Positions 1-64,000 of a stretch of 64,000 bases of DNA are shown here, one piece after another. Made by a program: the position numbers and the translations under genes. The notes below the pieces were generated by a model. That model saw only the letters and a list, made by a program, of their open reading frames with translations. It was not told the DNA's origin and ran no database searches. This stretch comes from Rugosimonospora africana (lineage in GTDB: Bacteria; Actinomycetota; Actinomycetes; Mycobacteriales; Micromonosporaceae): positions 62,001 to 126,000 of the forward strand of contig NZ_BONZ01000067.1 of NCBI RefSeq assembly GCF_016862975.1. Reading direction: 5' to 3'. How positions within the stretch are numbered: the stretch's first letter is position 1; every line of letters starts with the position of its first letter.

Positions 1-559
1 CGAAGACGGTGTAGACATCGGCCTCGGGGGCGTTGGAAATCCACAACTTCTCGCCGTACAGCCGCCAGCCGTCGCCGTCCGGCTCCGCCCGCAGGTTCAG
101 CGCGGCGGCATCGGAGCCGGCTTCCGGCTCGGTCAGTGCGAAGGCGGCGACGGTGATCCCGCGCACCACGCCGGGGATCCACCGCTCGACCGTCTCCGGG
201 CCGCCGGACTGGAGGATCGGATAGCTGCCCAGTCCCTGAAGTGCGAGCGCGGTCTCCGCCTCGACCGACACCCCGGCGATGGTCTCCCTGAGCAGGCTGA
301 GTCGCATCGCCGCGGCGTCGGTCGGCGGCCGGTCGGGTGAACCGCCGAACAATCCGCGAAGCAGGCCGTGCTTGCCCATCGCGGCCAGCAGCGGCCGGTT
401 GACGTGCCCGTGCGCGGTCTCGTTATCCAGCGCAACGTCGGCCAGGGTCACGTCGGCCAGGGGCAGCAGTTGGGTGACCGCCACCTCGCGGACCCAGCGC
501 ACGTACTCCCGCTGCTCCGGCTCCAAGCCACTCATGGCCGAACTCATGGGCGCGCTCAT
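1..559 (-). CDS. Acyl-CoA dehydrogenase, N-terminal part (runs off the window)
   Basis: Flavin-dependent acyl-CoA dehydrogenase that would introduce an alpha-beta double bond into a CoA thioester. About 186 codons are visible and the C-terminal half lies outside the window. After a helical N-terminal domain the protein has the family signature AAFALTEPEAGSDAAALN followed by GEKLWISNAP, which bind FAD and substrate. The start is ATG at 559, because it overlaps the stop of the upstream flavoenzyme in an ATGA motif; two further in-frame ATGs at 547 and 535 are possible. It is the last visible gene of the CoA ligase operon, so its likely substrate is a ring-derived or alicyclic CoA ester. That assignment is inference from neighbours. 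Confidence 0.85.
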   Translation of the reverse strand, partial: MSAPMSSAMSGLEPEQREYVRWVREVAVTQLLPLADVTLADVALDNETAHGHVNRPLLAAMGKHGLLRGLFGGSPDRPPTDAAAMRLSLLRETIAGVSVEAETALALQGLGSYPILQSGGPETVERWIPGVVRGITVAAFALTEPEAGSDAAALNLRAEPDGDGWRLYGEKLWISNAPEADVYTVF

Positions 560-2940
560 GGCCGCCACCGTGCGTGTCGCGTGCCCGGCACCCCGTCCCG
601 GATCAGCCGCAGCCTCGGCTTGGGACCGTCGGTCCGGCCGGTCTGCGGCCTGCGCCGGCCGGCTTTCCAGGGATTCGGCCACACCACGCCGGGGCCGTCA
701 TAGTCCTGCTCGACCGCGGCGTGCAACGCCCAGTTCGGGTCGTACAGGTGGACCCGCCCGAGCGCGCAGAGGTCGGCGCGGCCGGCGAGAAGGAGCGAGT
801 TTACGTCGTCGTACGACGAGATGACCCCCACCGCGATCGTCGGGATGCCCACCTGGTTACGGATCCTGTCAGCGTACGGGGCCTGGTAGGAGCGGCCGAA
901 CGCCGGAGTCTCGTCGGGGGTCACCTGTCCGGTCGAGACGTCGATGGCGGCGGCGCCGGCGGCTTTGAACCGGGCCGCGATGGTGACCGCGTCGTCGCCG
1001 GTGATCCCGCCGTCCACCCAGTCGGTCGCCGAGATCCGCACGGTCATCGGTTTTTCGGCCGGCCACACGTCGCGGACGGCGGCGAACACCTCCAGCGGGT
1101 ACCGCAGCCGGCTGTCCAGGTCACCACCGTACCGGTCGGTGCGCCGGTTGCTGATCGGCGAGATGAACGAAGACAGCAGGTATCCGTGTGCGCAGTGCAG
1201 TTCGAGAAGGTCGAAGCCGGCCGCGTCGGCACGCCGGGCGGCATCCACGAACTGCTGCCTGATGCGGGCCAGGTCCTCCTCGGTCAGCTCCCGGGGCCGC
1301 TGGTTGACACCGGGCCGGTACGGCAGCGGCGACGGCCCGACGACTTCCCAGTTGCCGTCGTCGAGAGGCTCGTCGATGCCGTCCCACATCAGCCTGGTCG
1401 AGCCTTTGCGCCCGGAGTGGCCGAGCTGGATCCCCACCTTCGCGGCGCTCTCCCGGTGCACGAAGTCGGTCAGCCGCAACCACTGCCGCGCCTGTTCGTC
1501 GGTCCAGATGCCGGTGCAGCCCGGGGTGATGCGCCCGGCGCCGGACACGCACACCATCTCCGTCATGACCAACCCGGCGCCGCCGAGGGCCTTGCCGCCC
1601 AGGTGCACGAAGTGAAAGTCGTTGGGCATGCCGTCCGTCGCCCGGTACATGTCCATCGGCGACACCACGATGCGATTGACGAGGTCCAGCTCACCGAGCC
1701 GGTACCGCTGGAACATCGGTGGCGTGTCCGGGTCGGCGGGGCCATCGGGTGCGGGGCCACCGGGTGCGGGGCCACCGTCCTGCCGCTCGGCGAACGCGGC
1801 GTTGACCCGGCGCACGAACTCGGGATCGCGCAGGTGAAGGTTGTCGTACGTGACGCGCCGGCTGCGAGTCATGATGTTGAACGCGAACTGCAGCGGGTCC
1901 TGGTCGAGGTACTGGCCGAGGTTTTCGAACCATTCGAGGCTGGCCTGCGCGGCCCGCTGGGTGGACAGGACGACGGCCTTGCGTTCGGTCTCGTACTCGC
2001 TCAGGGCGGCGTCCACGCTGTCGTTCTCGTGCAGGCAGGCGGCCAACGCCAGGGCGTCTTCCATGGCGAGCTTGGTGCCGGAGCCGATGGAGAAGTGCGC
2101 CGTGTGAGCGGCGTCGCCGAGCAGCACGATGTTGCCGTGGCGCCAATGCCGGTTGCGTACGGTGGTGAAGTTGATCCACCGCGAGTTGTTGGCCATCACC
2201 GGGTGGCCGTCGAGAACGTCGGCGAACAGCTCGGTGACCCGCGCGATGGACTTCTCGTCGGACTCACCGGGTGCCAGCGGCTGGGTGGCGAAGCTGTCGA
2301 AGCCGGCCTCCTTCCACACGGCGGCGTTCATCTCGACGATGAAGGTGCTGTTCTTCGCGTCGTACGGGTAGGCGTGTACCTGCATCACGCCGTACGGCGT
2401 CTGCCGGATGTCGAACGTGAACGCGTCGAACACCTTGCCGGTGCCCAGCCACATGTACTTGCACGCCCGCCGGTCCAGGCTCGGCCGGAACGCGTCCGCA
2501 TGCGCCGAGCGGACGGCGGAGTTGAGGCCGTCGGCCGCGACGACGAGGTCGTGGGTCGCGGACAGCGTCGCGGTGTCCGGGGCCTCGGTCTCGAAGTGCA
2601 CGACCACGCCGAGTTCCGCGCACCGCTCCTGCATGATCTCCAGCAGTCGCTTGCGGCTCATCGCGGCGAAGCCGTGCCCGCCGCTGGTGACCGTCTCGCC
2701 GCGGTACCGCACGTCGATGTCGTCCCACCGGGCGAACTCCGACTCCATGCGCCGGTGGATCGTCGGGTCGGCGTGTTCGATGCCACCCAGCGTCTCGTCG
2801 GAGAACACCACGCCGAATCCGAAGGTGTCGTCGGCCGCGTTGCGCTCCCAGACCGTGATCTCGTGCTCCGGTCCGAGCTGCTTGGCCAACGCGGAGAAGT
2901 ACAGACCGCCGGGGCCTCCCCCGATGACAGCCATGCGCAC
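556..2940 (-). CDS. Bifunctional aryl-CoA monooxygenase/reductase (2-aminobenzoyl-CoA or salicylyl-CoA type)
   Basis: Two-domain flavoprotein of 794 residues. Residues 1-390 form an FAD monooxygenase: GGGPGGLYF dinucleotide fold at the N-terminus and GDAAHTAHF, the second FAD motif, near residue 275. Residues 410-770 form an Old-Yellow-Enzyme-like NADH:flavin oxidoreductase (LHCAHGYLLSSFISPISN, then GVISSYDD). This fusion is known from 2-aminobenzoyl-CoA monooxygenase/reductase and from salicylyl-CoA 5-hydroxylase. It hydroxylates, and in the first enzyme also reduces, the aromatic CoA ester. The start GTG at 2940 has AGGAG 5-7 nt upstream; ATG at 2934 is an alternative. A short proline/glycine repeat (GPAPGGPAPDGPAD) links the domains. 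The RidA and SDR neighbours favour the aminobenzoyl substrate, but sequence alone does not prove it. Confidence 0.88.
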   Translation of the reverse strand: MRMAVIGGGPGGLYFSALAKQLGPEHEITVWERNAADDTFGFGVVFSDETLGGIEHADPTIHRRMESEFARWDDIDVRYRGETVTSGGHGFAAMSRKRLLEIMQERCAELGVVVHFETEAPDTATLSATHDLVVAADGLNSAVRSAHADAFRPSLDRRACKYMWLGTGKVFDAFTFDIRQTPYGVMQVHAYPYDAKNSTFIVEMNAAVWKEAGFDSFATQPLAPGESDEKSIARVTELFADVLDGHPVMANNSRWINFTTVRNRHWRHGNIVLLGDAAHTAHFSIGSGTKLAMEDALALAACLHENDSVDAALSEYETERKAVVLSTQRAAQASLEWFENLGQYLDQDPLQFAFNIMTRSRRVTYDNLHLRDPEFVRRVNAAFAERQDGGPAPGGPAPDGPADPDTPPMFQRYRLGELDLVNRIVVSPMDMYRATDGMPNDFHFVHLGGKALGGAGLVMTEMVCVSGAGRITPGCTGIWTDEQARQWLRLTDFVHRESAAKVGIQLGHSGRKGSTRLMWDGIDEPLDDGNWEVVGPSPLPYRPGVNQRPRELTEEDLARIRQQFVDAARRADAAGFDLLELHCAHGYLLSSFISPISNRRTDRYGGDLDSRLRYPLEVFAAVRDVWPAEKPMTVRISATDWVDGGITGDDAVTIAARFKAAGAAAIDVSTGQVTPDETPAFGRSYQAPYADRIRNQVGIPTIAVGVISSYDDVNSLLLAGRADLCALGRVHLYDPNWALHAAVEQDYDGPGVVWPNPWKAGRRRPQTGRTDGPKPRLRLIRDGVPGTRHARWRP

Positions 2941-2956
2941 GACGTCTCCTCCCTCG

Positions 2957-4702
2957 TTACGCGCCCGCCGCGGCCGGTTGCTCGCGCAGGCGGAAGCGCT
3001 GCAACTTGCCGGTGGCTGTCTTGGGCAGTTCGGTGACGAAGACGATCCGCCGCGGGTATTTGTACGGAGCGATCCGGCGCTTGACGAAGTCCTGCAGTTG
3101 CCGGGCCTCGCCGTCGTCCGTGGGCACGGCGTCGTGCAGCACGACGAACGCGGTCACGAGTTGGCCACGCGCCTCGTCGGGCAGGCCCACGACACCGCAC
3201 TCGGCGACGTCGGGGTGGGCGAGCAGCGCCTCTTCGACCTCCGGTCCGGAGATGTTGTATCCGGACGACACGATCATGTCGTCGCTGCGCGCCTGGAACC
3301 AGAAGTAGCCGTCCTCGTCCATGACGAACGTGTCGCCGGTGATGTTCCAGCCGCCCTGGACGTACTGGTGCTGGCGTGCGTCGGCCAGGTAGCGGCAGCC
3401 GGTGGGGCCCTTCACGGCGAGCCGGCCCACCGCGCCCGGCGGCAGCGGGGTGCCGTGCTCGTCGACCACCGCGGCGACGTATCCCGGCACCGCCCGGCCG
3501 GTGGATCCGGGCCGGATGTCGTCGTCGGCGGAGGCGATGAAGATGTGCAGCATCTCGGTGGATCCGATGCCGTCGATCATCCTGATCCCGGTGCTGTCGC
3601 GGAATGCCTGCCAGGTGCCGGCCGGCAGGTGCTCGCCCGCCGACACCGCGCGGCGCAGTGTGGACAGGCGGTCGACCGCTCCGGACGCGAGCATGGCACG
3701 GTATGCCGTGGGAGCGGTGAAGCAGACCGACACCCGGTAATCCGCGATCAGCTGCGCGAGTTCGTCCGGCGTCGCCTTCTCGACGAGCAGTGTCGAGGCA
3801 CCGGCCCGCAACGGGAAGACGACCAGCCCACCCAGACCGAACGTGAACGCCAGCGGCGGGGTGCCGGTGAACAGGTCGTCCGGCTCCGGCCGCAGCACGA
3901 GGGCGGAGAACGTGTCCGCGTTGGCGAGCACGTCGCGGTGGAAGTGCATGGTGGCCTTGGGGCGGCCGGTGGTCCCGGACGTGAAGGCGAGCATCGCCAC
4001 GTCGTCGGCCGCGGTGGCCACCGGCGTGAACTCCCCCGACTTCCGCTCGACGGCGCTGGTCAGCCCGGCCTCACCGGCGAACTCGTCACCCGCGAACTCG
4101 ACCATCCGGAGCCCGGGGATGCCCGCCGCCCGCAGGTCGTCGGTGAACCGGGCGTCGCACAGGGCGAAGTCGATGGCCGCTATCTCGGCGATCGTGGCCA
4201 GTTCGCCGGACCGCAGCAGCGGCATGGTCGTCACCGCGACGGCGCCCGCCTTGAGCACACCCAACCAGCATGCCGCGAGCCACGGGTTGTTGGGACCGCG
4301 CAGGAGGACCCGGTTGCCCGGGACGATGCCGCAGTCTTCGACCAGCACCGCCGCGATCTGGTTGGTCACCCGTCTCACGTCGCCGTAGGTCCACGGACGG
4401 GCGCCGGGCGCGAGCAGGCACGGGCGGTCCGGGCCGAGCCGCTCGACCACGGCGTCGACCAGCTCGACCGCGCAGTTGAGCTTCTCCGGGTAGCGCAGGC
4501 CCGGCAGGTCGAACACCAGCTCGGGCCAGTCGGCCTCGGGCGGAAGGTGGTCACGACAAAACGTGTCGACATGCGCGGAGGCGGACATCGACGCGGTATC
4601 TGGCGTCGACGCGGTATCTGGCGTCGATGCGGCAGGTGACGTCGACGCGGCAAGCGAGGTCGACGCGGGATCTGACGTCGACGTCGGATCTGACACTGAC
4701 AT
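2957..4702 (-). CDS. Benzoate/2-aminobenzoate-CoA ligase family protein
   Basis: ANL-superfamily acyl-CoA synthetase of 581 residues that would activate an aromatic acid as its CoA thioester. The AMP-binding loop reads FTSGTTGRPKATMHFHRDVL, a form typical of benzoate and aminobenzoate CoA ligases. The C-terminus carries the acyl-adenylate motifs YFWFQARSDDMI and the catalytic lysine context KTATGKLQRFRLRE. The ATG at 4702 has AGGAAGG 6 nt upstream. A later ATG at 4588 lacks a ribosome site, so I keep the long form although its first 40 residues are a Ser/Thr/Pro/Ala repeat not found in the family. It is the first gene of the leftward operon; the flavoenzyme starts 16 nt downstream. Confidence 0.9.
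   Translation of the reverse strand: MSVSDPTSTSDPASTSLAASTSPAASTPDTASTPDTASMSASAHVDTFCRDHLPPEADWPELVFDLPGLRYPEKLNCAVELVDAVVERLGPDRPCLLAPGARPWTYGDVRRVTNQIAAVLVEDCGIVPGNRVLLRGPNNPWLAACWLGVLKAGAVAVTTMPLLRSGELATIAEIAAIDFALCDARFTDDLRAAGIPGLRMVEFAGDEFAGEAGLTSAVERKSGEFTPVATAADDVAMLAFTSGTTGRPKATMHFHRDVLANADTFSALVLRPEPDDLFTGTPPLAFTFGLGGLVVFPLRAGASTLLVEKATPDELAQLIADYRVSVCFTAPTAYRAMLASGAVDRLSTLRRAVSAGEHLPAGTWQAFRDSTGIRMIDGIGSTEMLHIFIASADDDIRPGSTGRAVPGYVAAVVDEHGTPLPPGAVGRLAVKGPTGCRYLADARQHQYVQGGWNITGDTFVMDEDGYFWFQARSDDMIVSSGYNISGPEVEEALLAHPDVAECGVVGLPDEARGQLVTAFVVLHDAVPTDDGEARQLQDFVKRRIAPYKYPRRIVFVTELPKTATGKLQRFRLREQPAAAGA
4587..4694. repeat. 18-nt tandem repeat in the 5' end of the CoA ligase gene
   Basis: Six or so imperfect copies of an 18-nt unit of the type GTCGACGCGGTATCTGGC. 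In the minus-strand gene they encode repeated Asp-Pro/Thr-Ala-Ser-Thr residues. The unit is a multiple of three, so the frame is kept. Confidence 0.75.
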
Positions 4703-4746
4703 GGCGACCTTCCTCGACTCAAGTCCAGGAACTGCCCGGTCGACCA

Positions 4747-4776
4747 AGGTTATGCACTTCTCGTGACGACAGTCAA
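4747..4776 (-). promoter_or_regulatory. Sigma70-type promoter with an overlapping dyad, for the CoA ligase operon
   Basis: Read on the minus strand, TTGACT (4776-4771) and TAACCT (4752-4747) are separated by 18 nt, about 45 nt upstream of the ATG at 4702. The dyad TGAC-GACA-GTCA (4764-4775) overlaps the -35 box. Given the divergent paaX-type gene, this dyad is a candidate repressor operator. The operator role is inference. Confidence 0.55.
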
Positions 4777-5007
4777 TGGCACGGCATAATGACGGCAGAG
4801 CGGCGGCCACCGGCGGCAGCGCCGACAGCGACACCGCTGCGGCAGCGCCGCCACTGCGACTGCGACGCGACTGCGATGGGACTGCGACGACGACAGGAGT
4901 GGCAGAGACGGGAGCGCAGCAGAGACGGGAGTGCGGCAGGGACGCGACTGCGGCGGCGCCACAGCGAGCCTGGCCGGAGAGTCGAGACCCCGGCGGCCCC
5001 GACGGAC

Positions 5008-5020
5008 TAAACTCTCGCGC
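5008..5020 (+). promoter_or_regulatory. Leaderless promoter -10 box for the PaaX-type regulator
   Basis: TAAACT at 5008-5013 ends 7 nt before the GTG at 5021, and no Shine-Dalgarno sequence is visible. This is the TANNNT arrangement of actinobacterial leaderless messages and it helps to fix the start codon. Most of the 4790-5000 spacer is irregular GACTGCGACG-like repeat. Confidence 0.55.
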
Positions 5021-5941
5021 GTGTCGGTCGAGGCCAACGATGAGGAGCTCAGCCAGGCGAGAGGCACCCAGCCCCGAGCGCTGATCGTCACGATCTACGG
5101 GCTGTACGCTCGCGAGGTCGGCGGCTGGTTGAGCGTCAGCTCCCTGATCAAGCTCATGGCCGAGCTCGACGTCGAGGAGCCCGCCGTACGCTCCTCGATC
5201 TCCCGACTGAAGCGCCGCGGCATCCTGATCGCGGAGAAGGTGCGCGGCACCGCCGGGTACGCGCTGTCCGACCGCGCCCGGGGCATCCTCCTGGAAGGCG
5301 ATCGGCGGATCTTCGAGCGGCCCCGGGCGGCGGCCGAGGACGGTTGGCTCGTCGCGGTGTTCAGCGTGCCGGAGTACGAGCGGGACAAGCGGCACCAGCT
5401 GCGGTCGCGGTTGTCCTGGCTCGGTTTCGGCACCGTCGCCTCCGGGGTGTGGATCGCCCCGGCCCACGTCGAGTCGCAGGTACGTGACGTGCTGGCGAGC
5501 AACCGGCTGACCGAGTACGTCGACCTGTTCCGGGCGGAGTACGTCGCCTTCCGGCCCGAGCCCGACCAGGTCGCCTCGTGGTGGGACCTCGACGGGCTGG
5601 AGCGCACGTACGCGGACTTCGTGTCCTCCTACGGTCCCGTCCTGGCGCAGTGGCGCCGCAGGCGTCACGACGACGATGCCGCCGCGTTCGCCGACTACGT
5701 TCAGGTGCTCACGCACTGGCGCCGGCTGCCCTACCTCGACCCCGGGCTCGCGCCGGAGCTGCTCCCCCGCCACTGGCGGGGCTCCCAGGCGGCGGACATC
5801 TTCTTCGAGCTGAACGAGCGGCTGGCGCCCGCGGCTCACCGGCACGTCGCCGAGGTCACCGGTCTTCAGCCGACAGGGACGGCGCAGTCGACGGGAACGG
5901 TTGAGCCGGGGAGGACGGCTCAGTCAGCGAGGACCGCGTAG
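5021..5941 (+). CDS. PaaX family transcriptional regulator
   Basis: Repressor of 306 residues. It opens with PRALIVTIYGLYAR and a winged helix (SVSSLIKLMAELDVEEPAVRSSISRLKRRGIL), followed by the PaaX central domain (VFSVPEYERDKRHQLRSRLS) and the C-terminal domain (LPYLDPGLAPELLPRHW). PaaX proteins sense aryl-CoA thioesters such as phenylacetyl-CoA and release their operators. Here the likely effector is the aryl-CoA made by the divergent CoA ligase, though that is inference. GTG at 5021 is chosen because a leaderless -10 precedes it and the family alignment begins soon after. The last 20 residues are a degenerate repeat (TAQSTGTVEPGRTAQSA), and the 3' end overlaps the convergent RidA gene by 22 nt. 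Confidence 0.88.
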   Translation: MSVEANDEELSQARGTQPRALIVTIYGLYAREVGGWLSVSSLIKLMAELDVEEPAVRSSISRLKRRGILIAEKVRGTAGYALSDRARGILLEGDRRIFERPRAAAEDGWLVAVFSVPEYERDKRHQLRSRLSWLGFGTVASGVWIAPAHVESQVRDVLASNRLTEYVDLFRAEYVAFRPEPDQVASWWDLDGLERTYADFVSSYGPVLAQWRRRRHDDDAAAFADYVQVLTHWRRLPYLDPGLAPELLPRHWRGSQAADIFFELNERLAPAAHRHVAEVTGLQPTGTAQSTGTVEPGRTAQSARTA

Positions 5942-6318
5942 CCCTGCACCTCGACCAGGGCCCGCTCGTCCCACAGCCGGGCGACGCCGATCGCGGCCAT
6001 GGCCGGGTACCGGTCGCCCACGAGGCGCTTCCACACGGCGCCGATCGCCCGCGAATTGGCCCGGTAGTCGTCCACATCGACGAGGTAGATCGTCAGGCTC
6101 GCCAGGTCGTCGGGCCGGCCACCCGCGGCGGCCAGCGCGAGCAGCAGGTTGCCCAGCGCCCGGTCGAACTGCTCGACAACGGTGTCGCCGACGACGCGTC
6201 CCTGTCGGTCGAGCGCGGTCTGACCGGCGAGGAACACGAGCCGTCCCGAGCCGACGGCGGCATGGGAGAAGCCTCGGGGCGCGCTGAGCCCGTCGGGGTT
6301 GACGAACTCCAGGCTCAT
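5920..6318 (-). CDS. RidA family protein (enamine/imine deaminase)
   Basis: A 132-residue YjgF/YER057c/UK114-fold protein. RidA proteins hydrolyse reactive enamine/imine intermediates to ketones and ammonia. Family features visible are FSHAAVGSGRLVFLAGQTA near the N-terminus, LGNLLLALAAAGGRPDDLAS in the middle and the strand YPAMAAIGVARLWDERALVEVQ. The arginine that usually salt-bridges substrate in RidA is not obvious in VARLWD, so it may belong to another RidA subgroup. The ATG at 6318 overlaps the stop of the SDR gene (ATGA), indicating translational coupling. In this cluster it would suit release of ammonia from an amino-ring-derived enamine, which supports an anthranilate substrate. Confidence 0.85.
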   Translation of the reverse strand: MSLEFVNPDGLSAPRGFSHAAVGSGRLVFLAGQTALDRQGRVVGDTVVEQFDRALGNLLLALAAAGGRPDDLASLTIYLVDVDDYRANSRAIGAVWKRLVGDRYPAMAAIGVARLWDERALVEVQGYAVLAD

Positions 6319-7073
6319 GACTGCACCCCTCCGCCGTCGACGTTGATGCCCTGCCCGTTGAGGGCGGCGTTCGTCACGCACAGCCAGACCGCCCCGGCGA
6401 CCTCGTCGACCGTGACGAGCCGCCCGTTCGGCTGCTTCGCGGCCAGGGCGGCGCGCGCCTGCGCGGGGGTGCGCCCGGTCCGGTCCGCGATGGCGGCCAC
6501 GGTCTGGTCGGTCATCGGTGTGGCCACGTAGCCCGGGCACACCGCGTTGACCGTGACACCCGTGCCGGCGAACTCGGCGGCGGCCGACCGGACCACGCCG
6601 AGGACGCCGTGTTTACTCGCCGCGTACGCCGTGATGTAAGGCTCGCCCCGCTTGGCGGCGACCGAGGCGATGACCACGATCCGGCCGTACCCACGATCGA
6701 GCATGCCCGGAACCACCCGCCTGACGCACCGGAACGGCGCGGTCAGATTCACCTCGAGCATCCGCGCCCAGTGTTCGTCGGTGGTCTTCACCAGCGGGGC
6801 CGATTCGCCGGCACCCGCGTTCGCGACCAGGACACCGGCCCCTCCCCACGCGTCTTCGACCGCGGTGAACAGCCGGTCGATGGCCTCGCTCGAGGTGATG
6901 TCCGCCGGCAGCACCAGGGTCTCGCCGGCGCACAGTGCCGCGGTGGCGCGCAGCTCATCCTCACCGCGTGCGGTGAGCGCGACACGGTAGCCCTCCGCGC
7001 TCAGCTTCACCGCCACCGCGCGACCGATGCCACGCCCAGCGCCCGTGACGACGGCCGCGGGCTTCAGGTCCAC
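6315..7073 (-). CDS. SDR family oxidoreductase, probable 3-hydroxyacyl-CoA dehydrogenase of the aryl-CoA pathway
   Basis: Classical short-chain dehydrogenase of 252 residues. It has the NAD(P)-binding TGAGRGIG, NAG in LVANAGAG, the catalytic Ser of VIASVAAKRG, YAASK as the YxxxK pair and a C-terminal GQGINVDGGGV. An acidic residue after the second strand is not clear, so cofactor choice is open. The GTG at 7073 is used with only a weak ribosome site. It is coupled to ridA downstream. A role in oxidising a hydroxyacyl-CoA produced from the reduced ring is inferred from the cluster. Confidence 0.85.
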   Translation of the reverse strand: MDLKPAAVVTGAGRGIGRAVAVKLSAEGYRVALTARGEDELRATAALCAGETLVLPADITSSEAIDRLFTAVEDAWGGAGVLVANAGAGESAPLVKTTDEHWARMLEVNLTAPFRCVRRVVPGMLDRGYGRIVVIASVAAKRGEPYITAYAASKHGVLGVVRSAAAEFAGTGVTVNAVCPGYVATPMTDQTVAAIADRTGRTPAQARAALAAKQPNGRLVTVDEVAGAVWLCVTNAALNGQGINVDGGGVQS

Positions 7074-7136
7074 CCTGGAAACCCTGCCATGCTTCGCTAA
7101 CGACCGTCAAGACAACGACATACCGCCGGTCAGGCA

Positions 7137-7181
7137 CACCGATCAGGCCGGGCACCGATCAGGCCGGGCACCGATCAGGCC
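7137..7181. repeat. 16-nt tandem repeat between the SDR and ABC permease genes
   Basis: Nearly three copies of CACCGATCAGGCCGGG. The last copy reaches the stop codon of the ABC permease at 7175. The unit is not a multiple of three and lies mostly outside coding sequence. Confidence 0.8.
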
Positions 7182-8182
7182 AGGCGCCGGCGCGTCCACC
7201 AGAAGCAGAAGGAGAGAAGCGCCACGGCGACGGCGACGAAGACGCCGGTCTCGGCCCACTGCATCGGCCAGAAGTGGCTGGCGGGCTGGTAGGTCAGGTC
7301 CTGGCGCAGTCCGAGAGTGCCGACCCAGTGGAGGCAGGATTTCGGTCCGTGGTTCTCCCCGCAGTACTGCGGGTCGGCGGGCCCGCTGAAGACCTGACCG
7401 GTGGGGGTGACCGTGCGGTTGCTCAGTACCCAGGCGTTATCCGGAACGACGCCGCTGACCACCCTCATCGTGGAGTTGTCTCTGTTGAACATGAACTGCG
7501 TAACGTTGCTGACATCCAGTGGCCGCGTGGCGTGCCGCGCCGGCACGAGATGGGCGCGGATCCACAGCGGCATCGACGCGACGGCGAGGACGTAGATGGC
7601 CAGGGTGGCGGCCATCGCGGGTACGGTGCGGCGGATGAGCATGCCCAGCGTGACGCCGAGGGCCAGGGCGAACACGGCGTAGCCGATCGGCACGATCCCC
7701 CGGGCGCCGTAGGTCTGGGGTGAGATCCAGTGATACTTCGCGTGGTCGACGTGGTGCGCCCAGGAGCCGACTGCCCAGCTGAGCAGGCCGGCGGTGACCA
7801 CGGACGCAGCCCCGACGACCGCCAGTTTCGTGGCCAGCCAACGGGACCGGGTCACCGACTGGTTCCAGGCCAGCCGGTGGGTGCCGGTTTCGAGTTCCCG
7901 GGCGATCAGCGGGGCGCCCCAGAAGATGCCGATCAGCGCGGGTACCACGTACACCAGCATCAGGGTGAACTGGTAGACCAACCCGTTGGCGCCGTTGGTG
8001 GCCTGCTGGACGAATTCGCTGATGGCATTGCGGCAGTCGGCGTGGCAGCCGGCAGCGCCGCTGGCGGTCCACTCGCCGGCGAGGCTGTGGCCGGAGACCG
8101 CGAGAAGGACGGCGAGGACCGCGAGGGCACCGGCGGTGATCCAGGTCGGGATGCGGAACTGGCGCCAGGTGAACCAGATCAT
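7175..8182 (-). CDS. ABC transporter permease (ABC-2 type, YtrC/D-like)
   Basis: A 335-residue membrane protein with about six predicted helices: MIWFTWRQFRIPTWITAGAL then an alanine/leucine-rich span, LMLVYVVPALIGIFWGAPL, LAVVGAASVVTAGLLSWAVG, YAVFALALGVTLGMLI, LAIYVLAVASMPLW and a final VFVAVAVALLSFCFWW. A large extracytoplasmic loop lies before the last helix and contains two cysteines (YCGENHGPKSC). The ATG at 8182 overlaps the ATPase stop (ATGA). It forms an exporter with the ATPase encoded just upstream. The substrate cannot be read from the sequence; GntR/YtrA-linked exporters often respond to cell-envelope antibiotics. Confidence 0.82.
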   Translation of the reverse strand: MIWFTWRQFRIPTWITAGALAVLAVLLAVSGHSLAGEWTASGAAGCHADCRNAISEFVQQATNGANGLVYQFTLMLVYVVPALIGIFWGAPLIARELETGTHRLAWNQSVTRSRWLATKLAVVGAASVVTAGLLSWAVGSWAHHVDHAKYHWISPQTYGARGIVPIGYAVFALALGVTLGMLIRRTVPAMAATLAIYVLAVASMPLWIRAHLVPARHATRPLDVSNVTQFMFNRDNSTMRVVSGVVPDNAWVLSNRTVTPTGQVFSGPADPQYCGENHGPKSCLHWVGTLGLRQDLTYQPASHFWPMQWAETGVFVAVAVALLSFCFWWTRRRLA

Positions 8183-9069
8183 CGGATGCTCTCCAATGCG
8201 GGCCGGGGGCTGGTGGTGGCCTGGGTCATGTAGGCCAGGACGAGGTCTTCGAGGGTGATCTGTTCGACGGCCAGCGAGGGATCGTCGATCGGGGTGTCGC
8301 TGCGCACGATCAGGGTGGACTGGCGGTCGGTGTGGCTGCCCTCGATCACCGTCACACCCGGATGCAGGTCGGCCGGGTCGCGCCGGGCGCCGGTCAGCCG
8401 GTAGTGAGTAGCGAGCAGGTGCTCCACCTCGCCGGCGATCCGGACCCGGGAGGCGACCAGCACGATGAGGTAGTCGCAGACCCGTTCCAGGTCGGAGACC
8501 AGGTGCGAGGACAGGATGACGCTCGCGCCGTGGTCGGCGACGAACGCCATCAGGCTCCGCAGGAACTCCCGCCTGGCCAGCGGGTCGAGGCTGGCCACCG
8601 GTTCGTCCAGGACCAGCAGATCGGGTCGTTTCGCGACGGCCATGGTCAGCGCCAGCTGGGCGCGCTGGCCGCCGGAGAGCTTGCCGGCCTTCTGCGCGGG
8701 CTCCAGGCCGAGCGCGGCGATCCGCTCGTCCGCGAGACGCTGGTCCCACCGGGGATTGGTGTGGGCGCCGAACCGCAGATGATCGGCGATGGTCAGGCCG
8801 GCGTAGGTGGGAGTCTCCTGCGCCACGAAGCCGACCCTCGCCAGCTGGGCCGGGTTGGCGGCGGGCCGCCCACCGAGCACTTCGATCGTGCCGGCGGTCT
8901 GCGCCAGCATTCCCACGGCGATCTGCAGCAGCGTCGTCTTGCCGGCGCCGTTGGGACCGACCAGCCCCACGACCCGACCGGGCGGGATGCTCAACGTGCA
9001 GTCGGACAGGGCCGTGCGCCGGCCGTACCTCTTGGACAAGCCGTCGGCCCGCAGCACCGGGTCAGTCAT
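8179..9069 (-). CDS. ABC transporter ATP-binding protein
   Basis: Nucleotide-binding subunit of 296 residues. It shows Walker A GPNGAGKTT, Q-loop VAQETPTYAG, signature KLSGGQRAQLAL, Walker B DLLVLDEPVASLD and the switch histidine in VILSSHLVSDLERV. The last 80 residues form the accessory region common in ABC-2 exporters. ATGA overlaps join it to the regulator before it and the permease after it, so the three genes form one translationally coupled unit. Confidence 0.92.
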   Translation of the reverse strand: MTDPVLRADGLSKRYGRRTALSDCTLSIPPGRVVGLVGPNGAGKTTLLQIAVGMLAQTAGTIEVLGGRPAANPAQLARVGFVAQETPTYAGLTIADHLRFGAHTNPRWDQRLADERIAALGLEPAQKAGKLSGGQRAQLALTMAVAKRPDLLVLDEPVASLDPLARREFLRSLMAFVADHGASVILSSHLVSDLERVCDYLIVLVASRVRIAGEVEHLLATHYRLTGARRDPADLHPGVTVIEGSHTDRQSTLIVRSDTPIDDPSLAVEQITLEDLVLAYMTQATTSPRPALESIR

Positions 9070-9473
9070 CGGGTCGTCTCCTCTATCGACGTGCGGAACG
9101 TGCTCACGAACAGGGCCTGGATGCTCTCGTCGTCCAATCCGGCCTTCCGGGCCCGCCCGAGCCAGGACTTCAGCTCGTCGCGCAGCGGTCCGTGCGCGGC
9201 CAGCGACTGGTCGGTCAGGGACCGGGTGACGAAGGTGCCGACTCCGGGACGGGGTGCCACCAGTCCCTCGTGTTCGAGCTCCCGGTATGCCTTGAGCACC
9301 GTGTTCGGGTTGATCGCCAAGTGCGCGACCACGTCTTTGACGGTCGGGAGCTGGTCGCCCTCACCCAGCAGACCCAGCCGCATCGCCTGCCGGACCTGCT
9401 GGATCAGCTGCATGTAGGGCGCCACGCCGGAACGACTGTCCAGGTGAAACTCGATCACCCTGACTTCTCTCAT
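9066..9473 (-). CDS. GntR family regulator, YtrA subgroup
   Basis: A 135-residue regulator made of the GntR winged helix (YMQLIQQVRQAMRLGLLGEG, VVAHLAINPNTVLKAYRELE) and only a short C-terminal tail, as in the YtrA subgroup. These proteins repress their own operon of ABC exporter genes. ATG at 9473 is listed. The family normally begins at the in-frame GTG at 9458 (VIEFHLDSRSGV), which is an equally likely start. The dyad just upstream of the gene is a natural self-operator. Confidence 0.88.
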   Translation of the reverse strand: MREVRVIEFHLDSRSGVAPYMQLIQQVRQAMRLGLLGEGDQLPTVKDVVAHLAINPNTVLKAYRELEHEGLVAPRPGVGTFVTRSLTDQSLAAHGPLRDELKSWLGRARKAGLDDESIQALFVSTFRTSIEETTR

Positions 9474-9476
9474 TCA

Positions 9477-9521
9477 ACTAGGTTCCTAGTACTATAGAGC
9501 AATAGCACGACTCCCGGTCAA
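9477..9521 (-). promoter_or_regulatory. Promoter and operator of the GntR-ABC operon
   Basis: On the minus strand TTGACC (9521-9516) is followed after 19 nt by TATAGT (9496-9491). The perfect dyad ACTAGG-TT-CCTAGT (9477-9490) begins at the end of the -10 and covers the expected transcription start. This is the position expected of an autorepressor site. Binding by the neighbouring GntR protein is inference. Confidence 0.6.
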
Positions 9522-9607
9522 GAGGGTTGGCAACAGTCGGTCCGCGGGGCCGCGCGGTTTTTGTCGTACCCGGGGAGTACGTCTGTCACCTGGCACAGGT
9601 GTGCAGG

Positions 9608-9692
9608 CTGGCGGGCCTGTCACTGGCGGGCTGTCACTGGCGGGCTGTCACTGGCGGGCTGTCTCTGGCGGGCTGTCTCTGGCGGCCCGTCT
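9608..9692. repeat. 14-nt tandem repeat in the spacer before the Asp-box gene
   Basis: Six copies of CTGGCGGGCTGTCA (the first has one extra base; the last two are diverged). It fills much of the 296-nt spacer 9474-9769. Apart from the promoter at 9477-9521 I see nothing else in this spacer. Confidence 0.85.
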
Positions 9693-9769
9693 TCGGCGGC
9701 GTGTCGCTGGGCGCACCGGTTCGATAAGACAACAGTGAAGACGACTTCTACCGAGGGAAGGCTGAGGGC

Positions 9770-10885
9770 ATGAGCAGCGTGCGGGTGTTGGTGGGTACAC
9801 GCAAGGGCGCGTTCATCTTGACCGCGGACGGTAGGCGCGACGACTGGAAAGTGGATGGTCCGCATTTCGGCGGCTGGGAGATCTACCACCTGGCGGGATC
9901 GCCGGCCGACCCGAACCGGCTCTTCGCGTCCCAGTCAGGCGGCTGGTTCGGGCAGCTCATCCAGCGGTCCGACGACGGCGGTCAGACGTGGACCGCGGTG
10001 GGCAACGACTTCACCTACGAGGGCGCGGTCGGCGAGCACCTGTGGTACGACGGGACGCCCCGCCCCTGGGAGTTCAAGCGCATCTGGCACATCGAGCCGT
10101 CCCGCGACGACCCCGACACGGTTTACGCGGGGGCCGAGGACGCGGCGCTCTACCTGTCCACCGACGGCGGGCAGAAGTGGAAGGAACTCACCGCCCTGCG
10201 CACGCACCCCACCGGCCCGAGTTGGCAGCCCGGCGCCGGCGGCATGTGCCTGCACACGATCATCCTCGATCCCGTGAACAAGGACCGGATCTACGTCGCG
10301 ATCTCCGCTGCCGGCGCGTTCCGCAGCGACGATGCCGGGGAGAGCTGGTTGCCGATCAACAAGGGCCTGCGCTCCGGCGAGATCCCCGACCAGGACTCCG
10401 AGGTCGGCCACTGCGTCCACCACATCACGCAACACCCGTCCCGACCGGACACCCTGTTCATGCAGAAGCACTGGGACGTCCTGCGCACCGACGACGCCGG
10501 AGCCAACTGGCGCGAGGTCAGCGGCTCGCTGCCGTCCGACTTCGGGTTCCCCATCGCGGTGCACGCACACGAGCCGGAGACCATCTACGTCGTACCGATC
10601 ACCAGCGACTCCCAGCACTTCCCGCCCGAGGGCAAGCTCCGGGTCTACCGCAGCAGGACCGGCGGCGACGAATGGGAGCCGTTGACCGCCGGCCTGCCGC
10701 AGTCGAACTGCTACGTCAACGTTTACCGGGACGCGATGGCGGTCGACACGCTCGATCCGTGCGGGATCTACTTCGGCACCACGGGTGGCCAGGTGTACCA
10801 CTCGGCCGACAACGGAGACACCTGGGCACCCATCGTCCGCGACCTGCCGGCCGTGCTCTCCGTCGAAGTCCAGGCACTGCCGTGA
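9770..10885 (+). CDS. Asp-box (BNR) repeat beta-propeller protein, sialidase-like fold
   Basis: A 371-residue protein with at least six Asp-box turns: [39 protein letters not shown] and SADNGDTW. That spacing fits a complete beta-propeller. No signal peptide is visible ([15 protein letters not shown]), so it is probably cytosolic, which argues against a secreted sialidase. No sialidase Arg triad or FRIP motif is evident. The stop overlaps the next gene's GTG (GTGA), so it is tightly coupled to a MoaD/ThiS-like protein. Function is unknown; the pairing suggests a joint role. Confidence 0.85.
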
Positions 10886-11196
10886 TCCGCGTCGTCCTCC
10901 CGGCTCATCTCAAGACGCTGGCGCACGTCACCGGCGAAGTGCGGCTCACCGTCGACGGTCCGGTCGAGGGGGCCGGACCGGTGACCCAACGGCTGCTGCT
11001 GGACGCCCTGGAAAGCCGGTACCCGATGCTGCTCGGCACGATTCGCGACCGCCGCAGCGGGAAGCGCCGGCCGTTCGTGCGCTTCTATGCGTGCGAGGAG
11101 GACCTGTCCAACGAGTCGCCGGACGCCCCGCTGCCGGAACCGGTCGTCTCCGGCGTGGAGCCGCTGATCATCCTCGGCGCGATGGCCGGGGGTTAG
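10882..11196 (+). CDS. MoaD/ThiS-like beta-grasp protein ending in Gly-Gly
   Basis: A 104-residue protein with a ubiquitin-like pattern: strand [10 protein letters not shown], then VRLTVDGP, the helix [15 protein letters not shown] and a final strand leading to the C-terminus GAMAGG. MoaD and ThiS carry sulfur as a thiocarboxylate on a terminal Gly-Gly, which is present here at the very end of the chain. It is about 20 residues longer than usual ([17 protein letters not shown] insert). It starts at GTG 10882, overlapping the propeller gene. No MoaE, ThiG or E1-like adenylating enzyme is nearby, so it is probably not part of molybdopterin or thiazole synthesis. Confidence 0.75.
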
Positions 11197-11865
11197 GTCC
11201 TTCTCTGCCGATCTCGTCGCGGGGCATCCGGCGGGCGCCACGGGTCGCCTGGACGCCCCGGGAACGGTGGCGCTCGCGCTCGGGCGTCCCATTACTCTCC
11301 GTCAGATCCTGCCGTGAGTGGCGGCCGCCGCCACGCCACCGATCACCCGGCCCCCTCGGCGTCGGTCCGCTCGGAACCCTCCTCGTCACCGGGGAGGTCA
11401 ATGCCGCTCGTACGGCATCCGGAGAGCGACTTCATCCGGCTACTGCTCATTCTGTCGCATCACCTGATTTCCGGAAAAGTACGCGCATCTGCCGCGCATT
11501 ACCGGCGCACGTGCATATGCACAACCACAGATCAGCGCCACAGTGGTTACTGTCGGCTGCAGTGACGAGTCGATTACCGTAGGACCGCAATCTCCATCGA
11601 GACCATCGTTCGCGTTTGGCCCTGTTCTGTCGATCTTGTCGAGCCGAGGCGGAGGCCAGGCGTCGATCCGTCGTCCGGCCGCCAGCGGTGCCGAGGAACG
11701 AGGCGCCGCGGTCAAGCGGCCGGGGAACTTCGCAGGCAGGGTTCGCAGGGTGTCTGGATACCGGTGTTGTATCCAGACACCCGAGAACGCAGCCGGTCGG
11801 CGGCTAGGCCCGCCGCAGGCCGGCAGATGATCGGCAGGACAGGGCCTGGCGGAGGGGTGAAGAGC
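11197..11865. other. Long spacer with palindromes, no convincing gene
   Basis: About 670 nt between the MoaD-like and XRE genes. It contains a perfect 12-bp palindrome GTGCATATGCAC (11511-11522) and a 14-bp inverted repeat (11748-11782, listed separately). Its base composition is less GC-biased around 11400-11600 than the genes. Short open frames on both strands show no recognisable protein pattern. Confidence 0.5.
11748..11782. repeat. Perfect 14-bp inverted repeat, 7-nt loop
   Basis: GGGTGTCTGGATAC (11748-11761) and GTATCCAGACACCC (11769-11782) are exact reverse complements around CGGTGTT. No T-run follows, so a classical terminator is unlikely, and it lies about 85 nt before the XRE gene start. 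It may be an operator, an RNA hairpin in the leader or the remnant of an element end. Confidence 0.7.
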
Positions 11866-12684
11866 GTGCCAGTCACTGGACAGCGTGTTGTGCGACGGAC
11901 GCTCGGGCGCAGGCTGACCCGACTGCGCCTGGCCGTGAACAAGACCCGACGCGAGGTCGCCCGGGAGCTCGGCATCTCCGAACCGACTCTGCACCGCATC
12001 GAGACCGGGAAGGTACCCGTCACCGTCGCCACCGTCCGCGCCCTGTGCTGGAGCTATCAAACCGACCAGAGCGCCACCGACGCCCTCGCGGAACTCGCCT
12101 CCGGCACGAACCAACAGCAGTGGTGGGACTCCAGTCCAAACGTTCCCGAGTGGTTCAAGCTCTTCGTGGGCCTTGAGGCCAGCGCCAACCGGATCTACTG
12201 CTACCACGGCGAGGTCGTCCCGGGCGAGTTGCAGACCGAGCAGTACGCGCGCGCGGTCTTCGACGCGGATCGGTCCGGCGACGAGCAGGGAGCCCAACGG
12301 CAGGTGTCACTGCGCCTGCAGCGCCAGAACACGCTGCTCACCCGCACCCCGCCGGCACAGGTGACCACGATCCTCGACGAGGGCGCCCTCACCCGTCCGG
12401 TCGGCGATCGGGACGTCCTCGCCGGGCAGATCGACCATCTCCGGCAGGTCGGCCAGCGGCGTCACCTGGACATCAGGGTCCTGCCCTGGTCGGTGGGCGC
12501 CCACGCGGCCATGGCCGGAGCCTTCCGCATCCTCGAATTCGACGATCCGCAGGACCCTGACATCGTCTACCTCGAATCTCACGTCGGCGCGCTCTACCTC
12601 GAAGAACCGTCCGAGGTCGAGGAGTACCGGCGCATCTTCAAGCTGATCAACAGCGAGAGCGTGTCGATCGACGAGTACCGGTAG
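11866..12684 (+). CDS. XRE family regulator with DUF5753 domain
   Basis: A 272-residue protein with an N-terminal helix-turn-helix (RRLTRLRLAVNKTRREVARE, LGISEPTLHRIETGKVPV) and the C-terminal DUF5753 ligand-like domain (FVGLEASANRIYCYHGEVVP, LLTRTPPAQVTTILDEGALT, VLPWSVGAHAAMAGAFRILE). Such regulators are abundant in actinomycetes and are often paired with a small DUF397 protein downstream; none is present here. The start is uncertain: GTG 11866 lies 10 nt after GGAGG (11851-11855), while GTG 11857 and ATG 11827 are in frame too. Confidence 0.88.
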   Translation: MPVTGQRVVRRTLGRRLTRLRLAVNKTRREVARELGISEPTLHRIETGKVPVTVATVRALCWSYQTDQSATDALAELASGTNQQQWWDSSPNVPEWFKLFVGLEASANRIYCYHGEVVPGELQTEQYARAVFDADRSGDEQGAQRQVSLRLQRQNTLLTRTPPAQVTTILDEGALTRPVGDRDVLAGQIDHLRQVGQRRHLDIRVLPWSVGAHAAMAGAFRILEFDDPQDPDIVYLESHVGALYLEEPSEVEEYRRIFKLINSESVSIDEYR

Positions 12685-12792
12685 CTCGGCCGTCCACGCG
12701 CACAGCCGTCCACGCGCACGGCCGCCCCACGCGCTCGACCGCCCACGTGCGACACGCGATCGTCCGTCCGGGTGGGCGTCCGGTCCGCGTCG

Positions 12793-13299
12793 CTACGGAA
12801 CGACGGTGACCGGCCACAGTCCGGCGCGTACCAGGCGGGTGGCGATGGAGCCGACGAGGCGGTGTCCGGCATGCTCGGACGCGCCGACCACCACCATGTC
12901 GGCGTGCACGTCGATCGCGGCCTGACGCAGTTCGTCGAAGGCGTCGCCACGACGAACCATGAACGTGACCGGTATGCCCATCTCCTCGATCCGGTCCTGG
13001 AAGTGACCGCGCACTTCGGCGATGGCCTCGTCGAACGTGTCTTCCTGCACGGCGGCGGACGTCCCGGCACCCAGCCCGGTCCAGACTCCCGGCACGGCGA
13101 CGTACACGATCACCAGGCGGGCGTTCTGTCGCTGGGCCAGGCCGCCCGCGTACGCTCCGGCCCGCAGCCCGGTACGGGAGCCGTCGACCCCGGTCAGGAT
13201 CACCCGCGGGCCGACGGTACCCCGCTCGAACGGCCCGGGTACCCAGGCGGGACCGTAGTTCTCGATCAGCCGGACCGAACCGGTGCCCTCGCTACTCAC
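12793..13299 (-). CDS. Universal stress protein (UspA fold)
   Basis: A single-domain USP of 168 residues. The core begins RVILTGVDGSRTGLRAGAYA and ends with the nucleotide-binding stretch VVVGASEHAGHRLVGSIATR followed by VTVVP. The expected G-2x-G-9x-G(S/T) pattern is partly kept (GASEHAG...GSIA), so ATP binding is plausible. GTG at 13299 is preceded by GATACT and a 6-nt gap, which would suit a leaderless message; further upstream sequence is not family-like. It is convergent with the XRE gene. Confidence 0.85.
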   Translation of the reverse strand: MSSEGTGSVRLIENYGPAWVPGPFERGTVGPRVILTGVDGSRTGLRAGAYAGGLAQRQNARLVIVYVAVPGVWTGLGAGTSAAVQEDTFDEAIAEVRGHFQDRIEEMGIPVTFMVRRGDAFDELRQAAIDVHADMVVVGASEHAGHRLVGSIATRLVRAGLWPVTVVP

Positions 13300-13521
13300 C
13301 CGGCCAGTATCGACGACAACGCTCCGAAGTCGAGCGGCGGAGGCCGGCTCCCGGCGGGCGCGTGACAGCCGGGCTCGACCAACGCGCCGCCGCACCGCCG
13401 TTCACCTACGTCTCATCCCGCCCATGTCACAGGGTCAGCGACGGTTCCCCGGGCTTTGTGACCATGCGAGGCACCTCGTCCTGCCCAGGGCCGACGGCCC
13501 GAACCGTCCGAAGGACACACG

Positions 13522-14979
13522 ATGAAACGCTTAGCTCCCGGTGCCGCCCTCGCGATGAGCCTGACGGTCGCGGCCGTCACCCTCATGGCCGGCACCGCCT
13601 CGGCACAGAGCACCACCTCCGCACAGAGCACCGCCTCGGCACAGAGCACCACCTCGACACAGAGCAACGGCCCGGCACAGGGCACGGGCCACGCCGCGAA
13701 CGCCGACCGGCACTTCTACACGACCAAGACGCCGTACTCGCCGCAGGAGAGCCTGCGGAACTACCAGGCCGCACCGAAGGGCTTCGTTCCGGTCTTCACC
13801 GAGAACGTCGCCCGTCACGGCTCGCGCGCCATGTCCGACAGCGACGACGGAGACGCCGTACTCGCCGTGCTGCGCGCCGCCGCGGACCAGGGTGCGCTCA
13901 CCGGACTCGGTACGCGGCTGGGCCCGCAGGTGGAGTCGCTGTTGGCCGGCGGCGCGTCCATCGGGTACGGCAACCTCTCCGGCCGCGGAGTTCAGGAGCA
14001 GCAGCAGACCGCGCTGCGGATGGAGCAGCGGCTCCCCTCGCTCTTCTCGGCCATCGTCGCCAAGCAGGAACCGATCGAGGTCGAGACGTCCGGAGTGGAC
14101 CGTGCCGTGGCCAGCGCCAACGCCTTCACCGGCGGCCTGACCACCGGAGACCCGGCACTGGCCGGCCTGATCGGGGCCCCGGTGACCGACAAGGACCTGC
14201 TGTACTTCCACAAGCAGCCGCAGAACGCCGACTACCAGGCTTACCTGGACAGCGACCCCGATCTGGCCGCGGTGATCGCCGAGGTCGACGGGCAGCCGAA
14301 GACCGCGCGTACCGCCAAGGAGGTCGTCTCCCGCCTGTTTACCCGCGGCTTCGTCGCGGCGATGGCGACCGACGACCAGATCTCGTTCGCCCGCTCGCTG
14401 TACGAGCTCTACAGCGCCGTCCCCGACCTGCGCGTGGAAGCCCCGGGCGTGAACCTCGACGCCTTCCTGCCGGCCCAGGACGCCCAGTGGTTCGCCTACC
14501 TCGACGACGCCGAGGAGTTCTACCAGAAGGGCCCCGCCTTCAGCGGTCGCACGATCACCTACGACATGGCGAACGTCCTGCTCGACGACCTGTTCGCCCA
14601 GGTCGAGGACAAGGCCGACGGAACCAGTGACAAGGGTGCCGTGCTCCGGTTCACCCACGCCGAGGAGATCGAACCGCTCGCCGTCCTGCTGGACCTGCCC
14701 GGCAGCACGAAAGCCGCGGACCTCAGCCGGCCGTACACGTACCAGAACAACCCCTGGCGCGGCGAGAACGTGGCCCCGATGGCGGCGAACGTGCAGTGGG
14801 ACCTGTACGCCAAGCCGTCGCCGACCGGCGGTGCGAGCACGAAGCCGACCACCGAGTACCTGGTGCGGATGCTCTACAACGAGAAGGAGACGGCGTTCAG
14901 CGCCGCCTGCCGGCCGATCGCCAAGGGCAGCTACTTCTACGACCTGAACGAACTGGAGCGCTGCTTCCACCGCAGCTGA
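13522..14979 (+). CDS. Secreted histidine phosphatase, MINPP/phytase-like
   Basis: A 485-residue secreted phosphatase of the histidine acid phosphatase clan. A Sec signal peptide (residues 1-29, ending GTASAQ) is followed by an 18-nt-encoded repeat (AQSTTSAQSTASAQST). The catalytic motif is ENVARHGSRAMSD (RHGxR, the phosphorylated His) near residue 97. The proton donor region is FTHAEEIEPL, an HAE rather than HD motif, which is typical of multiple inositol polyphosphate phosphatases. It probably releases phosphate from phytate or similar esters outside the cell. A good GAAGGA site precedes the ATG, and a strong hairpin terminator follows. Confidence 0.85.
   Translation: MKRLAPGAALAMSLTVAAVTLMAGTASAQSTTSAQSTASAQSTTSTQSNGPAQGTGHAANADRHFYTTKTPYSPQESLRNYQAAPKGFVPVFTENVARHGSRAMSDSDDGDAVLAVLRAAADQGALTGLGTRLGPQVESLLAGGASIGYGNLSGRGVQEQQQTALRMEQRLPSLFSAIVAKQEPIEVETSGVDRAVASANAFTGGLTTGDPALAGLIGAPVTDKDLLYFHKQPQNADYQAYLDSDPDLAAVIAEVDGQPKTARTAKEVVSRLFTRGFVAAMATDDQISFARSLYELYSAVPDLRVEAPGVNLDAFLPAQDAQWFAYLDDAEEFYQKGPAFSGRTITYDMANVLLDDLFAQVEDKADGTSDKGAVLRFTHAEEIEPLAVLLDLPGSTKAADLSRPYTYQNNPWRGENVAPMAANVQWDLYAKPSPTGGASTKPTTEYLVRMLYNEKETAFSAACRPIAKGSYFYDLNELERCFHRS
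13603..13680. repeat. 18-nt tandem repeat after the phosphatase signal peptide
   Basis: Four copies and a part of GCACAGAGCACCACCTCC, encoding Ala-Gln-Ser-Thr-Thr-Ser repeats just behind the signal peptidase site. It acts as an in-frame linker. Confidence 0.85.
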
Positions 14980-15058
14980 TCCCCGGTCGGAGCACGTCGA
15001 GCCACCCTCCGCGACGCGGCGGCTCACCCTCCCGGCACTCTCCCCCGGCAACCGCGGC

Positions 15059-15101
15059 GTGGTGTCCGGCGGCGGCAGGTGTTTCCGCCGCCGGGCACCA
15101 C
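15059..15101. terminator. Strong hairpin terminator, probably bidirectional
   Basis: GTGGTGTCCGGCGGCGG (15059-15075) pairs with CCGCCGCCGGGCACCAC (15085-15101) over 17 bp with one G-T pair and a 9-nt loop. It lies between the phosphatase gene and the convergent NlpC/P60 remnant. No U-run is present, as is usual in actinomycetes. Confidence 0.75.
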
Positions 15102-15111
15102 ACCCGCGTTC

Positions 15112-15490
15112 CTACCCGATCTGTCCGTAGCCGGAGACGGGCGCGAAGTCGACGGTGCTGGTGTGCACCACGGTCCCGGGAGAGTAGACGCCGACGACCT
15201 CGTCGCCGCCGACGTAGAGGGTGACCGTGGTGATGCTGTCGGTGCCGTAGAAGACCAGATCACCAACCCGCAGCTCGGCCCGGTCGACGGGCGTGCTCAT
15301 CGCGGCCTGCGCCGCGGCGTTGTGCGGCAGCGGGACACCCACCGCCGCGTATGACGCCTGGACCAGGCCGGGTGCGTCGTAGCTCGTGGGGCCGCTCTTG
15401 TCGGGGTACGACGATTTCCGCGCGATGCGCCAGCCGACCGGTGAGCCGCGCGCTGCCGAGCCAGACCAGGTAAGTCACCCCGGCTAACGC
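15112..15490 (-). pseudogene. NlpC/P60 peptidase remnant, frameshifted and without catalytic residues
   Basis: The C-terminal half is a clear NlpC/P60 domain: YDAPGLVQASYAAVGVPLPH, then ELRVGDLVFYGTDSITTVTL and YVGGDEVVGVYSPGTVV. The catalytic Cys expected in YDCSGLVQ is Ala (YDAPGLVQ), and the His expected in ISHVG(L)YVGG is Thr (ITTVTLYVGG). Upstream the similarity moves to another frame (LAGVTYLVWLGSA, near 15490-15450), and the C-terminal frame has a stop there. The gene has no signal peptide or N-terminal domain left. I read it as a decayed cell-wall hydrolase. GTG at 15342 could start a 76-residue peptide, but it would be inactive. Confidence 0.65.
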
Positions 15491-15665
15491 ATCCTAGGAC
15501 GATAGGTTGGTGGCGCGAATGCCCGGTGCGACCTCGCTCATTCCGATTGGTTGCTTCGTCACTGAAACGTGAGAGATTCGCGATTTCGTACCGATCCGAC
15601 CCGAACGACCTGCTTACGCTCCCCGAGACAGGCGTGGCGTACGCGGGTGAAGGGGGTCGGGCGCC

Positions 15666-17744
15666 ATGATCGGGAGACTTCGATGGCCATCGCTCGCCGC
15701 GGCGGTCGGCGCGATCGCGCTGGTGACACCGGTCGCGCTGACCGGATCAGTACTGACCGGATCGCGGTCGCCGGCCGGCGCCGACGGGGGCGCCCAGGCC
15801 ACCCTCGTCGTCACCAAGGGCGGTGACCGCACGGCACCGGCGGTGGCGAGCACGGCCGCGGGTGCGACCTTCGCTTTCTACGCCGGTGTAGCCAGCAACC
15901 CGGCCACGCCGGCCGACACCCCCATCGCCACCTGTACCACCACCGCACCCAGCGGGACCTGCAGCGTGTCGGTACCGGCCCGCACCGGAGCCGGCCGCGG
16001 GTACTGGATCCGGGAACTGACCGCGCCACTGGGCTACACGATCGTGCAGTCGCTCGCCGTCGGTGGCCGCACCCTCACGTCCACCCCGTACAACCAGTTG
16101 TTCACCGGCCCCGTCCCGGCCGGCGCCACCATCACCCTCCCCCGCGCGACGTCCGGCGCCTCCCCCACGGCCCGCGGCACGCTGTGGGCCGACGCTCGGA
16201 TCAACCCGCCGACGCCGTCGTACTGCGGCATGCGCATCGCCCTGCTGCTGGACACGTCCGGCGCGGTCGGCAATCGACTGTCCACAGTGAAGTCAGCGGT
16301 GAACGGGCTCGTGGACACATTCACCGGTACGTCGACCTCGCTCGCCGTGTACCAGTTCGCCACCCACGCGGCACCGGTGAAGAACCTCACCGCCATCCCG
16401 GACGCCGCCGCGGCGGCACCGGTGAAAGCGGCCGTCAACTCGCTGACCGCCGGCGGATCGGTCAACTGGGATTCCGGCCTCTGGCAGATCGCCGCCTCGA
16501 CGGTCCACTACGACGCGGTCATCATGCTCACCGGCGGCAACCCGACCGTGTTCGGGCCCGACGCCGAAGGCACCGGCAATTCCACCCGGTTCCTGGACGT
16601 CGAGAACGCCATCTACTCCGCCAACGCGTTGAAAGCCAAGGGCACCGCCGTGCGGGTCATCGGCCTCGGCACGGCGTTCCGCGATGCCGAGGACAACCTC
16701 GCCGTCGTCGGCGGAGCGACCCTCGCCGGATCCGTGGTCAGCTACCGCCAACTCGGTACCGCGCTGCGAGACCTCGCCCGCAACGCCTGCCGCAACACGG
16801 TCAACGTCGTGAAGAAGCTCATCCCGTACGGCGGCGACATCGACGACGCCATCCCCGGCGCCGGTTTCACCTTCCGCGAACGCACCGGCAACCTGTTGCC
16901 CGAGTCCGCCACCACGGACGCGGCGTCCGGAGTCGCCACCTTCACGGTTCCTCGCAACCAGCCGCCGGAGCCGGTCCGCGCGAAGCTGACCGAGAACGCA
17001 CGCCTCGGCTACGAACTCGTCCCGGTCGACGGCCGCAATGCCACCTGCCGCCGCAGCGACGGAACCCGGATACCGGCGACGAACGTCGGCGACGACGGAT
17101 TCCGCACGACGACGATCCCCGACGACCTGATCTCCTGTACGGTCTACGACCGGCCCACCACGCCGATCGGTCTCGCCCAGGTACGCGTGGACAAGCACTG
17201 GATCGTCAACGGGGTCCGGTACACCCAGGACAACGCACCGCCCGAGTTCCAGTCCACGCTGAGCCTCACCAACCAGTTCCAACCCGTGTTCGGGCAGACC
17301 TACAGCGGCTACACCACGCAGGACACGGTCACCATCGGTGAAACCGTCGCCACCGGCATGCTGCCGCCGGGCTGCACCTCGCGCCTCGCCGACCTGCTCG
17401 GCGGCCACCAGTTGTCCGCCGGCCTGAACGTCTTCGCGGTGACCAATGTGGTCACCTGCCCGGCCGGCACGAGCTTCCCACCGCCTTCGGGAGGAACGCC
17501 TTCCGGAACAACGGCCTCCGGGACAACGCCCTCCGGGGAAACGGCCGGCGGGGCAGCGACCGGCGGCACAGCGACCGGCACGCTGCCGACCACCGGCCCG
17601 GATCTGCGGTACCCGATCGGGGCCGGCGTACTGGCCATCGTCGCCGGCCTGGCACTCGCGGCCCTGGTGCTCCCGACCCGATACGCACGCCGGCACCGGT
17701 ACCCGCACCACCACATCCACCGCGACCTCGGAGGCATCCGATGA
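15666..17744 (+). CDS. Cell-surface VWA-domain protein with LPXTG-like sorting signal
   Basis: A 692-residue surface protein. A signal peptide (residues 1-40) is followed by a prealbumin-like domain (TLVVTKGGDRTAPAVASTAA, IRELTAPLGYT), a von Willebrand A domain (RIALLLDTSGAVGNRLSTVK, then VIMLTGGNPTVFG), two more Cna-B-like domains (GFTFRERTG, ARLGYELVPVDG), a Thr/Gly repeat stalk, LPTTGPD, a hydrophobic span and RRHRY. That end matches a sortase signal. The MIDAS is degenerate: DTSGA instead of DxSxS, and LTGG where LTDG is usual, so metal-dependent adhesion may be lost. AAGGGGG lies 9 nt before the ATG. The architecture resembles pilin or adhesin subunits; no sortase gene is nearby. Confidence 0.8.
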   Translation: MIGRLRWPSLAAAVGAIALVTPVALTGSVLTGSRSPAGADGGAQATLVVTKGGDRTAPAVASTAAGATFAFYAGVASNPATPADTPIATCTTTAPSGTCSVSVPARTGAGRGYWIRELTAPLGYTIVQSLAVGGRTLTSTPYNQLFTGPVPAGATITLPRATSGASPTARGTLWADARINPPTPSYCGMRIALLLDTSGAVGNRLSTVKSAVNGLVDTFTGTSTSLAVYQFATHAAPVKNLTAIPDAAAAAPVKAAVNSLTAGGSVNWDSGLWQIAASTVHYDAVIMLTGGNPTVFGPDAEGTGNSTRFLDVENAIYSANALKAKGTAVRVIGLGTAFRDAEDNLAVVGGATLAGSVVSYRQLGTALRDLARNACRNTVNVVKKLIPYGGDIDDAIPGAGFTFRERTGNLLPESATTDAASGVATFTVPRNQPPEPVRAKLTENARLGYELVPVDGRNATCRRSDGTRIPATNVGDDGFRTTTIPDDLISCTVYDRPTTPIGLAQVRVDKHWIVNGVRYTQDNAPPEFQSTLSLTNQFQPVFGQTYSGYTTQDTVTIGETVATGMLPPGCTSRLADLLGGHQLSAGLNVFAVTNVVTCPAGTSFPPPSGGTPSGTTASGTTPSGETAGGAATGGTATGTLPTTGPDLRYPIGAGVLAIVAGLALAALVLPTRYARRHRYPHHHIHRDLGGIR

Positions 17745-19129
17745 TCCTGGGACGTATGCGGCGACTGGCGACCGTCATCGCTGCCATTGCCAGCCTCACC
17801 GTCACTTCCGCGACTGCCGTGAACGCCTCCGGCGCTCCGGGCACGGCCTCGGCACCGGGCACGTCCGCGGGAGGGTCGGCCACGGGCGGCACGTCGACAG
17901 TCACCGCCGACGACATCCGTTTCCAGCGGCCGCCGAGGATCCTGCGTTACGGCACGGCCGAGGAGGTTGGCCTGATCCCGCGGTACATCGACCAGATCCG
18001 TCCCGACATCGCCAGCTTCCTGCAGCCGTCGCCGACCTTCCCGCAGTACGCCGGGGCGGTCGCGCTGGCCGCGCACGACGGCGTGATCGTCGCCCATGAC
18101 TCGGTCGGGTACGCGCTGCGGTACGCCGACGACAAGCCGACCGAACTGCCGCGGGACCAGTGGATCCCAGTACGCGACAACACCATCTTCGACCTCGCGT
18201 CGCTGACCAAACTGTTCACCGCGATCGCCGCGGTCCAGTTGATTGAGGCCGGCCGCATCGACCTGCACGTGCCGGTCGCCCGGTACATCCCGCAGTTCGC
18301 CAGCCACGGCAAGGGCGACATCACCATTCTCAACCTGCTCACCCACACCTCCGGGCTGCCCGCCGATCCCGACCCGTCGCTATGCGACTACCCCACCAAT
18401 GACGAGCGGTGGGCGGCCGTCTACGACATCACCCCGATCGCGCCGGTGAACAGCACCTTCCTGTATGCCGACACCAACATGATGGTGCTCGGCAAGGTCA
18501 TCGAGACCGTGACCGGCAAGACCCTCGACCAGGTCATCGCGCAGCGCATCACCGAGCCGCTGGGGATGACCGACACCATGTTCAACCCGCCCGCCTCGCT
18601 CAAGCCGCGCATCGCCGCCGAGGAGTACCAGCTGACCACCAGTCGCGGCATCGTCTGGGGCAGCGTGCACGACGAGAACGCCTACTGCCTCGGCGGCGTC
18701 TCCGGCCACGCCGGGGTCTTCTCCACCGCGTACGACCTGGCGATCCTCGCCCAGGCTCTGCTCAACGGCGGACGGTACGGCAGGGCGCGCATCCTGTCCG
18801 AGGACTCGGTACGGCAGCTGTTCACCAACTACAACCAGGCGTTCCCCGGGCACGCTCACGGCCTGGGCTTCGAACTCGACCAGCCACGGTACATGGACGC
18901 GCTGAGTTCCCCGGTGACCGCGGGCCACACCGGCTTCACAGGTACCTCGATCGTCATCGATCCGCGAAACCACTCGTTCGTCATCCTGCTGAGCAACCGG
19001 GTGCACCCGAGCCGCAACTGGGGAAGCAACAACCCGGCACGCGCCGCCGTGGCACGGGACCTCGCCCTCGCGCTCGGCCTGCCGCCGGTGGAACCGGCCC
19101 GGGATCTGGCGGTCGGCCCGGCGGGCTGA
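17741..19129 (+). CDS. Secreted class C beta-lactamase-like serine hydrolase
   Basis: A 462-residue serine hydrolase of the beta-lactamase/transpeptidase fold with a signal peptide (MRRLATVIAAIASLTVTSAT). The active-site Ser-x-x-Lys is in DLASLTKLFTAIAAVQL, the Tyr motif in YADTNMMVLGKVIE, and the third motif is HTG in AGHTGFTGTSIVIDP. Such enzymes act as D-Ala carboxypeptidases, esterases or amidases. Its ATG overlaps the stop of the surface protein gene (ATGA), so the two are made together, and the hydrolase might act on the wall near that protein. This link is inference. The stop codon is inside the first copy of a 14-nt repeat. Confidence 0.88.
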   Translation: MILGRMRRLATVIAAIASLTVTSATAVNASGAPGTASAPGTSAGGSATGGTSTVTADDIRFQRPPRILRYGTAEEVGLIPRYIDQIRPDIASFLQPSPTFPQYAGAVALAAHDGVIVAHDSVGYALRYADDKPTELPRDQWIPVRDNTIFDLASLTKLFTAIAAVQLIEAGRIDLHVPVARYIPQFASHGKGDITILNLLTHTSGLPADPDPSLCDYPTNDERWAAVYDITPIAPVNSTFLYADTNMMVLGKVIETVTGKTLDQVIAQRITEPLGMTDTMFNPPASLKPRIAAEEYQLTTSRGIVWGSVHDENAYCLGGVSGHAGVFSTAYDLAILAQALLNGGRYGRARILSEDSVRQLFTNYNQAFPGHAHGLGFELDQPRYMDALSSPVTAGHTGFTGTSIVIDPRNHSFVILLSNRVHPSRNWGSNNPARAAVARDLALALGLPPVEPARDLAVGPAG

Positions 19130-19195
19130 CCGGCGCGCGCTGACCGGCGCGCGCTGACCGGCGCGCGCTGACCGGCGCGCGCTGCCCGGCGCGCG
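19126..19195. repeat. 14-nt tandem repeat containing the stop codon of the hydrolase gene
   Basis: Five copies of CTGACCGGCGCGCG from 19126 to 19195 (the last reads CTGCCC). The first copy includes the TGA at 19127-19129. GC-rich, self-complementary units (CGCGCG) could also act as a terminator between the convergent genes. Confidence 0.9.
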
Positions 19196-19204
19196 CCTGC
19201 CGGC

Positions 19205-20527
19205 TCAGTTCTCGGGCAGGCGCTTCTCGGGCAGGCGCTCGACCGGTGGAGTCGAGGCGGCGTCGAGGCGCCGCACCGCCAGCAGAGCGACGCCGGCCAC
19301 GACGCACATCCCGGCGATGCCTTCGGCGACCCACAGGTAGTCACCGGTCGCGTCCCGGATCGCAGCCGCCACCAGCGGTGCGAGGGCCTTGGCGACGGTG
19401 AGGGGTACGGCGAGGATGCCGGAAATCGTGGCGTAGGCGGCGGTGCCGTAGCGGTCGGCGAGGATCGCGGGGCGGGCGATGGTGGAGACCCCGAAGCCGA
19501 GCCCGATGCCGAGCACACTCACGACGGCGCCCAGGTTTCCGTGGCCGACCACCGGCAGGCAGGCCGCCGCGACAGCCTGCACGAAGAACATCGCGGCCGT
19601 CGCGGTCGCCGGACTGGCCCGGCGGATGGTGGCGGTGGTGGCGAGGCGGCCGGTGACGGACAGGATGCCGAGCAGTCCGGCCGTGGTGGCGGCGAACTGC
19701 GGGGTGTGGCCGAGTTCGGTGAGGTACGCGACGAGGTGGACGCTGGCGGCCGCGACGGCGGCGTTGCTGCACACGAAGGCCACTGCCAGCGCCCAGTAGC
19801 CGGGGTCGTGCACGGCGGTGGAGACGATGCGGCGCCGCCGCTGGCCGTCGTCGGCTGACCGGTTGGCTCTCTTCCGGCGCCCTGCCGGCTCACGGTCACC
19901 GGTCACCGACCGGGGTGGCCGCCGCACCAGCAGGTGGCCGGGGATGGTGACGGCGGCGTGGATCGCGGCGAGGACGAGGATGGCGTCCCGCCAGCCGTAC
20001 CGGTCGACGAGGTGGCCGGTCAGCGGCAGGAAGATGCTCGATGCGAAGCCGGCGACCACGGTCACCGCCAGCAGCGCGGTGGCGCGCCGCTCGCGGAACC
20101 AGGTGATGACCACGGCGAACGCGGCTTCGTAGAGGACGCAGGCGGTGGCCACGCCGATACCGGTCCACACCAGGTACAGGACGGCCACGGTGTGCACCCG
20201 GGACCAGGCGAGCAGGAGCAGGGTCGCCGCGACGGAACCACCGGTCATGAGGGCCCGCCCGCCGTGGCGGTCCAGCCACCGCCCGACCGGTACGGCCGCC
20301 GCGGCGGAGGCGAGGACCGAGCAGGTCAACGCGCCGGCGATGACGGTGGTACCGGTGTGCAGCGCGGTGGCCATCGGGGTGAGGAAGACGGCGTACGCGT
20401 AGTAGAGGACGCCGTACCCGACTGTCGTGGTCGCCGACAGCGCCGCCACGATGAGCCAGCCGTATGCCGGCGCCCGGGTCTGGTCCCCGCCGGCACGGGT
20501 GGCAGCCGGCGCCTGGATATGACTCAC
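19205..20527 (-). CDS. MFS transporter
   Basis: A 440-residue, 12-helix major facilitator. The loop 2-3 motif reads GRWLDRHGGRALMTGG and a later one reads LVDRYGWRDAILVLAAI, the monocarboxylate/oxalate-type pattern of the family. A basic stretch between the halves (ERRKRANRSADDGQRRRR-like) is the central loop. The C-terminal tail ends in the small repeat ERLPEKRLPEN, another gene-end duplication. ATG at 20527 starts the protein. Substrate cannot be read from sequence. Confidence 0.87.
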   Translation of the reverse strand: MSHIQAPAATRAGGDQTRAPAYGWLIVAALSATTTVGYGVLYYAYAVFLTPMATALHTGTTVIAGALTCSVLASAAAAVPVGRWLDRHGGRALMTGGSVAATLLLLAWSRVHTVAVLYLVWTGIGVATACVLYEAAFAVVITWFRERRATALLAVTVVAGFASSIFLPLTGHLVDRYGWRDAILVLAAIHAAVTIPGHLLVRRPPRSVTGDREPAGRRKRANRSADDGQRRRRIVSTAVHDPGYWALAVAFVCSNAAVAAASVHLVAYLTELGHTPQFAATTAGLLGILSVTGRLATTATIRRASPATATAAMFFVQAVAAACLPVVGHGNLGAVVSVLGIGLGFGVSTIARPAILADRYGTAAYATISGILAVPLTVAKALAPLVAAAIRDATGDYLWVAEGIAGMCVVAGVALLAVRRLDAASTPPVERLPEKRLPEN

Positions 20528-20719
20528 GGACCAGGCCGCCGCCTGCTGAGTTCCCCGGTTGTCATGATGCTCCGCACGCTCGCATCCGACACCGATCTTA
20601 CGGCAGCCTCAACCGCCGCTCCCCGACCGCGAATCTCCGACCGCGCTCCTGCGACCAGATGCACCGACCGCGATCCCCCGACGCGCCGTCCGGATCCCGC
20701 GCTCCCCCACCCCGGCACA

Positions 20720-20731
20720 TACGATGCCGGC
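20720..20731 (+). promoter_or_regulatory. Leaderless -10 box for the nitroreductase-like gene
   Basis: TACGAT at 20720-20725 ends 6 nt before the ATG at 20732, with no ribosome site between, the usual leaderless layout. Confidence 0.5.
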
Positions 20732-21145
20732 ATGGACATCCGGGAACACAACCGCAGGGTGATCGAACAATTTCGTGCCGGTGGCGAGATCGACGGCATG
20801 CACCGCGACCGGCTGCTGCTGCTCACCACGGTCGGTCGGCGTACCGGCCAGCGCCGCACCAGCCCCATGATGTTCCATCGCGACGACCAGGGGCTGTTCG
20901 TCATCGCGTCCAACGCCGGCGCGACCCGGCACCCGGACTGGTATCTCAACCTGGCCGCCGATCCTCAGGTGACCGTCGAGGTCGGAGCCGAGGCGTACGA
21001 CGCGATCGCCGTTCCGCTGACCGGCGACGCCCGGGAGCTCACCTGGGCGGCGATCACCGAGCTGTACCCGTTCTTCATCGACCACGCCGGCAAGGCGGGG
21101 CGCACGATCCCGGTGGTCGAACTCCGCCGGGCGCCCGACATGTGA
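20732..21145 (+). CDS. Ddn-type F420-dependent nitroreductase family protein
   Basis: A 137-residue split beta-barrel flavin/deazaflavin protein. Family signatures are LLLLTTVGRRTGQRRTSPMM, which binds the F420 phosphate tail, then FVIASNAGATRHPDWYLNLA and VTVEVGAEAYDAIAVPL. Members reduce quinones or nitro compounds with F420H2. The N-terminus (MDIREHNRRVIEQFRAGG) is complete and needs no earlier start. Confidence 0.9.
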   Translation: MDIREHNRRVIEQFRAGGEIDGMHRDRLLLLTTVGRRTGQRRTSPMMFHRDDQGLFVIASNAGATRHPDWYLNLAADPQVTVEVGAEAYDAIAVPLTGDARELTWAAITELYPFFIDHAGKAGRTIPVVELRRAPDM

Positions 21146-21179
21146 CCCCTGCCCCACCGCGTCGGTGAAGTTCGCGCCG

Positions 21180-21213
21180 GGAGCCAACCGCGGCCGTGAC
21201 GCGGCTCGTCTAA
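21180..21213 (+). promoter_or_regulatory. ECF-type promoter upstream of the sigma factor gene
   Basis: GGAGCCAAC (21180-21188) and CGTCTAA (21207-21213) with 18 nt between them match the general ECF promoter form (GGAAC ... CGTC). Transcription would start near 21220, leaving a short leader with GGGAGGG before GTG 21241. It suggests that the sigma factor drives its own gene; this is inference. Confidence 0.6.
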
Positions 21214-21240
21214 GGGGCACAAGCCATGGGAGGGCACGTG

Positions 21241-21765
21241 GTGCGGTCCGAAGCGGACGAGGATTACGTCGAGTACGTCAGTGCTCGACTCCCGGCTCTG
21301 AAACGCTTGGCCCATCTGCTCTGCGGCGACGACCACAGAGCGGACGACCTGGTGCAGGAGTCGGTCACCAAGCTGTACACGCGCTGGCACAACGCGCGCA
21401 AGGCGACCAACCTGGACAGCTACGTCCGGGCGATCGTGGTCCGCACCCACATCGACAACGGCCGGCGACCCTGGTCGCGGGTGCGGCTGTTCGGCCACCC
21501 CCCGGATCAGGCGCGTCCGGAGAGTTCCACGACGGAGGACCGGGCGGTGCTGCGAGCCGCACTCGCCGCGCTACCGGCCGGGCAGCGCGCCGTACTGGTT
21601 CTCCGGTTCCTCTGCGACCTGCCGGTCGCGGAGGTCGGCGAGCTGCTGGGGTGTTCGCCGGGAACGGTGAAGAGCCAGACGTCGCACGGGCTGGCCAACG
21701 TTCGTCAGGCCCTGACCAGGTTGGGATACCCGATGACAGCGATGGGGAGCTGGAAGAATGGATGA
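21241..21765 (+). CDS. ECF sigma factor, SigE family (sigma-70 regions 2 and 4)
   Basis: A small sigma factor of 174 residues. Region 2 includes YVSARLPALKRLAHLLCGDD, ADDLVQESVTKLYTRW and YVRAIVVRTHIDN. Region 4 includes LAALPAGQRAVLVLRFLCDL and the helix-turn-helix VAEVGELLGCSPGTVKSQTS. GTG 21241 is chosen because GGGAGGG lies 6 nt upstream and the ECF-like promoter would start transcription near 21220. ATG 21226, preceded by AAGGGG, would add 5 residues. It overlaps the next gene by 8 nt, the usual layout for a sigma factor and its membrane partner. Confidence 0.88.
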   Translation: MRSEADEDYVEYVSARLPALKRLAHLLCGDDHRADDLVQESVTKLYTRWHNARKATNLDSYVRAIVVRTHIDNGRRPWSRVRLFGHPPDQARPESSTTEDRAVLRAALAALPAGQRAVLVLRFLCDLPVAEVGELLGCSPGTVKSQTSHGLANVRQALTRLGYPMTAMGSWKNG

Positions 21766-23020
21766 CGAACAGACCGTACGCGCGCTGCTCGGCCTGCGCG
21801 ACGAAGAGGGCGCGCCGCCCTCGGTCGATCTGGCCGCGGCCATGCGGATGGGCCGGAGTCGGCTTCGCCGCCGACGTACGGCCCAACTGTCGGCCGGCGC
21901 CGTGGTAGCGGTCGCGGTCGTCGTGGCGACGCCGGCGACTGTTCAGCTGGTACGCGAACCGGCGCACCCGGCCGTGGCCCCCACGACCACGCTGGGACTC
22001 GCGGCGACCTCGTCGCCGTCGCCGTCGCCGTCACCGTCACCGGCTGCCGGTCCCACGTCGCTGGCCTGCGTCGAGTCCCGGCTGCCGGTGCCGCAGCCCA
22101 ACCAGGAGGCGCTGGTCATCGGCGCCGATCCGACCGGTCACTACCTGGTCGGGCGGGTGTACAAGAGCGGTCACTCCAGCCAGGTCATCATCTGGCACGA
22201 CGGGCAGTTCAAGACCCTCACGATGTCGGGTTCCGATCCCGAGCTGCGCGACATCACGCCGAACGGGGTGGCGGTGGGAACCTCGTTCCCGTCCGGGTTG
22301 AACAGCACCGGCTGGATCTACCAGAACGGCCGGCTGTCAAAGCTCAAGGGCCCGTACGGCTCTCAAGCCGTGGCAATCGCTGACAACCTCACGATCGGCG
22401 GCACCGAGAGCAAGGACGGACTGGAGTACCCCATCGTGTGGCACTCGCCGGCCTCCACGGCTGTGCGGCTGCCGCTGCCCGGCCCGAACTGGCTGGGCAG
22501 CGTCGACGACGTCGACTCGGACGGCACCATCGTCGGTACGGTCAGGCCGAGCGTGACGTCCGACGCGAACCAGGGGATCGTGTGGCACCCGGACGGCAGC
22601 TACCAGTTGCTGCCGCTGCCCACCGGGGTGGTGGCCGGCGCCAACGGAATGGAGGTGCACTCGATCCGCGACGGCGCGATCGTCGCGGCCGGGACGGTCA
22701 GCGACAGCAGCAGCAAGACCATGACGCCCGTGTTGTACCGCCTCTCCACCGGAGAGTTCACCGCGCTGCCGGGGGCGGACCTGTTCATCGAAGCGGGGAA
22801 CGCCCAGGGGTGGGTCGCCGGCAGTGGGTCCTACGACATGCCGGCGGTCTACACGCCGACCACCGGGATCGTCCGGCTGCCCACTTTGGTACCGCACGGC
22901 ACGTCGACGCCGCCGTTAGGGATCGTCGCGGGAACCATCAGCGACGACGGCCTGACGATCGGAGGCCAGGACGTCGACGCCCACGACGTGATCCACGCGG
23001 TCAGGTGGAGCTGCCACTAA
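21758..23020 (+). CDS. Membrane protein with an extracytoplasmic HAF-like beta-propeller, putative anti-sigma factor
   Basis: A 420-residue protein. A short cytoplasmic part (residues 1-45, DEQTVRALLGLRDEEGAP, MRMGRSRLRRRRT) precedes one transmembrane helix (LSAGAVVAVAVVVATPATVQ), a Ser-Pro repeat stalk and a secreted domain of repeated units such as VIIWHDGQFKTL, WIYQNGRLSKL, PIVWHSPASTA and GIVWHPDGSYQLL, each followed by a GxxVG turn. These resemble HAF repeats and probably make a propeller. No zinc-binding anti-sigma motif (HxxxCxxC) is seen. Anti-sigma function is inferred from the 8-nt overlap with the ECF gene. Confidence 0.7.
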   Translation: MDDEQTVRALLGLRDEEGAPPSVDLAAAMRMGRSRLRRRRTAQLSAGAVVAVAVVVATPATVQLVREPAHPAVAPTTTLGLAATSSPSPSPSPSPAAGPTSLACVESRLPVPQPNQEALVIGADPTGHYLVGRVYKSGHSSQVIIWHDGQFKTLTMSGSDPELRDITPNGVAVGTSFPSGLNSTGWIYQNGRLSKLKGPYGSQAVAIADNLTIGGTESKDGLEYPIVWHSPASTAVRLPLPGPNWLGSVDDVDSDGTIVGTVRPSVTSDANQGIVWHPDGSYQLLPLPTGVVAGANGMEVHSIRDGAIVAAGTVSDSSSKTMTPVLYRLSTGEFTALPGADLFIEAGNAQGWVAGSGSYDMPAVYTPTTGIVRLPTLVPHGTSTPPLGIVAGTISDDGLTIGGQDVDAHDVIHAVRWSCH

Positions 23021-23054
23021 GCCCTTCCCCGCCTGTTCTCGCCCCTTCTCCGGC

Positions 23055-23097
23055 TCGCGGGCCGTGGTCGTGCTCCCGAGCGCGCCACGGCCCGCGA
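23055..23097. terminator. Hairpin terminator between convergent genes
   Basis: TCGCGGGCCGTGG (23055-23067) and CCACGGCCCGCGA (23085-23097) are perfect 13-bp complements. They lie between the propeller gene and the SRPBCC gene, and can serve both. Confidence 0.75.
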
Positions 23098-23099
23098 CG

Positions 23100-23690
23100 T
23101 CAGCGCCCGGATCGGTCGGCACCCCGGGGCGTACCGTCGAATTTGCCCGCGACCGCGTGGTCGGTGTCGGTGACCCGCCCGGTCTCCATCAGCTGCTTCA
23201 GCCTGCGCAGGTTCGCTGCCACCTCGGCGGCGGGTGGCTTGCCGACCAGGATCAGCGCGACGTGGCCGAGCCTGCCGAACGGCGTCTTCAGCGTCTCGTG
23301 CACCTCGGTCGGGCCCGCAGCCGTCCGACCCGGGTCTGTCCGGCCCGCACCCGTCCGGCCCGGGTCTGTCCGGCCTGGGTCCGCCTCGGCCGCGAAACGG
23401 ACCGTCCATTCGGCCCGCATCCCGGGTACCGTGGTCGTCTCGTACCGGATCAGCTCGTTGACCCGCTCCTCGGTCACCTTGATGGTCGACTTCAACCGGA
23501 TGCCCAGCGGACCGGCGATCGTCCAGCGATACGACTCCGGGCCGACCCGTTCGATGGCCATCACGTCGCCCAGGAAGCGGGGCAGGTTCTCGAAGTCGCG
23601 GTAGAAGGCGAACACGTCAGCGACCGGGCGCTGAATGGTCACTCTCGCCTCGATCGGGATCTCGCTGGGAAGGCGTAACGCCTGGCGCAT
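23100..23690 (-). CDS. SRPBCC family (polyketide cyclase/START-like) protein
   Basis: A 196-residue helix-grip protein. It opens with IPIEARVTIQRPVADVFAFY, RDFENLPRFLGDVMAIERVG and YRWTIAGPLGIRLKSTIKVT, the usual first strands and small helices, and ends with the long helix PPAAEVAANLRRLKQLMETG. Such proteins bind hydrophobic ligands or act as coenzyme Q-binding-like factors. ATG 23690 has GGAG 6 nt before it. A Gly-Arg-Thr repeat (DPGRTDPGRTGAGRTDPGRT) interrupts a loop before the final strand. It is encoded by a 15-nt unit and is absent from typical members. Confidence 0.8.
   Translation of the reverse strand: MRQALRLPSEIPIEARVTIQRPVADVFAFYRDFENLPRFLGDVMAIERVGPESYRWTIAGPLGIRLKSTIKVTEERVNELIRYETTTVPGMRAEWTVRFAAEADPGRTDPGRTGAGRTDPGRTAAGPTEVHETLKTPFGRLGHVALILVGKPPAAEVAANLRRLKQLMETGRVTDTDHAVAGKFDGTPRGADRSGR
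23326..23385. repeat. 15-nt tandem repeat inside the SRPBCC gene
   Basis: Four imperfect copies of GTCCGGCCCGGGTCT. On the minus strand they encode DPGRT/GAGRT repeats in a surface loop. The unit is a multiple of three, so the frame is intact. Confidence 0.85.
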
Positions 23691-23833
23691 GGTCGTCTCC
23701 GGCGGGTTCCCGTGGACTGGTCGCGAGCGTCGGGCAACGCCTGTCCTCAACCCTAGGCAGGTGGATGGGCGGCGGGGGCCGGGAATGCCGAAGAAGCCAC
23801 GCGGGGCTGGTCTGCGCCGTGCGGCGTCGCCCG

Positions 23834-24736
23834 TCAGCCTCCGTTTCGGGCCCGCGCGGCGGCGAGCCGCTGCTGTTCGGCCTGGGCACGGGCACGCTGG
23901 TCCAGTACCCGCTTCGGTTCGATCTTCTGCCGCGGCCCGGTCGGCGCGAAGTCCAGCCGGTCGACGCCCAGGCCGCGCAGGACCGCGCGTTCCACGAGCG
24001 AGAACGCCGCCGGATCCGGGCGGTCGAACCTCATCGGCTGTCGAAGGCCCACGGGCGGATTTGAGATGATCCGGGAGACACCGAGGACGTTCTGCGACGT
24101 GGCATGCAGCGTGTACGGGTGAAGCAGGACCACGTCACCGGCTTCGCCGGTCATCTCGACGAAGTCGTGGCACTGCCCGATCAGGTCCGCGTAGTCGAAG
24201 TCGCCGGGCAGGACGCCCTCCGGGTGCTCGTTGAGGAAGCGCGCCACCACCGGTACCGAGTCGGCGGCGACGAACGTGCCACCGCCCCGGTGCCGCATGT
24301 CGGTCCACAGCACGAACGTCAGCAGTCCCTGCTCGGGCGAGTCCAGGAAGTGCCGGAAGAAGTCGCCGTCCTTGTGCCACCCGCCCACACTCGGCGACGG
24401 GGGCTGCCAGGGCAGGTCGCCGCCGACCCCGAGATTGGCGATGAGGCTGTCGGTCCACTTCCACGGCAACCGCACGCGGTCCTCGCCACCGAGCAGCTCC
24501 ATGGCGGCGTGCCACGCCTTCGGCGCGAACTCGCGCGCGTCCACCGATTCCCGGGGAGCCAGATGGATGCGCTTCTCGGCCCAGCTGGACGGGTCGTCGC
24601 GGTCGTACCCGAAGCGAACCCACGCGGTGTCCAGCCACGCCCTGGCCGCCTGCGTGGTGAAGCACCCCTTGACGACGACGAACCCGCGCCGGAGGAAGTG
24701 CTCGACCTGCTCCTCGGTCAGGTACTCGCATCGCAT
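23834..24736 (-). CDS. Phytanoyl-CoA dioxygenase (PhyH) family protein
   Basis: A 300-residue Fe(II)/2-oxoglutarate oxygenase. The metal triad is visible: His and Asp in VGGWHKDGDFFRHFL, and the distal His in VVLLHPYTLHATSQNVLGVS, followed by the Arg that would bind 2-oxoglutarate (SRIISNPPVGL). The N-terminus MRCEYLTEEQVEHFLRRGFV is typical. The C-terminal 40 residues are basic and Ala/Gln-rich (DQRARAQAEQQRLAAARAR). PhyH relatives hydroxylate lipids or secondary metabolites; no pathway neighbour identifies the substrate. Confidence 0.88.
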   Translation of the reverse strand: MRCEYLTEEQVEHFLRRGFVVVKGCFTTQAARAWLDTAWVRFGYDRDDPSSWAEKRIHLAPRESVDAREFAPKAWHAAMELLGGEDRVRLPWKWTDSLIANLGVGGDLPWQPPSPSVGGWHKDGDFFRHFLDSPEQGLLTFVLWTDMRHRGGGTFVAADSVPVVARFLNEHPEGVLPGDFDYADLIGQCHDFVEMTGEAGDVVLLHPYTLHATSQNVLGVSRIISNPPVGLRQPMRFDRPDPAAFSLVERAVLRGLGVDRLDFAPTGPRQKIEPKRVLDQRARAQAEQQRLAAARARNGG

Positions 24737-24923
24737 CCGAACGCCTCCCGACTTGTGGGGTACCCGAGGGCCACGGGCTCACCCGCTGACGCTCATGCGA
24801 CGATACCCGCGTACCGGCATCGATCCGAGTGGCGCTCGCGGACGACACGAAGCTATCGATGATGATTCGTCCCGGATATTTCGGTAGGCTCGGACGTCCC
24901 CCGCCCTCACCGGAGGTCCCGCG

Positions 24924-25733
24924 TTGACTCCCCAGGTAGATCCGAGCCCGCTCGACACCTCTCGGGCTCACGTGGCGCGGATCTACGACTACTGGCTCGG
25001 CGGCAAGGACAACTTCGCGGTCGACCGCGCGTACGGCGACGAACTCGAACAACGGGTTCCGGACATCCGGACGGCGGCGCTGATGAACCGCCAGTTCCTC
25101 GGCCGGGCGGTGCGGTACCTGGCCGGCGAGGCCGGCGTACGCCAGTTCCTGGACATCGGCACCGGGCTGCCCACCGCGAACAACACCCACCAGGTCGCGC
25201 AGGCGATCGCGCCGGATTCGCGGGTGGTCTACACCGACAACGACCCGATGGTGCTGACTCATGCCCGCGCGCTGCTGACCAGCTCGCCCGCCGGCAGGAC
25301 CGCGTATATCGACGCCGACCTGCGCGCAGTCACCGACATCCTCAACGCGCCCGAGCTGACTCAGACGCTCGATCTCCAGCGGCCGTTCGCGGTGATGCTC
25401 GTCGCCGTGCTGCACCTGATCACCGACGACCGGATCGCGTACCCGACCATCGACACCCTCGTCAAGACCATGCCCTCCGGCAGCTACCTGGTCATCTCGC
25501 ACGCCACCGCGGACTTCTGGCCGGCGGAGAAGACGGCCGCGGTCACCGCCACCAATCGCGCGCACGGAGTCGACTTCCGGTTCCGCGGCCACGCGGAAGT
25601 CTCCCGGTTCTTCGACGGCATGGAACTGGTCGAGCCCGGCATCGTTCCGGTGTCGGAGTGGCGTCCGGACGGTGGCCCGACCGCGACGCGGGAGCGGGCC
25701 AACATCTGGGCGGGCGTGGCGCGGGTGCGGTAA
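24924..25733 (+). CDS. DUF574-type SAM-dependent methyltransferase
   Basis: A 269-residue member of an actinomycete-expanded methyltransferase family. It has the diagnostic ARIYDYWLGGKDNFAVDRAY, then the SAM-binding VRQFLDIGTGLPTANNTHQV, VVYTDNDPMVLTHARALL and AVMLVAVLHLITDD. A TTG start at 24924 is used because GGAGG lies 7 nt before it and no ATG/GTG fits. The divergent gene is the PhyH oxygenase. Substrate is unknown for nearly the whole family. A second member is at 54188-54997 on the other strand. Confidence 0.88.
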   Translation: MTPQVDPSPLDTSRAHVARIYDYWLGGKDNFAVDRAYGDELEQRVPDIRTAALMNRQFLGRAVRYLAGEAGVRQFLDIGTGLPTANNTHQVAQAIAPDSRVVYTDNDPMVLTHARALLTSSPAGRTAYIDADLRAVTDILNAPELTQTLDLQRPFAVMLVAVLHLITDDRIAYPTIDTLVKTMPSGSYLVISHATADFWPAEKTAAVTATNRAHGVDFRFRGHAEVSRFFDGMELVEPGIVPVSEWRPDGGPTATRERANIWAGVARVR

Positions 25734-26048
25734 CGCGCCACCCGGCGCCACCCTGCACCCCCAGGTCAGCATGCACCGCCAGGTCAGCATGCACCGCGCG
25801 CCTCTCCGCCCGGGGCGGGTGCGCCCACCCGACGAACGCGCCCACCCGGCGAACGCGCCCGCCTGGCGAGTGCGCCCCGCTCGGCGAACGTGCCGCGGCA
25901 CCGCCGGTCGGAGCCACCGCCGGTCGGAGCAATCTCTTGACAGTCATCGATGGAAGGGGGACTCTGGCCCGCGAAAGGTCAGGAAGGCTACCTAACAATA
26001 GATGCCGCAGCGGCCACCCGCCAGCGGTACGCCATCCCGGGAGCGCAG
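25734..26048. other. Spacer of short repeats before the GH8 gene
   Basis: 315 nt without a gene. 25752-25795 holds two copies of a CAGGTCAGCATGCACCGC unit, and 25830-25910 holds imperfect copies of a CGAACGCGCCCACCCGG-like unit. A TTGACA at 25937-25942 could be a -35 box, but no good -10 follows at the right spacing. Confidence 0.5.
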
Positions 26049-27275
26049 ATGAAGAGACAGCTCAGGGTCGCCCTAGTCATGGCCGTCGCGGCCGGCACCG
26101 GTACCGTCATGGTCGCCTTCGCCGGCACCGCCTCGGCGGCGACCGTCAGCCGACCCTTCCCGTACCACGTCACGTACCAGACCGGCGTGCTGCCCTCGGC
26201 CAGTCCGTCCGCCCGCGACGCCGCCGTGAAGAAGCAGTACGACTCGTGGAAGTCCACCTACCTGGTGCACGGGTGCGCGTCCAGCGAGTACTACGTCTCC
26301 ACCAAGGGCGACGGCGACGCTCCCCACAACGGCCCGGTCTCCGAGGGCCAGGGATACGGCATGAACATCGTGCCGCTGATGGCCGGGTACGACGCCGACG
26401 CCAAGACCGAATTCGACGGGCTGTGGCAACTGGTCAAGGACCACGAGGACAGCCGGGGCATGATGCAGTGGCAGCTCGACGGCAAGACCTGCAAGTACAC
26501 CGACTCCGGCACGCCGGACGGAGCGACCGACAGCGACCTCGACATCGGGTACGGGCTGATCCTGGCCGACAAGCAGTGGGGCGGCTACACCACCGACGCG
26601 AAGAACTGGCTGGCTCACTTCTACTCCGCCGACGTGGCCTCCGACGGGCACCTCAAGTGTGAGGACGACGGACCCACCACCGACACCCGGCCGTCCGACT
26701 GGATGCTCGACCACCTGCGCGCGTTCGCCGCCTACGACACGGCGCACGACTGGAACAAGGTCATCACCAAGACCCAGAACCTGGCGCAGGAGTTCACCGC
26801 GGCCTACTCCCCGACCGCCAACCTGTTGTCCGACTTCGTGGTCGGCGCCAATACCACGAGCCCGAAGCCGGCCCCGGCCGACTATCAGGAGGATCAGCCG
26901 GACAACATCGTCGGGTACAACTCGATCCGGGTCCCGTGGCACCTGGGCACCGACGCGCTGCTGTACGGCAACTCGGTGACCAAGGCGATCGCCACCAAGG
27001 AGTCCAACAGCTACAAGAGTCACTCGGGCGGCAACCCGAAGAAGGTGTACCCGCACACAAAGCTCGACGGCACCCCGTACACCACCGACGATCAGGCCGA
27101 GGAGGCCGGCGACTCGGTCGGCCCGGCCGCGATGGCCGCCGGTGACCAGGCGTGGACCGACACCATCTGGAACTACCTGGCCACCAACCCGTTCGGCGAC
27201 GGGTACTTCGGCGAGAGCATCAAGATGCTCGTCTACCTCGTGATGGCCGCGGATTACTGGTCGCCGGCTTCGTAA
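26049..27275 (+). CDS. Secreted glycoside hydrolase family 8 enzyme
   Basis: A 408-residue GH8 endo-glucanase/chitosanase-type enzyme with a Sec signal peptide (MKRQLRVALVMAVAAGTGTV up to TASAA). The proton donor Glu is in PVSEGQGYGMNIVPLM and the second catalytic region is TDSDLDIGYGLILADKQWG, as in CelA-like enzymes. The C-terminal SVGPAAMAAGDQAWTDTIWN and GDGYFGESIKMLVYLVMA complete the (alpha/alpha)6 barrel. No carbohydrate-binding module is attached. ATG 26049 has GGGAG just upstream. The substrate could be cellulose, chitosan or mixed glucan; the subfamily cannot be decided by eye. Confidence 0.88.
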   Translation: MKRQLRVALVMAVAAGTGTVMVAFAGTASAATVSRPFPYHVTYQTGVLPSASPSARDAAVKKQYDSWKSTYLVHGCASSEYYVSTKGDGDAPHNGPVSEGQGYGMNIVPLMAGYDADAKTEFDGLWQLVKDHEDSRGMMQWQLDGKTCKYTDSGTPDGATDSDLDIGYGLILADKQWGGYTTDAKNWLAHFYSADVASDGHLKCEDDGPTTDTRPSDWMLDHLRAFAAYDTAHDWNKVITKTQNLAQEFTAAYSPTANLLSDFVVGANTTSPKPAPADYQEDQPDNIVGYNSIRVPWHLGTDALLYGNSVTKAIATKESNSYKSHSGGNPKKVYPHTKLDGTPYTTDDQAEEAGDSVGPAAMAAGDQAWTDTIWNYLATNPFGDGYFGESIKMLVYLVMAADYWSPAS

Positions 27276-27295
27276 AAGTCACCAACCCCAACGGC

Positions 27296-27327
27296 GGGCC
27301 GGCCGGTGCGGCGTCACCGGCCGGCCC
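27296..27327 (+). terminator. Hairpin terminator after the GH8 gene
   Basis: GGGCCGGCCGGTG (27296-27308) and CACCGGCCGGCCC (27315-27327) form a perfect 13-bp stem with a 6-nt loop, 20 nt after the stop codon. Confidence 0.8.
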
Positions 27328-27335
27328 GCGCCGTC

Positions 27336-27407
27336 GAAGAGGGCCACGCCATCAAAGAGGGCCACGCCATCAAAGAGGGCCGTGCCATCGGAAAGGGCCG
27401 CGCCGGT
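27336..27407. repeat. 18-nt tandem repeat downstream of the GH8 terminator
   Basis: Four copies of AAAGAGGGCCACGCCATC, the last diverged. They are non-coding as far as I can see and lie in the 620-nt spacer 27276-27896. Confidence 0.85.
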
Positions 27408-27663
27408 GCGGAGAGGACCGTGCCGTCGGGCGCTCCTTACCGGGCCGTTGACACCGGCGGCAAACCCCGGGATGATCACCTACGCACCCTGGTGATCCCT
27501 AGATGTCGATCGGTCGATCCGTGCGGCAGCAGCCGGCGAAGATGGGCCGGCGACAGAGAGGTCGGCGCGTGAGACCTGGGTCCGTTCGATTCGTCCTGCC
27601 CCCTCACTCCCCGACCGCCGCGGACCCGCGGGTGAGAATCCATCCCACTTCCTGATGGCGGTC

Positions 27664-27834
27664 GCCTCCGCCAAAAGGCGGCTCCGGCTCCGCTCAGGCC
27701 CTAACACCCGGCCTGTACTCGCCTCCGCCAAACGGCGGCTCCGGCTCCGCTCAGGCGCTAACACCCGGCCTGTACTCGCCTCCGCCAAACGGCGGCTCCG
27801 GCTCCGCTCAGGCGCAGCCCGCGCTCCTCCTTCC
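27664..27834. repeat. 57-nt tandem repeat with internal hairpins
   Basis: Two full copies (27664-27720 and 27721-27777) and about 39 nt of a third. Each unit carries CCGCC-AAAC-GGCGG, a 5-bp hairpin, inside outer GCCT...AGGC arms, so each can fold into a compact structure. The unit is a multiple of three, and a 61-codon open frame (27655-27840, plus strand) encodes ASAKRRLRLRSGANTRPVL repeats, but nothing else supports translation. The rest of the spacer shows no gene. Confidence 0.8.
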
Positions 27835-27896
27835 CGGTAACCCGTGCTCATTCGTCGCAAGCCACAGCACGAGTCACTTCGACAGGAGGAGGAGAA

Positions 27897-30587
27897 GTGT
27901 TCCGTCACCGTAATCTGGGCTCGGTCCCGCGTCGTTTTCCGGCGATCGTCCCGCTGGGCGTGGTCAGCGCCCTGGCCGCCCTGTTCATGGCCGCACCCTC
28001 GGGCCCGGCGCACCAGACGACAGTCGCGGCCACGAAGAGTGGCAGCATCCCGTCACCCAAGCAGTACTTCGGTTTCGACATGGGTACGTCAGGAAAGCTC
28101 CAGACCTGGAACCAGGTCACCGGCTACCTGCACCTGCTCGGCGACCGGTCGAACCTCGTGACGTACACGAACTTCGCCAAGACGTCGTTGGGCAACGACT
28201 ACCCGTACGTCCTGGTGAGTTCGGCGCAGAACCTCAGTCACATCAAGCAGATCATGGCCGACAACGCGCGGCTGTCAGACTCGCGCGGACTGTCCGCCAA
28301 GGACGCGCAGGCACTGGCGAAGAAGACCGTCCCGGTCGTCTACGTCGAGGGGACGATCCACTCCACCGAAGAGGTCGGCACCCCGGCGATCGTGAACGCC
28401 ATCTACCGGCTGGCGACGGAGAAGTCCGACTTCACGGACCGGGTGCTGAACAACGCGGTGATGCTGTTCGTACCGTCGCAGAATCCGGACGGGCAGATCC
28501 TCGTCAACGACTACTTCAACCAGACGGCGGACACCAGCCTCAGCCGCATCTACCCCGACCTGTACAGCCACTACGCGGGACACGACGACAACCGCGATTG
28601 GTACCAGTTCAACCTGCCCGAGTCCCGCGCCCGGGAGAAGCTGTTCGAGATGTACCACCCGGTGTACCAGGAACTCATCCACCAGGACGCGCTCAACGCG
28701 CCCCGGCTGTACGTTCCGCCGTACGCCGAGCCGCTCGGAAACGGGATCGATCCGAACACCATCGAGACCGCGGGCAAGCTCGGGTTCACCCAGGCCGAGG
28801 CGCTGACCGCCGCCGGTGACACCGGCATCGGTCACGGCAACTCGTACGGGGTCTTCTGGAGCGCGGATGTCGCCGACCGCGACTCGTACACCGGATCGTC
28901 GATCCTGATCAACGAGATCGCCCAGCTCAACAATCTCGTGTACCCGGTGACCAGTTCGAACGGGCAACCGCTCGCGTGCGGTCCGGTCAGCAGCCAGGCC
29001 AACAGCATGGACTGCCCCAACCCGTACACCCAGACGACCTGGACCTTCGAGCAGGCCGTGAAGTACACCGACGACGCGCTCTACGGCGCGGTCGACGCGG
29101 TCGCGAGGGACCCGCAGAGCTACCTGTACAACAACCTCTACCAGGTGGCCAACGACGGCATGCACTGGACCGGCGGCCCCTACGCCTACGTCGTTCCGGC
29201 CGGCCAGCGGGATCCCTACGCGGTCTACCAACTGCTGAGCATCCTCGACTTCAGCCAGGTCGAAATCCAGCAGGCCACCGCGTCGTTCGCGGCGAACGGG
29301 AAGACCTACCCGGCCGGATCGTGGGTGATCAAGGTGCAGCAGCCGCTCGGCCGCTTCGCCAACGAGATCCTCAACACCGACGTGTACCCGAACGTGCGGG
29401 CGTGCTCCACGTGTCCGCTGATCATGCCGTACAGCGAGATGACCGACAACCTGCCGATGCAGCTCGGTGTCGACGTCCAGCCGGTGACGGACTCGTTCAC
29501 CGCCCCGCTGCGGATGCTGCACGGCGTCACCGTGCCGAAGGTGACCGTGCCGGCGACGCCGTCGTCGACCGGCGCCTACCTCGTCGACCCGAACTCCTAC
29601 GGAATCGCGTCGTTCCTGTCCGCCCTCCAGAAGGCGAACCTGCAGACCTTCCGGGCGGCCCAGCAGTTCAGCGCGGCCGGACGCACCTTCGCCGCGGGTA
29701 CCATCGTGATTCCGCCGTCCAACCAGGCGCGTACGGTCCTGCAGACCGCGGCCACCTCGACCGGCATCCCGGTCTACGCCACCGACCAGACCCCGGCGGT
29801 GCAAGGCTTCGAACTCAAGCCGGGTACCCGCGTCGGGCTGATCCGCGGCGTGAACCAGCAGCCGGGCGGCTGGCTGGAGTACATGCTGGACCAGTACCAC
29901 ATCAACTGGAAGCCCGTCACCCACGACGACTACGCGCACCTCGGCGACGAGTTCGACACCGTCGTCATGGGCGACGGAGTCTCCCAGAGCACCATCCAGA
30001 ACGGTCTGAACACCGCCAACTACCCGGCCGAGTGGGCCTGGGCCGGCGGCGTCGGCACCACCGGCTGGACCCAGCTGCACGACTTCGTCACCCATGGCGG
30101 CAACCTGATCGCCCTGGGCAGCGCCTCGACCACGGCGCAGCAACTGCTCGGACTCCCGATGCAGAACGTCCGGACGTCCGCGGTGAACGTACCCGGATCC
30201 GACCTGCGCACGACCTACGATCCGACCGTCCCCGCGGCGTGGGGCATGCCGGCGAACTGGCCGGTCTGGTACGACAACAACCCGGCATGGAAGATCACCG
30301 ACACCACCAACGCGCAGATCGCGTCGTCGTACCCGGATGACTCGTCCACGCTGCTCGCCAGCGGCTACGAGCAGGGCTCCGACGCGCTGAAGGGTGCATC
30401 GAACATCGCCACCTTCAGGGTCGGCAACGGACAGGCGACCATCGCCGGAACCGACCTCAACTTCCGGGCCTGGACCAAGGTGGACTGGCTCGTCATCGCG
30501 AACATGATCTACCAGGGCCCGGCCAAGGCGGTCAGCGCCGCGCAGATGACCGCCCGGCCGTCGTACGCGCAGTTGCCGGCCCACTGA
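27897..30587 (+). CDS. Secreted M14 family zinc carboxypeptidase
   Basis: An 896-residue exported peptidase. A signal segment (IVPLGVVSALAALFMAAPSG) precedes the M14 domain. Zinc ligands His and Glu are in VEGTIHSTEEVGTPAIVNAI (HxxE) at about residue 152, and NPDGQ is in FVPSQNPDGQILVNDYF. GHDDNRDWYQFN and YQELIHQDALNAPRLYVPP follow, the latter carrying the likely third ligand. The remaining 500 residues are a non-peptidase region common to these large actinobacterial M14 proteins. The GTG start at 27897 is preceded by an exceptionally strong AGGAGGAGGAG site. A hairpin terminator follows the stop. Confidence 0.85.
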   Translation: MFRHRNLGSVPRRFPAIVPLGVVSALAALFMAAPSGPAHQTTVAATKSGSIPSPKQYFGFDMGTSGKLQTWNQVTGYLHLLGDRSNLVTYTNFAKTSLGNDYPYVLVSSAQNLSHIKQIMADNARLSDSRGLSAKDAQALAKKTVPVVYVEGTIHSTEEVGTPAIVNAIYRLATEKSDFTDRVLNNAVMLFVPSQNPDGQILVNDYFNQTADTSLSRIYPDLYSHYAGHDDNRDWYQFNLPESRAREKLFEMYHPVYQELIHQDALNAPRLYVPPYAEPLGNGIDPNTIETAGKLGFTQAEALTAAGDTGIGHGNSYGVFWSADVADRDSYTGSSILINEIAQLNNLVYPVTSSNGQPLACGPVSSQANSMDCPNPYTQTTWTFEQAVKYTDDALYGAVDAVARDPQSYLYNNLYQVANDGMHWTGGPYAYVVPAGQRDPYAVYQLLSILDFSQVEIQQATASFAANGKTYPAGSWVIKVQQPLGRFANEILNTDVYPNVRACSTCPLIMPYSEMTDNLPMQLGVDVQPVTDSFTAPLRMLHGVTVPKVTVPATPSSTGAYLVDPNSYGIASFLSALQKANLQTFRAAQQFSAAGRTFAAGTIVIPPSNQARTVLQTAATSTGIPVYATDQTPAVQGFELKPGTRVGLIRGVNQQPGGWLEYMLDQYHINWKPVTHDDYAHLGDEFDTVVMGDGVSQSTIQNGLNTANYPAEWAWAGGVGTTGWTQLHDFVTHGGNLIALGSASTTAQQLLGLPMQNVRTSAVNVPGSDLRTTYDPTVPAAWGMPANWPVWYDNNPAWKITDTTNAQIASSYPDDSSTLLASGYEQGSDALKGASNIATFRVGNGQATIAGTDLNFRAWTKVDWLVIANMIYQGPAKAVSAAQMTARPSYAQLPAH

Positions 30588-30603
30588 GTCACCGCTGTTC
30601 GCA

Positions 30604-30634
30604 CCGGGGGTCTGCCATGTCGGCAGGCCCCCGG
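30604..30634 (+). terminator. Hairpin terminator after the M14 peptidase gene
   Basis: CCGGGGGTCTGCC (30604-30616) pairs with GGCAGGCCCCCGG (30622-30634), a 13-bp stem with one G-T pair and a 5-nt loop. Confidence 0.75.
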
Positions 30635-30696
30635 CGTCGTGACAGGCCCGGCGTCGTGACGGGCCCGCAGGCTGCGCCACTACCGTGCCGTCTGTA

Positions 30697-30715
30697 TATA
30701 CTGTCCATGTACAGT
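30697..30715 (+). promoter_or_regulatory. -10 box with overlapping dyad before the second GntR-ABC operon
   Basis: TATACT (30697-30702) is a good -10. The dyad ACTGT-CCATGT-ACAGT (30700-30715) begins inside it and spans the expected start of transcription. The same arrangement is seen at the other GntR-ABC operon (9477-9496), which supports autorepression. Confidence 0.55.
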
Positions 30716-30765
30716 CGGGTAGGAACGGACAGGCAGAGGAACGGGCCGGATGTCGGAGGATCGTC

Positions 30766-31188
30766 GTGCGAGTGGTGTTGTCCAACAGCAGTGGCGTGCC
30801 GCTCTACCAGCAGATCAAGGAGCAGGTGGGGACGGCCATCCTGTCCGGCGAACTCGCCGAGGGCGATGCGCTGCCCTCCGTCCGCGCGCTCGCACGTGAC
30901 CTGCGAATCAGCATCATCACCACCACCCGCGCCTACACCGAGTTGGCCGCGGAAGGCTTCATCGCCACGGTCCCCGGCAAGGGCGCCTACGTCCTGCCGT
31001 TGGACTCGGCGCTCGTCCGGGAGCAGTTGCTGCGCCAGGTGGAAGACGGGCTGCAGACCGCGCTCGACGCCGCCCGACGGGCCGGCCTCCAGCGTGACGA
31101 TCTCATCCAGATCCTGGACGGTCTCATCCAAGCCGAGCGACACGACGCTGGTAGCGGTGTGCCGTCCGACAGCGGTGCCGTCCGATGA
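30766..31188 (+). CDS. GntR family regulator, YtrA subgroup (second copy)
   Basis: A 140-residue regulator: GntR winged helix (GVPLYQQIKEQVGTAILSGE, LPSVRALARDLRISIITTTR) and a short helical tail (EDGLQTALDAARRAGLQRDD). GTG 30766 has GGAGGA 5 nt upstream, and the sequence before it is not family-like. It is coupled by ATGA to an ABC ATPase. It is only distantly similar to the regulator at 9066-9473, although both operons have the same order. Confidence 0.88.
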   Translation: MRVVLSNSSGVPLYQQIKEQVGTAILSGELAEGDALPSVRALARDLRISIITTTRAYTELAAEGFIATVPGKGAYVLPLDSALVREQLLRQVEDGLQTALDAARRAGLQRDDLIQILDGLIQAERHDAGSGVPSDSGAVR

Positions 31189-32255
31189 CAGAGCCACGAC
31201 CGACAAGCACGCCTGAGGTCAGAAGGGATCTATCAGTGCGCAGCGACCTCGCGTTTGCTCTGCGCGGCGTGGGTACCGCGGTGAGCGGCACCTTCGCGTT
31301 GCGGGATGTGAGCTTCGAACTGCCGACGGGCTACGTCATGGGCCTGATAGGCGCCAACGGCGCCGGCAAGACAACGACGATCCGCTGCCTGCTGGGCATG
31401 CGCCCGATCGACACCGGCGAGATCGAACTGCTCGGCCACCGGCTACCCGGGCCGGTCGACCTGCGCCAGGACGTCGGGGTGGTGTTCGACCACGCGCACC
31501 TGGTGGGTGACTGGCGGCTGGTCCAGGTCGAGCGGACGCTTCGTCCGTTCTACGAGCGCTGGGACGGTGTGCGCTACCGCCAGTTGCTCGACGAGTTCGG
31601 CCTCGACCTGCGGGCCAAGGTGAAAGACCTGTCCCGTGGCATGTCGATGAAACTGATGATTGCCGTGGCTCTGTCGCACCATGCACGACTGCTCGTCTTC
31701 GACGAGCCGACCAGCGGCCTGGACCCGGTCGCACGGGACGAACTCGTCGGCATCATCGGGGACTTTCTCCTCGACGAGGGACGCAGCGTCCTGTTCTCCA
31801 CGCACATCACCGCCGATCTGGACCGCATCGGCGACTACGTGACGCTCATCCACGACGGTCGCATCGTGCGGACCGGCACCAAGGACGAACTCCTGGACGC
31901 GTACCGGGTCGTGCGCGGCGGCCCGGACGACCTGAGCGGAGCCGTCGGCGTCCAGCTGATCGGTGTGCGGCGGACATCGACCGGGGCGCAGGCTCTGGTA
32001 CGCACCGAGGAAGCCGACCTCCTCGGCGGGAATGTCCTCATCGAGGCTCCCACCCTCGAGGAGATCGCCGTCCACGTCGGAGCCCGCGTTCCCCGGCGAA
32101 GCCCGGATCCTGGCGCCGAATCACACCGTGACGCCGACCCCCACCCCGCCGCCGAACCCCACCATGGCGCCGGGCCCGACCATGGCGCCGGGCCCGATCA
32201 TGGCGCCAGCCGGCACGAGCCCGATTCTTCGATGTCCACCAAGGGGATCGCATGA
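31185..32255 (+). CDS. ABC transporter ATP-binding protein (YtrB-like)
   Basis: A 356-residue ATPase with Walker A GANGAGKTT, a non-standard signature LSRGMSMKLMIA in place of LSGGQ (typical of YtrB-type ATPases), Walker B RLLVFDEPTSGLD and the switch in VLFSTHITADLDRI. GTG or ATG starts inside the first 20 codons are possible, but the ATGA overlap favours 31185. After the usual C-terminal region comes a His/Gly/Pro/Asp repeat tail (HHGAGPDHGAGPDHGA) built from an 18-nt unit; it is unlike the rest of the protein. Confidence 0.88.
   Translation: MTEPRPTSTPEVRRDLSVRSDLAFALRGVGTAVSGTFALRDVSFELPTGYVMGLIGANGAGKTTTIRCLLGMRPIDTGEIELLGHRLPGPVDLRQDVGVVFDHAHLVGDWRLVQVERTLRPFYERWDGVRYRQLLDEFGLDLRAKVKDLSRGMSMKLMIAVALSHHARLLVFDEPTSGLDPVARDELVGIIGDFLLDEGRSVLFSTHITADLDRIGDYVTLIHDGRIVRTGTKDELLDAYRVVRGGPDDLSGAVGVQLIGVRRTSTGAQALVRTEEADLLGGNVLIEAPTLEEIAVHVGARVPRRSPDPGAESHRDADPHPAAEPHHGAGPDHGAGPDHGASRHEPDSSMSTKGIA
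32162..32213. repeat. 18-nt tandem repeat in the C-terminal tail of the ABC ATPase gene
   Basis: Three copies of CATGGCGCCGGGCCCGAC, encoding HGAGPD. It is in frame and placed just before the stop. Confidence 0.85.
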
Positions 32256-32926
32256 CCGCCATCGCACGCATGGCCATGTTGGACCTGCGTACCGTCGCGC
32301 CATACAGCAGCCAGGGCCTCCTGATCTTCGGCGCCGAGATCCTGCTGTTCGCCAACAAGCCCACCGTGCTCCTTCCGGTGCTCGTTCTGCTGTTCACCTC
32401 GACGCTCACCGCCAACCCGTTCAACATCGCCGACAAGGCGAACCTGGAGACCCTGTACGCCGTCCTGCCGCTGTCCCGCCGCTCGGTGGTGTTCGGGCAC
32501 TATGCCTGGGCCCTCGCGTGTTTCCTCGCCACCGCCACCGTGGGTGCTCCGCTGGCGGTTCTGTTCGCGCGGGCGCAGCACGTGCCGTTCGACGGTCGCA
32601 CCCTGGTGACGGTGCTGACGCTGTCCTGGGCGTTGTTCGCCCTCAACGTCGCGATCCAGTTCCCGCTGCTCATCCGGCTCGGCTACAGCCGTACCAACTA
32701 TCTGGCCTCCGTCCTGCCGTCGGTGGTGGTCGTCGGGGTCGTGTACCGGATGCATCTGAACGTTCCGTCGGTGCGGAGCTGGCTGCCGCTGATTCTCTGG
32801 GTAGCCGGCGCTGTCGCCATCGTGGCGTCCGCGGCCGTGACCCTGGCCGTCGACCGGAAGCGCGTGCGCTACCGCCCACCGGCGCACGACGACCGGCCCG
32901 GCCGACAGCAATCCGCGGACCGATAA
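32252..32926 (+). CDS. ABC-2 type permease (ABC2_membrane_5-like)
   Basis: A 224-residue membrane protein with six predicted helices: LLIFGAEILLFANKPTVLLP, VLVLLFTSTLTANPF, WALACFLATATVGAPLAVLF, LTLSWALFALNVAIQFPLLI, YLASVLPSVVVVGVV and LILWVAGAVAIVASAAVTLA. The loop NIADKANLETLYAVLPLSRR is characteristic of this permease family. It is coupled to the ATPase by ATGA. The cargo is unknown. Confidence 0.85.
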   Translation: MTAIARMAMLDLRTVAPYSSQGLLIFGAEILLFANKPTVLLPVLVLLFTSTLTANPFNIADKANLETLYAVLPLSRRSVVFGHYAWALACFLATATVGAPLAVLFARAQHVPFDGRTLVTVLTLSWALFALNVAIQFPLLIRLGYSRTNYLASVLPSVVVVGVVYRMHLNVPSVRSWLPLILWVAGAVAIVASAAVTLAVDRKRVRYRPPAHDDRPGRQQSADR

Positions 32927-33031
32927 TCCCCAGACCGGCATTCCCCGGACCGGCGCGTGTTTCCGGGCCCGGTTTGCCGCGGCCACCGGGTTACGGCGGA
33001 AATCGTCGGACCCGCGTGTGAGACTGCGCTC

Positions 33032-33334
33032 GTGGTCGTCGTCTTTGATGCGCAGCTGTGGCGCTGGGATGCCCGGCGTGCCGACAGCTGGGCCTTCGTG
33101 AGCCTGCCCGTCGACGCGTCCGACGAGATCCGTGACCTGGCCGGCGGGGTGCGTCGTGGGTTCGGTTCGCTGCGGGTCCGGGTCACGATCGGAGGCAGCA
33201 ACTGGACGACCTCGATCTTCCCGGGCGGCGGAAACGGCAGCTATGTCCTGCCCGTCAAGCGCCCGGTCCGCAAGGCCGAAGCCCTCGACGTGGGCGACAC
33301 GGCGACGGTGACCGTGGAACTCATCGACGTCTGA
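33032..33334 (+). CDS. DUF1905 domain protein
   Basis: A 100-residue protein whose whole length matches the DUF1905 beta-barrel: FDAQLWRWDARRADSWAFVS, GSLRVRVTIGGSNWTTSIFP, YVLPVKRPVRKAEALDVGDT and VTVELIDV. GTG 33032 is the start closest to the family N-terminus. A GAGACT hexamer 6 nt before it could serve leaderless expression. The molecular role of this family is not established. Confidence 0.85.
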   Translation: MVVVFDAQLWRWDARRADSWAFVSLPVDASDEIRDLAGGVRRGFGSLRVRVTIGGSNWTTSIFPGGGNGSYVLPVKRPVRKAEALDVGDTATVTVELIDV

Positions 33335-33533
33335 GGTCCCGGCCGGTCCGGGCCGGCCGGTCCGGGCCGGTCAGTCCCGGCCGGTCAGTCCCGGCCGGTC
33401 AGTCCGGGCCTGCCGGTCGCGCCCCTCAGCGAGCGGATCCCTCAGAGGGGCGGCGCTCTCAGCAGGGCGGCGCTCTCAGCAGGGCGGCGCTCTCAGCAGG
33501 GCGGCGCTCTCAGCAGGGCGGCGCTCTCAGAGG
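33335..33533. repeat. Two tandem repeat blocks between DUF1905 and GNAT genes
   Basis: 33335-33415 holds imperfect CCGGCCGGTCAGTC-like copies. 33449-33533 holds five copies of the 17-nt unit GGCGGCGCTCTCAGCAG. The last copy includes the stop codon of the GNAT gene (33527-33529), another repeat built on a gene end. Confidence 0.9.
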
Positions 33534-34297
33534 GGCGGATCCCAGGCGAACCGGCGGACGACGCCGACGGCCCGGAAGCCGAGCGCGGAGTAGATCCCCT
33601 CCCCCTGCGGAGAGGCCGTCAGCACCGCGGTGCGGCCGCCCCGCGACCGGACGGCGGCGAGCGCAGCGGCCGTCATCGCCGAGCCGAAGCCACGTCGCCG
33701 CTCGCCGCGACTGGTAACGATGTGCTGCACCTCGGCGGCGGCCGATCCGTGGAAGACCGCGGCGCAGGCGACCGGCCGGCCCTCGGCGAAGCCGAGCAGG
33801 TGCTCGAATCGCGCCTGGGGTCCGAATCCGTTCGCCGAGCGCAGCCGGACGACGTCCGCCACCACCTCGGCCGTCGAGACGCCCATCCACACCTCGGCGA
33901 ACCGGGCAAGGTCCCGCCGGTCCGTGACGCGGCGGATGGTGAGTCCGGCCGGCTGGATCGCGGCGGCGCCGACCTCGTTCAGGTCACACACCATCATCGG
34001 TTCCGCCTCTTCGAAGCGGTACCCGGCCCCGGCCAGCCGCCCGTCGAGTTCCTTCGGCGCATCCGGGGGCAGGTGCCAGAGCATCGGCACACCGGCGGCG
34101 CGGAACGGTGCCGAGGCGGTGGCGAGATCGATCGGCCCGTGGGCCGGGAGGAACACCCCGTTCAGCCCGGCGTACCCGGAACCGGTGAGAAACCAACGGT
34201 GCCCGACGGTGACCCCGGGCGCCGACCGGTACGCGGCGCAGCCCTCCCAGATCGTCTTCTCACCGAGCGCGGCGAGTGCCTCGACGCCACCATCCAT
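33527..34297 (-). CDS. GNAT family N-acetyltransferase
   Basis: A 256-residue acetyltransferase with a non-catalytic N-terminal half and a C-terminal GNAT domain. The acetyl-CoA pyrophosphate loop is VTSRGERRRGFGSAMTAAAL (RxxGxG), followed by TAVLTASPQGEGIYSALGFR and the final strand VGVVRRFAWDPPL. ATG 34297 is the only good start. No neighbour indicates the substrate. Confidence 0.85.
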   Translation of the reverse strand: MDGGVEALAALGEKTIWEGCAAYRSAPGVTVGHRWFLTGSGYAGLNGVFLPAHGPIDLATASAPFRAAGVPMLWHLPPDAPKELDGRLAGAGYRFEEAEPMMVCDLNEVGAAAIQPAGLTIRRVTDRRDLARFAEVWMGVSTAEVVADVVRLRSANGFGPQARFEHLLGFAEGRPVACAAVFHGSAAAEVQHIVTSRGERRRGFGSAMTAAALAAVRSRGGRTAVLTASPQGEGIYSALGFRAVGVVRRFAWDPPL

Positions 34298-34384
34298 GCG
34301 GCAGACGATACGGCGGGTATTCCGGTGCCCGCGTTCGAGGTGAAGACTCGCGGCATGTCAGGCCGGGCCGCCTCAAGGATCGGC

Positions 34385-35587
34385 TCAGCGCACGACGAGG
34401 GTGACGCCGTCCCGGGGCGGTACCAGTTCGCCGATCACCGGATAGCCGGGCACCTCACCGGCGACCAGCAGGCCGCCCGACGTCTGCGCGTCGGCGAGCA
34501 GCAGCAGTTCGTCCTCGCCGGCCGTGCCGGCGCTCAGCCGGTGCCGCACCCAGTCCAGGTTGCGCCGGGTGCCACCGCTGACGTATCCGGCGGCCAGGGC
34601 GGCGCGGGCCCCGTCGAGGTACGGCACCGCCGCCGCGTCGATGACCGCCGTCACGCCGCTCGCCCGCGCCAGCTTGTGCAGGTGACCCAGTAGCCCGAAG
34701 CCGGTCACGTCGGTGGCGCACGACGCCCCGCCGGCCAGCGCGGCCCGGGCCGCGTCCCGGTTGAGTGTCGTCATCGCGTCGACCGCCTGCGGGAACACCT
34801 CAGCGGTCGCCTTGTGCCGGCTGTTGAGCACACCGATGCCGAGCGGCTTGGTGAGCGTCAGCGGCAGGCCCGGGCGCCCGGCGTCGTTGCGCAGGAGCCG
34901 CCGCGGGTCGGCGACACCGGTGACCGCCATGCCGTACTTGGGCTCCGGGTCGTCGACGCTGTGCCCACCGGCGACGTGGCACCCCGCCTCGCGAGCCACG
35001 TCGAGGCCGCCGCGCAGGACCTGCGCGGCGAGGTCGAGCGGCAGCACCTCCCTCGGCCACGCCAGGAGGTTGACGGCGACCAGCGGCGTGCCGCCCATCG
35101 CGTACACGTCGGACAGCGCGTTGGCTGCGGCGATACGACCCCAGTCGTAGGCGTCGTCGACCACGGGCGTGAAGAAGTCGGCGGTCGCCACGATCGCGGT
35201 GCCGTCCGTGGTGCGCACCACGGCGGCGTCGTCGCCGTCGTCCAGCCCGACGATCAGGTCGCCGATCGGGCCGGACGGGCCACCGGACAGGCTGCTGGAC
35301 GGGTCGCTGGACGGGTCGCTGGACGGGCGACTGGTCGGGGCACCGATGGGGTCGCCGGCCGGGCCACGGGTCGGGCCACGGGTCGGGCCACCGGTCGGGA
35401 TCGCCGTGCGGCCCGAGACACCCCGGACGGCGCGGCCCGAGACGTCCCGGGCCGGATCGGCCGAGGCGCCGACCAGGCCGGAAACCATCGCCTCCAGCTC
35501 GCCCGGTGGGATCTTGCAGGCGCAGCCGCCGCCGTGCGCGTGCTGGGTCAGCCGGTACCGCGTGATCGTCTGCGTTAGGTCTTTCAC
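34385..35587 (-). CDS. selD: Selenide, water dikinase (selenophosphate synthase)
   Basis: Makes selenophosphate from selenide and ATP, the selenium donor for selenocysteine. The catalytic Cys/Lys loop is HAHGGGCACKIPPGELEAMV near residue 20. Later motifs are GLDDGDDAAVV, ATADFFTPVVDD, ANALSDVYAMGGTPLVA, AGGHSVDDPEPKYGMAVTG and TDVTGFGLLGHL. Start GTG 35587 has GGGAG 8 nt upstream; GTG 35602 is also possible. About 70 residues of Gly/Pro/Arg/Ser repeat (GGPTRGPTRGPAGDP, SSDPSSDPSSSLSGGPSG) are inserted between the catalytic loop and the ATP-binding core. This is far longer than the usual linker. It is divergent from the tRNA-Sec gene. Confidence 0.93.
   Translation of the reverse strand: MKDLTQTITRYRLTQHAHGGGCACKIPPGELEAMVSGLVGASADPARDVSGRAVRGVSGRTAIPTGGPTRGPTRGPAGDPIGAPTSRPSSDPSSDPSSSLSGGPSGPIGDLIVGLDDGDDAAVVRTTDGTAIVATADFFTPVVDDAYDWGRIAAANALSDVYAMGGTPLVAVNLLAWPREVLPLDLAAQVLRGGLDVAREAGCHVAGGHSVDDPEPKYGMAVTGVADPRRLLRNDAGRPGLPLTLTKPLGIGVLNSRHKATAEVFPQAVDAMTTLNRDAARAALAGGASCATDVTGFGLLGHLHKLARASGVTAVIDAAAVPYLDGARAALAAGYVSGGTRRNLDWVRHRLSAGTAGEDELLLLADAQTSGGLLVAGEVPGYPVIGELVPPRDGVTLVVR
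35270..35400. repeat. Repeat-built insertion inside selD
   Basis: Irregular units of 12-15 nt (GGACGGGTCGCT and CGGGCCACGGGT types) that keep the reading frame. They encode the SSDP/GPTR-rich linker that separates the SelD catalytic loop from its core. Confidence 0.75.
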
Positions 35588-35647
35588 CTGTATGTCTCCC
35601 ACCCGCACGCCTCTCACCAGCACGCCTCCCCTCTGCACGCCTCCCAC

Positions 35648-35696
35648 CTGTCGGATATTAGCCGGAATGAGATATACGTGCGGGTAGGGTGCTTTC
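35648..35696. promoter_or_regulatory. Divergent promoter region of selD and selC-selA-selB
   Basis: A short AT-rich island holds TAATAT on the minus strand (35660-35655) and TATACG on the plus strand (35673-35678). The second lies at a suitable distance from the tRNA 5' end (35697). -35 boxes are not clear. Confidence 0.35.
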
Positions 35697-35792
35697 GGAG
35701 GCGTTCGGGCGGCTGGTGCGCTCCACGGTCTTCAAAACCGATGTGGCCCGGGATCCGGGCCAGGCGGGTTCGATTCCCGTCCGCCTCCGCCA
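35697..35792 (+). tRNA. selC: tRNA-Sec (anticodon TCA)
   Basis: The gene folds as selenocysteine tRNA. The acceptor GGAGGCG (35697-35703) pairs with CGCCTCC (35782-35788), followed by discriminator G and encoded CCA (35790-35792). The anticodon stem CGGT/ACCG encloses CTTCAAA with TCA at 35732-35734. A long variable arm follows (GGCCCGG/CCGGGCC), and the T arm contains GGGTTCGATTCCC. The length of 96 nt is typical of tRNA-Sec and too long for ordinary tRNAs. It ends 55 nt before selA and is probably transcribed with it. Confidence 0.95.
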
Positions 35793-35847
35793 GACAACTA
35801 CCGCCACACAGCTACCGCCACACAGCTCGCCGTTCCGGGAGGTCAGC

Positions 35848-37137
35848 GTGGACCCGCGCCGGCGCGTACCGCGTACCGATGCCGTCCTCGCCGACGCGCG
35901 CCTGGTCGCGGCCGCCGCCACGTTGGGCGCCGGGCAGGTCAAGGCCGCGGTCACCGCGGCGCAGGACCGGGCCCGCCGGGGCGAGATCACGCCCGAGGCC
36001 GTCGCGGACAGCGCGGTGGCGGCGTTGCCGGGACTGTGCGCGAGCCTGCGTCCGGTGATCAACGCGACCGGCGTCGTGCTGCACACCAACCTCGGCCGCG
36101 CGCCGCTGTCCGCGGCGGCGGTCGACGCGCTGGTCGCGGCGGCCGGGCACACCGACGTCGAACTGGACCTCGCGACCGGCCGGCGGGCGCGCCGGGGGCG
36201 GGGCACCATCCAGGCGCTGCGCGCGGCGGTACCCGAGGCTGCCGCCGTTCACGTCGTCAACAACGGCGCCGCCGCGCTCGTACTCGCCGCGACCGCGCTC
36301 GCCGCCGGCCGGGAGATCGTCGTCAGCCGAGGCGAGCTGGTCGAGATCGGCGACGGGTTCCGGCTGCCGGACCTGCTGGAGTCGACCGGCGCCCGGTTGC
36401 GCGAGGTCGGTACGACCAACCGGAGCGCGCTGGCCGATTACGCGGCGGCGGTCGGCCCGGACACGGGCTTCGTCCTCAAGGTGCACCCGTCCAATTTCGT
36501 CATCAGCGGCTTCACCGCCAGCGTTCCGGTCGCCGACCTGGCCACGCTGGGCGTGCCGGTGGTCGTGGACATCGGCTCCGGACTGCTGGCCGCCGACCCG
36601 CTGCTGCCCGGCGAGCCGGACGCCGCGTCGACCCTGCGAGCCGGGGCGGCACTGGTGACGGCGAGCGGCGACAAGCTGCTCGGCGGACCGCAGGCCGGCC
36701 TCCTGCTCGGCGACGCCGAGCTGGTGGAGCGCCTGCGCCGGCATCCGCTCGCCCGCGCGTTGCGGGTCGACAAGCTCACGCTCGCCGCCCTCGAAGCCAC
36801 GCTCCGCGGACCCCGCTCCCCCACCTGGGCCGCCCTGCGCGCCGATCCGGCGACCCTGCGGGTACGCGTGAAGGAGCTGTGCCGGGTGCTGGGTGACCTC
36901 GACGCGGAAATCGTCGCGTCGGCGGCTGTGGTGGGTGGCGGCGGCGCACCCGGGCTGGAACTCGACTCCTGGGCGCTGTCGCTGCCGGAGCGCCTGGCCG
37001 CCCCGTTGCGCTCGGGCGACCCGCCCGTCGTCGGCCGGATCGAGCGGGGCCGGTTGCTACTCGACCCGCGGTGCGTACCGGCGGAGTTGGACGCCGTACT
37101 GGCCTCGGCGGTACGGCGGGCAGCCACGTGCACGTGA
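35848..37137 (+). CDS. selA: L-seryl-tRNA(Sec) selenium transferase
   Basis: PLP enzyme of 429 residues that converts Ser-tRNA(Sec) to Sec-tRNA(Sec) with selenophosphate. Family motifs are RPVINATGVVLHTNLGRAPL, VHVVNNGAAALVLAATALAA, EIVVSRGELVEIGDGFRLPD, REVGTTNRSALADY, KVHPSNFVISGFT, VVVDIGSGLL and the PLP-lysine SGDKLLGGPQAGLLLGD. GTG 35848 has GGGAGG 5-6 nt upstream. It directly follows selC and overlaps selB by 10 nt. Confidence 0.95.
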   Translation: MDPRRRVPRTDAVLADARLVAAAATLGAGQVKAAVTAAQDRARRGEITPEAVADSAVAALPGLCASLRPVINATGVVLHTNLGRAPLSAAAVDALVAAAGHTDVELDLATGRRARRGRGTIQALRAAVPEAAAVHVVNNGAAALVLAATALAAGREIVVSRGELVEIGDGFRLPDLLESTGARLREVGTTNRSALADYAAAVGPDTGFVLKVHPSNFVISGFTASVPVADLATLGVPVVVDIGSGLLAADPLLPGEPDAASTLRAGAALVTASGDKLLGGPQAGLLLGDAELVERLRRHPLARALRVDKLTLAALEATLRGPRSPTWAALRADPATLRVRVKELCRVLGDLDAEIVASAAVVGGGGAPGLELDSWALSLPERLAAPLRSGDPPVVGRIERGRLLLDPRCVPAELDAVLASAVRRAATCT

Positions 37138-39086
37138 TCGCGACGGCGGGTCACGTCGACCACGGCAAGTCCACACTGATCCGGGCCCTGACCGGGATGG
37201 AGCCCGACCGGTGGGCCGAGGAAAGGCGACGCGGCATGACCATCGACCTCGGCTTCGCCTGGACCACGCTCACGTCGGGCGAACCGGTGGCGTTCGTGGA
37301 CGTGCCGGGTCACGAGCGGTTCGTGCCCAACATGCTGGCCGGCGTCGGCCCGGTACCCGCGGCGCTGTTCGTGGTGGCGGCCGACGAGGGCTGGATGCCC
37401 CAGTCGGCGGAGCACCTCGCCGCGCTCGACGCCCTCGGGGTGGCGCACGGGCTGCTCGTGCTCACCCGGTGCGACCTGTCCGATCCGGCGCGGGCGGCAG
37501 CCCAGGCGCGGGCCGAGTTCGCCGGAACGTCGCTGAGCGGTGTCGAGACCGTGGCGGTCAGCGCCGCGACCGGCGCCGGGCTGGATGACCTGCGGGCGGC
37601 GCTCGACCGGCTGGCCACGTGGCTGCCGGTACCCGACCGGTCGGCTCCGGTTCGGCTGTGGGTCGACCGGTCGTTCGCCATCCGGGGTAGCGGCACCGTG
37701 GTCACCGGTACCCTCGGCGCCGGGCGGCTGCGCACGGGCGACGAGTTGGAACTTGTCGGCGCTTCGGTGCCAGACGCGCCGGGCCGGGGCGGTCGGACGA
37801 CTGGTCTGGGTCGTGGCGCGGCGCCAGACGGACCGAGCCGGACCGGTCGCAAGGTTCGGGTACGCGGCCTGCAGGCGCTCGGCACCCCGGCGTCGGAGGT
37901 GAACGCCGTCGCCCGGGTCGCGGTAAACCTGCGCGGCGTCGACCGGGACGGAGTACGCCGCGGACACGCCCTCGTCACGCCGGGCCGGTTCCACCTCACC
38001 GCTCTCGTGGACGTGCGGCTGTCCGGCGATCCGGTGTCCTCGTTGCCGGCGGAGGTGACCCTTCACCTCGGCTCGGCGGCCGTCACCGCCCGGGTACGGC
38101 CGCTGGGCGCCGACACCGCCCGGCTGCGGCTGGCCGCGGCGCTCCCGTTGCGGGTCGGCGACCGGGCGCTGCTGCGCGATCCCGGCCGCCACCACCCCGG
38201 CACCCACGATCCCGGCATCCACGATCCCGGCCGTCATCGCGTGGCCGGTGGCGCGGTGGTCCTCGACGTGGACCCGCCACCCCTGCGGCGCCGTGGCGCG
38301 GCAGCCGCCCGCGCGGTCACACTGTCCACACTGGACGGTACCGCGTCCGAACGGGACGCCCTGCGCCGGCGGGGCCTGGCGCGCCGGGAAGACCTCGAGC
38401 GGATGGGCATCGCCGTGTCCGCCACGCCGGTGGCCGGCGACTGGCTGGCCGACCCGGAGCACTGGGCCGCGCTGCGCGACCGCCTCGCCGAGCAGGTCGC
38501 CCGCCACGCAAGGGAGCATCCGCTCGATCCCGGCATGCCGGTCGAGGCGCTGCGGCACGCCCTGGGACTGCCCGACCGCGCCCTGGTGGACGCGCTCGTG
38601 GCGCCGCCGCTGTTCGCCCGTGACGGTCGGATCGTCGTCGCCGGGCAGGACGGGGTGCTGCCCGAGCCCGTCGCCCGGGCGGTCGCCCGGCTTCGTGCCG
38701 ACCTGCGCAGTGAGCCGTTCCGCGCTCCGGACGCGGGCCGGCTCGCCGCGCTCGGGCTCGGCCCGCGGGAGTTGGCCGCGGCGGTACGCGCCGACGCTCT
38801 GCTGCGCATCGCGGACGGCGTCGTGCTGCTGCCCGACGCGCCGGAGGAGGCGATGACGGTACTGTCCCGGCTGCCTCAACCGTTCGCCCTCACCGATGCC
38901 CGGCAGGCGCTGGCCACCACCCGGCGGGTCGCCGTACCACTGCTGGAGATGCTCGACCGCCGTGGCGCGACCCACCGCCTGCCCGACGGCCGCCGCCGGA
39001 TCGGTCGGTCCTCCACTGTGGACGGTGTCGCGGGGGCGCCTACCCTTCCGTCTTCCGGGTCAGCAGCTCGCGCACGACGGCGGTGA
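37128..39086 (+). CDS. selB: Selenocysteine-specific elongation factor
   Basis: GTPase of 652 residues that brings Sec-tRNA to UGA codons marked by a SECIS hairpin. G1 is VIATAGHVDHGKSTLIRALT, G2 is RRRGMTIDLGFAW, G3 is FVDVPGHERFVPNMLAG and the G4 position reads VLTRCDLSD. EF-Tu-like domains 2-3 follow, then the winged-helix C-terminus that binds SECIS (LDRRGATHRLPDGRRRIGRS). A 15-nt-unit insertion (HHPGTHDPGIHDPGRH) sits in the domain 3 segment LLRDPGRH...RVAGG. A second Gly/Arg-rich insertion lies near residue 215. Start GTG 37128 is chosen from the family N-terminus. The 3' end overlaps the convergent kinase gene by 47 nt. Confidence 0.93.
   Translation: MHVIATAGHVDHGKSTLIRALTGMEPDRWAEERRRGMTIDLGFAWTTLTSGEPVAFVDVPGHERFVPNMLAGVGPVPAALFVVAADEGWMPQSAEHLAALDALGVAHGLLVLTRCDLSDPARAAAQARAEFAGTSLSGVETVAVSAATGAGLDDLRAALDRLATWLPVPDRSAPVRLWVDRSFAIRGSGTVVTGTLGAGRLRTGDELELVGASVPDAPGRGGRTTGLGRGAAPDGPSRTGRKVRVRGLQALGTPASEVNAVARVAVNLRGVDRDGVRRGHALVTPGRFHLTALVDVRLSGDPVSSLPAEVTLHLGSAAVTARVRPLGADTARLRLAAALPLRVGDRALLRDPGRHHPGTHDPGIHDPGRHRVAGGAVVLDVDPPPLRRRGAAAARAVTLSTLDGTASERDALRRRGLARREDLERMGIAVSATPVAGDWLADPEHWAALRDRLAEQVARHAREHPLDPGMPVEALRHALGLPDRALVDALVAPPLFARDGRIVVAGQDGVLPEPVARAVARLRADLRSEPFRAPDAGRLAALGLGPRELAAAVRADALLRIADGVVLLPDAPEEAMTVLSRLPQPFALTDARQALATTRRVAVPLLEMLDRRGATHRLPDGRRRIGRSSTVDGVAGAPTLPSSGSAARARRR
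38177..38236. repeat. 15-nt tandem repeat inside selB
   Basis: Imperfect copies of GATCCCGGCATCCAC-type units encode DPGRHHPGTHDPGIHDPGRH. They duplicate the normal RDPGRH segment of SelB and keep the frame. Confidence 0.85.
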
Positions 39087-39564
39087 TCTCAACCTCGGTA
39101 GACGTGTCCACACGCACCACCTCCCCGATGCCCAACGGCTCGGCACGAGCCGCCCAGTCGTCCCACGAGGTGGCCAGGTGGCGTGCGTCCTCGTACATCG
39201 AATGCCTGACCCGAGCGGCGTACCGGCCTCGGGCGACCTCGGCCGGTACCTCGCACCACACCTCCACCAGCGCGGGCTCGCCGCACCGGCGCCAAGCGGC
39301 CGTCGTGAACGCCAGATCGCGTGGCCGGAACCACCACGACTCCAGCAGGACTGTGCCCGCGATGCCGGCGGTCAAGCTCCACGCCGCCTCCATGGCGATG
39401 GCGCCGAGGCCATCCGGCCTAGCGGTGGGCACCGCCGACAACAGCGCTTCCTTCAGGGCGTCCTTCGATATCACCGGTACGTTCAGAGCGGGACCCAGGC
39501 GAGTCGCGAGGGTGGTCTTTCCCGATCCGGGCAGCCCGTTTACGAGGATGACGCGTTCCGCCAT
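39040..39564 (-). CDS. P-loop kinase-like AAA protein
   Basis: A 174-residue nucleotide-binding protein with Walker A ILVNGLPGSGKTTLATRLGP and a following VPVISKDALKEALLSAV, where Lys-Asp is typical of small-molecule kinases and zeta-toxin-like folds. WWFRPRDLAF and the lid region YAARVRHSMYEDAR follow. Small kinases of this type phosphorylate antibiotics, sugars or nucleosides. No partner antitoxin is visible. Its 3' end overlaps selB. Confidence 0.75.
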   Translation of the reverse strand: MAERVILVNGLPGSGKTTLATRLGPALNVPVISKDALKEALLSAVPTARPDGLGAIAMEAAWSLTAGIAGTVLLESWWFRPRDLAFTTAAWRRCGEPALVEVWCEVPAEVARGRYAARVRHSMYEDARHLATSWDDWAARAEPLGIGEVVRVDTSTEVEITAVVRELLTRKTEG

Positions 39565-39614
39565 CCGACCATGATCGCATTACCGACCGGCCTTCGCCTC
39601 GGCCGGATGGCGAT

Positions 39615-40181
39615 TCAGATCCTCGAGAGGTCGATGGTGACCGGGAACGGCGCGGTCGCCTTCACCAACCCGGTGAAGACCTCGGCATCGCGGTATTTCA
39701 CACTCGCCATGTCGAGGACGTAGGTGTGGACGATCGGCATGCCGGTGAGCGCCTGCTCGATCCGCCAGTAAAACTGGATGCCCGCCTTGGCGTATTGATC
39801 AAGCTTGACAACGCGGTCGGTGGTCTCGGATCCGGGGGAAACAACCTCGGCAACCATGAGAACGTGCTCCGGCCGGGTGGGTGTGATGTCCAGCGTGTCC
39901 GCCCGATAGACGATCACATCAGGACGCCGGTTGAGTAGCGGTACATCCTGAAGCCTGAGGTCAAAGTCGACGTCGGCATTCCACCCGTCACCGGCTGCCG
40001 CTTCCAGGGCAACCGCGAGCGTCTTCGCGATCCGGTTGTGTCGCTTGGACGGGCTTGGGCTCACCACAACCATCCCATCCACGATCTCGACCCCGGCAGA
40101 CTGCTCCGCGGACCACGAGTCATACTGCTCGGCGGTCACCAGTTCATGCATCCATGCGGGTGCAACAGCTTCCGCGGTCAT
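39615..40181 (-). CDS. Uma2 family (PD-(D/E)XK-like) protein
   Basis: A 188-residue member of the Uma2 restriction-endonuclease-like family. Conserved points are VTAEQYDSWSAEQSAGVEIV, VDGMVVVSPSPSKRHNRIAK, RRPDVIVYRADT (catalytic Asp), VLMVAEVVSPGSETTDRVVK (Glu...Lys region) and YAKAGIQFYWRIE. The role of these proteins is unknown; the family is much expanded in actinomycetes and cyanobacteria. ATG 40181 is chosen; GTG 40187 is possible. Confidence 0.88.
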   Translation of the reverse strand: MTAEAVAPAWMHELVTAEQYDSWSAEQSAGVEIVDGMVVVSPSPSKRHNRIAKTLAVALEAAAGDGWNADVDFDLRLQDVPLLNRRPDVIVYRADTLDITPTRPEHVLMVAEVVSPGSETTDRVVKLDQYAKAGIQFYWRIEQALTGMPIVHTYVLDMASVKYRDAEVFTGLVKATAPFPVTIDLSRI

Positions 40182-40307
40182 CGCCACATCCCCAGCAAAA
40201 TAGATCGTGGGGCCCCCTGTGCCGCCACGACGCACATCGTACCGGGCCTGCCCCGCTCAGGCGTACGAACCGGACGCACCACACAATCCGCCCGGCACGT
40301 GAGTTGG

Positions 40308-41240
40308 TCAGTTGTCACTGTGGCCACGACTGCCGGAGGTCCGTGGCGGCCGGAGCCGCTTCTCGAACCAGTGGTGGGCGTAATGCTCGGTGTTGTACCG
40401 CTCGATCTCGCGGTAGCCGGCCGAGCGATACATGGCGATCGCCTCGGTCAGGTTGCGGTTCGTGTCCAGCCGTATGGCGGTCCAGCCTCGTTCGGCGGCA
40501 TACTCTTCCAGCTCGCCGAGCATCCGCCGGCCGACCCCGAGCCCGCGTACCGTGTCGGCGACCCAGACCCGCTTGATCTCGGCCGGCGTCCCGGGGTGGA
40601 GCTTGACCGCGCCGCAACCGACGGGTTCGGAGTTGAGAGTGGCGAGCAAGAACACACCCGCCGGCGGGATGAGCTGTTCATCGCGGACCGGTGTGCTCAG
40701 CGCGGGATCGAACCCGTCGTCGAACCGCCGCGCGACGTCGCGCGCATAGGCCCGCAGGCACGCACGCGCCCGCGGATCGTTCGGCGAGCACGGCTCGATC
40801 ACCACCATCGACGCGACGAGCAGCCGCTCGACCTCGGCCATCGCCGAAGTGAGCCGCTGCCGGCGCTGCGCGGTGAGCGGTTCGAGGATCGACCAGGCGA
40901 GTTCGTCGGAGCGCTTGTCCAGCTCAGTCCACTCCGCCCGGCCGGACTCGGTCAGCGCGGCCACCCTCACCCTCCCGTCGCCGCCGAGCTGGTCGTCCGG
41001 CCCGACGGTGACGAGCCCGTCGTTCTCGAGGTTGCGCAGCAACCGGCTCAGGTACCCCGAGTCCAGCCCGAGCCGAGCGCGCACCGCGGCGACCTCGGCA
41101 CCGTCGGGGCCGATTTCCCACAGCAGGCGTGCCTGCGCGAGGGGGCGACCGCGGGCCATGTACTCGTCGTCGAGCGCACCCACGCGTTGGGTGACCGTCC
41201 GGTTGAACCGCCGTACCGAGGCGACAAGGTCCGAATGCAT
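40308..41240 (-). CDS. MarR-GNAT fusion: regulator with acetyltransferase domain
   Basis: A 310-residue protein in two parts. Residues 1-140 form a MarR winged helix (LAQARLLWEIGPDGAEVAAV, LDSGYLSRLLRNLENDGLVT). Residues 150-300 form a GNAT domain (EIKRVWVADTVRGLGVGRRM, LGELEEYAAERGWTAIRLDT, AIAMYRSAGYREIERYN). Acetyl-CoA loop and C-terminal motifs are intact. Such fusions are known in actinobacteria and may couple acetylation to gene control. An inverted repeat lies directly before the start, so self-regulation is likely. Confidence 0.9.
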   Translation of the reverse strand: MHSDLVASVRRFNRTVTQRVGALDDEYMARGRPLAQARLLWEIGPDGAEVAAVRARLGLDSGYLSRLLRNLENDGLVTVGPDDQLGGDGRVRVAALTESGRAEWTELDKRSDELAWSILEPLTAQRRQRLTSAMAEVERLLVASMVVIEPCSPNDPRARACLRAYARDVARRFDDGFDPALSTPVRDEQLIPPAGVFLLATLNSEPVGCGAVKLHPGTPAEIKRVWVADTVRGLGVGRRMLGELEEYAAERGWTAIRLDTNRNLTEAIAMYRSAGYREIERYNTEHYAHHWFEKRLRPPRTSGSRGHSDN

Positions 41241-41242
41241 AA

Positions 41243-41258
41243 CCTGACTTTAGTCAGG
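41243..41258 (-). promoter_or_regulatory. MarR-type operator over a leaderless -10 box
   Basis: CCTGACT-TT-AGTCAGG (41243-41258) is a perfect 7-bp dyad only 2 nt upstream of the ATG at 41240. On the minus strand it contains TAAAGT, which ends 6 nt before the ATG, so a bound repressor would cover the promoter. Confidence 0.65.
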
Positions 41259-41376
41259 CATCATGCCGTCTCGTCAAGCGCCCCCGTCAAGCGCCCCTCG
41301 TGACGCTCTCGCGGCCGGGAGGACCGACACGAAGGTGGTTCGTGGCAAGTCACGAGGGTGTGGCCGGTCCGCCGGG

Positions 41377-42459
41377 TCAACGTGCCCCGGTCGATTCCTC
41401 GACGCGTTGCCGCTGCGGTACCACCGTGTATTTCGGGTCCTTCGCCGACGCGACCCCGCCCTCGAAGACGCCGAAGCGGGTCAGCGCCGCCGCGGCCACC
41501 AGAGCGGCGCCCGACAACGCCGAGACCAGCCGGCTGCGCCGGCCCAGCACCGCTCCCGCCGCGCCGGCCACCGTCAGGCCACGCGCCGCCCGCAGCAGGC
41601 GCCCGGCGCGCCCCTGCCGGTACGGCTCGCTGACAATCCCCATCGCGTTCTCCACGCGATGCGACGCCACCAACTCCATCGCCGCCCCGGCCACCGCGAG
41701 CCGGCTGGCCGGACCGGTCTCGGCCAGCGGTGCCGCGAGCAGCGCGACACCCGAGGCACTGGCCAGCGCGCTGCCCGCGAAGACGAAGGGCAGTTGCGGG
41801 TACGCCTCGTGCCAGGACGGTACCGCGGTGTCGGCGATCAGTACGGCGGTGTACGTGGCGACCGCGGGCGCCACCGCCGCGGCCAGGTACCCGGCGGTGG
41901 TACCGGCCACCGGGAGCGCGCGGCGAGCCAGCCCGAGTACGCCGCGCCGGGGAAGCGCCGGCGCCACCTCGGCGACCGCGGCGATCCCGGACGCCGGGCC
42001 GAACAGGGCCAGGATCCAGGTGCCCATCGACATCGGCGAGGTCGGCTTGGCTATCCGGAGCATGTGGTGGAACCGGTTCGGGCGCCCGAGGTCGTGGATC
42101 AGGAAGTAGGTGCTGGCGCCCATCGCGGCCAGGGACGCCAGCCGGGTCGCGCGGCGCATCGCCGGCCGGCCGGTCAGGTCGGCTCCGGCGGCGAGCATCG
42201 ACGAGCCGGCCGCGAGGCCACCAGTGAAGAAGTACGCGGGGATGTCGCGCTTCCACACCGGCGCCTTGAGGATCGGCCGGCCGTAGTAGGAGCGGAACTC
42301 CCGGCCCGGCTCGTCCGCCGGCGGCCCGTCGCCCCGGCCGCGCCGCGCCTGGTACTCCCGGAAGCGGACGCCCACCGGCAACCGCCCGCCCGACTCCTGG
42401 CCGGCGTGACCGCCTGGCTCCCGGCCGGCGTGACCGCCGTCCGTCTCCCCCGCGCTCAC
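41377..42459 (-). CDS. NrfD-type membrane subunit of formate dehydrogenase
   Basis: A 360-residue polytopic protein of the NrfD/PsrC family, which anchors molybdoenzyme complexes and passes electrons to quinone. Typical segments are YYGRPILKAPVWKRDIPAYF, FFTGGLAAGSSMLAAGADL, LIHDLGRPNRFHHMLRIAKP, MSMGTWILALFGPASGIAA and several later helices. Its GTG start overlaps the stop of the iron-sulfur subunit (GTGA). The first 40 residues are hydrophilic with repeats (GGHAGREPGGHAGQESGG). NrfD rather than a cytochrome b subunit is the membrane part here. Confidence 0.85.
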   Translation of the reverse strand: MSAGETDGGHAGREPGGHAGQESGGRLPVGVRFREYQARRGRGDGPPADEPGREFRSYYGRPILKAPVWKRDIPAYFFTGGLAAGSSMLAAGADLTGRPAMRRATRLASLAAMGASTYFLIHDLGRPNRFHHMLRIAKPTSPMSMGTWILALFGPASGIAAVAEVAPALPRRGVLGLARRALPVAGTTAGYLAAAVAPAVATYTAVLIADTAVPSWHEAYPQLPFVFAGSALASASGVALLAAPLAETGPASRLAVAGAAMELVASHRVENAMGIVSEPYRQGRAGRLLRAARGLTVAGAAGAVLGRRSRLVSALSGAALVAAAALTRFGVFEGGVASAKDPKYTVVPQRQRVEESTGAR

Positions 42460-43493
42460 GCCGGCCTCCCGAGGAACGCCACGGCGACCGCGGCCGCCAT
42501 GGCCAGCGCCGCGACACCCGCCCGCTTCCACATGTCCGGCAGGTCTCTGGTGGTCACCACCGGATCCGGCGGCAGCCCGTACACCTCGGGCTCGTCGAGC
42601 AGCAGGAAGAACGCGCCGTCGCCGCCGACGCCGTCCTCCGGGTCGTGGCCGTACAGTCGCGCGGTCGTCTCGCCCGCCGCGTGCAATCGTTCGACCCGCC
42701 GGGCCGCCCGCTCGCGCAGTTCGTCGAGCGGCCCGAACTGGATGGACTGCGTGGGGCATGCCTGCGCGCAGGCCGGGGTCATCCCGTCGCCGATCCGGTC
42801 GTAGCACAGCGTGCACTTCCACGCGCGGCCGTCGGTCTTGCGCTGGTCGATGACACCGTACGGGCATGCCGGGATGCAGTACCCGCAGCCGTTGCAGATG
42901 TCCTCCTGAACCACGACGGTACCGAACTCGGTGCGGAACAGCGCTCCGGTCGGGCACACGTCGAGGCAGGCGGCGTGCGTGCAGTGCTTGCACACGTCGG
43001 ACATCATCAGCCAGCGAAGGTCCGTGCGTTCTTCGCGCCCCGGTTGCCTGCCGGGCAACTCGGACGCGGGCATGCCGAGGAACTCGGGTCCGGCGGCCAT
43101 TCGCGCGGCGGAGTCCGGATGTCGGCCGGGATCCAGGCCGGGCTCGGTGCCTGTGTCGGTGGTGGTGGTCACCGCGTCGGCCGCAGCCGCCGGGGCGATC
43201 GTGGGGCCGGTCGGCGTACCCGCGAACGCCGGGGTCTGGCGGCCGGCCGGTACCGGCTGCTCGACGAACGCGACATGGCGCCACGAGTTGGCGGTCAAGG
43301 CTCCGGTGTTGTCGAACGACATGCCGAGCATGGTCAGCTCGTGGCCGGGTACCCCGTTCCACTCCTTGCACGCCACCTCGCACGCCTTGCAGCCGATGCA
43401 GATGCTCGTGTCGGTGAAGAATCCCATCCGGGCGGGAGGGTCCTGATATCCCGCGTCCGGCGCCGGGTCGAGCGGCCCGTACAGCCTGTTCAT
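42456..43493 (-). CDS. fdhB: Formate dehydrogenase iron-sulfur (4x 4Fe-4S) subunit
   Basis: A 345-residue ferredoxin-like subunit that carries electrons from the catalytic subunit to the membrane. Four cysteine clusters are visible: CIGCKACEVACKEWN, CKHCTHAACLDVCPTGAL, CNGCGYCIPACPYGVI and KCTLCYDR...CAQACPTQSI. A C-terminal hydrophobic helix (AGVAALAMAAAVAVAFLG) anchors it. An unusually long Pro/Thr/Gly-rich stretch of about 80 residues separates the first two clusters. ATG 43493 overlaps the fdhA stop (ATGA). Confidence 0.9.
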   Translation of the reverse strand: MNRLYGPLDPAPDAGYQDPPARMGFFTDTSICIGCKACEVACKEWNGVPGHELTMLGMSFDNTGALTANSWRHVAFVEQPVPAGRQTPAFAGTPTGPTIAPAAAADAVTTTTDTGTEPGLDPGRHPDSAARMAAGPEFLGMPASELPGRQPGREERTDLRWLMMSDVCKHCTHAACLDVCPTGALFRTEFGTVVVQEDICNGCGYCIPACPYGVIDQRKTDGRAWKCTLCYDRIGDGMTPACAQACPTQSIQFGPLDELRERAARRVERLHAAGETTARLYGHDPEDGVGGDGAFFLLLDEPEVYGLPPDPVVTTRDLPDMWKRAGVAALAMAAAVAVAFLGRPA

Positions 43494-46400
43494 GGTTTCT
43501 CCCGCTCGACGGCGTCGGTGGTCAGGATCGGCGTCCGGTGGTCGCCGGTCAGCCCGGCCCGGCGACGGTAGTCGGCCACGTAGTCCAGCAGCGCCTTGCC
43601 GACCGGCCGCCGACCCGGCCTGATGTCGCACGTGCCCACCTTGCTCTCCTGGATCAGCACGTTGGGGTCGAGGGTGATGCCGAACAGGTCGTTGGCCGAG
43701 TCACCGGTGGCCAGGCCCTCGCCTCCCCAGTGGTAGGGCAGCCAGATCTGGTGAATCACGCGGTCCTCGACCCACAGCGGGGTGAGCCGGTCGGTGACGA
43801 GTACCCGTGCCTCGATCGCGGCCCGCGAGGTGACCACGTGCGCGTAGTCCAGGTGGACCAGTCCCCGCTCGGCCGCGAGTTCCGGCGATACCTCGACGAA
43901 CATCTCCGGTTGCAGTTCGGCCAGGTACTTCACGGTGCGGCTCATGCCGCCGGCCGTGTGGTGCTCGGTGAGCCGGCTGACGCTGAACACGTACGGGAAC
44001 ACGTCGCTGTGCGGCTCGGGCGGGCTCGGGTTGGTCGGGTTCGCCGGCCGCCGGTACGTCCTGCGGGTCGGGTTGGCCTGCTGGCCGTGCAACGGGTTGC
44101 GCACCGGCGACTCGGCCGGCTCGTAGTGCGTGGGCATCGGCCCGTCGATCAGCCCTGAGGGCACGTACAGCCAGCCCTTCCCGTCGCCCTGCATAATGAA
44201 CGGATCGATTCCGGAGAGTGCCTCGACACCGGTCGCGTCCGCCGGCGGCCGGTACGACGGGGGCTTCGTCTTCTCGAAGTCGGGCACGTCCGGACCGGTC
44301 CACTCGCCCTTGTCCGGATCCCACCGGGTGTATGCCTTGCGCTCGCTCCACGGCCGGCCCTCCGGGTCGGCGGACGCGCGGTTGTAGAGGATGCGCCGGT
44401 TGGCCGGCCACGACCAGCCCCACTCGGGCGCGACCCAGCTCTGTTCCCGGCCGGGTTTGCGCCGCGCCGCCTGGTTGACGCCGTCGGCGTAGACCCCGCA
44501 GTAGATCCAGCAGCCGCCCACGGTCGAGCCGTCGTCGCGCAACTGGGTGAACGCGGACAGCGGGCGGCGGGTGGCCACCTCGTACCCGTTGATTTCGAAC
44601 AGCACCGCCTCCGCGCTCGGCTCGTCGTCCCGGCCGTGCGTCGGGTAGTCCCAGGCCAGGTCGAGGATGGCGCGGTCGCGCGACAGGGTCGAGCCGGCCA
44701 GCTTCTGCCGGATGACCCGGCCCAGGTGGTAGAAGAACCACAGCTCGGAACGGCAGTCGCCGGGCGGGTCGAGGGCCTTCTCCCGCCACTGCAACAGCCG
44801 CTGGGTCTGGGTGAACGTGCCTTCCTTCTCCACGTGCGACGCGGCCGGCAGGAAGAACACCTCGGTACGGCACTCCTCCGGCACGATCTCGCCGGTCTCG
44901 ATCTCCGGGCTGTTCTTCCAGAACGTGGCGCTCTCGATCATGAAAAGGTCACGCACCACGAGCCAGTCGAGGTTGGCCATGCCCAGCCGCTGCAGCTTGC
45001 CGTGCGCGGAGCCGACCGCCGGGTTCTGCCCGAGCAGGAAGTACCCCTTGACCTTGCCGTCGATCATGTCGAGAACCTGGCGGTACGTGCCGTGGTCGCC
45101 GGTCATCCGCGGCAGGTAGTCGTAGCAGAAGTCGTTGTCCGGCCTCGCCGCGTCGCCCCAGTACGCCTTGAGCAGGCTGGCGCTGTACGCGCGCGCGTTG
45201 TTCCAGAAGCCCTTCTGCTCCGGGTGGCGGATGCTCTCCACCCACTCCGTGAACGTGGTGTGCTTGACCAGCGGCATCGGCAGGTACCCGGGCAGCAGGT
45301 TGAACAGCGTCGGTACGTCGGTGGAGCCCTGGATGCTGGCGTGCCCGCGCAGTGCCAGGATCCCGCCGCCGGGGCGCCCCATGTTGCCCAGCAGCAGCTG
45401 GATGATCGCCCCCGTGCGGATGTACTGCACGCCGACGGTGTGCTGCGTCCAACCCACCGAGTAGATCAGCGCGGAGGTGCGTTCCCGACCGGAGTTCTCC
45501 GTCCAGGCGCGGGCGACCTCCTCGAACTTGTCCGCCGGGATGCCGCAGGTCCGCTCGACCATCTCGGGCGTGTAGCGCGCGTAGTGCCGCTTGAGGATCT
45601 GGTACACGCACCGCGGGTGCCGCAGCGTCTCGTCCCGCTCCGGGCGGCCCTGCACCGGGTGCCCGTGCGACTCGTGCTGCAGTCCGCCGGCGGTCTCCCG
45701 TTCCGTGCTGGTGTCGAACCGGACTCCGTCGTGTTCCTGCCCCGCGTACTGCCAGCTCTCCGGGTTGTACGTGCCGGTCGTCGGGTCGTACCCGGAGAAC
45801 AGCCCGTCGAGGTCCTCGGTGTCGCGGAACTCCTCGCTGACGATGGTGGCCGCGTTGGTGTAGGCGACCACGTACTCCCGGAAGTCGAGTTCGTTCTCCA
45901 AAATGTGGCGGACGATCCCGCCGAGGAACGCGATGTCGGTACCGGCGCGGATCGGCACGTACAGGTCGGCCAGGGCACTGGTACGCGTGAACCGCGGGTC
46001 GACGTGGATGACCTTCGCCCCACGCTCCTTCGCCTCCATGACCCACTGGAAGCCCACCGGGTGGGCCTCGGCCATGTTGGAGCCCTGGATGATGACGCAG
46101 TCAGCGTTGGCGATGTCCTGCTGGAACGTGGTGGCGCCACCGCGACCGAAGCTGGTCCCCAGACCGGGGACGGTGGAGGAGTGTCAAATGCGCGCCTGAT
46201 TCTCGATCTGCAGCGCGCCCAACGCGGTGAACAACTTCTTGATGAGGTAGTTCTCCTCGTTGTCCAGCGTCGCGCCGCCGAGGCTGGAGATGCCGAGGGT
46301 ACGGTGCAGTGGCCGGCCCTCGTCGTCGGAGTCCTCCCAGGTCGCCTCGCGTGCGGCGATGACCCGGTCGGCGATCATGTCAAGCGCGGTGGCGAGGTCG

Positions 46401-46753
46401 AGATCCTCCCACTCGCGGCTGTACGGCCGGCGGTACCGCACCGTCGTCTGCCGCAGCTCGCTGGTCACCAGGTTCTTGCTCGCGGAGCCTTTCGGGCACA
46501 GGCGGCCACGGGAGATCGGGCTGTCCGGATCACCCTCGATCTGGCTGACGCGGCCGTCCTTGACGAAGACGCGCTGGCCGCAGCCGACGGCACAGTACGG
46601 GCAGACGGAGCGGGCCATCGAATCGGCGGTCTCGGTGCGCGCGGTCAGCGCCGCCGAGCGCGGTGACATGGCTGCGGCCCCGCGCCCGAGCGGGTCGGTC
46701 CCGGTCAGCTGCCGGTAGACCGGCCAGCCCTCGATCCAGGTACGCACGCCCAC
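43490..46753 (-). CDS. fdhA: Formate dehydrogenase catalytic subunit, selenocysteine-containing
   Basis: A molybdopterin enzyme of 1087 residues oxidising formate to CO2. The N-terminal 4Fe-4S motif is SVCPYCAVGCGQRV...GRLCPKGS. The active-site sequence is QARI-(UGA)-HSSTVPGLGTSFG, where UGA at 46186-46184 (residue 190) replaces Cys; the frame continues unbroken for 898 codons after it. The downstream SECIS hairpin and the sel genes nearby support Sec insertion rather than termination. The family pattern continues with GSNMAEAHPVGFQWVMEAKE and DPRFTRTSALADLYVPIRAG. GTG 46753 lies 7 nt after TAGCAT on the minus strand, so the message is probably leaderless. Annotation that treats UGA as stop would split the gene. 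Confidence 0.95.
46155..46171 (-). promoter_or_regulatory. SECIS hairpin of fdhA
   Basis: On the coding strand, GTCCCC-GGTCT-GGGGAC forms a 6-bp stem with the loop GGUCU, the same loop that E. coli SelB reads in fdhF. It begins 12 nt after the UGA, a distance fitting the bacterial SECIS rule. Confidence 0.9.
46184..46186 (-). other. Selenocysteine UGA codon
   Basis: In-frame TGA at codon 190 of fdhA, exactly where other formate dehydrogenases have Cys or Sec (before HSSTV). Confidence 0.93.
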
Positions 46754-47059
46754 GAATCACATGCTAACGACACCGAAAGGGCTCGAAACGCCGTTCCGAA
46801 GTCTTCTCCCGTTGCTCGCCGGGTTCCCGTTGCTTGTCGCCGGCTGGGGGACGGCTCGTCGCCGGCCGGGGACGGCCTCCGGAAACCCGGCCGGATAACC
46901 AGAACGTTTTACCGGTTCATGTTGGGGCATCAGGTGGACCATCGCACCGGTGAGCACCTAAAACGGAGGAACCCCACCACATTCGGCGCCGGTCGGGGTT
47001 TTCGAGCAGATACGCATGGATGCGCATCTGTACCAGCGTCAGAAACCATGAGGGAAACC
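46754..47059. promoter_or_regulatory. Divergent regulatory region of fdhA and the formate channel gene
   Basis: 306 nt. On the minus strand TAGCAT (46766-46761) ends 7 nt before the fdhA GTG. On the other side, the 24-nt inverted repeat CAGATACGCAT-GG-ATGCGCATCTG (47007-47030, one mismatch in 11-bp arms) lies 30 nt before the channel ATG. An AACCCC...GGGGTT pair (around 46970-47002) is also present. No regulator gene is adjacent. Confidence 0.55.
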
Positions 47060-47956
47060 ATGGCCTTCAAGACACCCGACCAGATCGCGACGACGGCGGT
47101 GAACTCCGGCGTCGTCAAAGCGAATCTCAGTCCGGACCGCATGATCGTCGGTGGGATCCTGGGCGGCGCCTACATCGCGTTCGCCGGACTGCTCGCCGTC
47201 GTCGTCACCGCTGGTATGCCGGTGGGCATCTGGGGCAACCTGTCCACGCTGTTCCTCGGCGCGGTCTTCGCGACCGGGCTGATCCTCGTCATCATCGCCG
47301 GCTCCGAGTTGGTCACCGGCAACATGGCGCTACTGCCGCTGGCGCTGACCTCGCGCCGGGCCCCCCTCTGGCGGGTCGTGATGAGCCTCGTGCTGGTCAC
47401 CGCCGGCAACCTGGTCGGCTCGCTGCTGGTCGCCTACCTGCTCGCGGTCAAGACCGGCGTCATCGGGTCGTCGCACTCGGCCGCCGGAACCGCGGGTGCG
47501 CTCACGTTCGCCAAGCTCGCCACCGTCGCCAAGGGCAAGGCGGTGACCGAGACGAGCATCGCGATCTTCCTGCGCGCGATCGGCTGCAACTGGCTGGTCT
47601 GCCTCGCGGTCTGGATGGCCTACGCCGCGGAGGACATCGCGGGGAAGATCCTCGCCATCTTCTTCCCGATCATGGGGTTCGTCGCGATGGGCTTCGACCA
47701 CGTCGTGGCCAACATGTTCTTCATCCCGGCCGCGATGTTCGCCGGCGTTCACGGCATCGGCGCGGCGAACCTGTTCCGCAACCTGGGGCTCGCGTTCGCC
47801 GGCAATCTGGTCGGCGGTGCGTTCTTCGTCGGCTGCTTCTACTGGTACCTGTACCTGCGCGGCCAGGCGCGGCCGATGACGCCGGATGGCATCCAGGCCA
47901 CGCCGACCCCGGATCCGCGCAGCAAGGGCGGCCAGGAGGCGGCCGGCCCGCGCTGA
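47060..47956 (+). CDS. focA: Formate/nitrite transporter family channel (FocA-like)
   Basis: A 298-residue FNT channel with six helices. Typical features are GGILGGAYIAFAGLLAVVV, LVIIAGSELVTGNMALLPLA (TM2 and Omega-loop region), AIGCNWLVCLAVWMAYAAED (NWLVC) and MGFDHVVANMFFIPAAMFAG, which carries the central-pore His. ATG 47060 has AGGG about 6 nt upstream; the ATG at 47048 has none. Lying divergent to the formate dehydrogenase operon, it most likely moves formate for that enzyme, though nitrite cannot be excluded. Confidence 0.9.
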   Translation: MAFKTPDQIATTAVNSGVVKANLSPDRMIVGGILGGAYIAFAGLLAVVVTAGMPVGIWGNLSTLFLGAVFATGLILVIIAGSELVTGNMALLPLALTSRRAPLWRVVMSLVLVTAGNLVGSLLVAYLLAVKTGVIGSSHSAAGTAGALTFAKLATVAKGKAVTETSIAIFLRAIGCNWLVCLAVWMAYAAEDIAGKILAIFFPIMGFVAMGFDHVVANMFFIPAAMFAGVHGIGAANLFRNLGLAFAGNLVGGAFFVGCFYWYLYLRGQARPMTPDGIQATPTPDPRSKGGQEAAGPR

Positions 47957-48001
47957 CGCGGCGAGGTGCCCGCCGGGCAGGTCTGCCGGCAACTCACCTG
48001 A

Positions 48002-48037
48002 CGGATGCCGGGGTCGCGACACGCGCCCCGGCATCCG
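48002..48037 (+). terminator. Hairpin terminator after the formate channel gene
   Basis: CGGATGCCGGGG (48002-48013) and CCCCGGCATCCG (48026-48037) form a perfect 12-bp stem, 45 nt after the stop. Confidence 0.75.
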
Positions 48038-48160
48038 CCGCGCCCACCGCACCCGCCACTGCGTCCGCCGCACTCACCTCTGCGTCTGCCGCGCCCACCG
48101 GTCGGATGGTCTCGTCCTCGATCGGGCGCGCGGACGATCCCCGTTCGTGAGACTGGCGGA

Positions 48161-48574
48161 GTGGAGCGCTCGCCAGGTTCGGCCATTGACTCTGTCCTCG
48201 CCAAGGCCCGGGCTGGCGTGCGAAGGCTGACTCCGGAAGAGACGCTGGCGGCGGGCCGTCGGGGTGCGTTGCTCATCGACACGCGTACCGAGACCCAGCG
48301 ACGCGAGCAGGGCGAGATTCCCGGTGCCCTGGTGATCGACCGGACGGTACTGGAGTGGCGCCTGGACCCGCTCAGCGACGCGCGCATCCCGGAGGCGGTC
48401 GGCCACGACCTGGAGATCGTGGTCATCTGCCGGCAGGGCTACAGCTCCAGCCTGGCCGCGGAGAGCCTGCGGTCGCTCGGGCTGTGGCGGGCCACCGACC
48501 TGGTCGGCGGCGTCGAGGCGTGGCTGGAAGCCGGGCTGCCGCTGTCGTCGGGGCCGGCGGACGTCCGCCGCTGA
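48161..48574 (+). CDS. Rhodanese-like domain protein
   Basis: A single-domain rhodanese of 137 residues. The active-site loop is IVVICRQGYSSSLAAESLRS, with the persulfide-forming Cys. The N-terminal LTPEETLAAGRRGALLIDTR and the final DLVGGVEAWLEAGLPL complete the fold. GTG 48161 is chosen by comparison with the domain; the ribosome site is poor. It may move sulfur or selenium; the nearby selenium genes make the second option worth testing, but nothing in the sequence shows it. Confidence 0.87.
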   Translation: MERSPGSAIDSVLAKARAGVRRLTPEETLAAGRRGALLIDTRTETQRREQGEIPGALVIDRTVLEWRLDPLSDARIPEAVGHDLEIVVICRQGYSSSLAAESLRSLGLWRATDLVGGVEAWLEAGLPLSSGPADVRR

Positions 48575-48587
48575 CCCCCGAGGGCTC

Positions 48588-48715
48588 CAGCCCTGCCAGT
48601 TCCAGCCCCGCCAACTCCAGCGCCGCCAGCTCCCGTGGCACCAGCCCCCGCGCGGCCAGCCCCAGCCCCGCCAGCCCCAGCGGCACCAGCCCCCGCGCCG
48701 GCCGCTCCCGCGCTG
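48588..48715. repeat. Low-complexity CCAGC-rich repeat spacer
   Basis: Many imperfect copies of GCCAGCCCCAGC/CCGCCAGC-type units between the rhodanese gene and the next gene. It stays open in one frame (Pro/Ala-rich) but lacks a ribosome site. Confidence 0.7.
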
Positions 48716-48781
48716 GCAGCGACGCATTGGAATATCCTGTGGTTCCGATCGGGGTGGACGCGGGATTCGGAGTGCCGGAGC

Positions 48782-49279
48782 ATGCGGGAGCGGCAGGGAC
48801 GTGGGAGAGGCTCGCTCGGCATCGTCGTTCTCGTTCTGCTGCTGGTGGTGTGCGTGGGCGGGATCGCCGGCAGACTGCCGCTCTGGGCCTCACTGATCGC
48901 GGGTGCGACCGGCGTGCTCCTGGTGTTGCTCGAGGTTCGCCGCGCGGTCGCGCAGGGCCAGCCCGCCCGCGCCGCGGCGTCGGCATTCATGGACGACCTG
49001 GTCGCGGGCCAGGTGAACGCGGCCGCGTACCCGCGACACGACACGCAGGTCAGCGACACCGGCACGCTGGTGATCCAGGGCCTGACCGACGAGGGCCGGC
49101 AGATCAGCGAGTACCACATCCAGGGCGCCACGATCATCAGCCTCGGGCGACCTCGGGCCGAAGTCACCGGGTGGGCGCGGCTGTCCACCAGCGACCTGGT
49201 GCCGTTCAGCCTGCTCCTGAGCCGGCAGGCCGACGCGGGCTGGCGGGTGGTCGGCGTGTCCGCCGAACCACAGCGCTGA
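48782..49279 (+). CDS. Small membrane protein of unknown function
   Basis: A 165-residue protein with two N-terminal helices (LGIVVLVLLLVVCVGGIAG and LPLWASLIAGATGVLLVLLE) and a soluble domain of about 95 residues (AAASAFMDDLVAGQVNAAAY, GRQISEYHIQGATIISLGRP, LVPFSLLLSRQADAGWRVVG). The soluble part looks like a small NTF2- or DUF-type fold, but I do not recognise the family. ATG 48782 is the only sensible start; GGAG lies unusually close to it. Confidence 0.65.
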   Translation: MRERQGRGRGSLGIVVLVLLLVVCVGGIAGRLPLWASLIAGATGVLLVLLEVRRAVAQGQPARAAASAFMDDLVAGQVNAAAYPRHDTQVSDTGTLVIQGLTDEGRQISEYHIQGATIISLGRPRAEVTGWARLSTSDLVPFSLLLSRQADAGWRVVGVSAEPQR

Positions 49280-49323
49280 CAAGCCACAACGCCGACGAGC
49301 CCGCCCGCTCAGAGCCCGCCCGT

Positions 49324-49743
49324 TCAGAGTCCCTGGCCGACCTCGATCAGGTACCCGTCGGGGTCGCGCAGGTAGCAACGGATCTCGGTCCCGTGGTCCT
49401 TCGGTTCGGTGAGGAACTCCGCACCACGAGCCGTCCACTCCTGGTAGAGCTTGCGGATGTCGGTCACCCGGATGTTCATCGCGCAGCTCAACGTATTGGA
49501 GTCGGCCGGCGCCTTGGCCTGCACCGTCGGCTTGTCGTCCGTCGGGCCGCCCTCGACGTTGATGATGATGTAGCTGTTGAAGAACTTCAGGATCAGCGGG
49601 TTGCTCTCGTGGACGCAGGTGGCTCCGAACACCCGCTCGTAGTATTCGCGAGACCGTTCCGTGTCCCGGACGATGAGCAGGGTGGCGAGGAACATGCCGT
49701 CCTTGGGCTGGAAGTAGTCCGGTGCCTCGTTGGCCAGGGCCAT
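49324..49743 (-). CDS. VOC family (glyoxalase-fold) protein
   Basis: A 139-residue vicinal-oxygen-chelate protein. It contains FLATLLIVRDTERSREYYER, VFGATCVHESNPLILKFFNS, the second-half MNIRVTDIRKLYQEWTARGA and YLRDPDGYLIEVGQGL with the terminal metal-ligand Glu. The first His ligand is not evident in the first strand (FLATLLIV), so metal binding may be altered. It is encoded downstream of the alpha/beta hydrolase gene with a repeat spacer of about 125 nt. Confidence 0.87.
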   Translation of the reverse strand: MALANEAPDYFQPKDGMFLATLLIVRDTERSREYYERVFGATCVHESNPLILKFFNSYIIINVEGGPTDDKPTVQAKAPADSNTLSCAMNIRVTDIRKLYQEWTARGAEFLTEPKDHGTEIRCYLRDPDGYLIEVGQGL

Positions 49744-49756
49744 GTCGACCTCCTAT

Positions 49757-49850
49757 CGGCTGTGCTCGGCTGCCTGTCGATGGCTCGGCTGCCTGTCGAT
49801 GTGCTTGGCTGCCTGTCGATGGGCTTGGTTGCCTGTCGGTGTGCTCGGCT
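49757..49850. repeat. Tandem repeat between the VOC and alpha/beta hydrolase genes
   Basis: Four to five imperfect copies of a 20-nt CTCGGCTGCCTGTCGATGTG-like unit in the 127-nt spacer. Confidence 0.8.
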
Positions 49851-49870
49851 GTGACGCTCGTGCGTGGCGC

Positions 49871-50794
49871 TCAGCCGCCGGCCGCCCGCCCGACGTAGAA
49901 CCTGTCGATCGCGGTGATGACCTCGCCGATGCCGTCCTCGACGACGAAGTGCCCGGAGTCGAATTGGAGCAGCTCCGCCTGGGGTAGGTCGCGCAGGTAC
50001 ATCTCGCCGGCCGTCGGGGTGAAGAAGATGTCGTTGCGCCCCCAGAGGATCAGCGTCTTGGGCTGTTGGCTGCGGGCCGACTCCTGCCAGCGCGGGAACA
50101 GCTCGATGTTGGTACGGAAGTCGTAGAACAGATCCAGCTGCGCCTGTTTCGCGTTCTGCCGGGCGAGGAAGAACGAGTCCATGTTCCAGTTGTCCGGGCT
50201 GATCGCCTCCGGGTTCTGGTGCCCGTGCGTGTAGACGAGCTTGACGCCGTCCGGCTCCATGAGCGACATCAAGCCCTTCTCGGTTTCCGGGTTCCGGTCG
50301 TTCCACAGCGCCTTGAACGGATCCCAGGCCGGGCTCAGGCCCTCCTCGTACAGGTTGGCGTTCTGGATGACCTGCCACTGCAACCAGTCCGGGTGCCGTT
50401 CGACGAGCCGGTTGCCGATCGCGCCCCCGTACCCCTCCATGTAGATCCCCATCGGCCCGGTGAACCCGATCTGGCCGAGCAACTGGTCGACGATGTCGGT
50501 GAGGTGCTCGAACGTGTACGCGAAACCGGCCGGGTCGGGGACGCCGGTGTTGCCGAAACCCGGGTAGTCGGGGGCGAGAAGGTGGAATCGGTCCGACAAC
50601 GCCGGCAACAGATTGCGGTACTGGTGTGACGACGCGGGATAACCGTGCAGCAGCAGCAGTTTCGGGGCGTCCGCGATCCCGGCCTCACGGTAGAAAACGT
50701 CGATCCCGGCCACATTCGCCGTCTTGTGCACCACGGAACTGCCCTGGGTTCCGGCCCTGGTCGCCACCATGGGCCGGGATTGCATCTTCGTCAT
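49871..50794 (-). CDS. Alpha/beta hydrolase, epoxide hydrolase/dehalogenase-like, nucleophile lost
   Basis: A 307-residue alpha/beta hydrolase: oxyanion-side HGYPASSHQYRNLLPALSD and APDYPGFGNTGVPDP are as in epoxide hydrolases and haloalkane dehalogenases. The nucleophile elbow, normally like YVQDYGGPVG, reads YMEGYGGAIG, so Gly stands where the catalytic Asp is expected. The acid (LILWGRNDIFFT) and the base (FDSGHFVVED) remain. The cap domain is normal in length. ATG 50794 has AAGGGGGA 5 nt before it. It may be a non-hydrolytic relative, or Glu next to the position may serve instead. Confidence 0.82.
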   Translation of the reverse strand: MTKMQSRPMVATRAGTQGSSVVHKTANVAGIDVFYREAGIADAPKLLLLHGYPASSHQYRNLLPALSDRFHLLAPDYPGFGNTGVPDPAGFAYTFEHLTDIVDQLLGQIGFTGPMGIYMEGYGGAIGNRLVERHPDWLQWQVIQNANLYEEGLSPAWDPFKALWNDRNPETEKGLMSLMEPDGVKLVYTHGHQNPEAISPDNWNMDSFFLARQNAKQAQLDLFYDFRTNIELFPRWQESARSQQPKTLILWGRNDIFFTPTAGEMYLRDLPQAELLQFDSGHFVVEDGIGEVITAIDRFYVGRAAGG

Positions 50795-51252
50795 CGTGGT
50801 CCCCCTTCGCACAACAGTCCCACCCGGGCTACCCAGGCTCGGGCTCCGAAAACCGGGGGCCGATCCGGTACTCGGCGGGTGGGCAGGCGTCGCCGCGGAG
50901 CGACCCCTGCCCGTCCGGCCGCAGAGGTTCGTCAGCCGTGGTTCGTCAGCCGTGGTTCGTCTGCCGTGGTTCGTCAGCCGTCGACGCTCGTGTGCGTGGC
51001 GGATCCGCACCGCGCCCCGGTCACGTCGCTCGGCCCGTCCAGATGGTCGTTGACCCGGCCCCGTTTCCGTTGTACGTGGAGCCGGCGTAGGAGCCGAGGG
51101 AGCCCTCCCAGGCGAGCGCCTCGACACCGTGGTGGTCCGCGCAGTGGGCACGAAAGCATGTCAATGCGCGTTGGCCTACGAGTGTTGACTAAGTGGCAAA
51201 GGTCGCAGGGCCTTACCTCGGGAGTCTTAGCGGGGGCCTTACCGCGAGAGCC
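50795..51252. other. Spacer with two repeat blocks and a possible small gene
   Basis: 458 nt. 50927-50982 holds four copies of the 14-nt unit GTTCGTCAGCCGTG. 51208-51263 holds imperfect 17-nt copies of GGCCTTACCGCGAGAG type that reach the stop codon of the gene at 51253. Between them a 47-codon minus-strand frame is listed separately. Confidence 0.6.
51021..51164 (-). CDS. Possible small protein or gene remnant (47 residues)
   Basis: An open frame with TTG at 51164 and TGA at 51023-51021 reads MTCFRAHCADHHGVEALAWE followed by GSLGSYAGSTYNGNGAGS and TTIWTGRAT. Its composition (Cys, His, Trp, Tyr, Asn) is unlike the Arg/Pro/Ala-rich frames that come from antisense GC bias, so it may be a real small protein or the tail of a lost gene. 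There is no ribosome site for the TTG. I do not recognise it. Confidence 0.25.
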   Translation of the reverse strand: MTCFRAHCADHHGVEALAWEGSLGSYAGSTYNGNGAGSTTIWTGRAT

Positions 51253-52209
51253 TTACCGCGACGGGACGAGGGCGTCGTGCAGGTGGCGCATGGCCAACAG
51301 CGACGAACGCACCTCCTGCAGCAGTTCGGTCGTGCTCAGCGGCCGTCCCCACTCCCGCATCGCGAGGTCGTCGAAGCCCACCGTTTCGATCCCGCACCCG
51401 TACCGGCTACCGAGCAGGCGCACGGCGTCGCAGTGCTGGTGCCGCACGTACGGGTCGTTGGTGACCAGCAGTACCCGGTCGGTCGGGGCCGGGGTGCGCA
51501 CGTGCTGCGCCCAACCGATGAGCGTGTCCGCGGTGTTCGCTCGCAACGGCGGTCGGGTCGACGCGGCGGCCAGCACGTGGACCTCCTCGACACCGGGGCG
51601 CGGACCGTCCCAGTACCGGTGCCACCAGCCGTCTCCCTCGCGCACCGTCGGCGGCTGCGAGAGGTCCAGGAACCGGCGCAGCCCGACCAGCATCATGTCG
51701 GCCTCGGTCTCGATCGGGCCGAGTCCGAGCCGGATACTCTCGCGGTGCTCCCGTTCGTGGCGCCACCGCAGGCTGCCCAACCCGGCCAGGGTCTGGACGC
51801 GGAGGCCTCCGGCGATCAGCCGGGCGACGTAGTCGGTGCGGCCGAGCGTCACCCGGATGCCGCCGCCGAGCACGACCACGTGGTCGTAGCTGTCGTGGGC
51901 GGGCCGGTCCCGTCCGGCGAGGCCGAGTGCGGCGATCAGGGTACGCAGCCGGGCGTCCAGTTCGGGTTCGTAGTCGAGGCGGTCGGTGTCGAACCGCTCC
52001 TTGACCCCGCCACGGAAGTCCCACACCCGGGAGAACTCGGCCACCCGATCGAGTACCGATCCGACCGGGCCCGCCGGCACCTCGCCATCGAACTGTCCGA
52101 CCAGTTCCGCCAACTCCGGCGACGTGACCCACTCCCCGATGGAGGCCACCACCGCCGCCGGGTCGAGTCCACCGGGCTCACACGGGGGCAGCGCGAACGG
52201 TTGCCTCAC
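51253..52209 (-). CDS. Hypothetical protein with YdcF-like pattern
   Basis: A 318-residue soluble protein that I cannot assign firmly. The stretch SYDHVVVLGGGIRVTLGRTD (strand then GGG), followed by an alpha/beta region and VLLVTNDPYVRHQHCDAVRL, resembles the layout of YdcF/SanA-like (DUF218) proteins. They share the VVLGGG start and a conserved segment before a helix. The usual polar residues of that family are not clear. The C-terminus ends LLAMRHLHDALVPSR, next to a repeat block. GTG/ATG at 52209 follows no strong ribosome site. Confidence 0.6.
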   Translation of the reverse strand: MRQPFALPPCEPGGLDPAAVVASIGEWVTSPELAELVGQFDGEVPAGPVGSVLDRVAEFSRVWDFRGGVKERFDTDRLDYEPELDARLRTLIAALGLAGRDRPAHDSYDHVVVLGGGIRVTLGRTDYVARLIAGGLRVQTLAGLGSLRWRHEREHRESIRLGLGPIETEADMMLVGLRRFLDLSQPPTVREGDGWWHRYWDGPRPGVEEVHVLAAASTRPPLRANTADTLIGWAQHVRTPAPTDRVLLVTNDPYVRHQHCDAVRLLGSRYGCGIETVGFDDLAMREWGRPLSTTELLQEVRSSLLAMRHLHDALVPSR

Positions 52210-52303
52210 CGCACCCAGACCTCCTCGACCGTGACCGCGACGGATGACCGCGACGGACCCGTACCGGACCAGCAGACTACAAGACCGCGCCCGCCGGAGA
52301 GCG

Positions 52304-53194
52304 CTAGGCCGCCGGCAGTTCGGCGAGTTCGCGGACCACGCGTGCGAATCCCCGGACGAGTGGAGCGTCGGTGCCGTCGGGCCAGGCGAGGGCGACTCGC
52401 AGCGGTTCCACGTCGGTCAGCGGTACCCAGGACAGGTCGGGACGCGCGTAGTACCGCGCCATGCTCTGCGGGCCGAAACAGATCGCCGCGCCCTCGGCCA
52501 CCTGCTCCAGCATCTCCTCGACGTTGTCGTTGGTCGGCCCCCACCGCGGGCTGGTCCCGTCCGGGCGCGGGTTGACCGCCCACCAGTCCACCCAGGCGCG
52601 GGGCGCCCGCTCGGTCCACAGCAGCGGTTCGTCGTTGGTCTCCAGGATCGAGATGCCGTCCCGGCTGGCCAGCGGGTGCCGCCGGGGAAGGCCGACGACC
52701 CGACCTTCGGTGTGGACGACCTCGGCGTGCATCCCGGTGAGGTCGGCGGGCAACCAGACGAAGGCGACGTCGACCAGGCCGTCGCGGAGCGCGGCCGTCT
52801 CCTCGCCCCAGTCGATCCGCTTGGGCTCCACCCGTACGCCCGGGTACCGGCGGGCGAACTCCGCCCGCGACCGCGTGGTCAGCTCTCCCGCCCCGCTCGC
52901 CTCGAAACCGACCCGCAGTACGCCGGTCTGGCCGCGCCGGTGGCGGTCGGCCGCGGCGGTGACCCGGTCGACCTGCCGCAGCGTCCGGCGCGCCTCGGCC
53001 AGTACGTCGCGCCCCGCCGCGGTGGCCGTCACGCCTCCGGCGTGCCGGTCGAAGAGCCGCACACCGAGTTCCGCCTCCAGGTTGCGCAGGGCGTAGGAGA
53101 GGGCGGGTTGGCTGACGAACAGGCCCTGGGCCGCCCGGCCCAGGTTCCCGGCTTCGTCGATCGCTACCAGGTAGCGCAGTTGGCGCAACTCCAC
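52304..53194 (-). CDS. LysR family transcriptional regulator
   Basis: A 296-residue LysR protein: helix-turn-helix MELRQLRYLVAIDEAGNLGR, AAQGLFVSQPALSYALRNLE and AELGVRLFDRHAGGVTATAA, then a periplasmic-binding-protein-like effector domain (LRVGFEASGAGELTTRSRAE, VDVAFVWLPADLTGMHAEVV). GTG 53194 gives the canonical N-terminus. The divergent SDR gene is the likely target; a T-N11-A dyad lies between them. Effector unknown. Confidence 0.93.
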   Translation of the reverse strand: MELRQLRYLVAIDEAGNLGRAAQGLFVSQPALSYALRNLEAELGVRLFDRHAGGVTATAAGRDVLAEARRTLRQVDRVTAAADRHRRGQTGVLRVGFEASGAGELTTRSRAEFARRYPGVRVEPKRIDWGEETAALRDGLVDVAFVWLPADLTGMHAEVVHTEGRVVGLPRRHPLASRDGISILETNDEPLLWTERAPRAWVDWWAVNPRPDGTSPRWGPTNDNVEEMLEQVAEGAAICFGPQSMARYYARPDLSWVPLTDVEPLRVALAWPDGTDAPLVRGFARVVRELAELPAA

Positions 53195-53202
53195 CCGGCC
53201 AT

Positions 53203-53219
53203 CATAAGTCCGCTTTATG
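53203..53219. promoter_or_regulatory. LysR-type T-N11-A operator
   Basis: CATAA-GTCCGCT-TTATG (53203-53219) is a 5-bp dyad holding the T-N11-A core, 8 nt upstream of the LysR gene and 80 nt before the SDR gene. Confidence 0.6.
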
Positions 53220-53299
53220 GCTTGAACGATCTTCTGTCTTGGGTCGCGCGGCCGTGACCGGCGACACTGGGCAGGTCATTCCCGCACACGGAGGTCCAG

Positions 53300-54175
53300 A
53301 TGTCCACGCAAACCACGCCCGCCCGTCCGGCGTCCGGCCGAGTCTGGCTGGTCACCGGCGCCTCATCCGGCTTCGGCCGGGCGATCGCCGAGGCCGCGCT
53401 GCGCGCCGGCGACACCGTCGTGGCAACGGCCCGCCGTCCCGAGGCGCTGAAGGACCTGGTGGCGGCGTACCCCGACCGGGCCAACGCCGCCGACCTGGAC
53501 GTCACGGATCCGGCCCAGATCACCGCCGTGGTCGCGCAGGTGCTGCTGTGGTACGGCCGGATCGACGTCGTCGTGAACAACGCCGGCCGGGGTTTGGTGG
53601 GCGCGGTCGAAGAGACCAGCGACCGGGAGCTGCGTGACCTGATGGAGTTGCACTTCTTCGGGCCGGCCGCACTGACCCGGGCGGTCCTGCCGCACCTGCG
53701 GCGCCAGCGCTCCGGCGCCATCGTGCAGATCAGCAGCATGGGCGGGCGGCTGTCCTTCCCCGGGGTGGGGGCCTACTCGGCCACCAAGTTCGCCCTGGAA
53801 GGGTTCTCCGAGGCGCTCGCCGCGGAGGTCGCGCCGTTCGGCATCAAGGTGCTGATCGTCGAGCCGGGAGCTTTCCGTACCGGTTTCAACACCGCCGGTT
53901 CCCTGCTGCGTTCGCAGCCCATCGACGCGTACGCCGACAGCGTCGGCGCGGTGGCGGCGAACCTGGACGCCGACGACGGCCGGCAGCCCGGTGACCCGGC
54001 CAAGGCGGCCGCCGCGATCCTGGCCGCGCTCGACGCGGAGCCGATCCCGCTGCGCCTGCCGCTGGGCGACGACGCCGCCGACGCGATCGCGGCGAGCCTT
54101 GAGCGCAACCAGGCCGAGTTCGTGGCCTGGGAGCCAACCGCTCGCGCGGTCGGGTTCACGGCCGACGGATCCTGA
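53300..54175 (+). CDS. SDR family oxidoreductase
   Basis: A 291-residue classical SDR with VWLVTGASSGFGRAIAEAAL (TGxxxGxG), VVNNAGRGLVGAVEETSDRE (NNAG), the Ser in IVQISSMGGRLSFPGVG and YSATKFALEGFSEALAAEVA (YxxxK). The GASSGFG form and long C-terminus fit the SDR group that resembles retinol/17-beta-hydroxysteroid dehydrogenases. Arg residues after the second strand (ATARRPEALKDL) suggest NADPH. It is expressed divergently from the LysR gene and is probably its target. Confidence 0.9.
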   Translation: MSTQTTPARPASGRVWLVTGASSGFGRAIAEAALRAGDTVVATARRPEALKDLVAAYPDRANAADLDVTDPAQITAVVAQVLLWYGRIDVVVNNAGRGLVGAVEETSDRELRDLMELHFFGPAALTRAVLPHLRRQRSGAIVQISSMGGRLSFPGVGAYSATKFALEGFSEALAAEVAPFGIKVLIVEPGAFRTGFNTAGSLLRSQPIDAYADSVGAVAANLDADDGRQPGDPAKAAAAILAALDAEPIPLRLPLGDDAADAIAASLERNQAEFVAWEPTARAVGFTADGS

Positions 54176-54187
54176 CGGGGCTGAGCC

Positions 54188-54997
54188 TCAGGATTTCATG
54201 CCGACGCCGGCCCACAGTCCACTGTGTCCGGACCCTTCGGCGAGTGCCGGCGGCGACTCGGGGCGCCACTGCCGGGCGCAGACCACGCCCGGCGTCACCA
54301 GGTCGAGACCGGTGAAGAAGCGCCGGACGCCTGCGTGGTCGCGGGCGGTGGCCTGGCTGCCGGTGTACTTCTGGTAGGTCCGGGCGGCGGCGTGGCACGC
54401 GTCGGCGTCGGGCGGGAACGTCTCGGCCGCGCCGTGGGAGATCGCGACATAGCTGCCGGCGGGCAATGCGGCGACCAGTTGCGCGACGGCGCCGTACGCC
54501 TGGACGTCGTCCGGGATGAACGGCAGCACCGCGGTCAGCAGCAGCCCGACCGGTCGGGTGAGGTCCAGCAGCCGCCGGACCTCAGGGTGCGCGAGGATCG
54601 GCTGCGGGGTTCGCACGTCGCCGCGGATCGCCACGGCCCACTGGACGCCTTCCAGCAGTTCGAGGGTTTGAGCCACCGCGCACGGATCGATGTCGACGAA
54701 CACCGCACGGGCGTCGATCGCGGCACCGCTGACACTCCGCACGCTGCCCTGAGCGGGGATGCCCGCGCCGAAGTCGAGGAACTGCCGAACCCCGGCGCCA
54801 ACGAGGAAGTCGACCGCGCGGGCCAGGAACGCGCGGTTGGCGTGAGCCGACGCCGTAATGCCGGGAAGCCTCGCCATGACTTCCCGGGCCGCTTCCTGGT
54901 CGGCGGGGAAGTTGTGGACGCCCCCCAGGTAGCAGTCGTACATGCGTGCGGCCGTCGCGTACCTGGCGGTCTGCTCGCCGTGCGGGGAATTCGGCAT
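54188..54997 (-). CDS. DUF574-type SAM-dependent methyltransferase (second copy)
   Basis: A 269-residue relative of the protein at 24924-25733. Motifs are ARMYDCYLGGVHNFPADQEA, VRQFLDFGAGIPAQGSVRSV, AVFVDIDPCAVAQTLELLEG, LLLTAVLPFIPDDVQAYGAV and YVAISHGAAETFPPDADA. ATG 54997 has GAGAGG 8 nt upstream. It is convergent with the SDR gene, only 12 nt apart. Substrate unknown. Confidence 0.88.
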   Translation of the reverse strand: MPNSPHGEQTARYATAARMYDCYLGGVHNFPADQEAAREVMARLPGITASAHANRAFLARAVDFLVGAGVRQFLDFGAGIPAQGSVRSVSGAAIDARAVFVDIDPCAVAQTLELLEGVQWAVAIRGDVRTPQPILAHPEVRRLLDLTRPVGLLLTAVLPFIPDDVQAYGAVAQLVAALPAGSYVAISHGAAETFPPDADACHAAARTYQKYTGSQATARDHAGVRRFFTGLDLVTPGVVCARQWRPESPPALAEGSGHSGLWAGVGMKS

Positions 54998-55250
54998 GGG
55001 CGTGCCTCTCCGGGCCGATCGGCGTGGCGGGATCGCCGCGCGCTGAGCGTCGCCTTCCCTATCGCTCGACCGGGCCAGGACGCTTCGGCGCGCGCGGATC
55101 CCGTCCGTCACGTTTCGGTCGACACGGTGATGGCGACCTCGGCCGGAGGCTCGCAGCGGCCCAGCCTCCGCACGACCGGCGGGGCTGGGCCGTCACTGCT
55201 CGTCTCGTCGCTGGTGGTCTGCCGTCGCTGGCTGTCTGCCGGCCTCCGTC

Positions 55251-56726
55251 TCAGCGCCGGGGCGCCACGAGCGCGTCGATGGCCGCCTCGGAACACGCCC
55301 GGGAGGCGCCGAAGGTGCGTACCCAGCCGCGCGCGGCGCTGAAGTCGACACCCGCGGCGCCCATGTCGACGACCACGATCGACGGGTGGCGCTTGATGAG
55401 TTCGGCGCTCAACCGCTGCTGCCACTCGTGGCGGTGTGGGCTGCGCACCAGCAGGACCACCTCGGCGTCGTCGCCGAACTCGCCGGTGAACAGGCCGATC
55501 TCGGACGTGACCATGTTCTCGCCGTTGTAGGTGCCGCCCGAAATGGCGACCGTCTCGCACTCGTACCCGGCCGCGTCGAGCAACTCCTCGAGCGCGCCGC
55601 CGTGACCGCCGACGGCGGGCGAGTGCTCCTGCTCCAGGCGGATCACGAGTACGTGCCGGCCGCGCAGCGCGGTGTCCCCGCTGACCCGGCGGGCTCGCAG
55701 CGCCAGCTCCCGGCCGACCGCGTCGTCGCGACGGCCGGTGGCCTGCCGCTCCCGGCGGCCGAGTCGCGCGATCCGGGCGTTGGCCTGTTCGAGCCGCTCG
55801 ATGTCGAGGCGTCCGTCGGCGACGGCGGCGCTGATCGCCCGTACCGCGATCTCGACGTCCTCGTCGTACGAAGCGGCGCCCAGGCACAGCGCGTCGATCC
55901 CGGCGGCCAGCGCGAGCACCACGGACTCGGCCAGCGGCGCGACGTCGAGCACGCCGCGCATCTCCAGCGCGTCGCTGATGACCACGCCGTCGTACCCGAT
56001 CTCCTCGCGCAGCAGGCCGGTCACCGCCGCCCGGCTGATCGACGTCGGGTACTTCTCGTCGAGCTGTGGCAGCCGGACGTGGGAGACCATGATGCCGTCG
56101 ACACCCGCGGCCGCCGCGGCACGGAACGGGTCGAGGTACCAGCCGACCAGCTCGTCGCGGCTGAGGTCGACGGCGGGCGTGCCGAGGTGCGCGTCGGTGC
56201 CGCTGCGCCCGTGGCCCGGGAAGTGCTTCGCGCAGGCGCTGACCCCGGTGGCCTGCAAACCCTCCACCCAGGCGGCGGAGTGTGCGGACACCCGGGCACG
56301 GTCCTCGCCGAAGGTGCGCATCGCGTTGGGCGTCAACGGGTTGGAGATGGCGTCGACCGCCGGTGCGAGGTCCCAGTCGATGCCCGCGTCCACCAACGAG
56401 AGACCGATCTGCTCCGCCGCCGCGCGCGTCGCGTCGAGGTCGTCGATGCGACCCAGCGCGTAGTTGCCGGGCACGCTCGTGCCGCCGTGCCCCTCGAGGC
56501 GGGTGACGTCGCCGCCCTCCTCGTCGGTCGCGATGATCACGTGGTCGCGCAACGCGTGCAGCGCGGAGGTGAGCTGTGCGACCTGTTCGCGCGAGCGGAT
56601 GTCCCGCCCGTACAGGACGACGCCGCCGAGCCCCGCGTCGACGCGCGGGGCGAGCCACCGCGGCAGTACCGGCCGGCCGATGGAGGGGAAGAGGACGCCG
56701 TGGGCGAGGGTCTCAAGCTTGGTCAT
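55251..56726 (-). CDS. Glycoside hydrolase family 3, beta-N-acetylhexosaminidase-like
   Basis: A 491-residue GH3 enzyme, apparently cytosolic as no signal peptide is seen. The substrate/acid-base loop is ACAKHFPGHGRSGTDAHLGT (KHFPGHG-x-D-x-H as in NagZ-type enzymes), and the nucleophile Asp is in GYDGVVISDALEMRGVLDVA. The C-terminal domain (HVLVIRLEQEHSPAVGGHGG, VVLLVRSPHRHEWQQRLSAE) is the second GH3 domain. It would cleave N-acetylglucosamine from chito- or muro-oligosaccharides. ATG 56726 has GAAGG 7 nt upstream. It is divergent from the ROK-nagA operon. Confidence 0.9.
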   Translation of the reverse strand: MTKLETLAHGVLFPSIGRPVLPRWLAPRVDAGLGGVVLYGRDIRSREQVAQLTSALHALRDHVIIATDEEGGDVTRLEGHGGTSVPGNYALGRIDDLDATRAAAEQIGLSLVDAGIDWDLAPAVDAISNPLTPNAMRTFGEDRARVSAHSAAWVEGLQATGVSACAKHFPGHGRSGTDAHLGTPAVDLSRDELVGWYLDPFRAAAAAGVDGIMVSHVRLPQLDEKYPTSISRAAVTGLLREEIGYDGVVISDALEMRGVLDVAPLAESVVLALAAGIDALCLGAASYDEDVEIAVRAISAAVADGRLDIERLEQANARIARLGRRERQATGRRDDAVGRELALRARRVSGDTALRGRHVLVIRLEQEHSPAVGGHGGALEELLDAAGYECETVAISGGTYNGENMVTSEIGLFTGEFGDDAEVVLLVRSPHRHEWQQRLSAELIKRHPSIVVVDMGAAGVDFSAARGWVRTFGASRACSEAAIDALVAPRR

Positions 56727-56843
56727 GTCCACCTTCGTTGCGGGGGTACCGGACGCGCTCCGGCCCACCGGTCCCACCGGTCGCGCGGGGCGTGCCGGTC
56801 GCGGGGAGCGGAAATCGGGGAGCGTCCACGAATTCCATTCAGT

Positions 56844-56858
56844 GTGAAACTAATTCAC
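56844..56858. promoter_or_regulatory. Dyad between GH3 and ROK genes
   Basis: GTGAA-ACTAA-TTCAC (56844-56858) is a 5-bp dyad in an AT-rich island within the divergent spacer, a candidate site for the ROK regulator. Confidence 0.45.
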
Positions 56859-56953
56859 CGCCCCAGCCTAGGCGCCGCGTCCCGACCCGGCCACCCGGGT
56901 GTTCGTCACGCCAGCCAATCCCGGCGGGGGCTTCCGCACGGAGCGTCGGCGGG

Positions 56954-56977
56954 TTTATTCTTCTCACGGCGAATAAA
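56954..56977. promoter_or_regulatory. AT-rich dyad just upstream of the ROK gene
   Basis: TTTATTC (56954-56960) and GAATAAA (56971-56977) form a 7-bp inverted repeat with a 10-nt spacer, 20 nt before the ROK ATG. It is a plausible autoregulatory operator. Confidence 0.5.
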
Positions 56978-56996
56978 GTTCAGCCTGAGAGGAATT

Positions 56997-58205
56997 ATGG
57001 ACTCGGGAACCGCGGTACGACGATCCAATCGCAGCTCGGTGCTGGAACAACTGTTGTCCGGCCGGGAGATCGACCGGCAGGAGCTGGTCGCCGCCACCGG
57101 CCTCAGTCAGGCGACGGTGTTCCGCGTGGTCAGCGAGCTGCTGGAATCCCGCATCCTGGTCGAGGGCCCGACCATCACGCGGGCGGGCCGCGGCCGGAAT
57201 GCGACCAGCGTCCGCTTCAACGGCGAGATCGCGCTCGCCTGCGGCGTGGACCTCGGCGGCACCAACTGCCGCCTGGTGTTGACCGACGCCCTCGGCCGCA
57301 CCATCGCCCGCCGCAACTACCGCACCCGCCACGATGTCGACGCGCGCGGCTTCGGCGAGTGGCTCGGCTCGTGCGTACGGGAACTGGTCGAGCAGGACGG
57401 CGCGAACGCCACGCTCGGCGCCGTCACCGTCGGCCTGCCCGGCGCGGTGGCCGGCGACAAGACCCGGGTCGTCGGATCGCAGAACCTGCCGCAGATCCGC
57501 GGCCCCGAGTTCCTGGTGGCCCTGCGTGGCTCGCTGGACGCTCCGGTCAACATCGACAACGACTCCAACCTGGCGCTGCTCGGCGAGTTGCGCTACGGCT
57601 CGGTACCGCCGACCGAGACCACGGTCCTGCTCATCCTCGGTACCGGCCTGTCCGCGGCCGTCGCGATGGACGGCGAGATCCTCTCCGGCGCCCAGGGGTT
57701 GCTCGGCGAACTCGGTCGGCTTCCGCTGCTCGGGCGCGAACAGCGCCTGCGCGACCTGCTGTCCGGCGCCGGGCTCGCCGGCTACGGGCGCTCGCTCGGC
57801 TACACCCTCGACACCACCGCCGAGGTGTTCGCGCAGCCTCAGCGGTTCGGCCCGCTCGTCGCGGACTCCCGCGCCGCGTTCACGCACCTGATCGACATCG
57901 TCGCACTGGCCTACGAACCGGCGAGCATCCTGGTCACCGGAGGATTCTCGGAATCCTTCACCGACGACTGGTTCGCCGACACCCGGGCGCGCCTGCGTGA
58001 CCTGGTGGGTGTCGACAGCGTGATCCAGCGCTCCACGCTCGGCGCCGCCGCCGGCCTGCTCGGGGCGATGGCGCACGCGCTCAGTCACCTGCACATCGGC
58101 CTCGGCGCGCTCGGCGCCCTGTCCGCCACTGTCGGCCCCGGTCGCGACGAGATCCTCGAACGATTCCGCTCGTACTCCCCCGAAACCCTCGCCAGTGGAG
58201 TCTGA
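56997..58205 (+). CDS. ROK family transcriptional regulator
   Basis: A 402-residue NagC/Mlc-like regulator. The N-terminal winged helix is RRSNRSSVLEQLLSGREIDR, ELVAATGLSQATVFRVVSEL. The ROK sugar-kinase fold follows (ACGVDLGGTNCRLVLTDALG, VTVGLPGAVAGDKTRVVGSQ, VNIDNDSNLALLGELRYGSV, LILGTGLSAAVAMDGEILSG). The zinc site CxCGxxGC of ROK proteins is missing after LGELGRLPLLG, so metal binding and kinase activity are unlikely. GAGAGG precedes the ATG. It probably senses GlcNAc or its phosphate and controls the adjoining genes. Confidence 0.9.
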   Translation: MDSGTAVRRSNRSSVLEQLLSGREIDRQELVAATGLSQATVFRVVSELLESRILVEGPTITRAGRGRNATSVRFNGEIALACGVDLGGTNCRLVLTDALGRTIARRNYRTRHDVDARGFGEWLGSCVRELVEQDGANATLGAVTVGLPGAVAGDKTRVVGSQNLPQIRGPEFLVALRGSLDAPVNIDNDSNLALLGELRYGSVPPTETTVLLILGTGLSAAVAMDGEILSGAQGLLGELGRLPLLGREQRLRDLLSGAGLAGYGRSLGYTLDTTAEVFAQPQRFGPLVADSRAAFTHLIDIVALAYEPASILVTGGFSESFTDDWFADTRARLRDLVGVDSVIQRSTLGAAAGLLGAMAHALSHLHIGLGALGALSATVGPGRDEILERFRSYSPETLASGV

Positions 58206-58207
58206 CC

Positions 58208-59416
58208 ATGACGGTGCGAATCCTCACCAACGGGCGCCTGGTCCTTGAGGACCGTGTCATCGACAACGGATGGCTCGTCGTCCGGGACGGCGTCATCGAT
58301 TCCCTCGGCCCGGGTGAGCCACCGGAGCCGCGGCGCTTCAACGGAGCCGCGCTCGACTACGTCGACCTCGAACGGCAGTGGGTGCTGCCCGGGTACATCG
58401 ACCTGCACTGCCACGGCGGGGGCGGCCGGGCGATCTACAGCGGCGACATCGAGGACGTCCGCATCGCCGCGGCCGCCCATCTGGGTCGGGGTACCACCAG
58501 CATGCTCGCCTCCATCGCCAGCGCCCGGCTGGAGACGATGATCGCGGCCGCGGAGGCGATCGGCGCGGCGATCGACGACAACAGCGCACCGAACATCCGG
58601 GGCATCCACTTCGAAGGCCCGTTCCTGTCCCCGGCGCGGCGCGGCGCCCAGACCGCGACCGCGCTGCGCCTGCCCGACGAGGGCGTCTTCCGCACCCTGA
58701 TGCGCGCCGCCGGAGGGCACGCGGCGTCGATGACCATCGCCCCCGAACTGGACGGCGCGATCGAGCTGATCCGGCGCCACAGCGACGACATCGTCTTCTG
58801 CGTCGGCCACACCGACGGGGGCGCCGAGGCGTTCCAGGCGGCCGTGGACGCGGGAGCCCGCCACGTCACCCATCTGTTCAACGCGATGCCCGGCATCACC
58901 CACCGGTCCCCGGGCCCGGCGATCCGGGCGCTGCTGGACCCGCGGGTCACCGTGGAACTCATCGCCGACGGCCACCACCTCGCCGCGGACACCGTGCGCC
59001 TGGCGCTGAGTACGGCCGGCACGCGACGCGGGGTACTGGTCACCGACGCCATGGCCGCCGCGGGGCTGGAGGACGGCAGGTACGCGTTCGTGGACCGTAC
59101 CGTCGATGTGCGCGGCGGCGCCGCGTACCTGCACGGCACCGACACGCTGGCCGGCTCCACCCTGTTCATCGGGGACGCCGCCGCCCGGGTCGGCGCGCTC
59201 GCGGACCTCTCACCGGTCGACACCGCCCGGCTCACGTCCGCGAACGCGGCGCGTGTGCTGGGCTGGGCAGACCGCGGCGTGCTCACGGCGGGTACGCCGG
59301 CGGACCTCGTCATCAGCCCCGACGGCGCCCACGCCTCCGCTGTGGCCATCGCCGGCCACTGGCGCCCCGCCGAGGTCCCGCCCGACGTCGCCCGTCGCGA
59401 GTTCGCGCTCAACTGA
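58208..59416 (+). CDS. nagA: N-acetylglucosamine-6-phosphate deacetylase
   Basis: A 402-residue amidohydrolase that converts GlcNAc-6-P to GlcN-6-P. Motifs are LPGYIDLHCHGGGGRAIYSG, IRGIHFEGPFLSPARRGAQT (metal-binding Glu), FCVGHTDGGAEAFQAAVDAG, RHVTHLFNAMPGITHRSPGP, VELIADGHHLAADTVRLAL and the catalytic Asp in GVLVTDAMAAAG. It starts 2 nt after the ROK stop. Its 3' 207 nt overlap the antisense tail of the MFS gene. Confidence 0.95.
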   Translation: MTVRILTNGRLVLEDRVIDNGWLVVRDGVIDSLGPGEPPEPRRFNGAALDYVDLERQWVLPGYIDLHCHGGGGRAIYSGDIEDVRIAAAAHLGRGTTSMLASIASARLETMIAAAEAIGAAIDDNSAPNIRGIHFEGPFLSPARRGAQTATALRLPDEGVFRTLMRAAGGHAASMTIAPELDGAIELIRRHSDDIVFCVGHTDGGAEAFQAAVDAGARHVTHLFNAMPGITHRSPGPAIRALLDPRVTVELIADGHHLAADTVRLALSTAGTRRGVLVTDAMAAAGLEDGRYAFVDRTVDVRGGAAYLHGTDTLAGSTLFIGDAAARVGALADLSPVDTARLTSANAARVLGWADRGVLTAGTPADLVISPDGAHASAVAIAGHWRPAEVPPDVARREFALN

Positions 59417-60790
59417 CGGCGCCGGCTCACCTGACCCCACCGGCTCAACTGACGGCTCCGACCCCGTTGGGTCAATCGACGGCTCACCTGATCCCGTTGA
59501 CTCAACCGACGGCGCAGGCTCAACCGACCCCGCCCGCTCGACCGATCGCGGCGGCGTTGGACGGTGCACGATCCCGGCCAGCGATCCGGCCACCACGACC
59601 GTGACGAGCGGCGCGATCAGGGCGCGCAGCAGGCCGACGTGGTCGCCGGTGAGCCCGAGCAACGGCGGTCCGGCCAGCGACGCCGCGTAGCCGATCGTCG
59701 CCACGACGCTGATGTTGCGCACGGCTGCCCTCGGGTCGTCACCGGCCGCGGACATGCCGATCGGGAAGCCGAGCGCCGAGCCGAAGCCCCACAACGCCGC
59801 GCCGACGACCGCCACGGCGGGTACGGGCGCGGTGATGAAGCACGCGATGCCCACTGCCGCGCACAGGGCCGAGACGCGCAGGGCGCCGACGCGGCCGAGC
59901 TGCCGCAGCACGGCGGAACCGAGCAGCCGGGTCACCGTGGTGGCCACGACGAACACCCAGAACGTCAGGGCACCGATCTCGGGCGAGACCCGGTGCCCGG
60001 TGACCATCGCCAGTGAGATCCAGTCGTTGGCGGCTCCGTTGGCGAACGACATGCCCAGCACCAGCAGGCCGATCAGCACGGTACGGCGGTCCCGCCACCC
60101 ACCGCGCGCGGGCTGGCCGGTGGCCGTGGACGGGTCGGCGTCGTGGACCCGCAGCGGCGAGTCCGGGTCCGGGATGAAGCGGACGACCAGCACCGTGACG
60201 GCCACCGTGACGAGGGCGACGATCAGCAGGTGCGGGGACACCGCCAGGTGCAGTGCGGTGGCGGCGGCCCCGACACCGGCGCCGAGGACGCCCCCGAGAC
60301 TGAACATGGCGTGGAACCACGGCATGATGCCGCGCCGCACGGACCGTTCGATCGCGACCGCGTCCACATTCATCGCGACGTTGCAGGTGCCGGTACCGAA
60401 TCCGAGCACGGCCAGCCCGCCGAAGACCCCGACCGGGGTGTGGCCGGCGACGGCCAGCGCGGTGACCGCGCTACCCAGGCCCGCGACGCACAGCGCGCCG
60501 AGGATCGCCTGGCGCGCCGACAGCCGGGCCACGATCCGTCTGGCCAGGACGAATCCGGCCACCGAACCCACCGACAGCCCGAGCGAGAGCACGCCCATGA
60601 CCAGTACCGACAGGTGAAGCTGCCCGCGCACGGTGGCGAGCCGGGACAGCCAGCTCGACAGGCCGATCCCGGACAGCGCGAACACCGCGCCGACCGCCGC
60701 CCGCCACCGCCGGATCCCGGCGTCCGTGCCGGGCCCGGCGTTCCCGCCCAGCCCGGTGTTTTTGCCCGGGCCGGCCCCGTCGAACTCCAC
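59210..60790 (-). CDS. MFS transporter with a repeat-derived C-terminal extension
   Basis: A 526-residue protein. Residues 15-415 are a 12-helix major facilitator (AVGAVFALSGIGLSSWLSRL, GFGTGTCNVAMNVDAVAIER, FHAMFSLGGVLGAGVGAAAT, GAALWGFGSALGFPIGMSAA), of the FucP/YbjJ-like type. After IVHRPTPPR come about 50 residues of Ser/Glu/Pro repeats (SGEPSIDPTGSEPSVEP) and then about 65 residues read antisense through nagA. GTG 60790 has AAGGG 6 nt upstream and follows the permease gene by 2 nt, so it belongs to the ABC operon. Confidence 0.82.
   Translation of the reverse strand: MEFDGAGPGKNTGLGGNAGPGTDAGIRRWRAAVGAVFALSGIGLSSWLSRLATVRGQLHLSVLVMGVLSLGLSVGSVAGFVLARRIVARLSARQAILGALCVAGLGSAVTALAVAGHTPVGVFGGLAVLGFGTGTCNVAMNVDAVAIERSVRRGIMPWFHAMFSLGGVLGAGVGAAATALHLAVSPHLLIVALVTVAVTVLVVRFIPDPDSPLRVHDADPSTATGQPARGGWRDRRTVLIGLLVLGMSFANGAANDWISLAMVTGHRVSPEIGALTFWVFVVATTVTRLLGSAVLRQLGRVGALRVSALCAAVGIACFITAPVPAVAVVGAALWGFGSALGFPIGMSAAGDDPRAAVRNISVVATIGYAASLAGPPLLGLTGDHVGLLRALIAPLVTVVVAGSLAGIVHRPTPPRSVERAGSVEPAPSVESTGSGEPSIDPTGSEPSVEPVGSGEPAPSVERELATGDVGRDLGGAPVAGDGHSGGVGAVGADDEVRRRTRREHAAVCPAQHTRRVRGREPGGVDR
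59417..59560. repeat. Degenerate repeat after nagA, encoding the MFS tail
   Basis: Imperfect CTCAACTGACGGCTC/CTCACCTGACCC-type units of about 15-18 nt. They contain TGA triplets in the plus frame but stay open in the minus frame of the MFS gene. The first copies abut the nagA stop codon. Confidence 0.75.
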
Positions 60791-60792
60791 GA

Positions 60793-61680
60793 TCAGCCCT
60801 TGACCGCGCCCGCGGACATTCCCGAGACGAGGTTGCGTTGCACGATCATGAAGAAGATCACCACCGGCAGGGCGAACAGCACCGATGCCGCGATGAGCCC
60901 GCCGTAGTCGGTGCCTTCGTTGGTGCTGAACGAGACCAGCCAGACCGGCAGCGTGTACTTGGACTGGTCCTTGAGCATGACGTACGCGGTGATGTAGTCG
61001 TTCCACGCCGCGATGAACGCGAACACGCTCGTCGAGATGAGGCCGGGCAGCACCAGCGGGAAGTAGACGCTGCGCAGGATTCGCGCCGTACCGGCACCGT
61101 CGATCTTCGCCGCTTCCTCGATCTCGATCGGGAGGTTGAGGAAGAACCCGCGCAGCACCCAGATGCTGAACGGCAGCACGCTGGACACGTAGGCCAGGCC
61201 CAGTCCCCAGTAGCTGTTCAGCAGGCCGAGGCTCTTGAACGACAGGAACAGCGGGATCAGCAGGGCGCCGCCCGGAATCATCTGGACGGCGAGAATCGCC
61301 ACCATGATCGCCCGGCGCCCGAAGAAGCGGAACCGCGACACCGCCGCCGAGGCGAGGAAGCCCAGCACGATGGACACGATGACCACGCCCAGGGACACCA
61401 CCAGGCTGTTGAGCAGCGAGCTGAGGAACCCGGGTTTAGTGAAGGCGTCGGCGTAGTTGCCGAAGCTGAACGGCACGGGGAAGAACTGCGGCGTGGTACT
61501 GGTGATGTGGTCGCGGGTCTTGAACGACGTGTTCAGCATCCAGTAGATGGGCACGGCCCACAACACGCAGCAGATGATGGCGCCGGCGAACGAGATCGGG
61601 TGCCTCGCCCGCCGGCGCCGCGACCGGACGCCCGAGGTCTTCGCGTTCCCGGCGGCGCTGGACAGTTGGGTGGCGGTCAC
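60793..61680 (-). CDS. Sugar ABC transporter permease (MalG/NgcG-like)
   Basis: A 295-residue inner-membrane permease with six helices and the EAA loop IEEAAKIDGAGTARILRSVY, which contacts the ATPase. It starts at GTG 61680, overlapping the preceding permease stop (GTGA). It forms the transmembrane pair with the other permease. The operon lacks an ATPase gene, as is common where a shared MsiK-type ATPase is used in actinomycetes. Confidence 0.92.
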   Translation of the reverse strand: MTATQLSSAAGNAKTSGVRSRRRRARHPISFAGAIICCVLWAVPIYWMLNTSFKTRDHITSTTPQFFPVPFSFGNYADAFTKPGFLSSLLNSLVVSLGVVIVSIVLGFLASAAVSRFRFFGRRAIMVAILAVQMIPGGALLIPLFLSFKSLGLLNSYWGLGLAYVSSVLPFSIWVLRGFFLNLPIEIEEAAKIDGAGTARILRSVYFPLVLPGLISTSVFAFIAAWNDYITAYVMLKDQSKYTLPVWLVSFSTNEGTDYGGLIAASVLFALPVVIFFMIVQRNLVSGMSAGAVKG

Positions 61681-62651
61681 TGCATTTCCCCCGACCGGAT
61701 GAGGCGGCGGATGTAGACGCCGGTGAGGATCATGAGCAGGATCGCGGTCACCACCGCGATCGCGGAGCCCTGGCCGAAGGAGTTGGACGCGAACGCCTTC
61801 TGGAACGCCCAGATGCTCAGGGTCGTCGTGCCGTGGTCCGGGCCGCCCTGGGTCAGGATCCACAGCTGGTTGAAGGTGTTGAAGTGCCAGATGATCTGCA
61901 GGATCGTGGCCAGGTAGAGCACCGGGCGCAGGAACGGCAGCGTGACCGACCGGTAGATGCGCCAGTTGCTCGCGCCGTCGAGTTGCGCGGCTTCGTAGAA
62001 CTCCGCGGGGATCTGCGACTGCCCCGCGTACAGGGTCAGGGCGACGAACGGGACGGACTGCCAGACGATGAGCAGCCAGACGATCGTGAAGGCACCGCCC
62101 GCCGAACCGGTCCAGCGGTGCGAGGTGTAATCGCCGAACCAGCCCACCTGGGTGATCAGCCAGTTGAACACGCCGTAGACCGGTTGGAACAGCCACTGCC
62201 ACACCAGGGTGGAGCTGACCGTCGGCAGCGCCCAGGCGAGGATCAGCAGGAAGTTCAGCACGGTACGGATGCCCTTGCCGAGGTTGGTCATCATCTGCGC
62301 CATCGCCATGCCGATGACCAGGCATCCGATCACCAGCGACAGAGTGAACACGCCGGTGCGCAGCAGGACCGGGCCGAACTGCTGATCCTTGAAGATCGCC
62401 TGGTAGTTGGCGAAGCCGACCCAGTCGGTGGTACCCGTGAACAGGGCACGCAGGCCGAAGTCCTGGAACGAGTTGATGACCAGCCGCACGAGCGGGTAGC
62501 CGAGCACGCCGGCCAGGACGATGCCGGCCGGCGCCAGCAGGATGGCCGGCGCCCAGTTCCAACCGCCGCGCCGGCGGGACCGAGATGTGCTCCCGGTCCC
62601 GTCCGGCTCAACGACTCCGGTGACGACCGCTTTCGAGGTGTCGACGGACAT
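61677..62651 (-). CDS. Sugar ABC transporter permease (MalF/NgcF-like)
   Basis: A 324-residue permease with a basic N-terminus (STSRSRRRGGWNWAPAILLA), six helices and the EAA loop YEAAQLDGASNWRIYRSVTL. It lies between the solute-binding protein gene (2-nt gap) and the second permease gene (4-nt overlap). Together these make a carbohydrate importer of the CUT1 type. Confidence 0.92.
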   Translation of the reverse strand: MSVDTSKAVVTGVVEPDGTGSTSRSRRRGGWNWAPAILLAPAGIVLAGVLGYPLVRLVINSFQDFGLRALFTGTTDWVGFANYQAIFKDQQFGPVLLRTGVFTLSLVIGCLVIGMAMAQMMTNLGKGIRTVLNFLLILAWALPTVSSTLVWQWLFQPVYGVFNWLITQVGWFGDYTSHRWTGSAGGAFTIVWLLIVWQSVPFVALTLYAGQSQIPAEFYEAAQLDGASNWRIYRSVTLPFLRPVLYLATILQIIWHFNTFNQLWILTQGGPDHGTTTLSIWAFQKAFASNSFGQGSAIAVVTAILLMILTGVYIRRLIRSGEMQ

Positions 62652-62653
62652 GG

Positions 62654-63955
62654 CTAGCTCGCGTTGAGAGCGTCGTTCAGGTGCTTGTCAAAGTCCGCCC
62701 CGGCCTGTTGCGGAGTCTTCGTCCCGGCGGCGATCTGCGAGAAGAAGTCCGTCACCGAGGCGTCCGACTCGATCGTGGCCCAGCCCGGCGTCGCCGGCGT
62801 GGAGATGCTGAGCTTGGCGCCCTCGTAGAACGACTTCAGATCATCCGGCAGCGTCTTGACCACCTGCTCGATGAGCTGGTCCGAGACCGGCACGTGACCC
62901 GACGCCTCGGCGACCTGCTTGACCTGGATGTCGTCGGAGCCAATGAACTTCACGAACTGCAGCGCGAGCTTGGGGTTCTTGCTCTTCGTCGCGATCGCGA
63001 TGTCCGAGCCGCCGAGGAAGTTGGGCATGTTCTTGCCGGGGTCGGCCTTGCTCGGGAACGGGAAGCTGCCGACGTGGCCGACGAGCTTCGGGTTGGACTG
63101 CTCGATGGTCTTCACCGCGTTGCCGTTGCCCATGACCGTGGCGGTCTTGCCGGTGGCGAACAGGTCGGTCGGGTTCGGCGTGTCCATGGGCGCGGTGCGG
63201 GAGGCGCTCGTCGAGTACTTGTTCTCGAAGTCCTTGAAGTCCTGCAGACCCTGCTGCGACTGGCTGGTCTCCAGCTGGCCCTTCCAGTTGCTTCCCGACT
63301 GCTGTGCCAGGGCTCCCCCGGCGTCGTACAGGAACGACAGCGCGTTGTACCAGTACGTGCCCGGCAGGTAGAACGCGCTGAAGTCGGCGGCCGAGTTCGT
63401 CGCCTTGACCTTGTCCAGGTCGGTGAGGAGCTCGGTGTAGCTCTTCGGAGCCGCGGTCACCCCGGCCTTGGACCACATGTCCATGTTGTAGATGACCGAT
63501 CGGGTACCGGCGTAGAACGGCGCGGCGTACAGCTTGCCGTCCACCGTCGCCGGTCCCTCGAGTCCCTTCAGCCAGGTGTTGGAACCCTCGAGGTCCTTCT
63601 TGTCGGAGGTGAGGTCGGCAAGGGCACCGTTGGCCGCGAACAGCGGCACGTCGGTGTTGCCGATCTCCACCACGTCCGGCGGATTGTCGGTGGCCAGCGC
63701 CGTCGTGAGCTTCGTGTTGATGTTGTCCCACTGCTGGATCTCGACCTTGACCGTGGCGCCGGTCTGCGCCTGGAACTGGTCGACAACGGCCTTCTGCGAG
63801 GCTTCGGTCAGCGTGTCCTGCATGAGCCAGACGGTCAGCGACTTGCCGTCGCCACCCCCGGCCGAGCCCCCATCGTTGTTCCCCGAACAGCCGGTGAGCG
63901 CGAGTGCGACGGCTGCTACCGCCGCACCGACTGCGATGGAGCGTTGCTTTCTCAT
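62654..63955 (-). CDS. Sugar ABC transporter substrate-binding lipoprotein
   Basis: A 433-residue extracellular binding protein (SBP family 1). The signal peptide ends in the lipobox LALTGC, so the mature protein is a lipoprotein. SLTVWLMQDTLTEASQKAVV, PDVVEIGNTDVPLFAANGAL and AAPFYAGTRSVIYNMDMWSK are typical. ATG 63955 has AAGGAG 4 nt upstream. With the ROK/NagA/GH3 genes next to the operon, GlcNAc or chitobiose is the likely cargo (inference). It is the first gene of the operon as far as the window shows. Confidence 0.92.
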   Translation of the reverse strand: MRKQRSIAVGAAVAAVALALTGCSGNNDGGSAGGGDGKSLTVWLMQDTLTEASQKAVVDQFQAQTGATVKVEIQQWDNINTKLTTALATDNPPDVVEIGNTDVPLFAANGALADLTSDKKDLEGSNTWLKGLEGPATVDGKLYAAPFYAGTRSVIYNMDMWSKAGVTAAPKSYTELLTDLDKVKATNSAADFSAFYLPGTYWYNALSFLYDAGGALAQQSGSNWKGQLETSQSQQGLQDFKDFENKYSTSASRTAPMDTPNPTDLFATGKTATVMGNGNAVKTIEQSNPKLVGHVGSFPFPSKADPGKNMPNFLGGSDIAIATKSKNPKLALQFVKFIGSDDIQVKQVAEASGHVPVSDQLIEQVVKTLPDDLKSFYEGAKLSISTPATPGWATIESDASVTDFFSQIAAGTKTPQQAGADFDKHLNDALNAS

Positions 63956-64000
63956 CTCACTCCTTGCGAGGCGTCGTCTGTCAGAACTCAAGCCGCGCCG

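Follow-up and report, generated by a model that had tools for sequence, protein, structure and literature searches.

The window analysed here, a 64,000-nt stretch of the genome of the soil-type actinobacterium Rugosimonospora africana, contains one 14-kb stretch holding selenocysteine (Sec) genes together with those of a Sec-using formate dehydrogenase (FDH). The selD gene (34385..35647, reverse strand), identified from a TIGR00476 match of 370.8 bits and its translation start, encodes a selenide water dikinase of the Cys form (GGGCACK). In the profile search, the best TIGR00476 stretch of SelD begins at residue 130, following a low-complexity insert at approximately residues 55 to 130 with a weak PT-repeat match (residues 84-117). 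A tRNA-Sec with anticodon TCA (35697..35792, forward strand) was found with ARAGORN and scores 72.1 bits with Rfam model RF01852 (gathering score 47), a covariance-model check that had been suggested by an earlier sequence-only reading of this DNA. RF01852 also exceeds its cut-off at a second site of the genome, L002 (48.7 bits), but this match was discarded because ARAGORN identifies it as a tRNA-Ser. The selA gene (35848..37137, forward strand; start assigned from the sequence), encoding L-seryl-tRNA(Sec) selenium transferase (TIGR00474, 412.6 bits), begins 55 nt after the end of tRNA-Sec and overlaps by 10 nt with selB (37128..39086, forward strand), which encodes the Sec-specific elongation factor (TIGR00475, 259.8 bits; SelB winged-helix domain PF09107). 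SelD, SelA and SelB all score above the NCBIfam equivalog cut-offs, and the locus thus carries the gene set of the bacterial Sec-decoding trait: a tRNA-Sec with a UCA anticodon plus SelA, SelB and SelD above curated cut-offs.

The FDH is encoded on the reverse strand by fdhA, fdhB and fdhC. Read through, fdhA (43490..46753) specifies an alpha subunit of 1087 residues; the only internal TGA is codon 190 (46184..46186), predicted to encode Sec190, and the terminal codon is also TGA. NF041513, the NCBI-curated model for actinobacterial formate dehydrogenase, covers residues 6-1065 of FdhA at 1960.2 bits (curated cut-off 1400), and by this measure FdhA shows no family-level difference. The complete Sec system adjoining its user that the sequence-only reading had described is therefore supported by the tRNA-Sec score, by the three Sel proteins and by FdhA. 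That reading had also warned that an annotation treating UGA as a stop would split the gene, and the ORF list does contain pieces of 189 and 861 residues; the frameshift or additional stop that it named as evidence against itself was not seen in fdhA, whether in the frame as read or in the NF041513 match, which runs in one stretch. FdhB (42456..43493) is a 4Fe-4S subunit (PF13247, 85.8 bits; 181.4 bits with TIGR01582, below its cut-off of 334.7) and FdhC (41377..42459) is an NrfD-type membrane subunit (PF03916, 59.4 bits). FdhA probably faces the cytoplasm, because no twin-arginine motif was found in it and the upstream sequence leaves no room for one. In E. coli, FDH activity requires FdhD, and an FdhD gene was found in the 11.1-Mb genome.

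As the earlier reading had noted, a GGUCU-loop hairpin (GUCCCC-GGUCU-GGGGAC; 46155..46171, reverse strand) starts 12 nt past the UGA; its stem is 6 bp and its loop starts 18 nt past the UGA. It is assigned as a SECIS element from pair counts, codon constraint and a match to RF01989 (SECIS_3) that is full length (1-59; E-value: 0.035 in a 251-base search) and scores 20.1 bits, below the gathering score of 63. The bacterial SECIS model, as outlined in the available text of PMC13188914, specifies an apical loop of 3-9 nt with G in the first two loop positions, a stem of 4-16 bp, a distance of 16-37 nt from the UGA and an MFE ≤ -7.5. The fdhA hairpin fits these values, with a 5-nt loop that opens with GG, a 6-bp stem, a distance of 18 nt and a folding energy of -11.4 kcal/mol over 39 nt. 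When the 64 kb were scanned for a TGA with a spaced GGUCU-like hairpin and an open frame on both sides, one site was found. A SECIS covariance model was built by aligning 50 of the collected Sec genes (33 distinct rows). Among the best 150 of 19,426 candidates in the genome it gave one strong site, that of fdhA (E-value: 1e-10), the next having an E-value of 2.45. The SECIS model check proposed earlier thus came out in favour of the element with our own model and below threshold with the Rfam model. Among the same 150 candidates no other hit had an E-value below 2, none of the other TIGR01591 matches in the genome has an internal stop, and a second FDH-type selenoprotein was not found.

All six stem pairs form in 33 of 33 distinct rows, and one pair covaries (C-G, U-A, G-C); two-sided change is limited to this pair and was equalled by 274 of 500 shuffles. 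Following the UGA, the Sec genes have CCC at codon +6 (110/110), GGT at +7 (106 of 106 Gly codons) and CTG at +8 (110/110), while codons +7 and +8 vary in 12 Cys genes. The hairpin did not fold better than shuffled sequences (z -0.16; 79/200 as good), an alternative fold is favoured in a 61-nt stretch, and a simple scan of 32 distant Sec genes turned up no 5-nt-loop hairpin in 10 of them. An interrupted frame might also be expected of a decaying pseudogene whose TGA arose by ordinary nonsense mutation. We regard this as extremely improbable for fdhA, as TGA occupies the same codon in all 80 nearest relatives (each also having the GGTCT loop), the frame is otherwise intact, the codons and SECIS are constrained and the full Sec machinery is present.

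The SECIS of E. coli fdhF resembles that of fdhA in its GGUCU loop, its 18-nt distance from UGA to loop and the CAC codon after the UGA. It differs in having C before the UGA, a position at which 139 of the 142 actinobacterial Sec genes examined have A or U (110/110 close and 29/32 distant genes). The distant genes are a chosen subset of the phylum list: 35 loci and E. coli were compared, of which two have TGC and one (L267) is unaligned at the site. In the window, the codon directly 5' of the UGA is ATT (46187..46189, reverse strand), a candidate second cis-signal. Third positions in general are 5% A/U, in contrast to the near-strict A/U before the Sec UGA, and none of 14 Cys genes has A/U at that base. 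The A/U-ending codons before the UGA are ATT, ATA or GTT, and ATT and ATA are rare among the Ile codons of these GC-rich genes. We judge the chances to be even that a second cis-signal, lying 5' of the UGA, takes part in Sec insertion in actinobacterial fdhA; it would consist of a preceding codon ending in A or U and is absent from Sec-derived Cys genes. This base perhaps weakens termination or keeps the UGA region open, and it may be an undescribed signal.

It is very probable that the locus encodes a working, family-typical Sec system serving one membrane-linked FDH. Based on established knowledge of these families, we infer Sec insertion in vivo, enzyme activity, an electron route and formate transport as follows. 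SelD would produce selenophosphate, SelA would convert Ser-tRNA-Sec to Sec-tRNA-Sec, and SelB, binding the GGUCU hairpin just 3' of UGA190, would bring Sec-tRNA-Sec to this codon. FdhA, together with Fe-S FdhB and NrfD-type FdhC, would oxidise formate and pass the electrons to the membrane, formate probably being moved by a FocA-type channel. A comparable cluster is FDH1 of Actinomycetospora chiangmaiensis, for which the available text of PMC7176365 reports selenium-dependent formate removal and detection of the proteins. There, a Sec FdhA (1078 residues), FdhB, FdhC, a permease, SelA and SelB are likewise encoded together. In contrast to the window, the same text lists SelD outside the FDH1 cluster and describes three Sec FDHs, with selenium-independent formate oxidation not found in that genome.

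The FocA-type formate/nitrite channel gene (47060..47956, forward strand; PF01226 (FNT), 233.3 bits) is divergent from fdhA. Among relatives, 2 of 43 loci with full flanks (one at only 32% identity) and one truncated locus have an FNT gene within 10 kb. The channel is a rare addition and no general part of the cluster, so the earlier grouping of FocA with Sec supply and user holds for the window but rarely for its relatives. A small rhodanese gene (48161..48574, forward strand; PF00581, 45.3 bits) possibly belongs with the cluster; homologues accompany fdh or sel genes at L060 and L084, two of the 43 full-flank loci, and at L196.

Sec use had been described as scattered among actinomycetes. 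It is indeed patchy, but it is also common, with SelA above the cut-off in 162 of 250 sampled Micromonosporaceae genomes and 226 of 396 genomes of the phylum sample. In a second tally of the 250 family genomes, 165 have SelA (leaving out six matches with E > 1e-5: G017, G050, G060, G079, G124 and G135), 163 have tRNA-Sec (counted at E 1e-11 or better, a limit set by eye) and, among the matches listed, 159 have an NF041513-type FDH. RF01852 exceeds its own cut-off in 203 of the 250, probably owing to tRNA-Ser-type cross-matches. All 163 tRNA-Sec genomes fall among the 165 with SelA. Four family genomes have an FDH without SelA; one is 69% complete and three carry only stop-free FDHs among the matches listed, beyond which more stop-free genes with lower scores are possible. 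In the phylum sample, 15 of 125 FDH genomes lack SelA at E 1e-60, six being stop-free and nine having TGA; seven of the nine are at most 94% complete, and G319 and G629 are 97-98% complete. SelA occurs without an NF041513-type FDH in 10 of the 250 family genomes. Two scans near their sel genes for another Sec user gave nothing convincing, and SelD is of the Cys form in the nine of the ten that were read. In one of the ten (G242), the FDH was probably lost to an assembly gap, because a piece of fdhC lies at a contig end adjoining tRNA-Sec. The Sec-FDH locus is of a known kind and is common in its family; what is unusual is a selenium-free twin of the enzyme in the same genome and the near-strict A/U base before the UGA.

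Clustering is frequent among fdhA relatives, with selA, selB or tRNA-Sec within 10 kb in 32 of 43 full-flank loci, in many gene orders. The sequence-only reading suggested a transferable module, and the varied orders of these clustered genes could reflect a recently transferred formate-oxidation island. The literature offers precedents in the available texts of PMC5029168 (published cases of the Sec trait moving between actinobacteria) and PMC1794560 (a model of the sel cluster and fdhA moving together). Transfers elsewhere are likely, as for FdhA of Cellulomonas, which sits inside Nocardioides in the FdhA tree (FastTree only; 141 rows, 122 after removal of near-identical rows), and the Cys FDH described below crosses families. 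For the window itself, however, recent transfer is unlikely: it groups inside Micromonosporaceae in both the FdhA tree and the SelA+SelB tree (FastTree), and the trait is present in most sampled family genomes. Judged from gene trees alone, the conflict with the family that would mark a recently transferred module was not found. Because of this grouping, within-family inheritance fits better than recent transfer.

Elsewhere, the same genome carries a second complete FDH operon in which Cys (TGC) replaces Sec. In the tree (FastTree), all 14 of the Cys genes that were examined fall into a single clade within the Sec genes, and therefore Sec was converted to Cys; a single switch, after which the Cys gene spread, would account for this. 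In a 154-row tree, with long branches among distant rows, the Cys FDH crosses families. A separate conversion for the Cys FDHs of another family (G287 and G609) was rejected, as this tree places both inside the same Cys clade.

A tentative addition, compatible with the Sec system proposed above but rather doubtful, is that the two FDHs form a selenium-controlled pair, the Sec enzyme serving when selenium is available and the Cys enzyme when it is scarce. Both operons are complete in one genome, and the Sec machinery is kept in 8 of 11 Cys-FDH genomes (among the matches listed). The FDH paralogues of Treponema primitia are presumably of an FDH type other than that of the window. They are under selenium control according to the title of Matson 2010 (via the available text of PMC5039349), and a selenium-regulated pair is likewise described for Methanococcus maripaludis in that of PMC11097638. 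On the other hand, of 11 other Cys loci only L152 shares neighbours beyond the operon with the window genome's own Cys locus, comparison of that locus with these 11 showed no common regulator, and the Cys twin may serve another condition.

This genome provides a natural experiment, as one enzyme is present in both a Sec and a Cys form. Together with the inferred Sec-to-Cys switch and the codon-context rule before the UGA, it could sharpen both the recognition of selenoprotein genes and the understanding of competition between recoding and termination in GC-rich bacteria. For the family, the locus confirms that annotation of UGA as a stop would break a real and widespread enzyme.

Had fdhA been a pseudogene, a further stop or a frameshift would be expected, but the frame from 46753 to 43490 on the reverse strand, which the sequence-only reading had described as interrupted by UGA, has a TGA at codon 190 (46184-46186) as its sole internal stop and gives one unbroken match to the actinobacterial formate dehydrogenase (FDH) family. 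As read from the sequence, the start codon is GTG and a stop lies two codons upstream of it. No twin-arginine pair was found in the first residues of the translation; the enzyme probably faces the cytoplasm and is probably quinone-linked. The claimed selenocysteine (Sec) machinery was also recovered: both ARAGORN and Rfam place tRNA-Sec at 35697, and the selD, selA and selB products all exceed curated cut-offs. Because the gap between tRNA-Sec and the selA start is 55 nt and selA and selB overlap by 10 nt, these genes lie in one line, from which selD is divergent. The selD gene carries a repetitive, proline/serine/glycine-rich insert (35270-35480) between the active-site loop and the kinase core.

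The hairpin downstream of the UGA (46155-46171, reverse strand; a GGUCU loop on a 6-bp stem) has a computed fold within the constraints of the published bacterial SECIS model (PMC13188914), and its loop-to-UGA distance (18 nt) is the same as in E. coli fdhF. Judged by folding energy alone it does not outperform shuffles, and the Rfam SECIS model scores it below cut-off. Across 50 aligned genes (33 distinct), every cell of the stem pairs, one pair occurs as C-G, U-A and G-C, and the covariation score was matched by none of 500 shuffles, although kinship among the genes can inflate it. When a covariance model built from these genes was used to score the best 150 of 19,426 first-look candidates in the same genome, the window site was the one strong match (E-value: 1e-10) and no other fell below an E-value of 2. 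The clearest evidence for a SECIS is codon choice: the upper stem and loop, made up of codons +6, +7 and +8, are free of synonymous variation across 110 Sec genes, while among 12 cysteine (Cys) paralogues codons +7 and +8 vary and one retains the GGTCT loop.

A further constraint lies immediately 5' of the UGA. In the same 110 close Sec genes the preceding codon (46187-46189 in the window) is ATT (105), GTT (3) or ATA (2), and the 32 distant actinobacterial genes for Sec FdhA use ATA (21), ATT (4), GTT (4) or ATC (3), such that the last base is A or U in 110/110 and 29/32, respectively. Third-base A/T makes up 5.1% of codons across 80 of the close genes (4267/83,450) versus 100% at this codon; isoleucine at other sites in these 80 is encoded by ATC 2844 times, ATT 66 and ATA 8. 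The Cys paralogues have GTC (9), GTG (2) or ATC (1) at this place; the Cys genes of G287 and G609, which belong to another family, both have GTG. E. coli fdhF, unlike most actinobacterial Sec fdhA genes, has GTC before its UGA. Some of the pattern comes from shared ancestry. Nevertheless, these comparisons point to selection, since T and A substitute for each other with C and G avoided, and since the pattern is gone in the Cys genes. No prior description was found in the titles and abstract openings listed for open-access papers.

The genome itself carries a second FDH operon with alpha, beta and gamma genes (contig C43, locus L146, 7701-12938), which has TGC at the Sec site and no GGUCU hairpin. 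Among the matches listed, stop-free FDHs occur in at least 11 family genomes (12 genes with codons read), of which eight have kept the Sec machinery and three have lost it. In the FdhA tree these 12 genes form a single clade nested among the Sec branches of a second FDH paralogue. When distant Sec FDHs of the phylum are included, giving 14 Cys and 140 Sec rows, one change is still enough, and the Cys genes of G287 and G609, from another family of the same order, fall inside the Cys clade. On these tree positions, the sample shows a single change from Sec to Cys, provided that the root is not inside the Cys clade, after which the Cys gene crossed families.

All 80 nearest named relatives kept, which span Micromonospora to Mycobacterium, Streptomyces, Nocardioides and Kineococcus, have TGA at the Sec site. 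Among the 43 with full 10-kb flanks, selA, selB or tRNA-Sec lies near fdhA in 32, and all three together with selD in 23. The window's gene order, in which the sel block is oriented towards the fdh genes, was found in none of the 80 (37 with incomplete flanks), and the kinase-like, Uma2 and MarR-GNAT genes between selB and the fdh operon (39040-41240) are near fdhA in none of the 43. A small rhodanese gene lies near the cluster (48161-48574), with homologues near fdh/sel genes in two full-flank loci (L060 and L084) and in L196. Micromonospora foliorum and M. noduli each carry a pair of genes for Sec FDHs, all with TGA and the GGTCT loop (L044/L049 and L045/L047). Of 250 family genomes, SelA is present in 165, tRNA-Sec in 163 (all of them with SelA) and FDH in 159; in the phylum sample, SelA is above cut-off in 226/396 genomes, and 110/125 of those with FDH have SelA (E-value limit: 1e-60). 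In nine family genomes (L188-L196), SelA and tRNA-Sec were found without a UGA-containing FDH; as seven of these stand apart in the SelA+SelB tree, they may serve a further selenoprotein. A tenth (G242) probably reflects an assembly gap.

FdhA of the window groups with Micromonospora pattaloongensis and Planosporangium inside a 46-row Micromonosporaceae clade, and its SelA+SelB falls in a strongly supported 31-row Micromonosporaceae clade; Phytohabitans (L060) lies outside it, as do eight genomes that lack this FDH. Inheritance within the family, accompanied by rearrangement and some transfers, fits these positions best. The best reading is that a standard SelB-SECIS route would feed one FDH and that the FNT channel (47060-47956, forward strand) would move formate. 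In two Kineococcus loci the channel (57 and 60% identity) is again next to FDH, a hint that the two are functionally paired. The FDH family (NF041513) was already known, as were an Amycolatopsis mediterranei case (PMC4048454) and Actinomycetospora physiology (PMC7176365). The observation first read from the sequence is correct, though ordinary in kind, and the most interesting part lies just beyond what that reading described.
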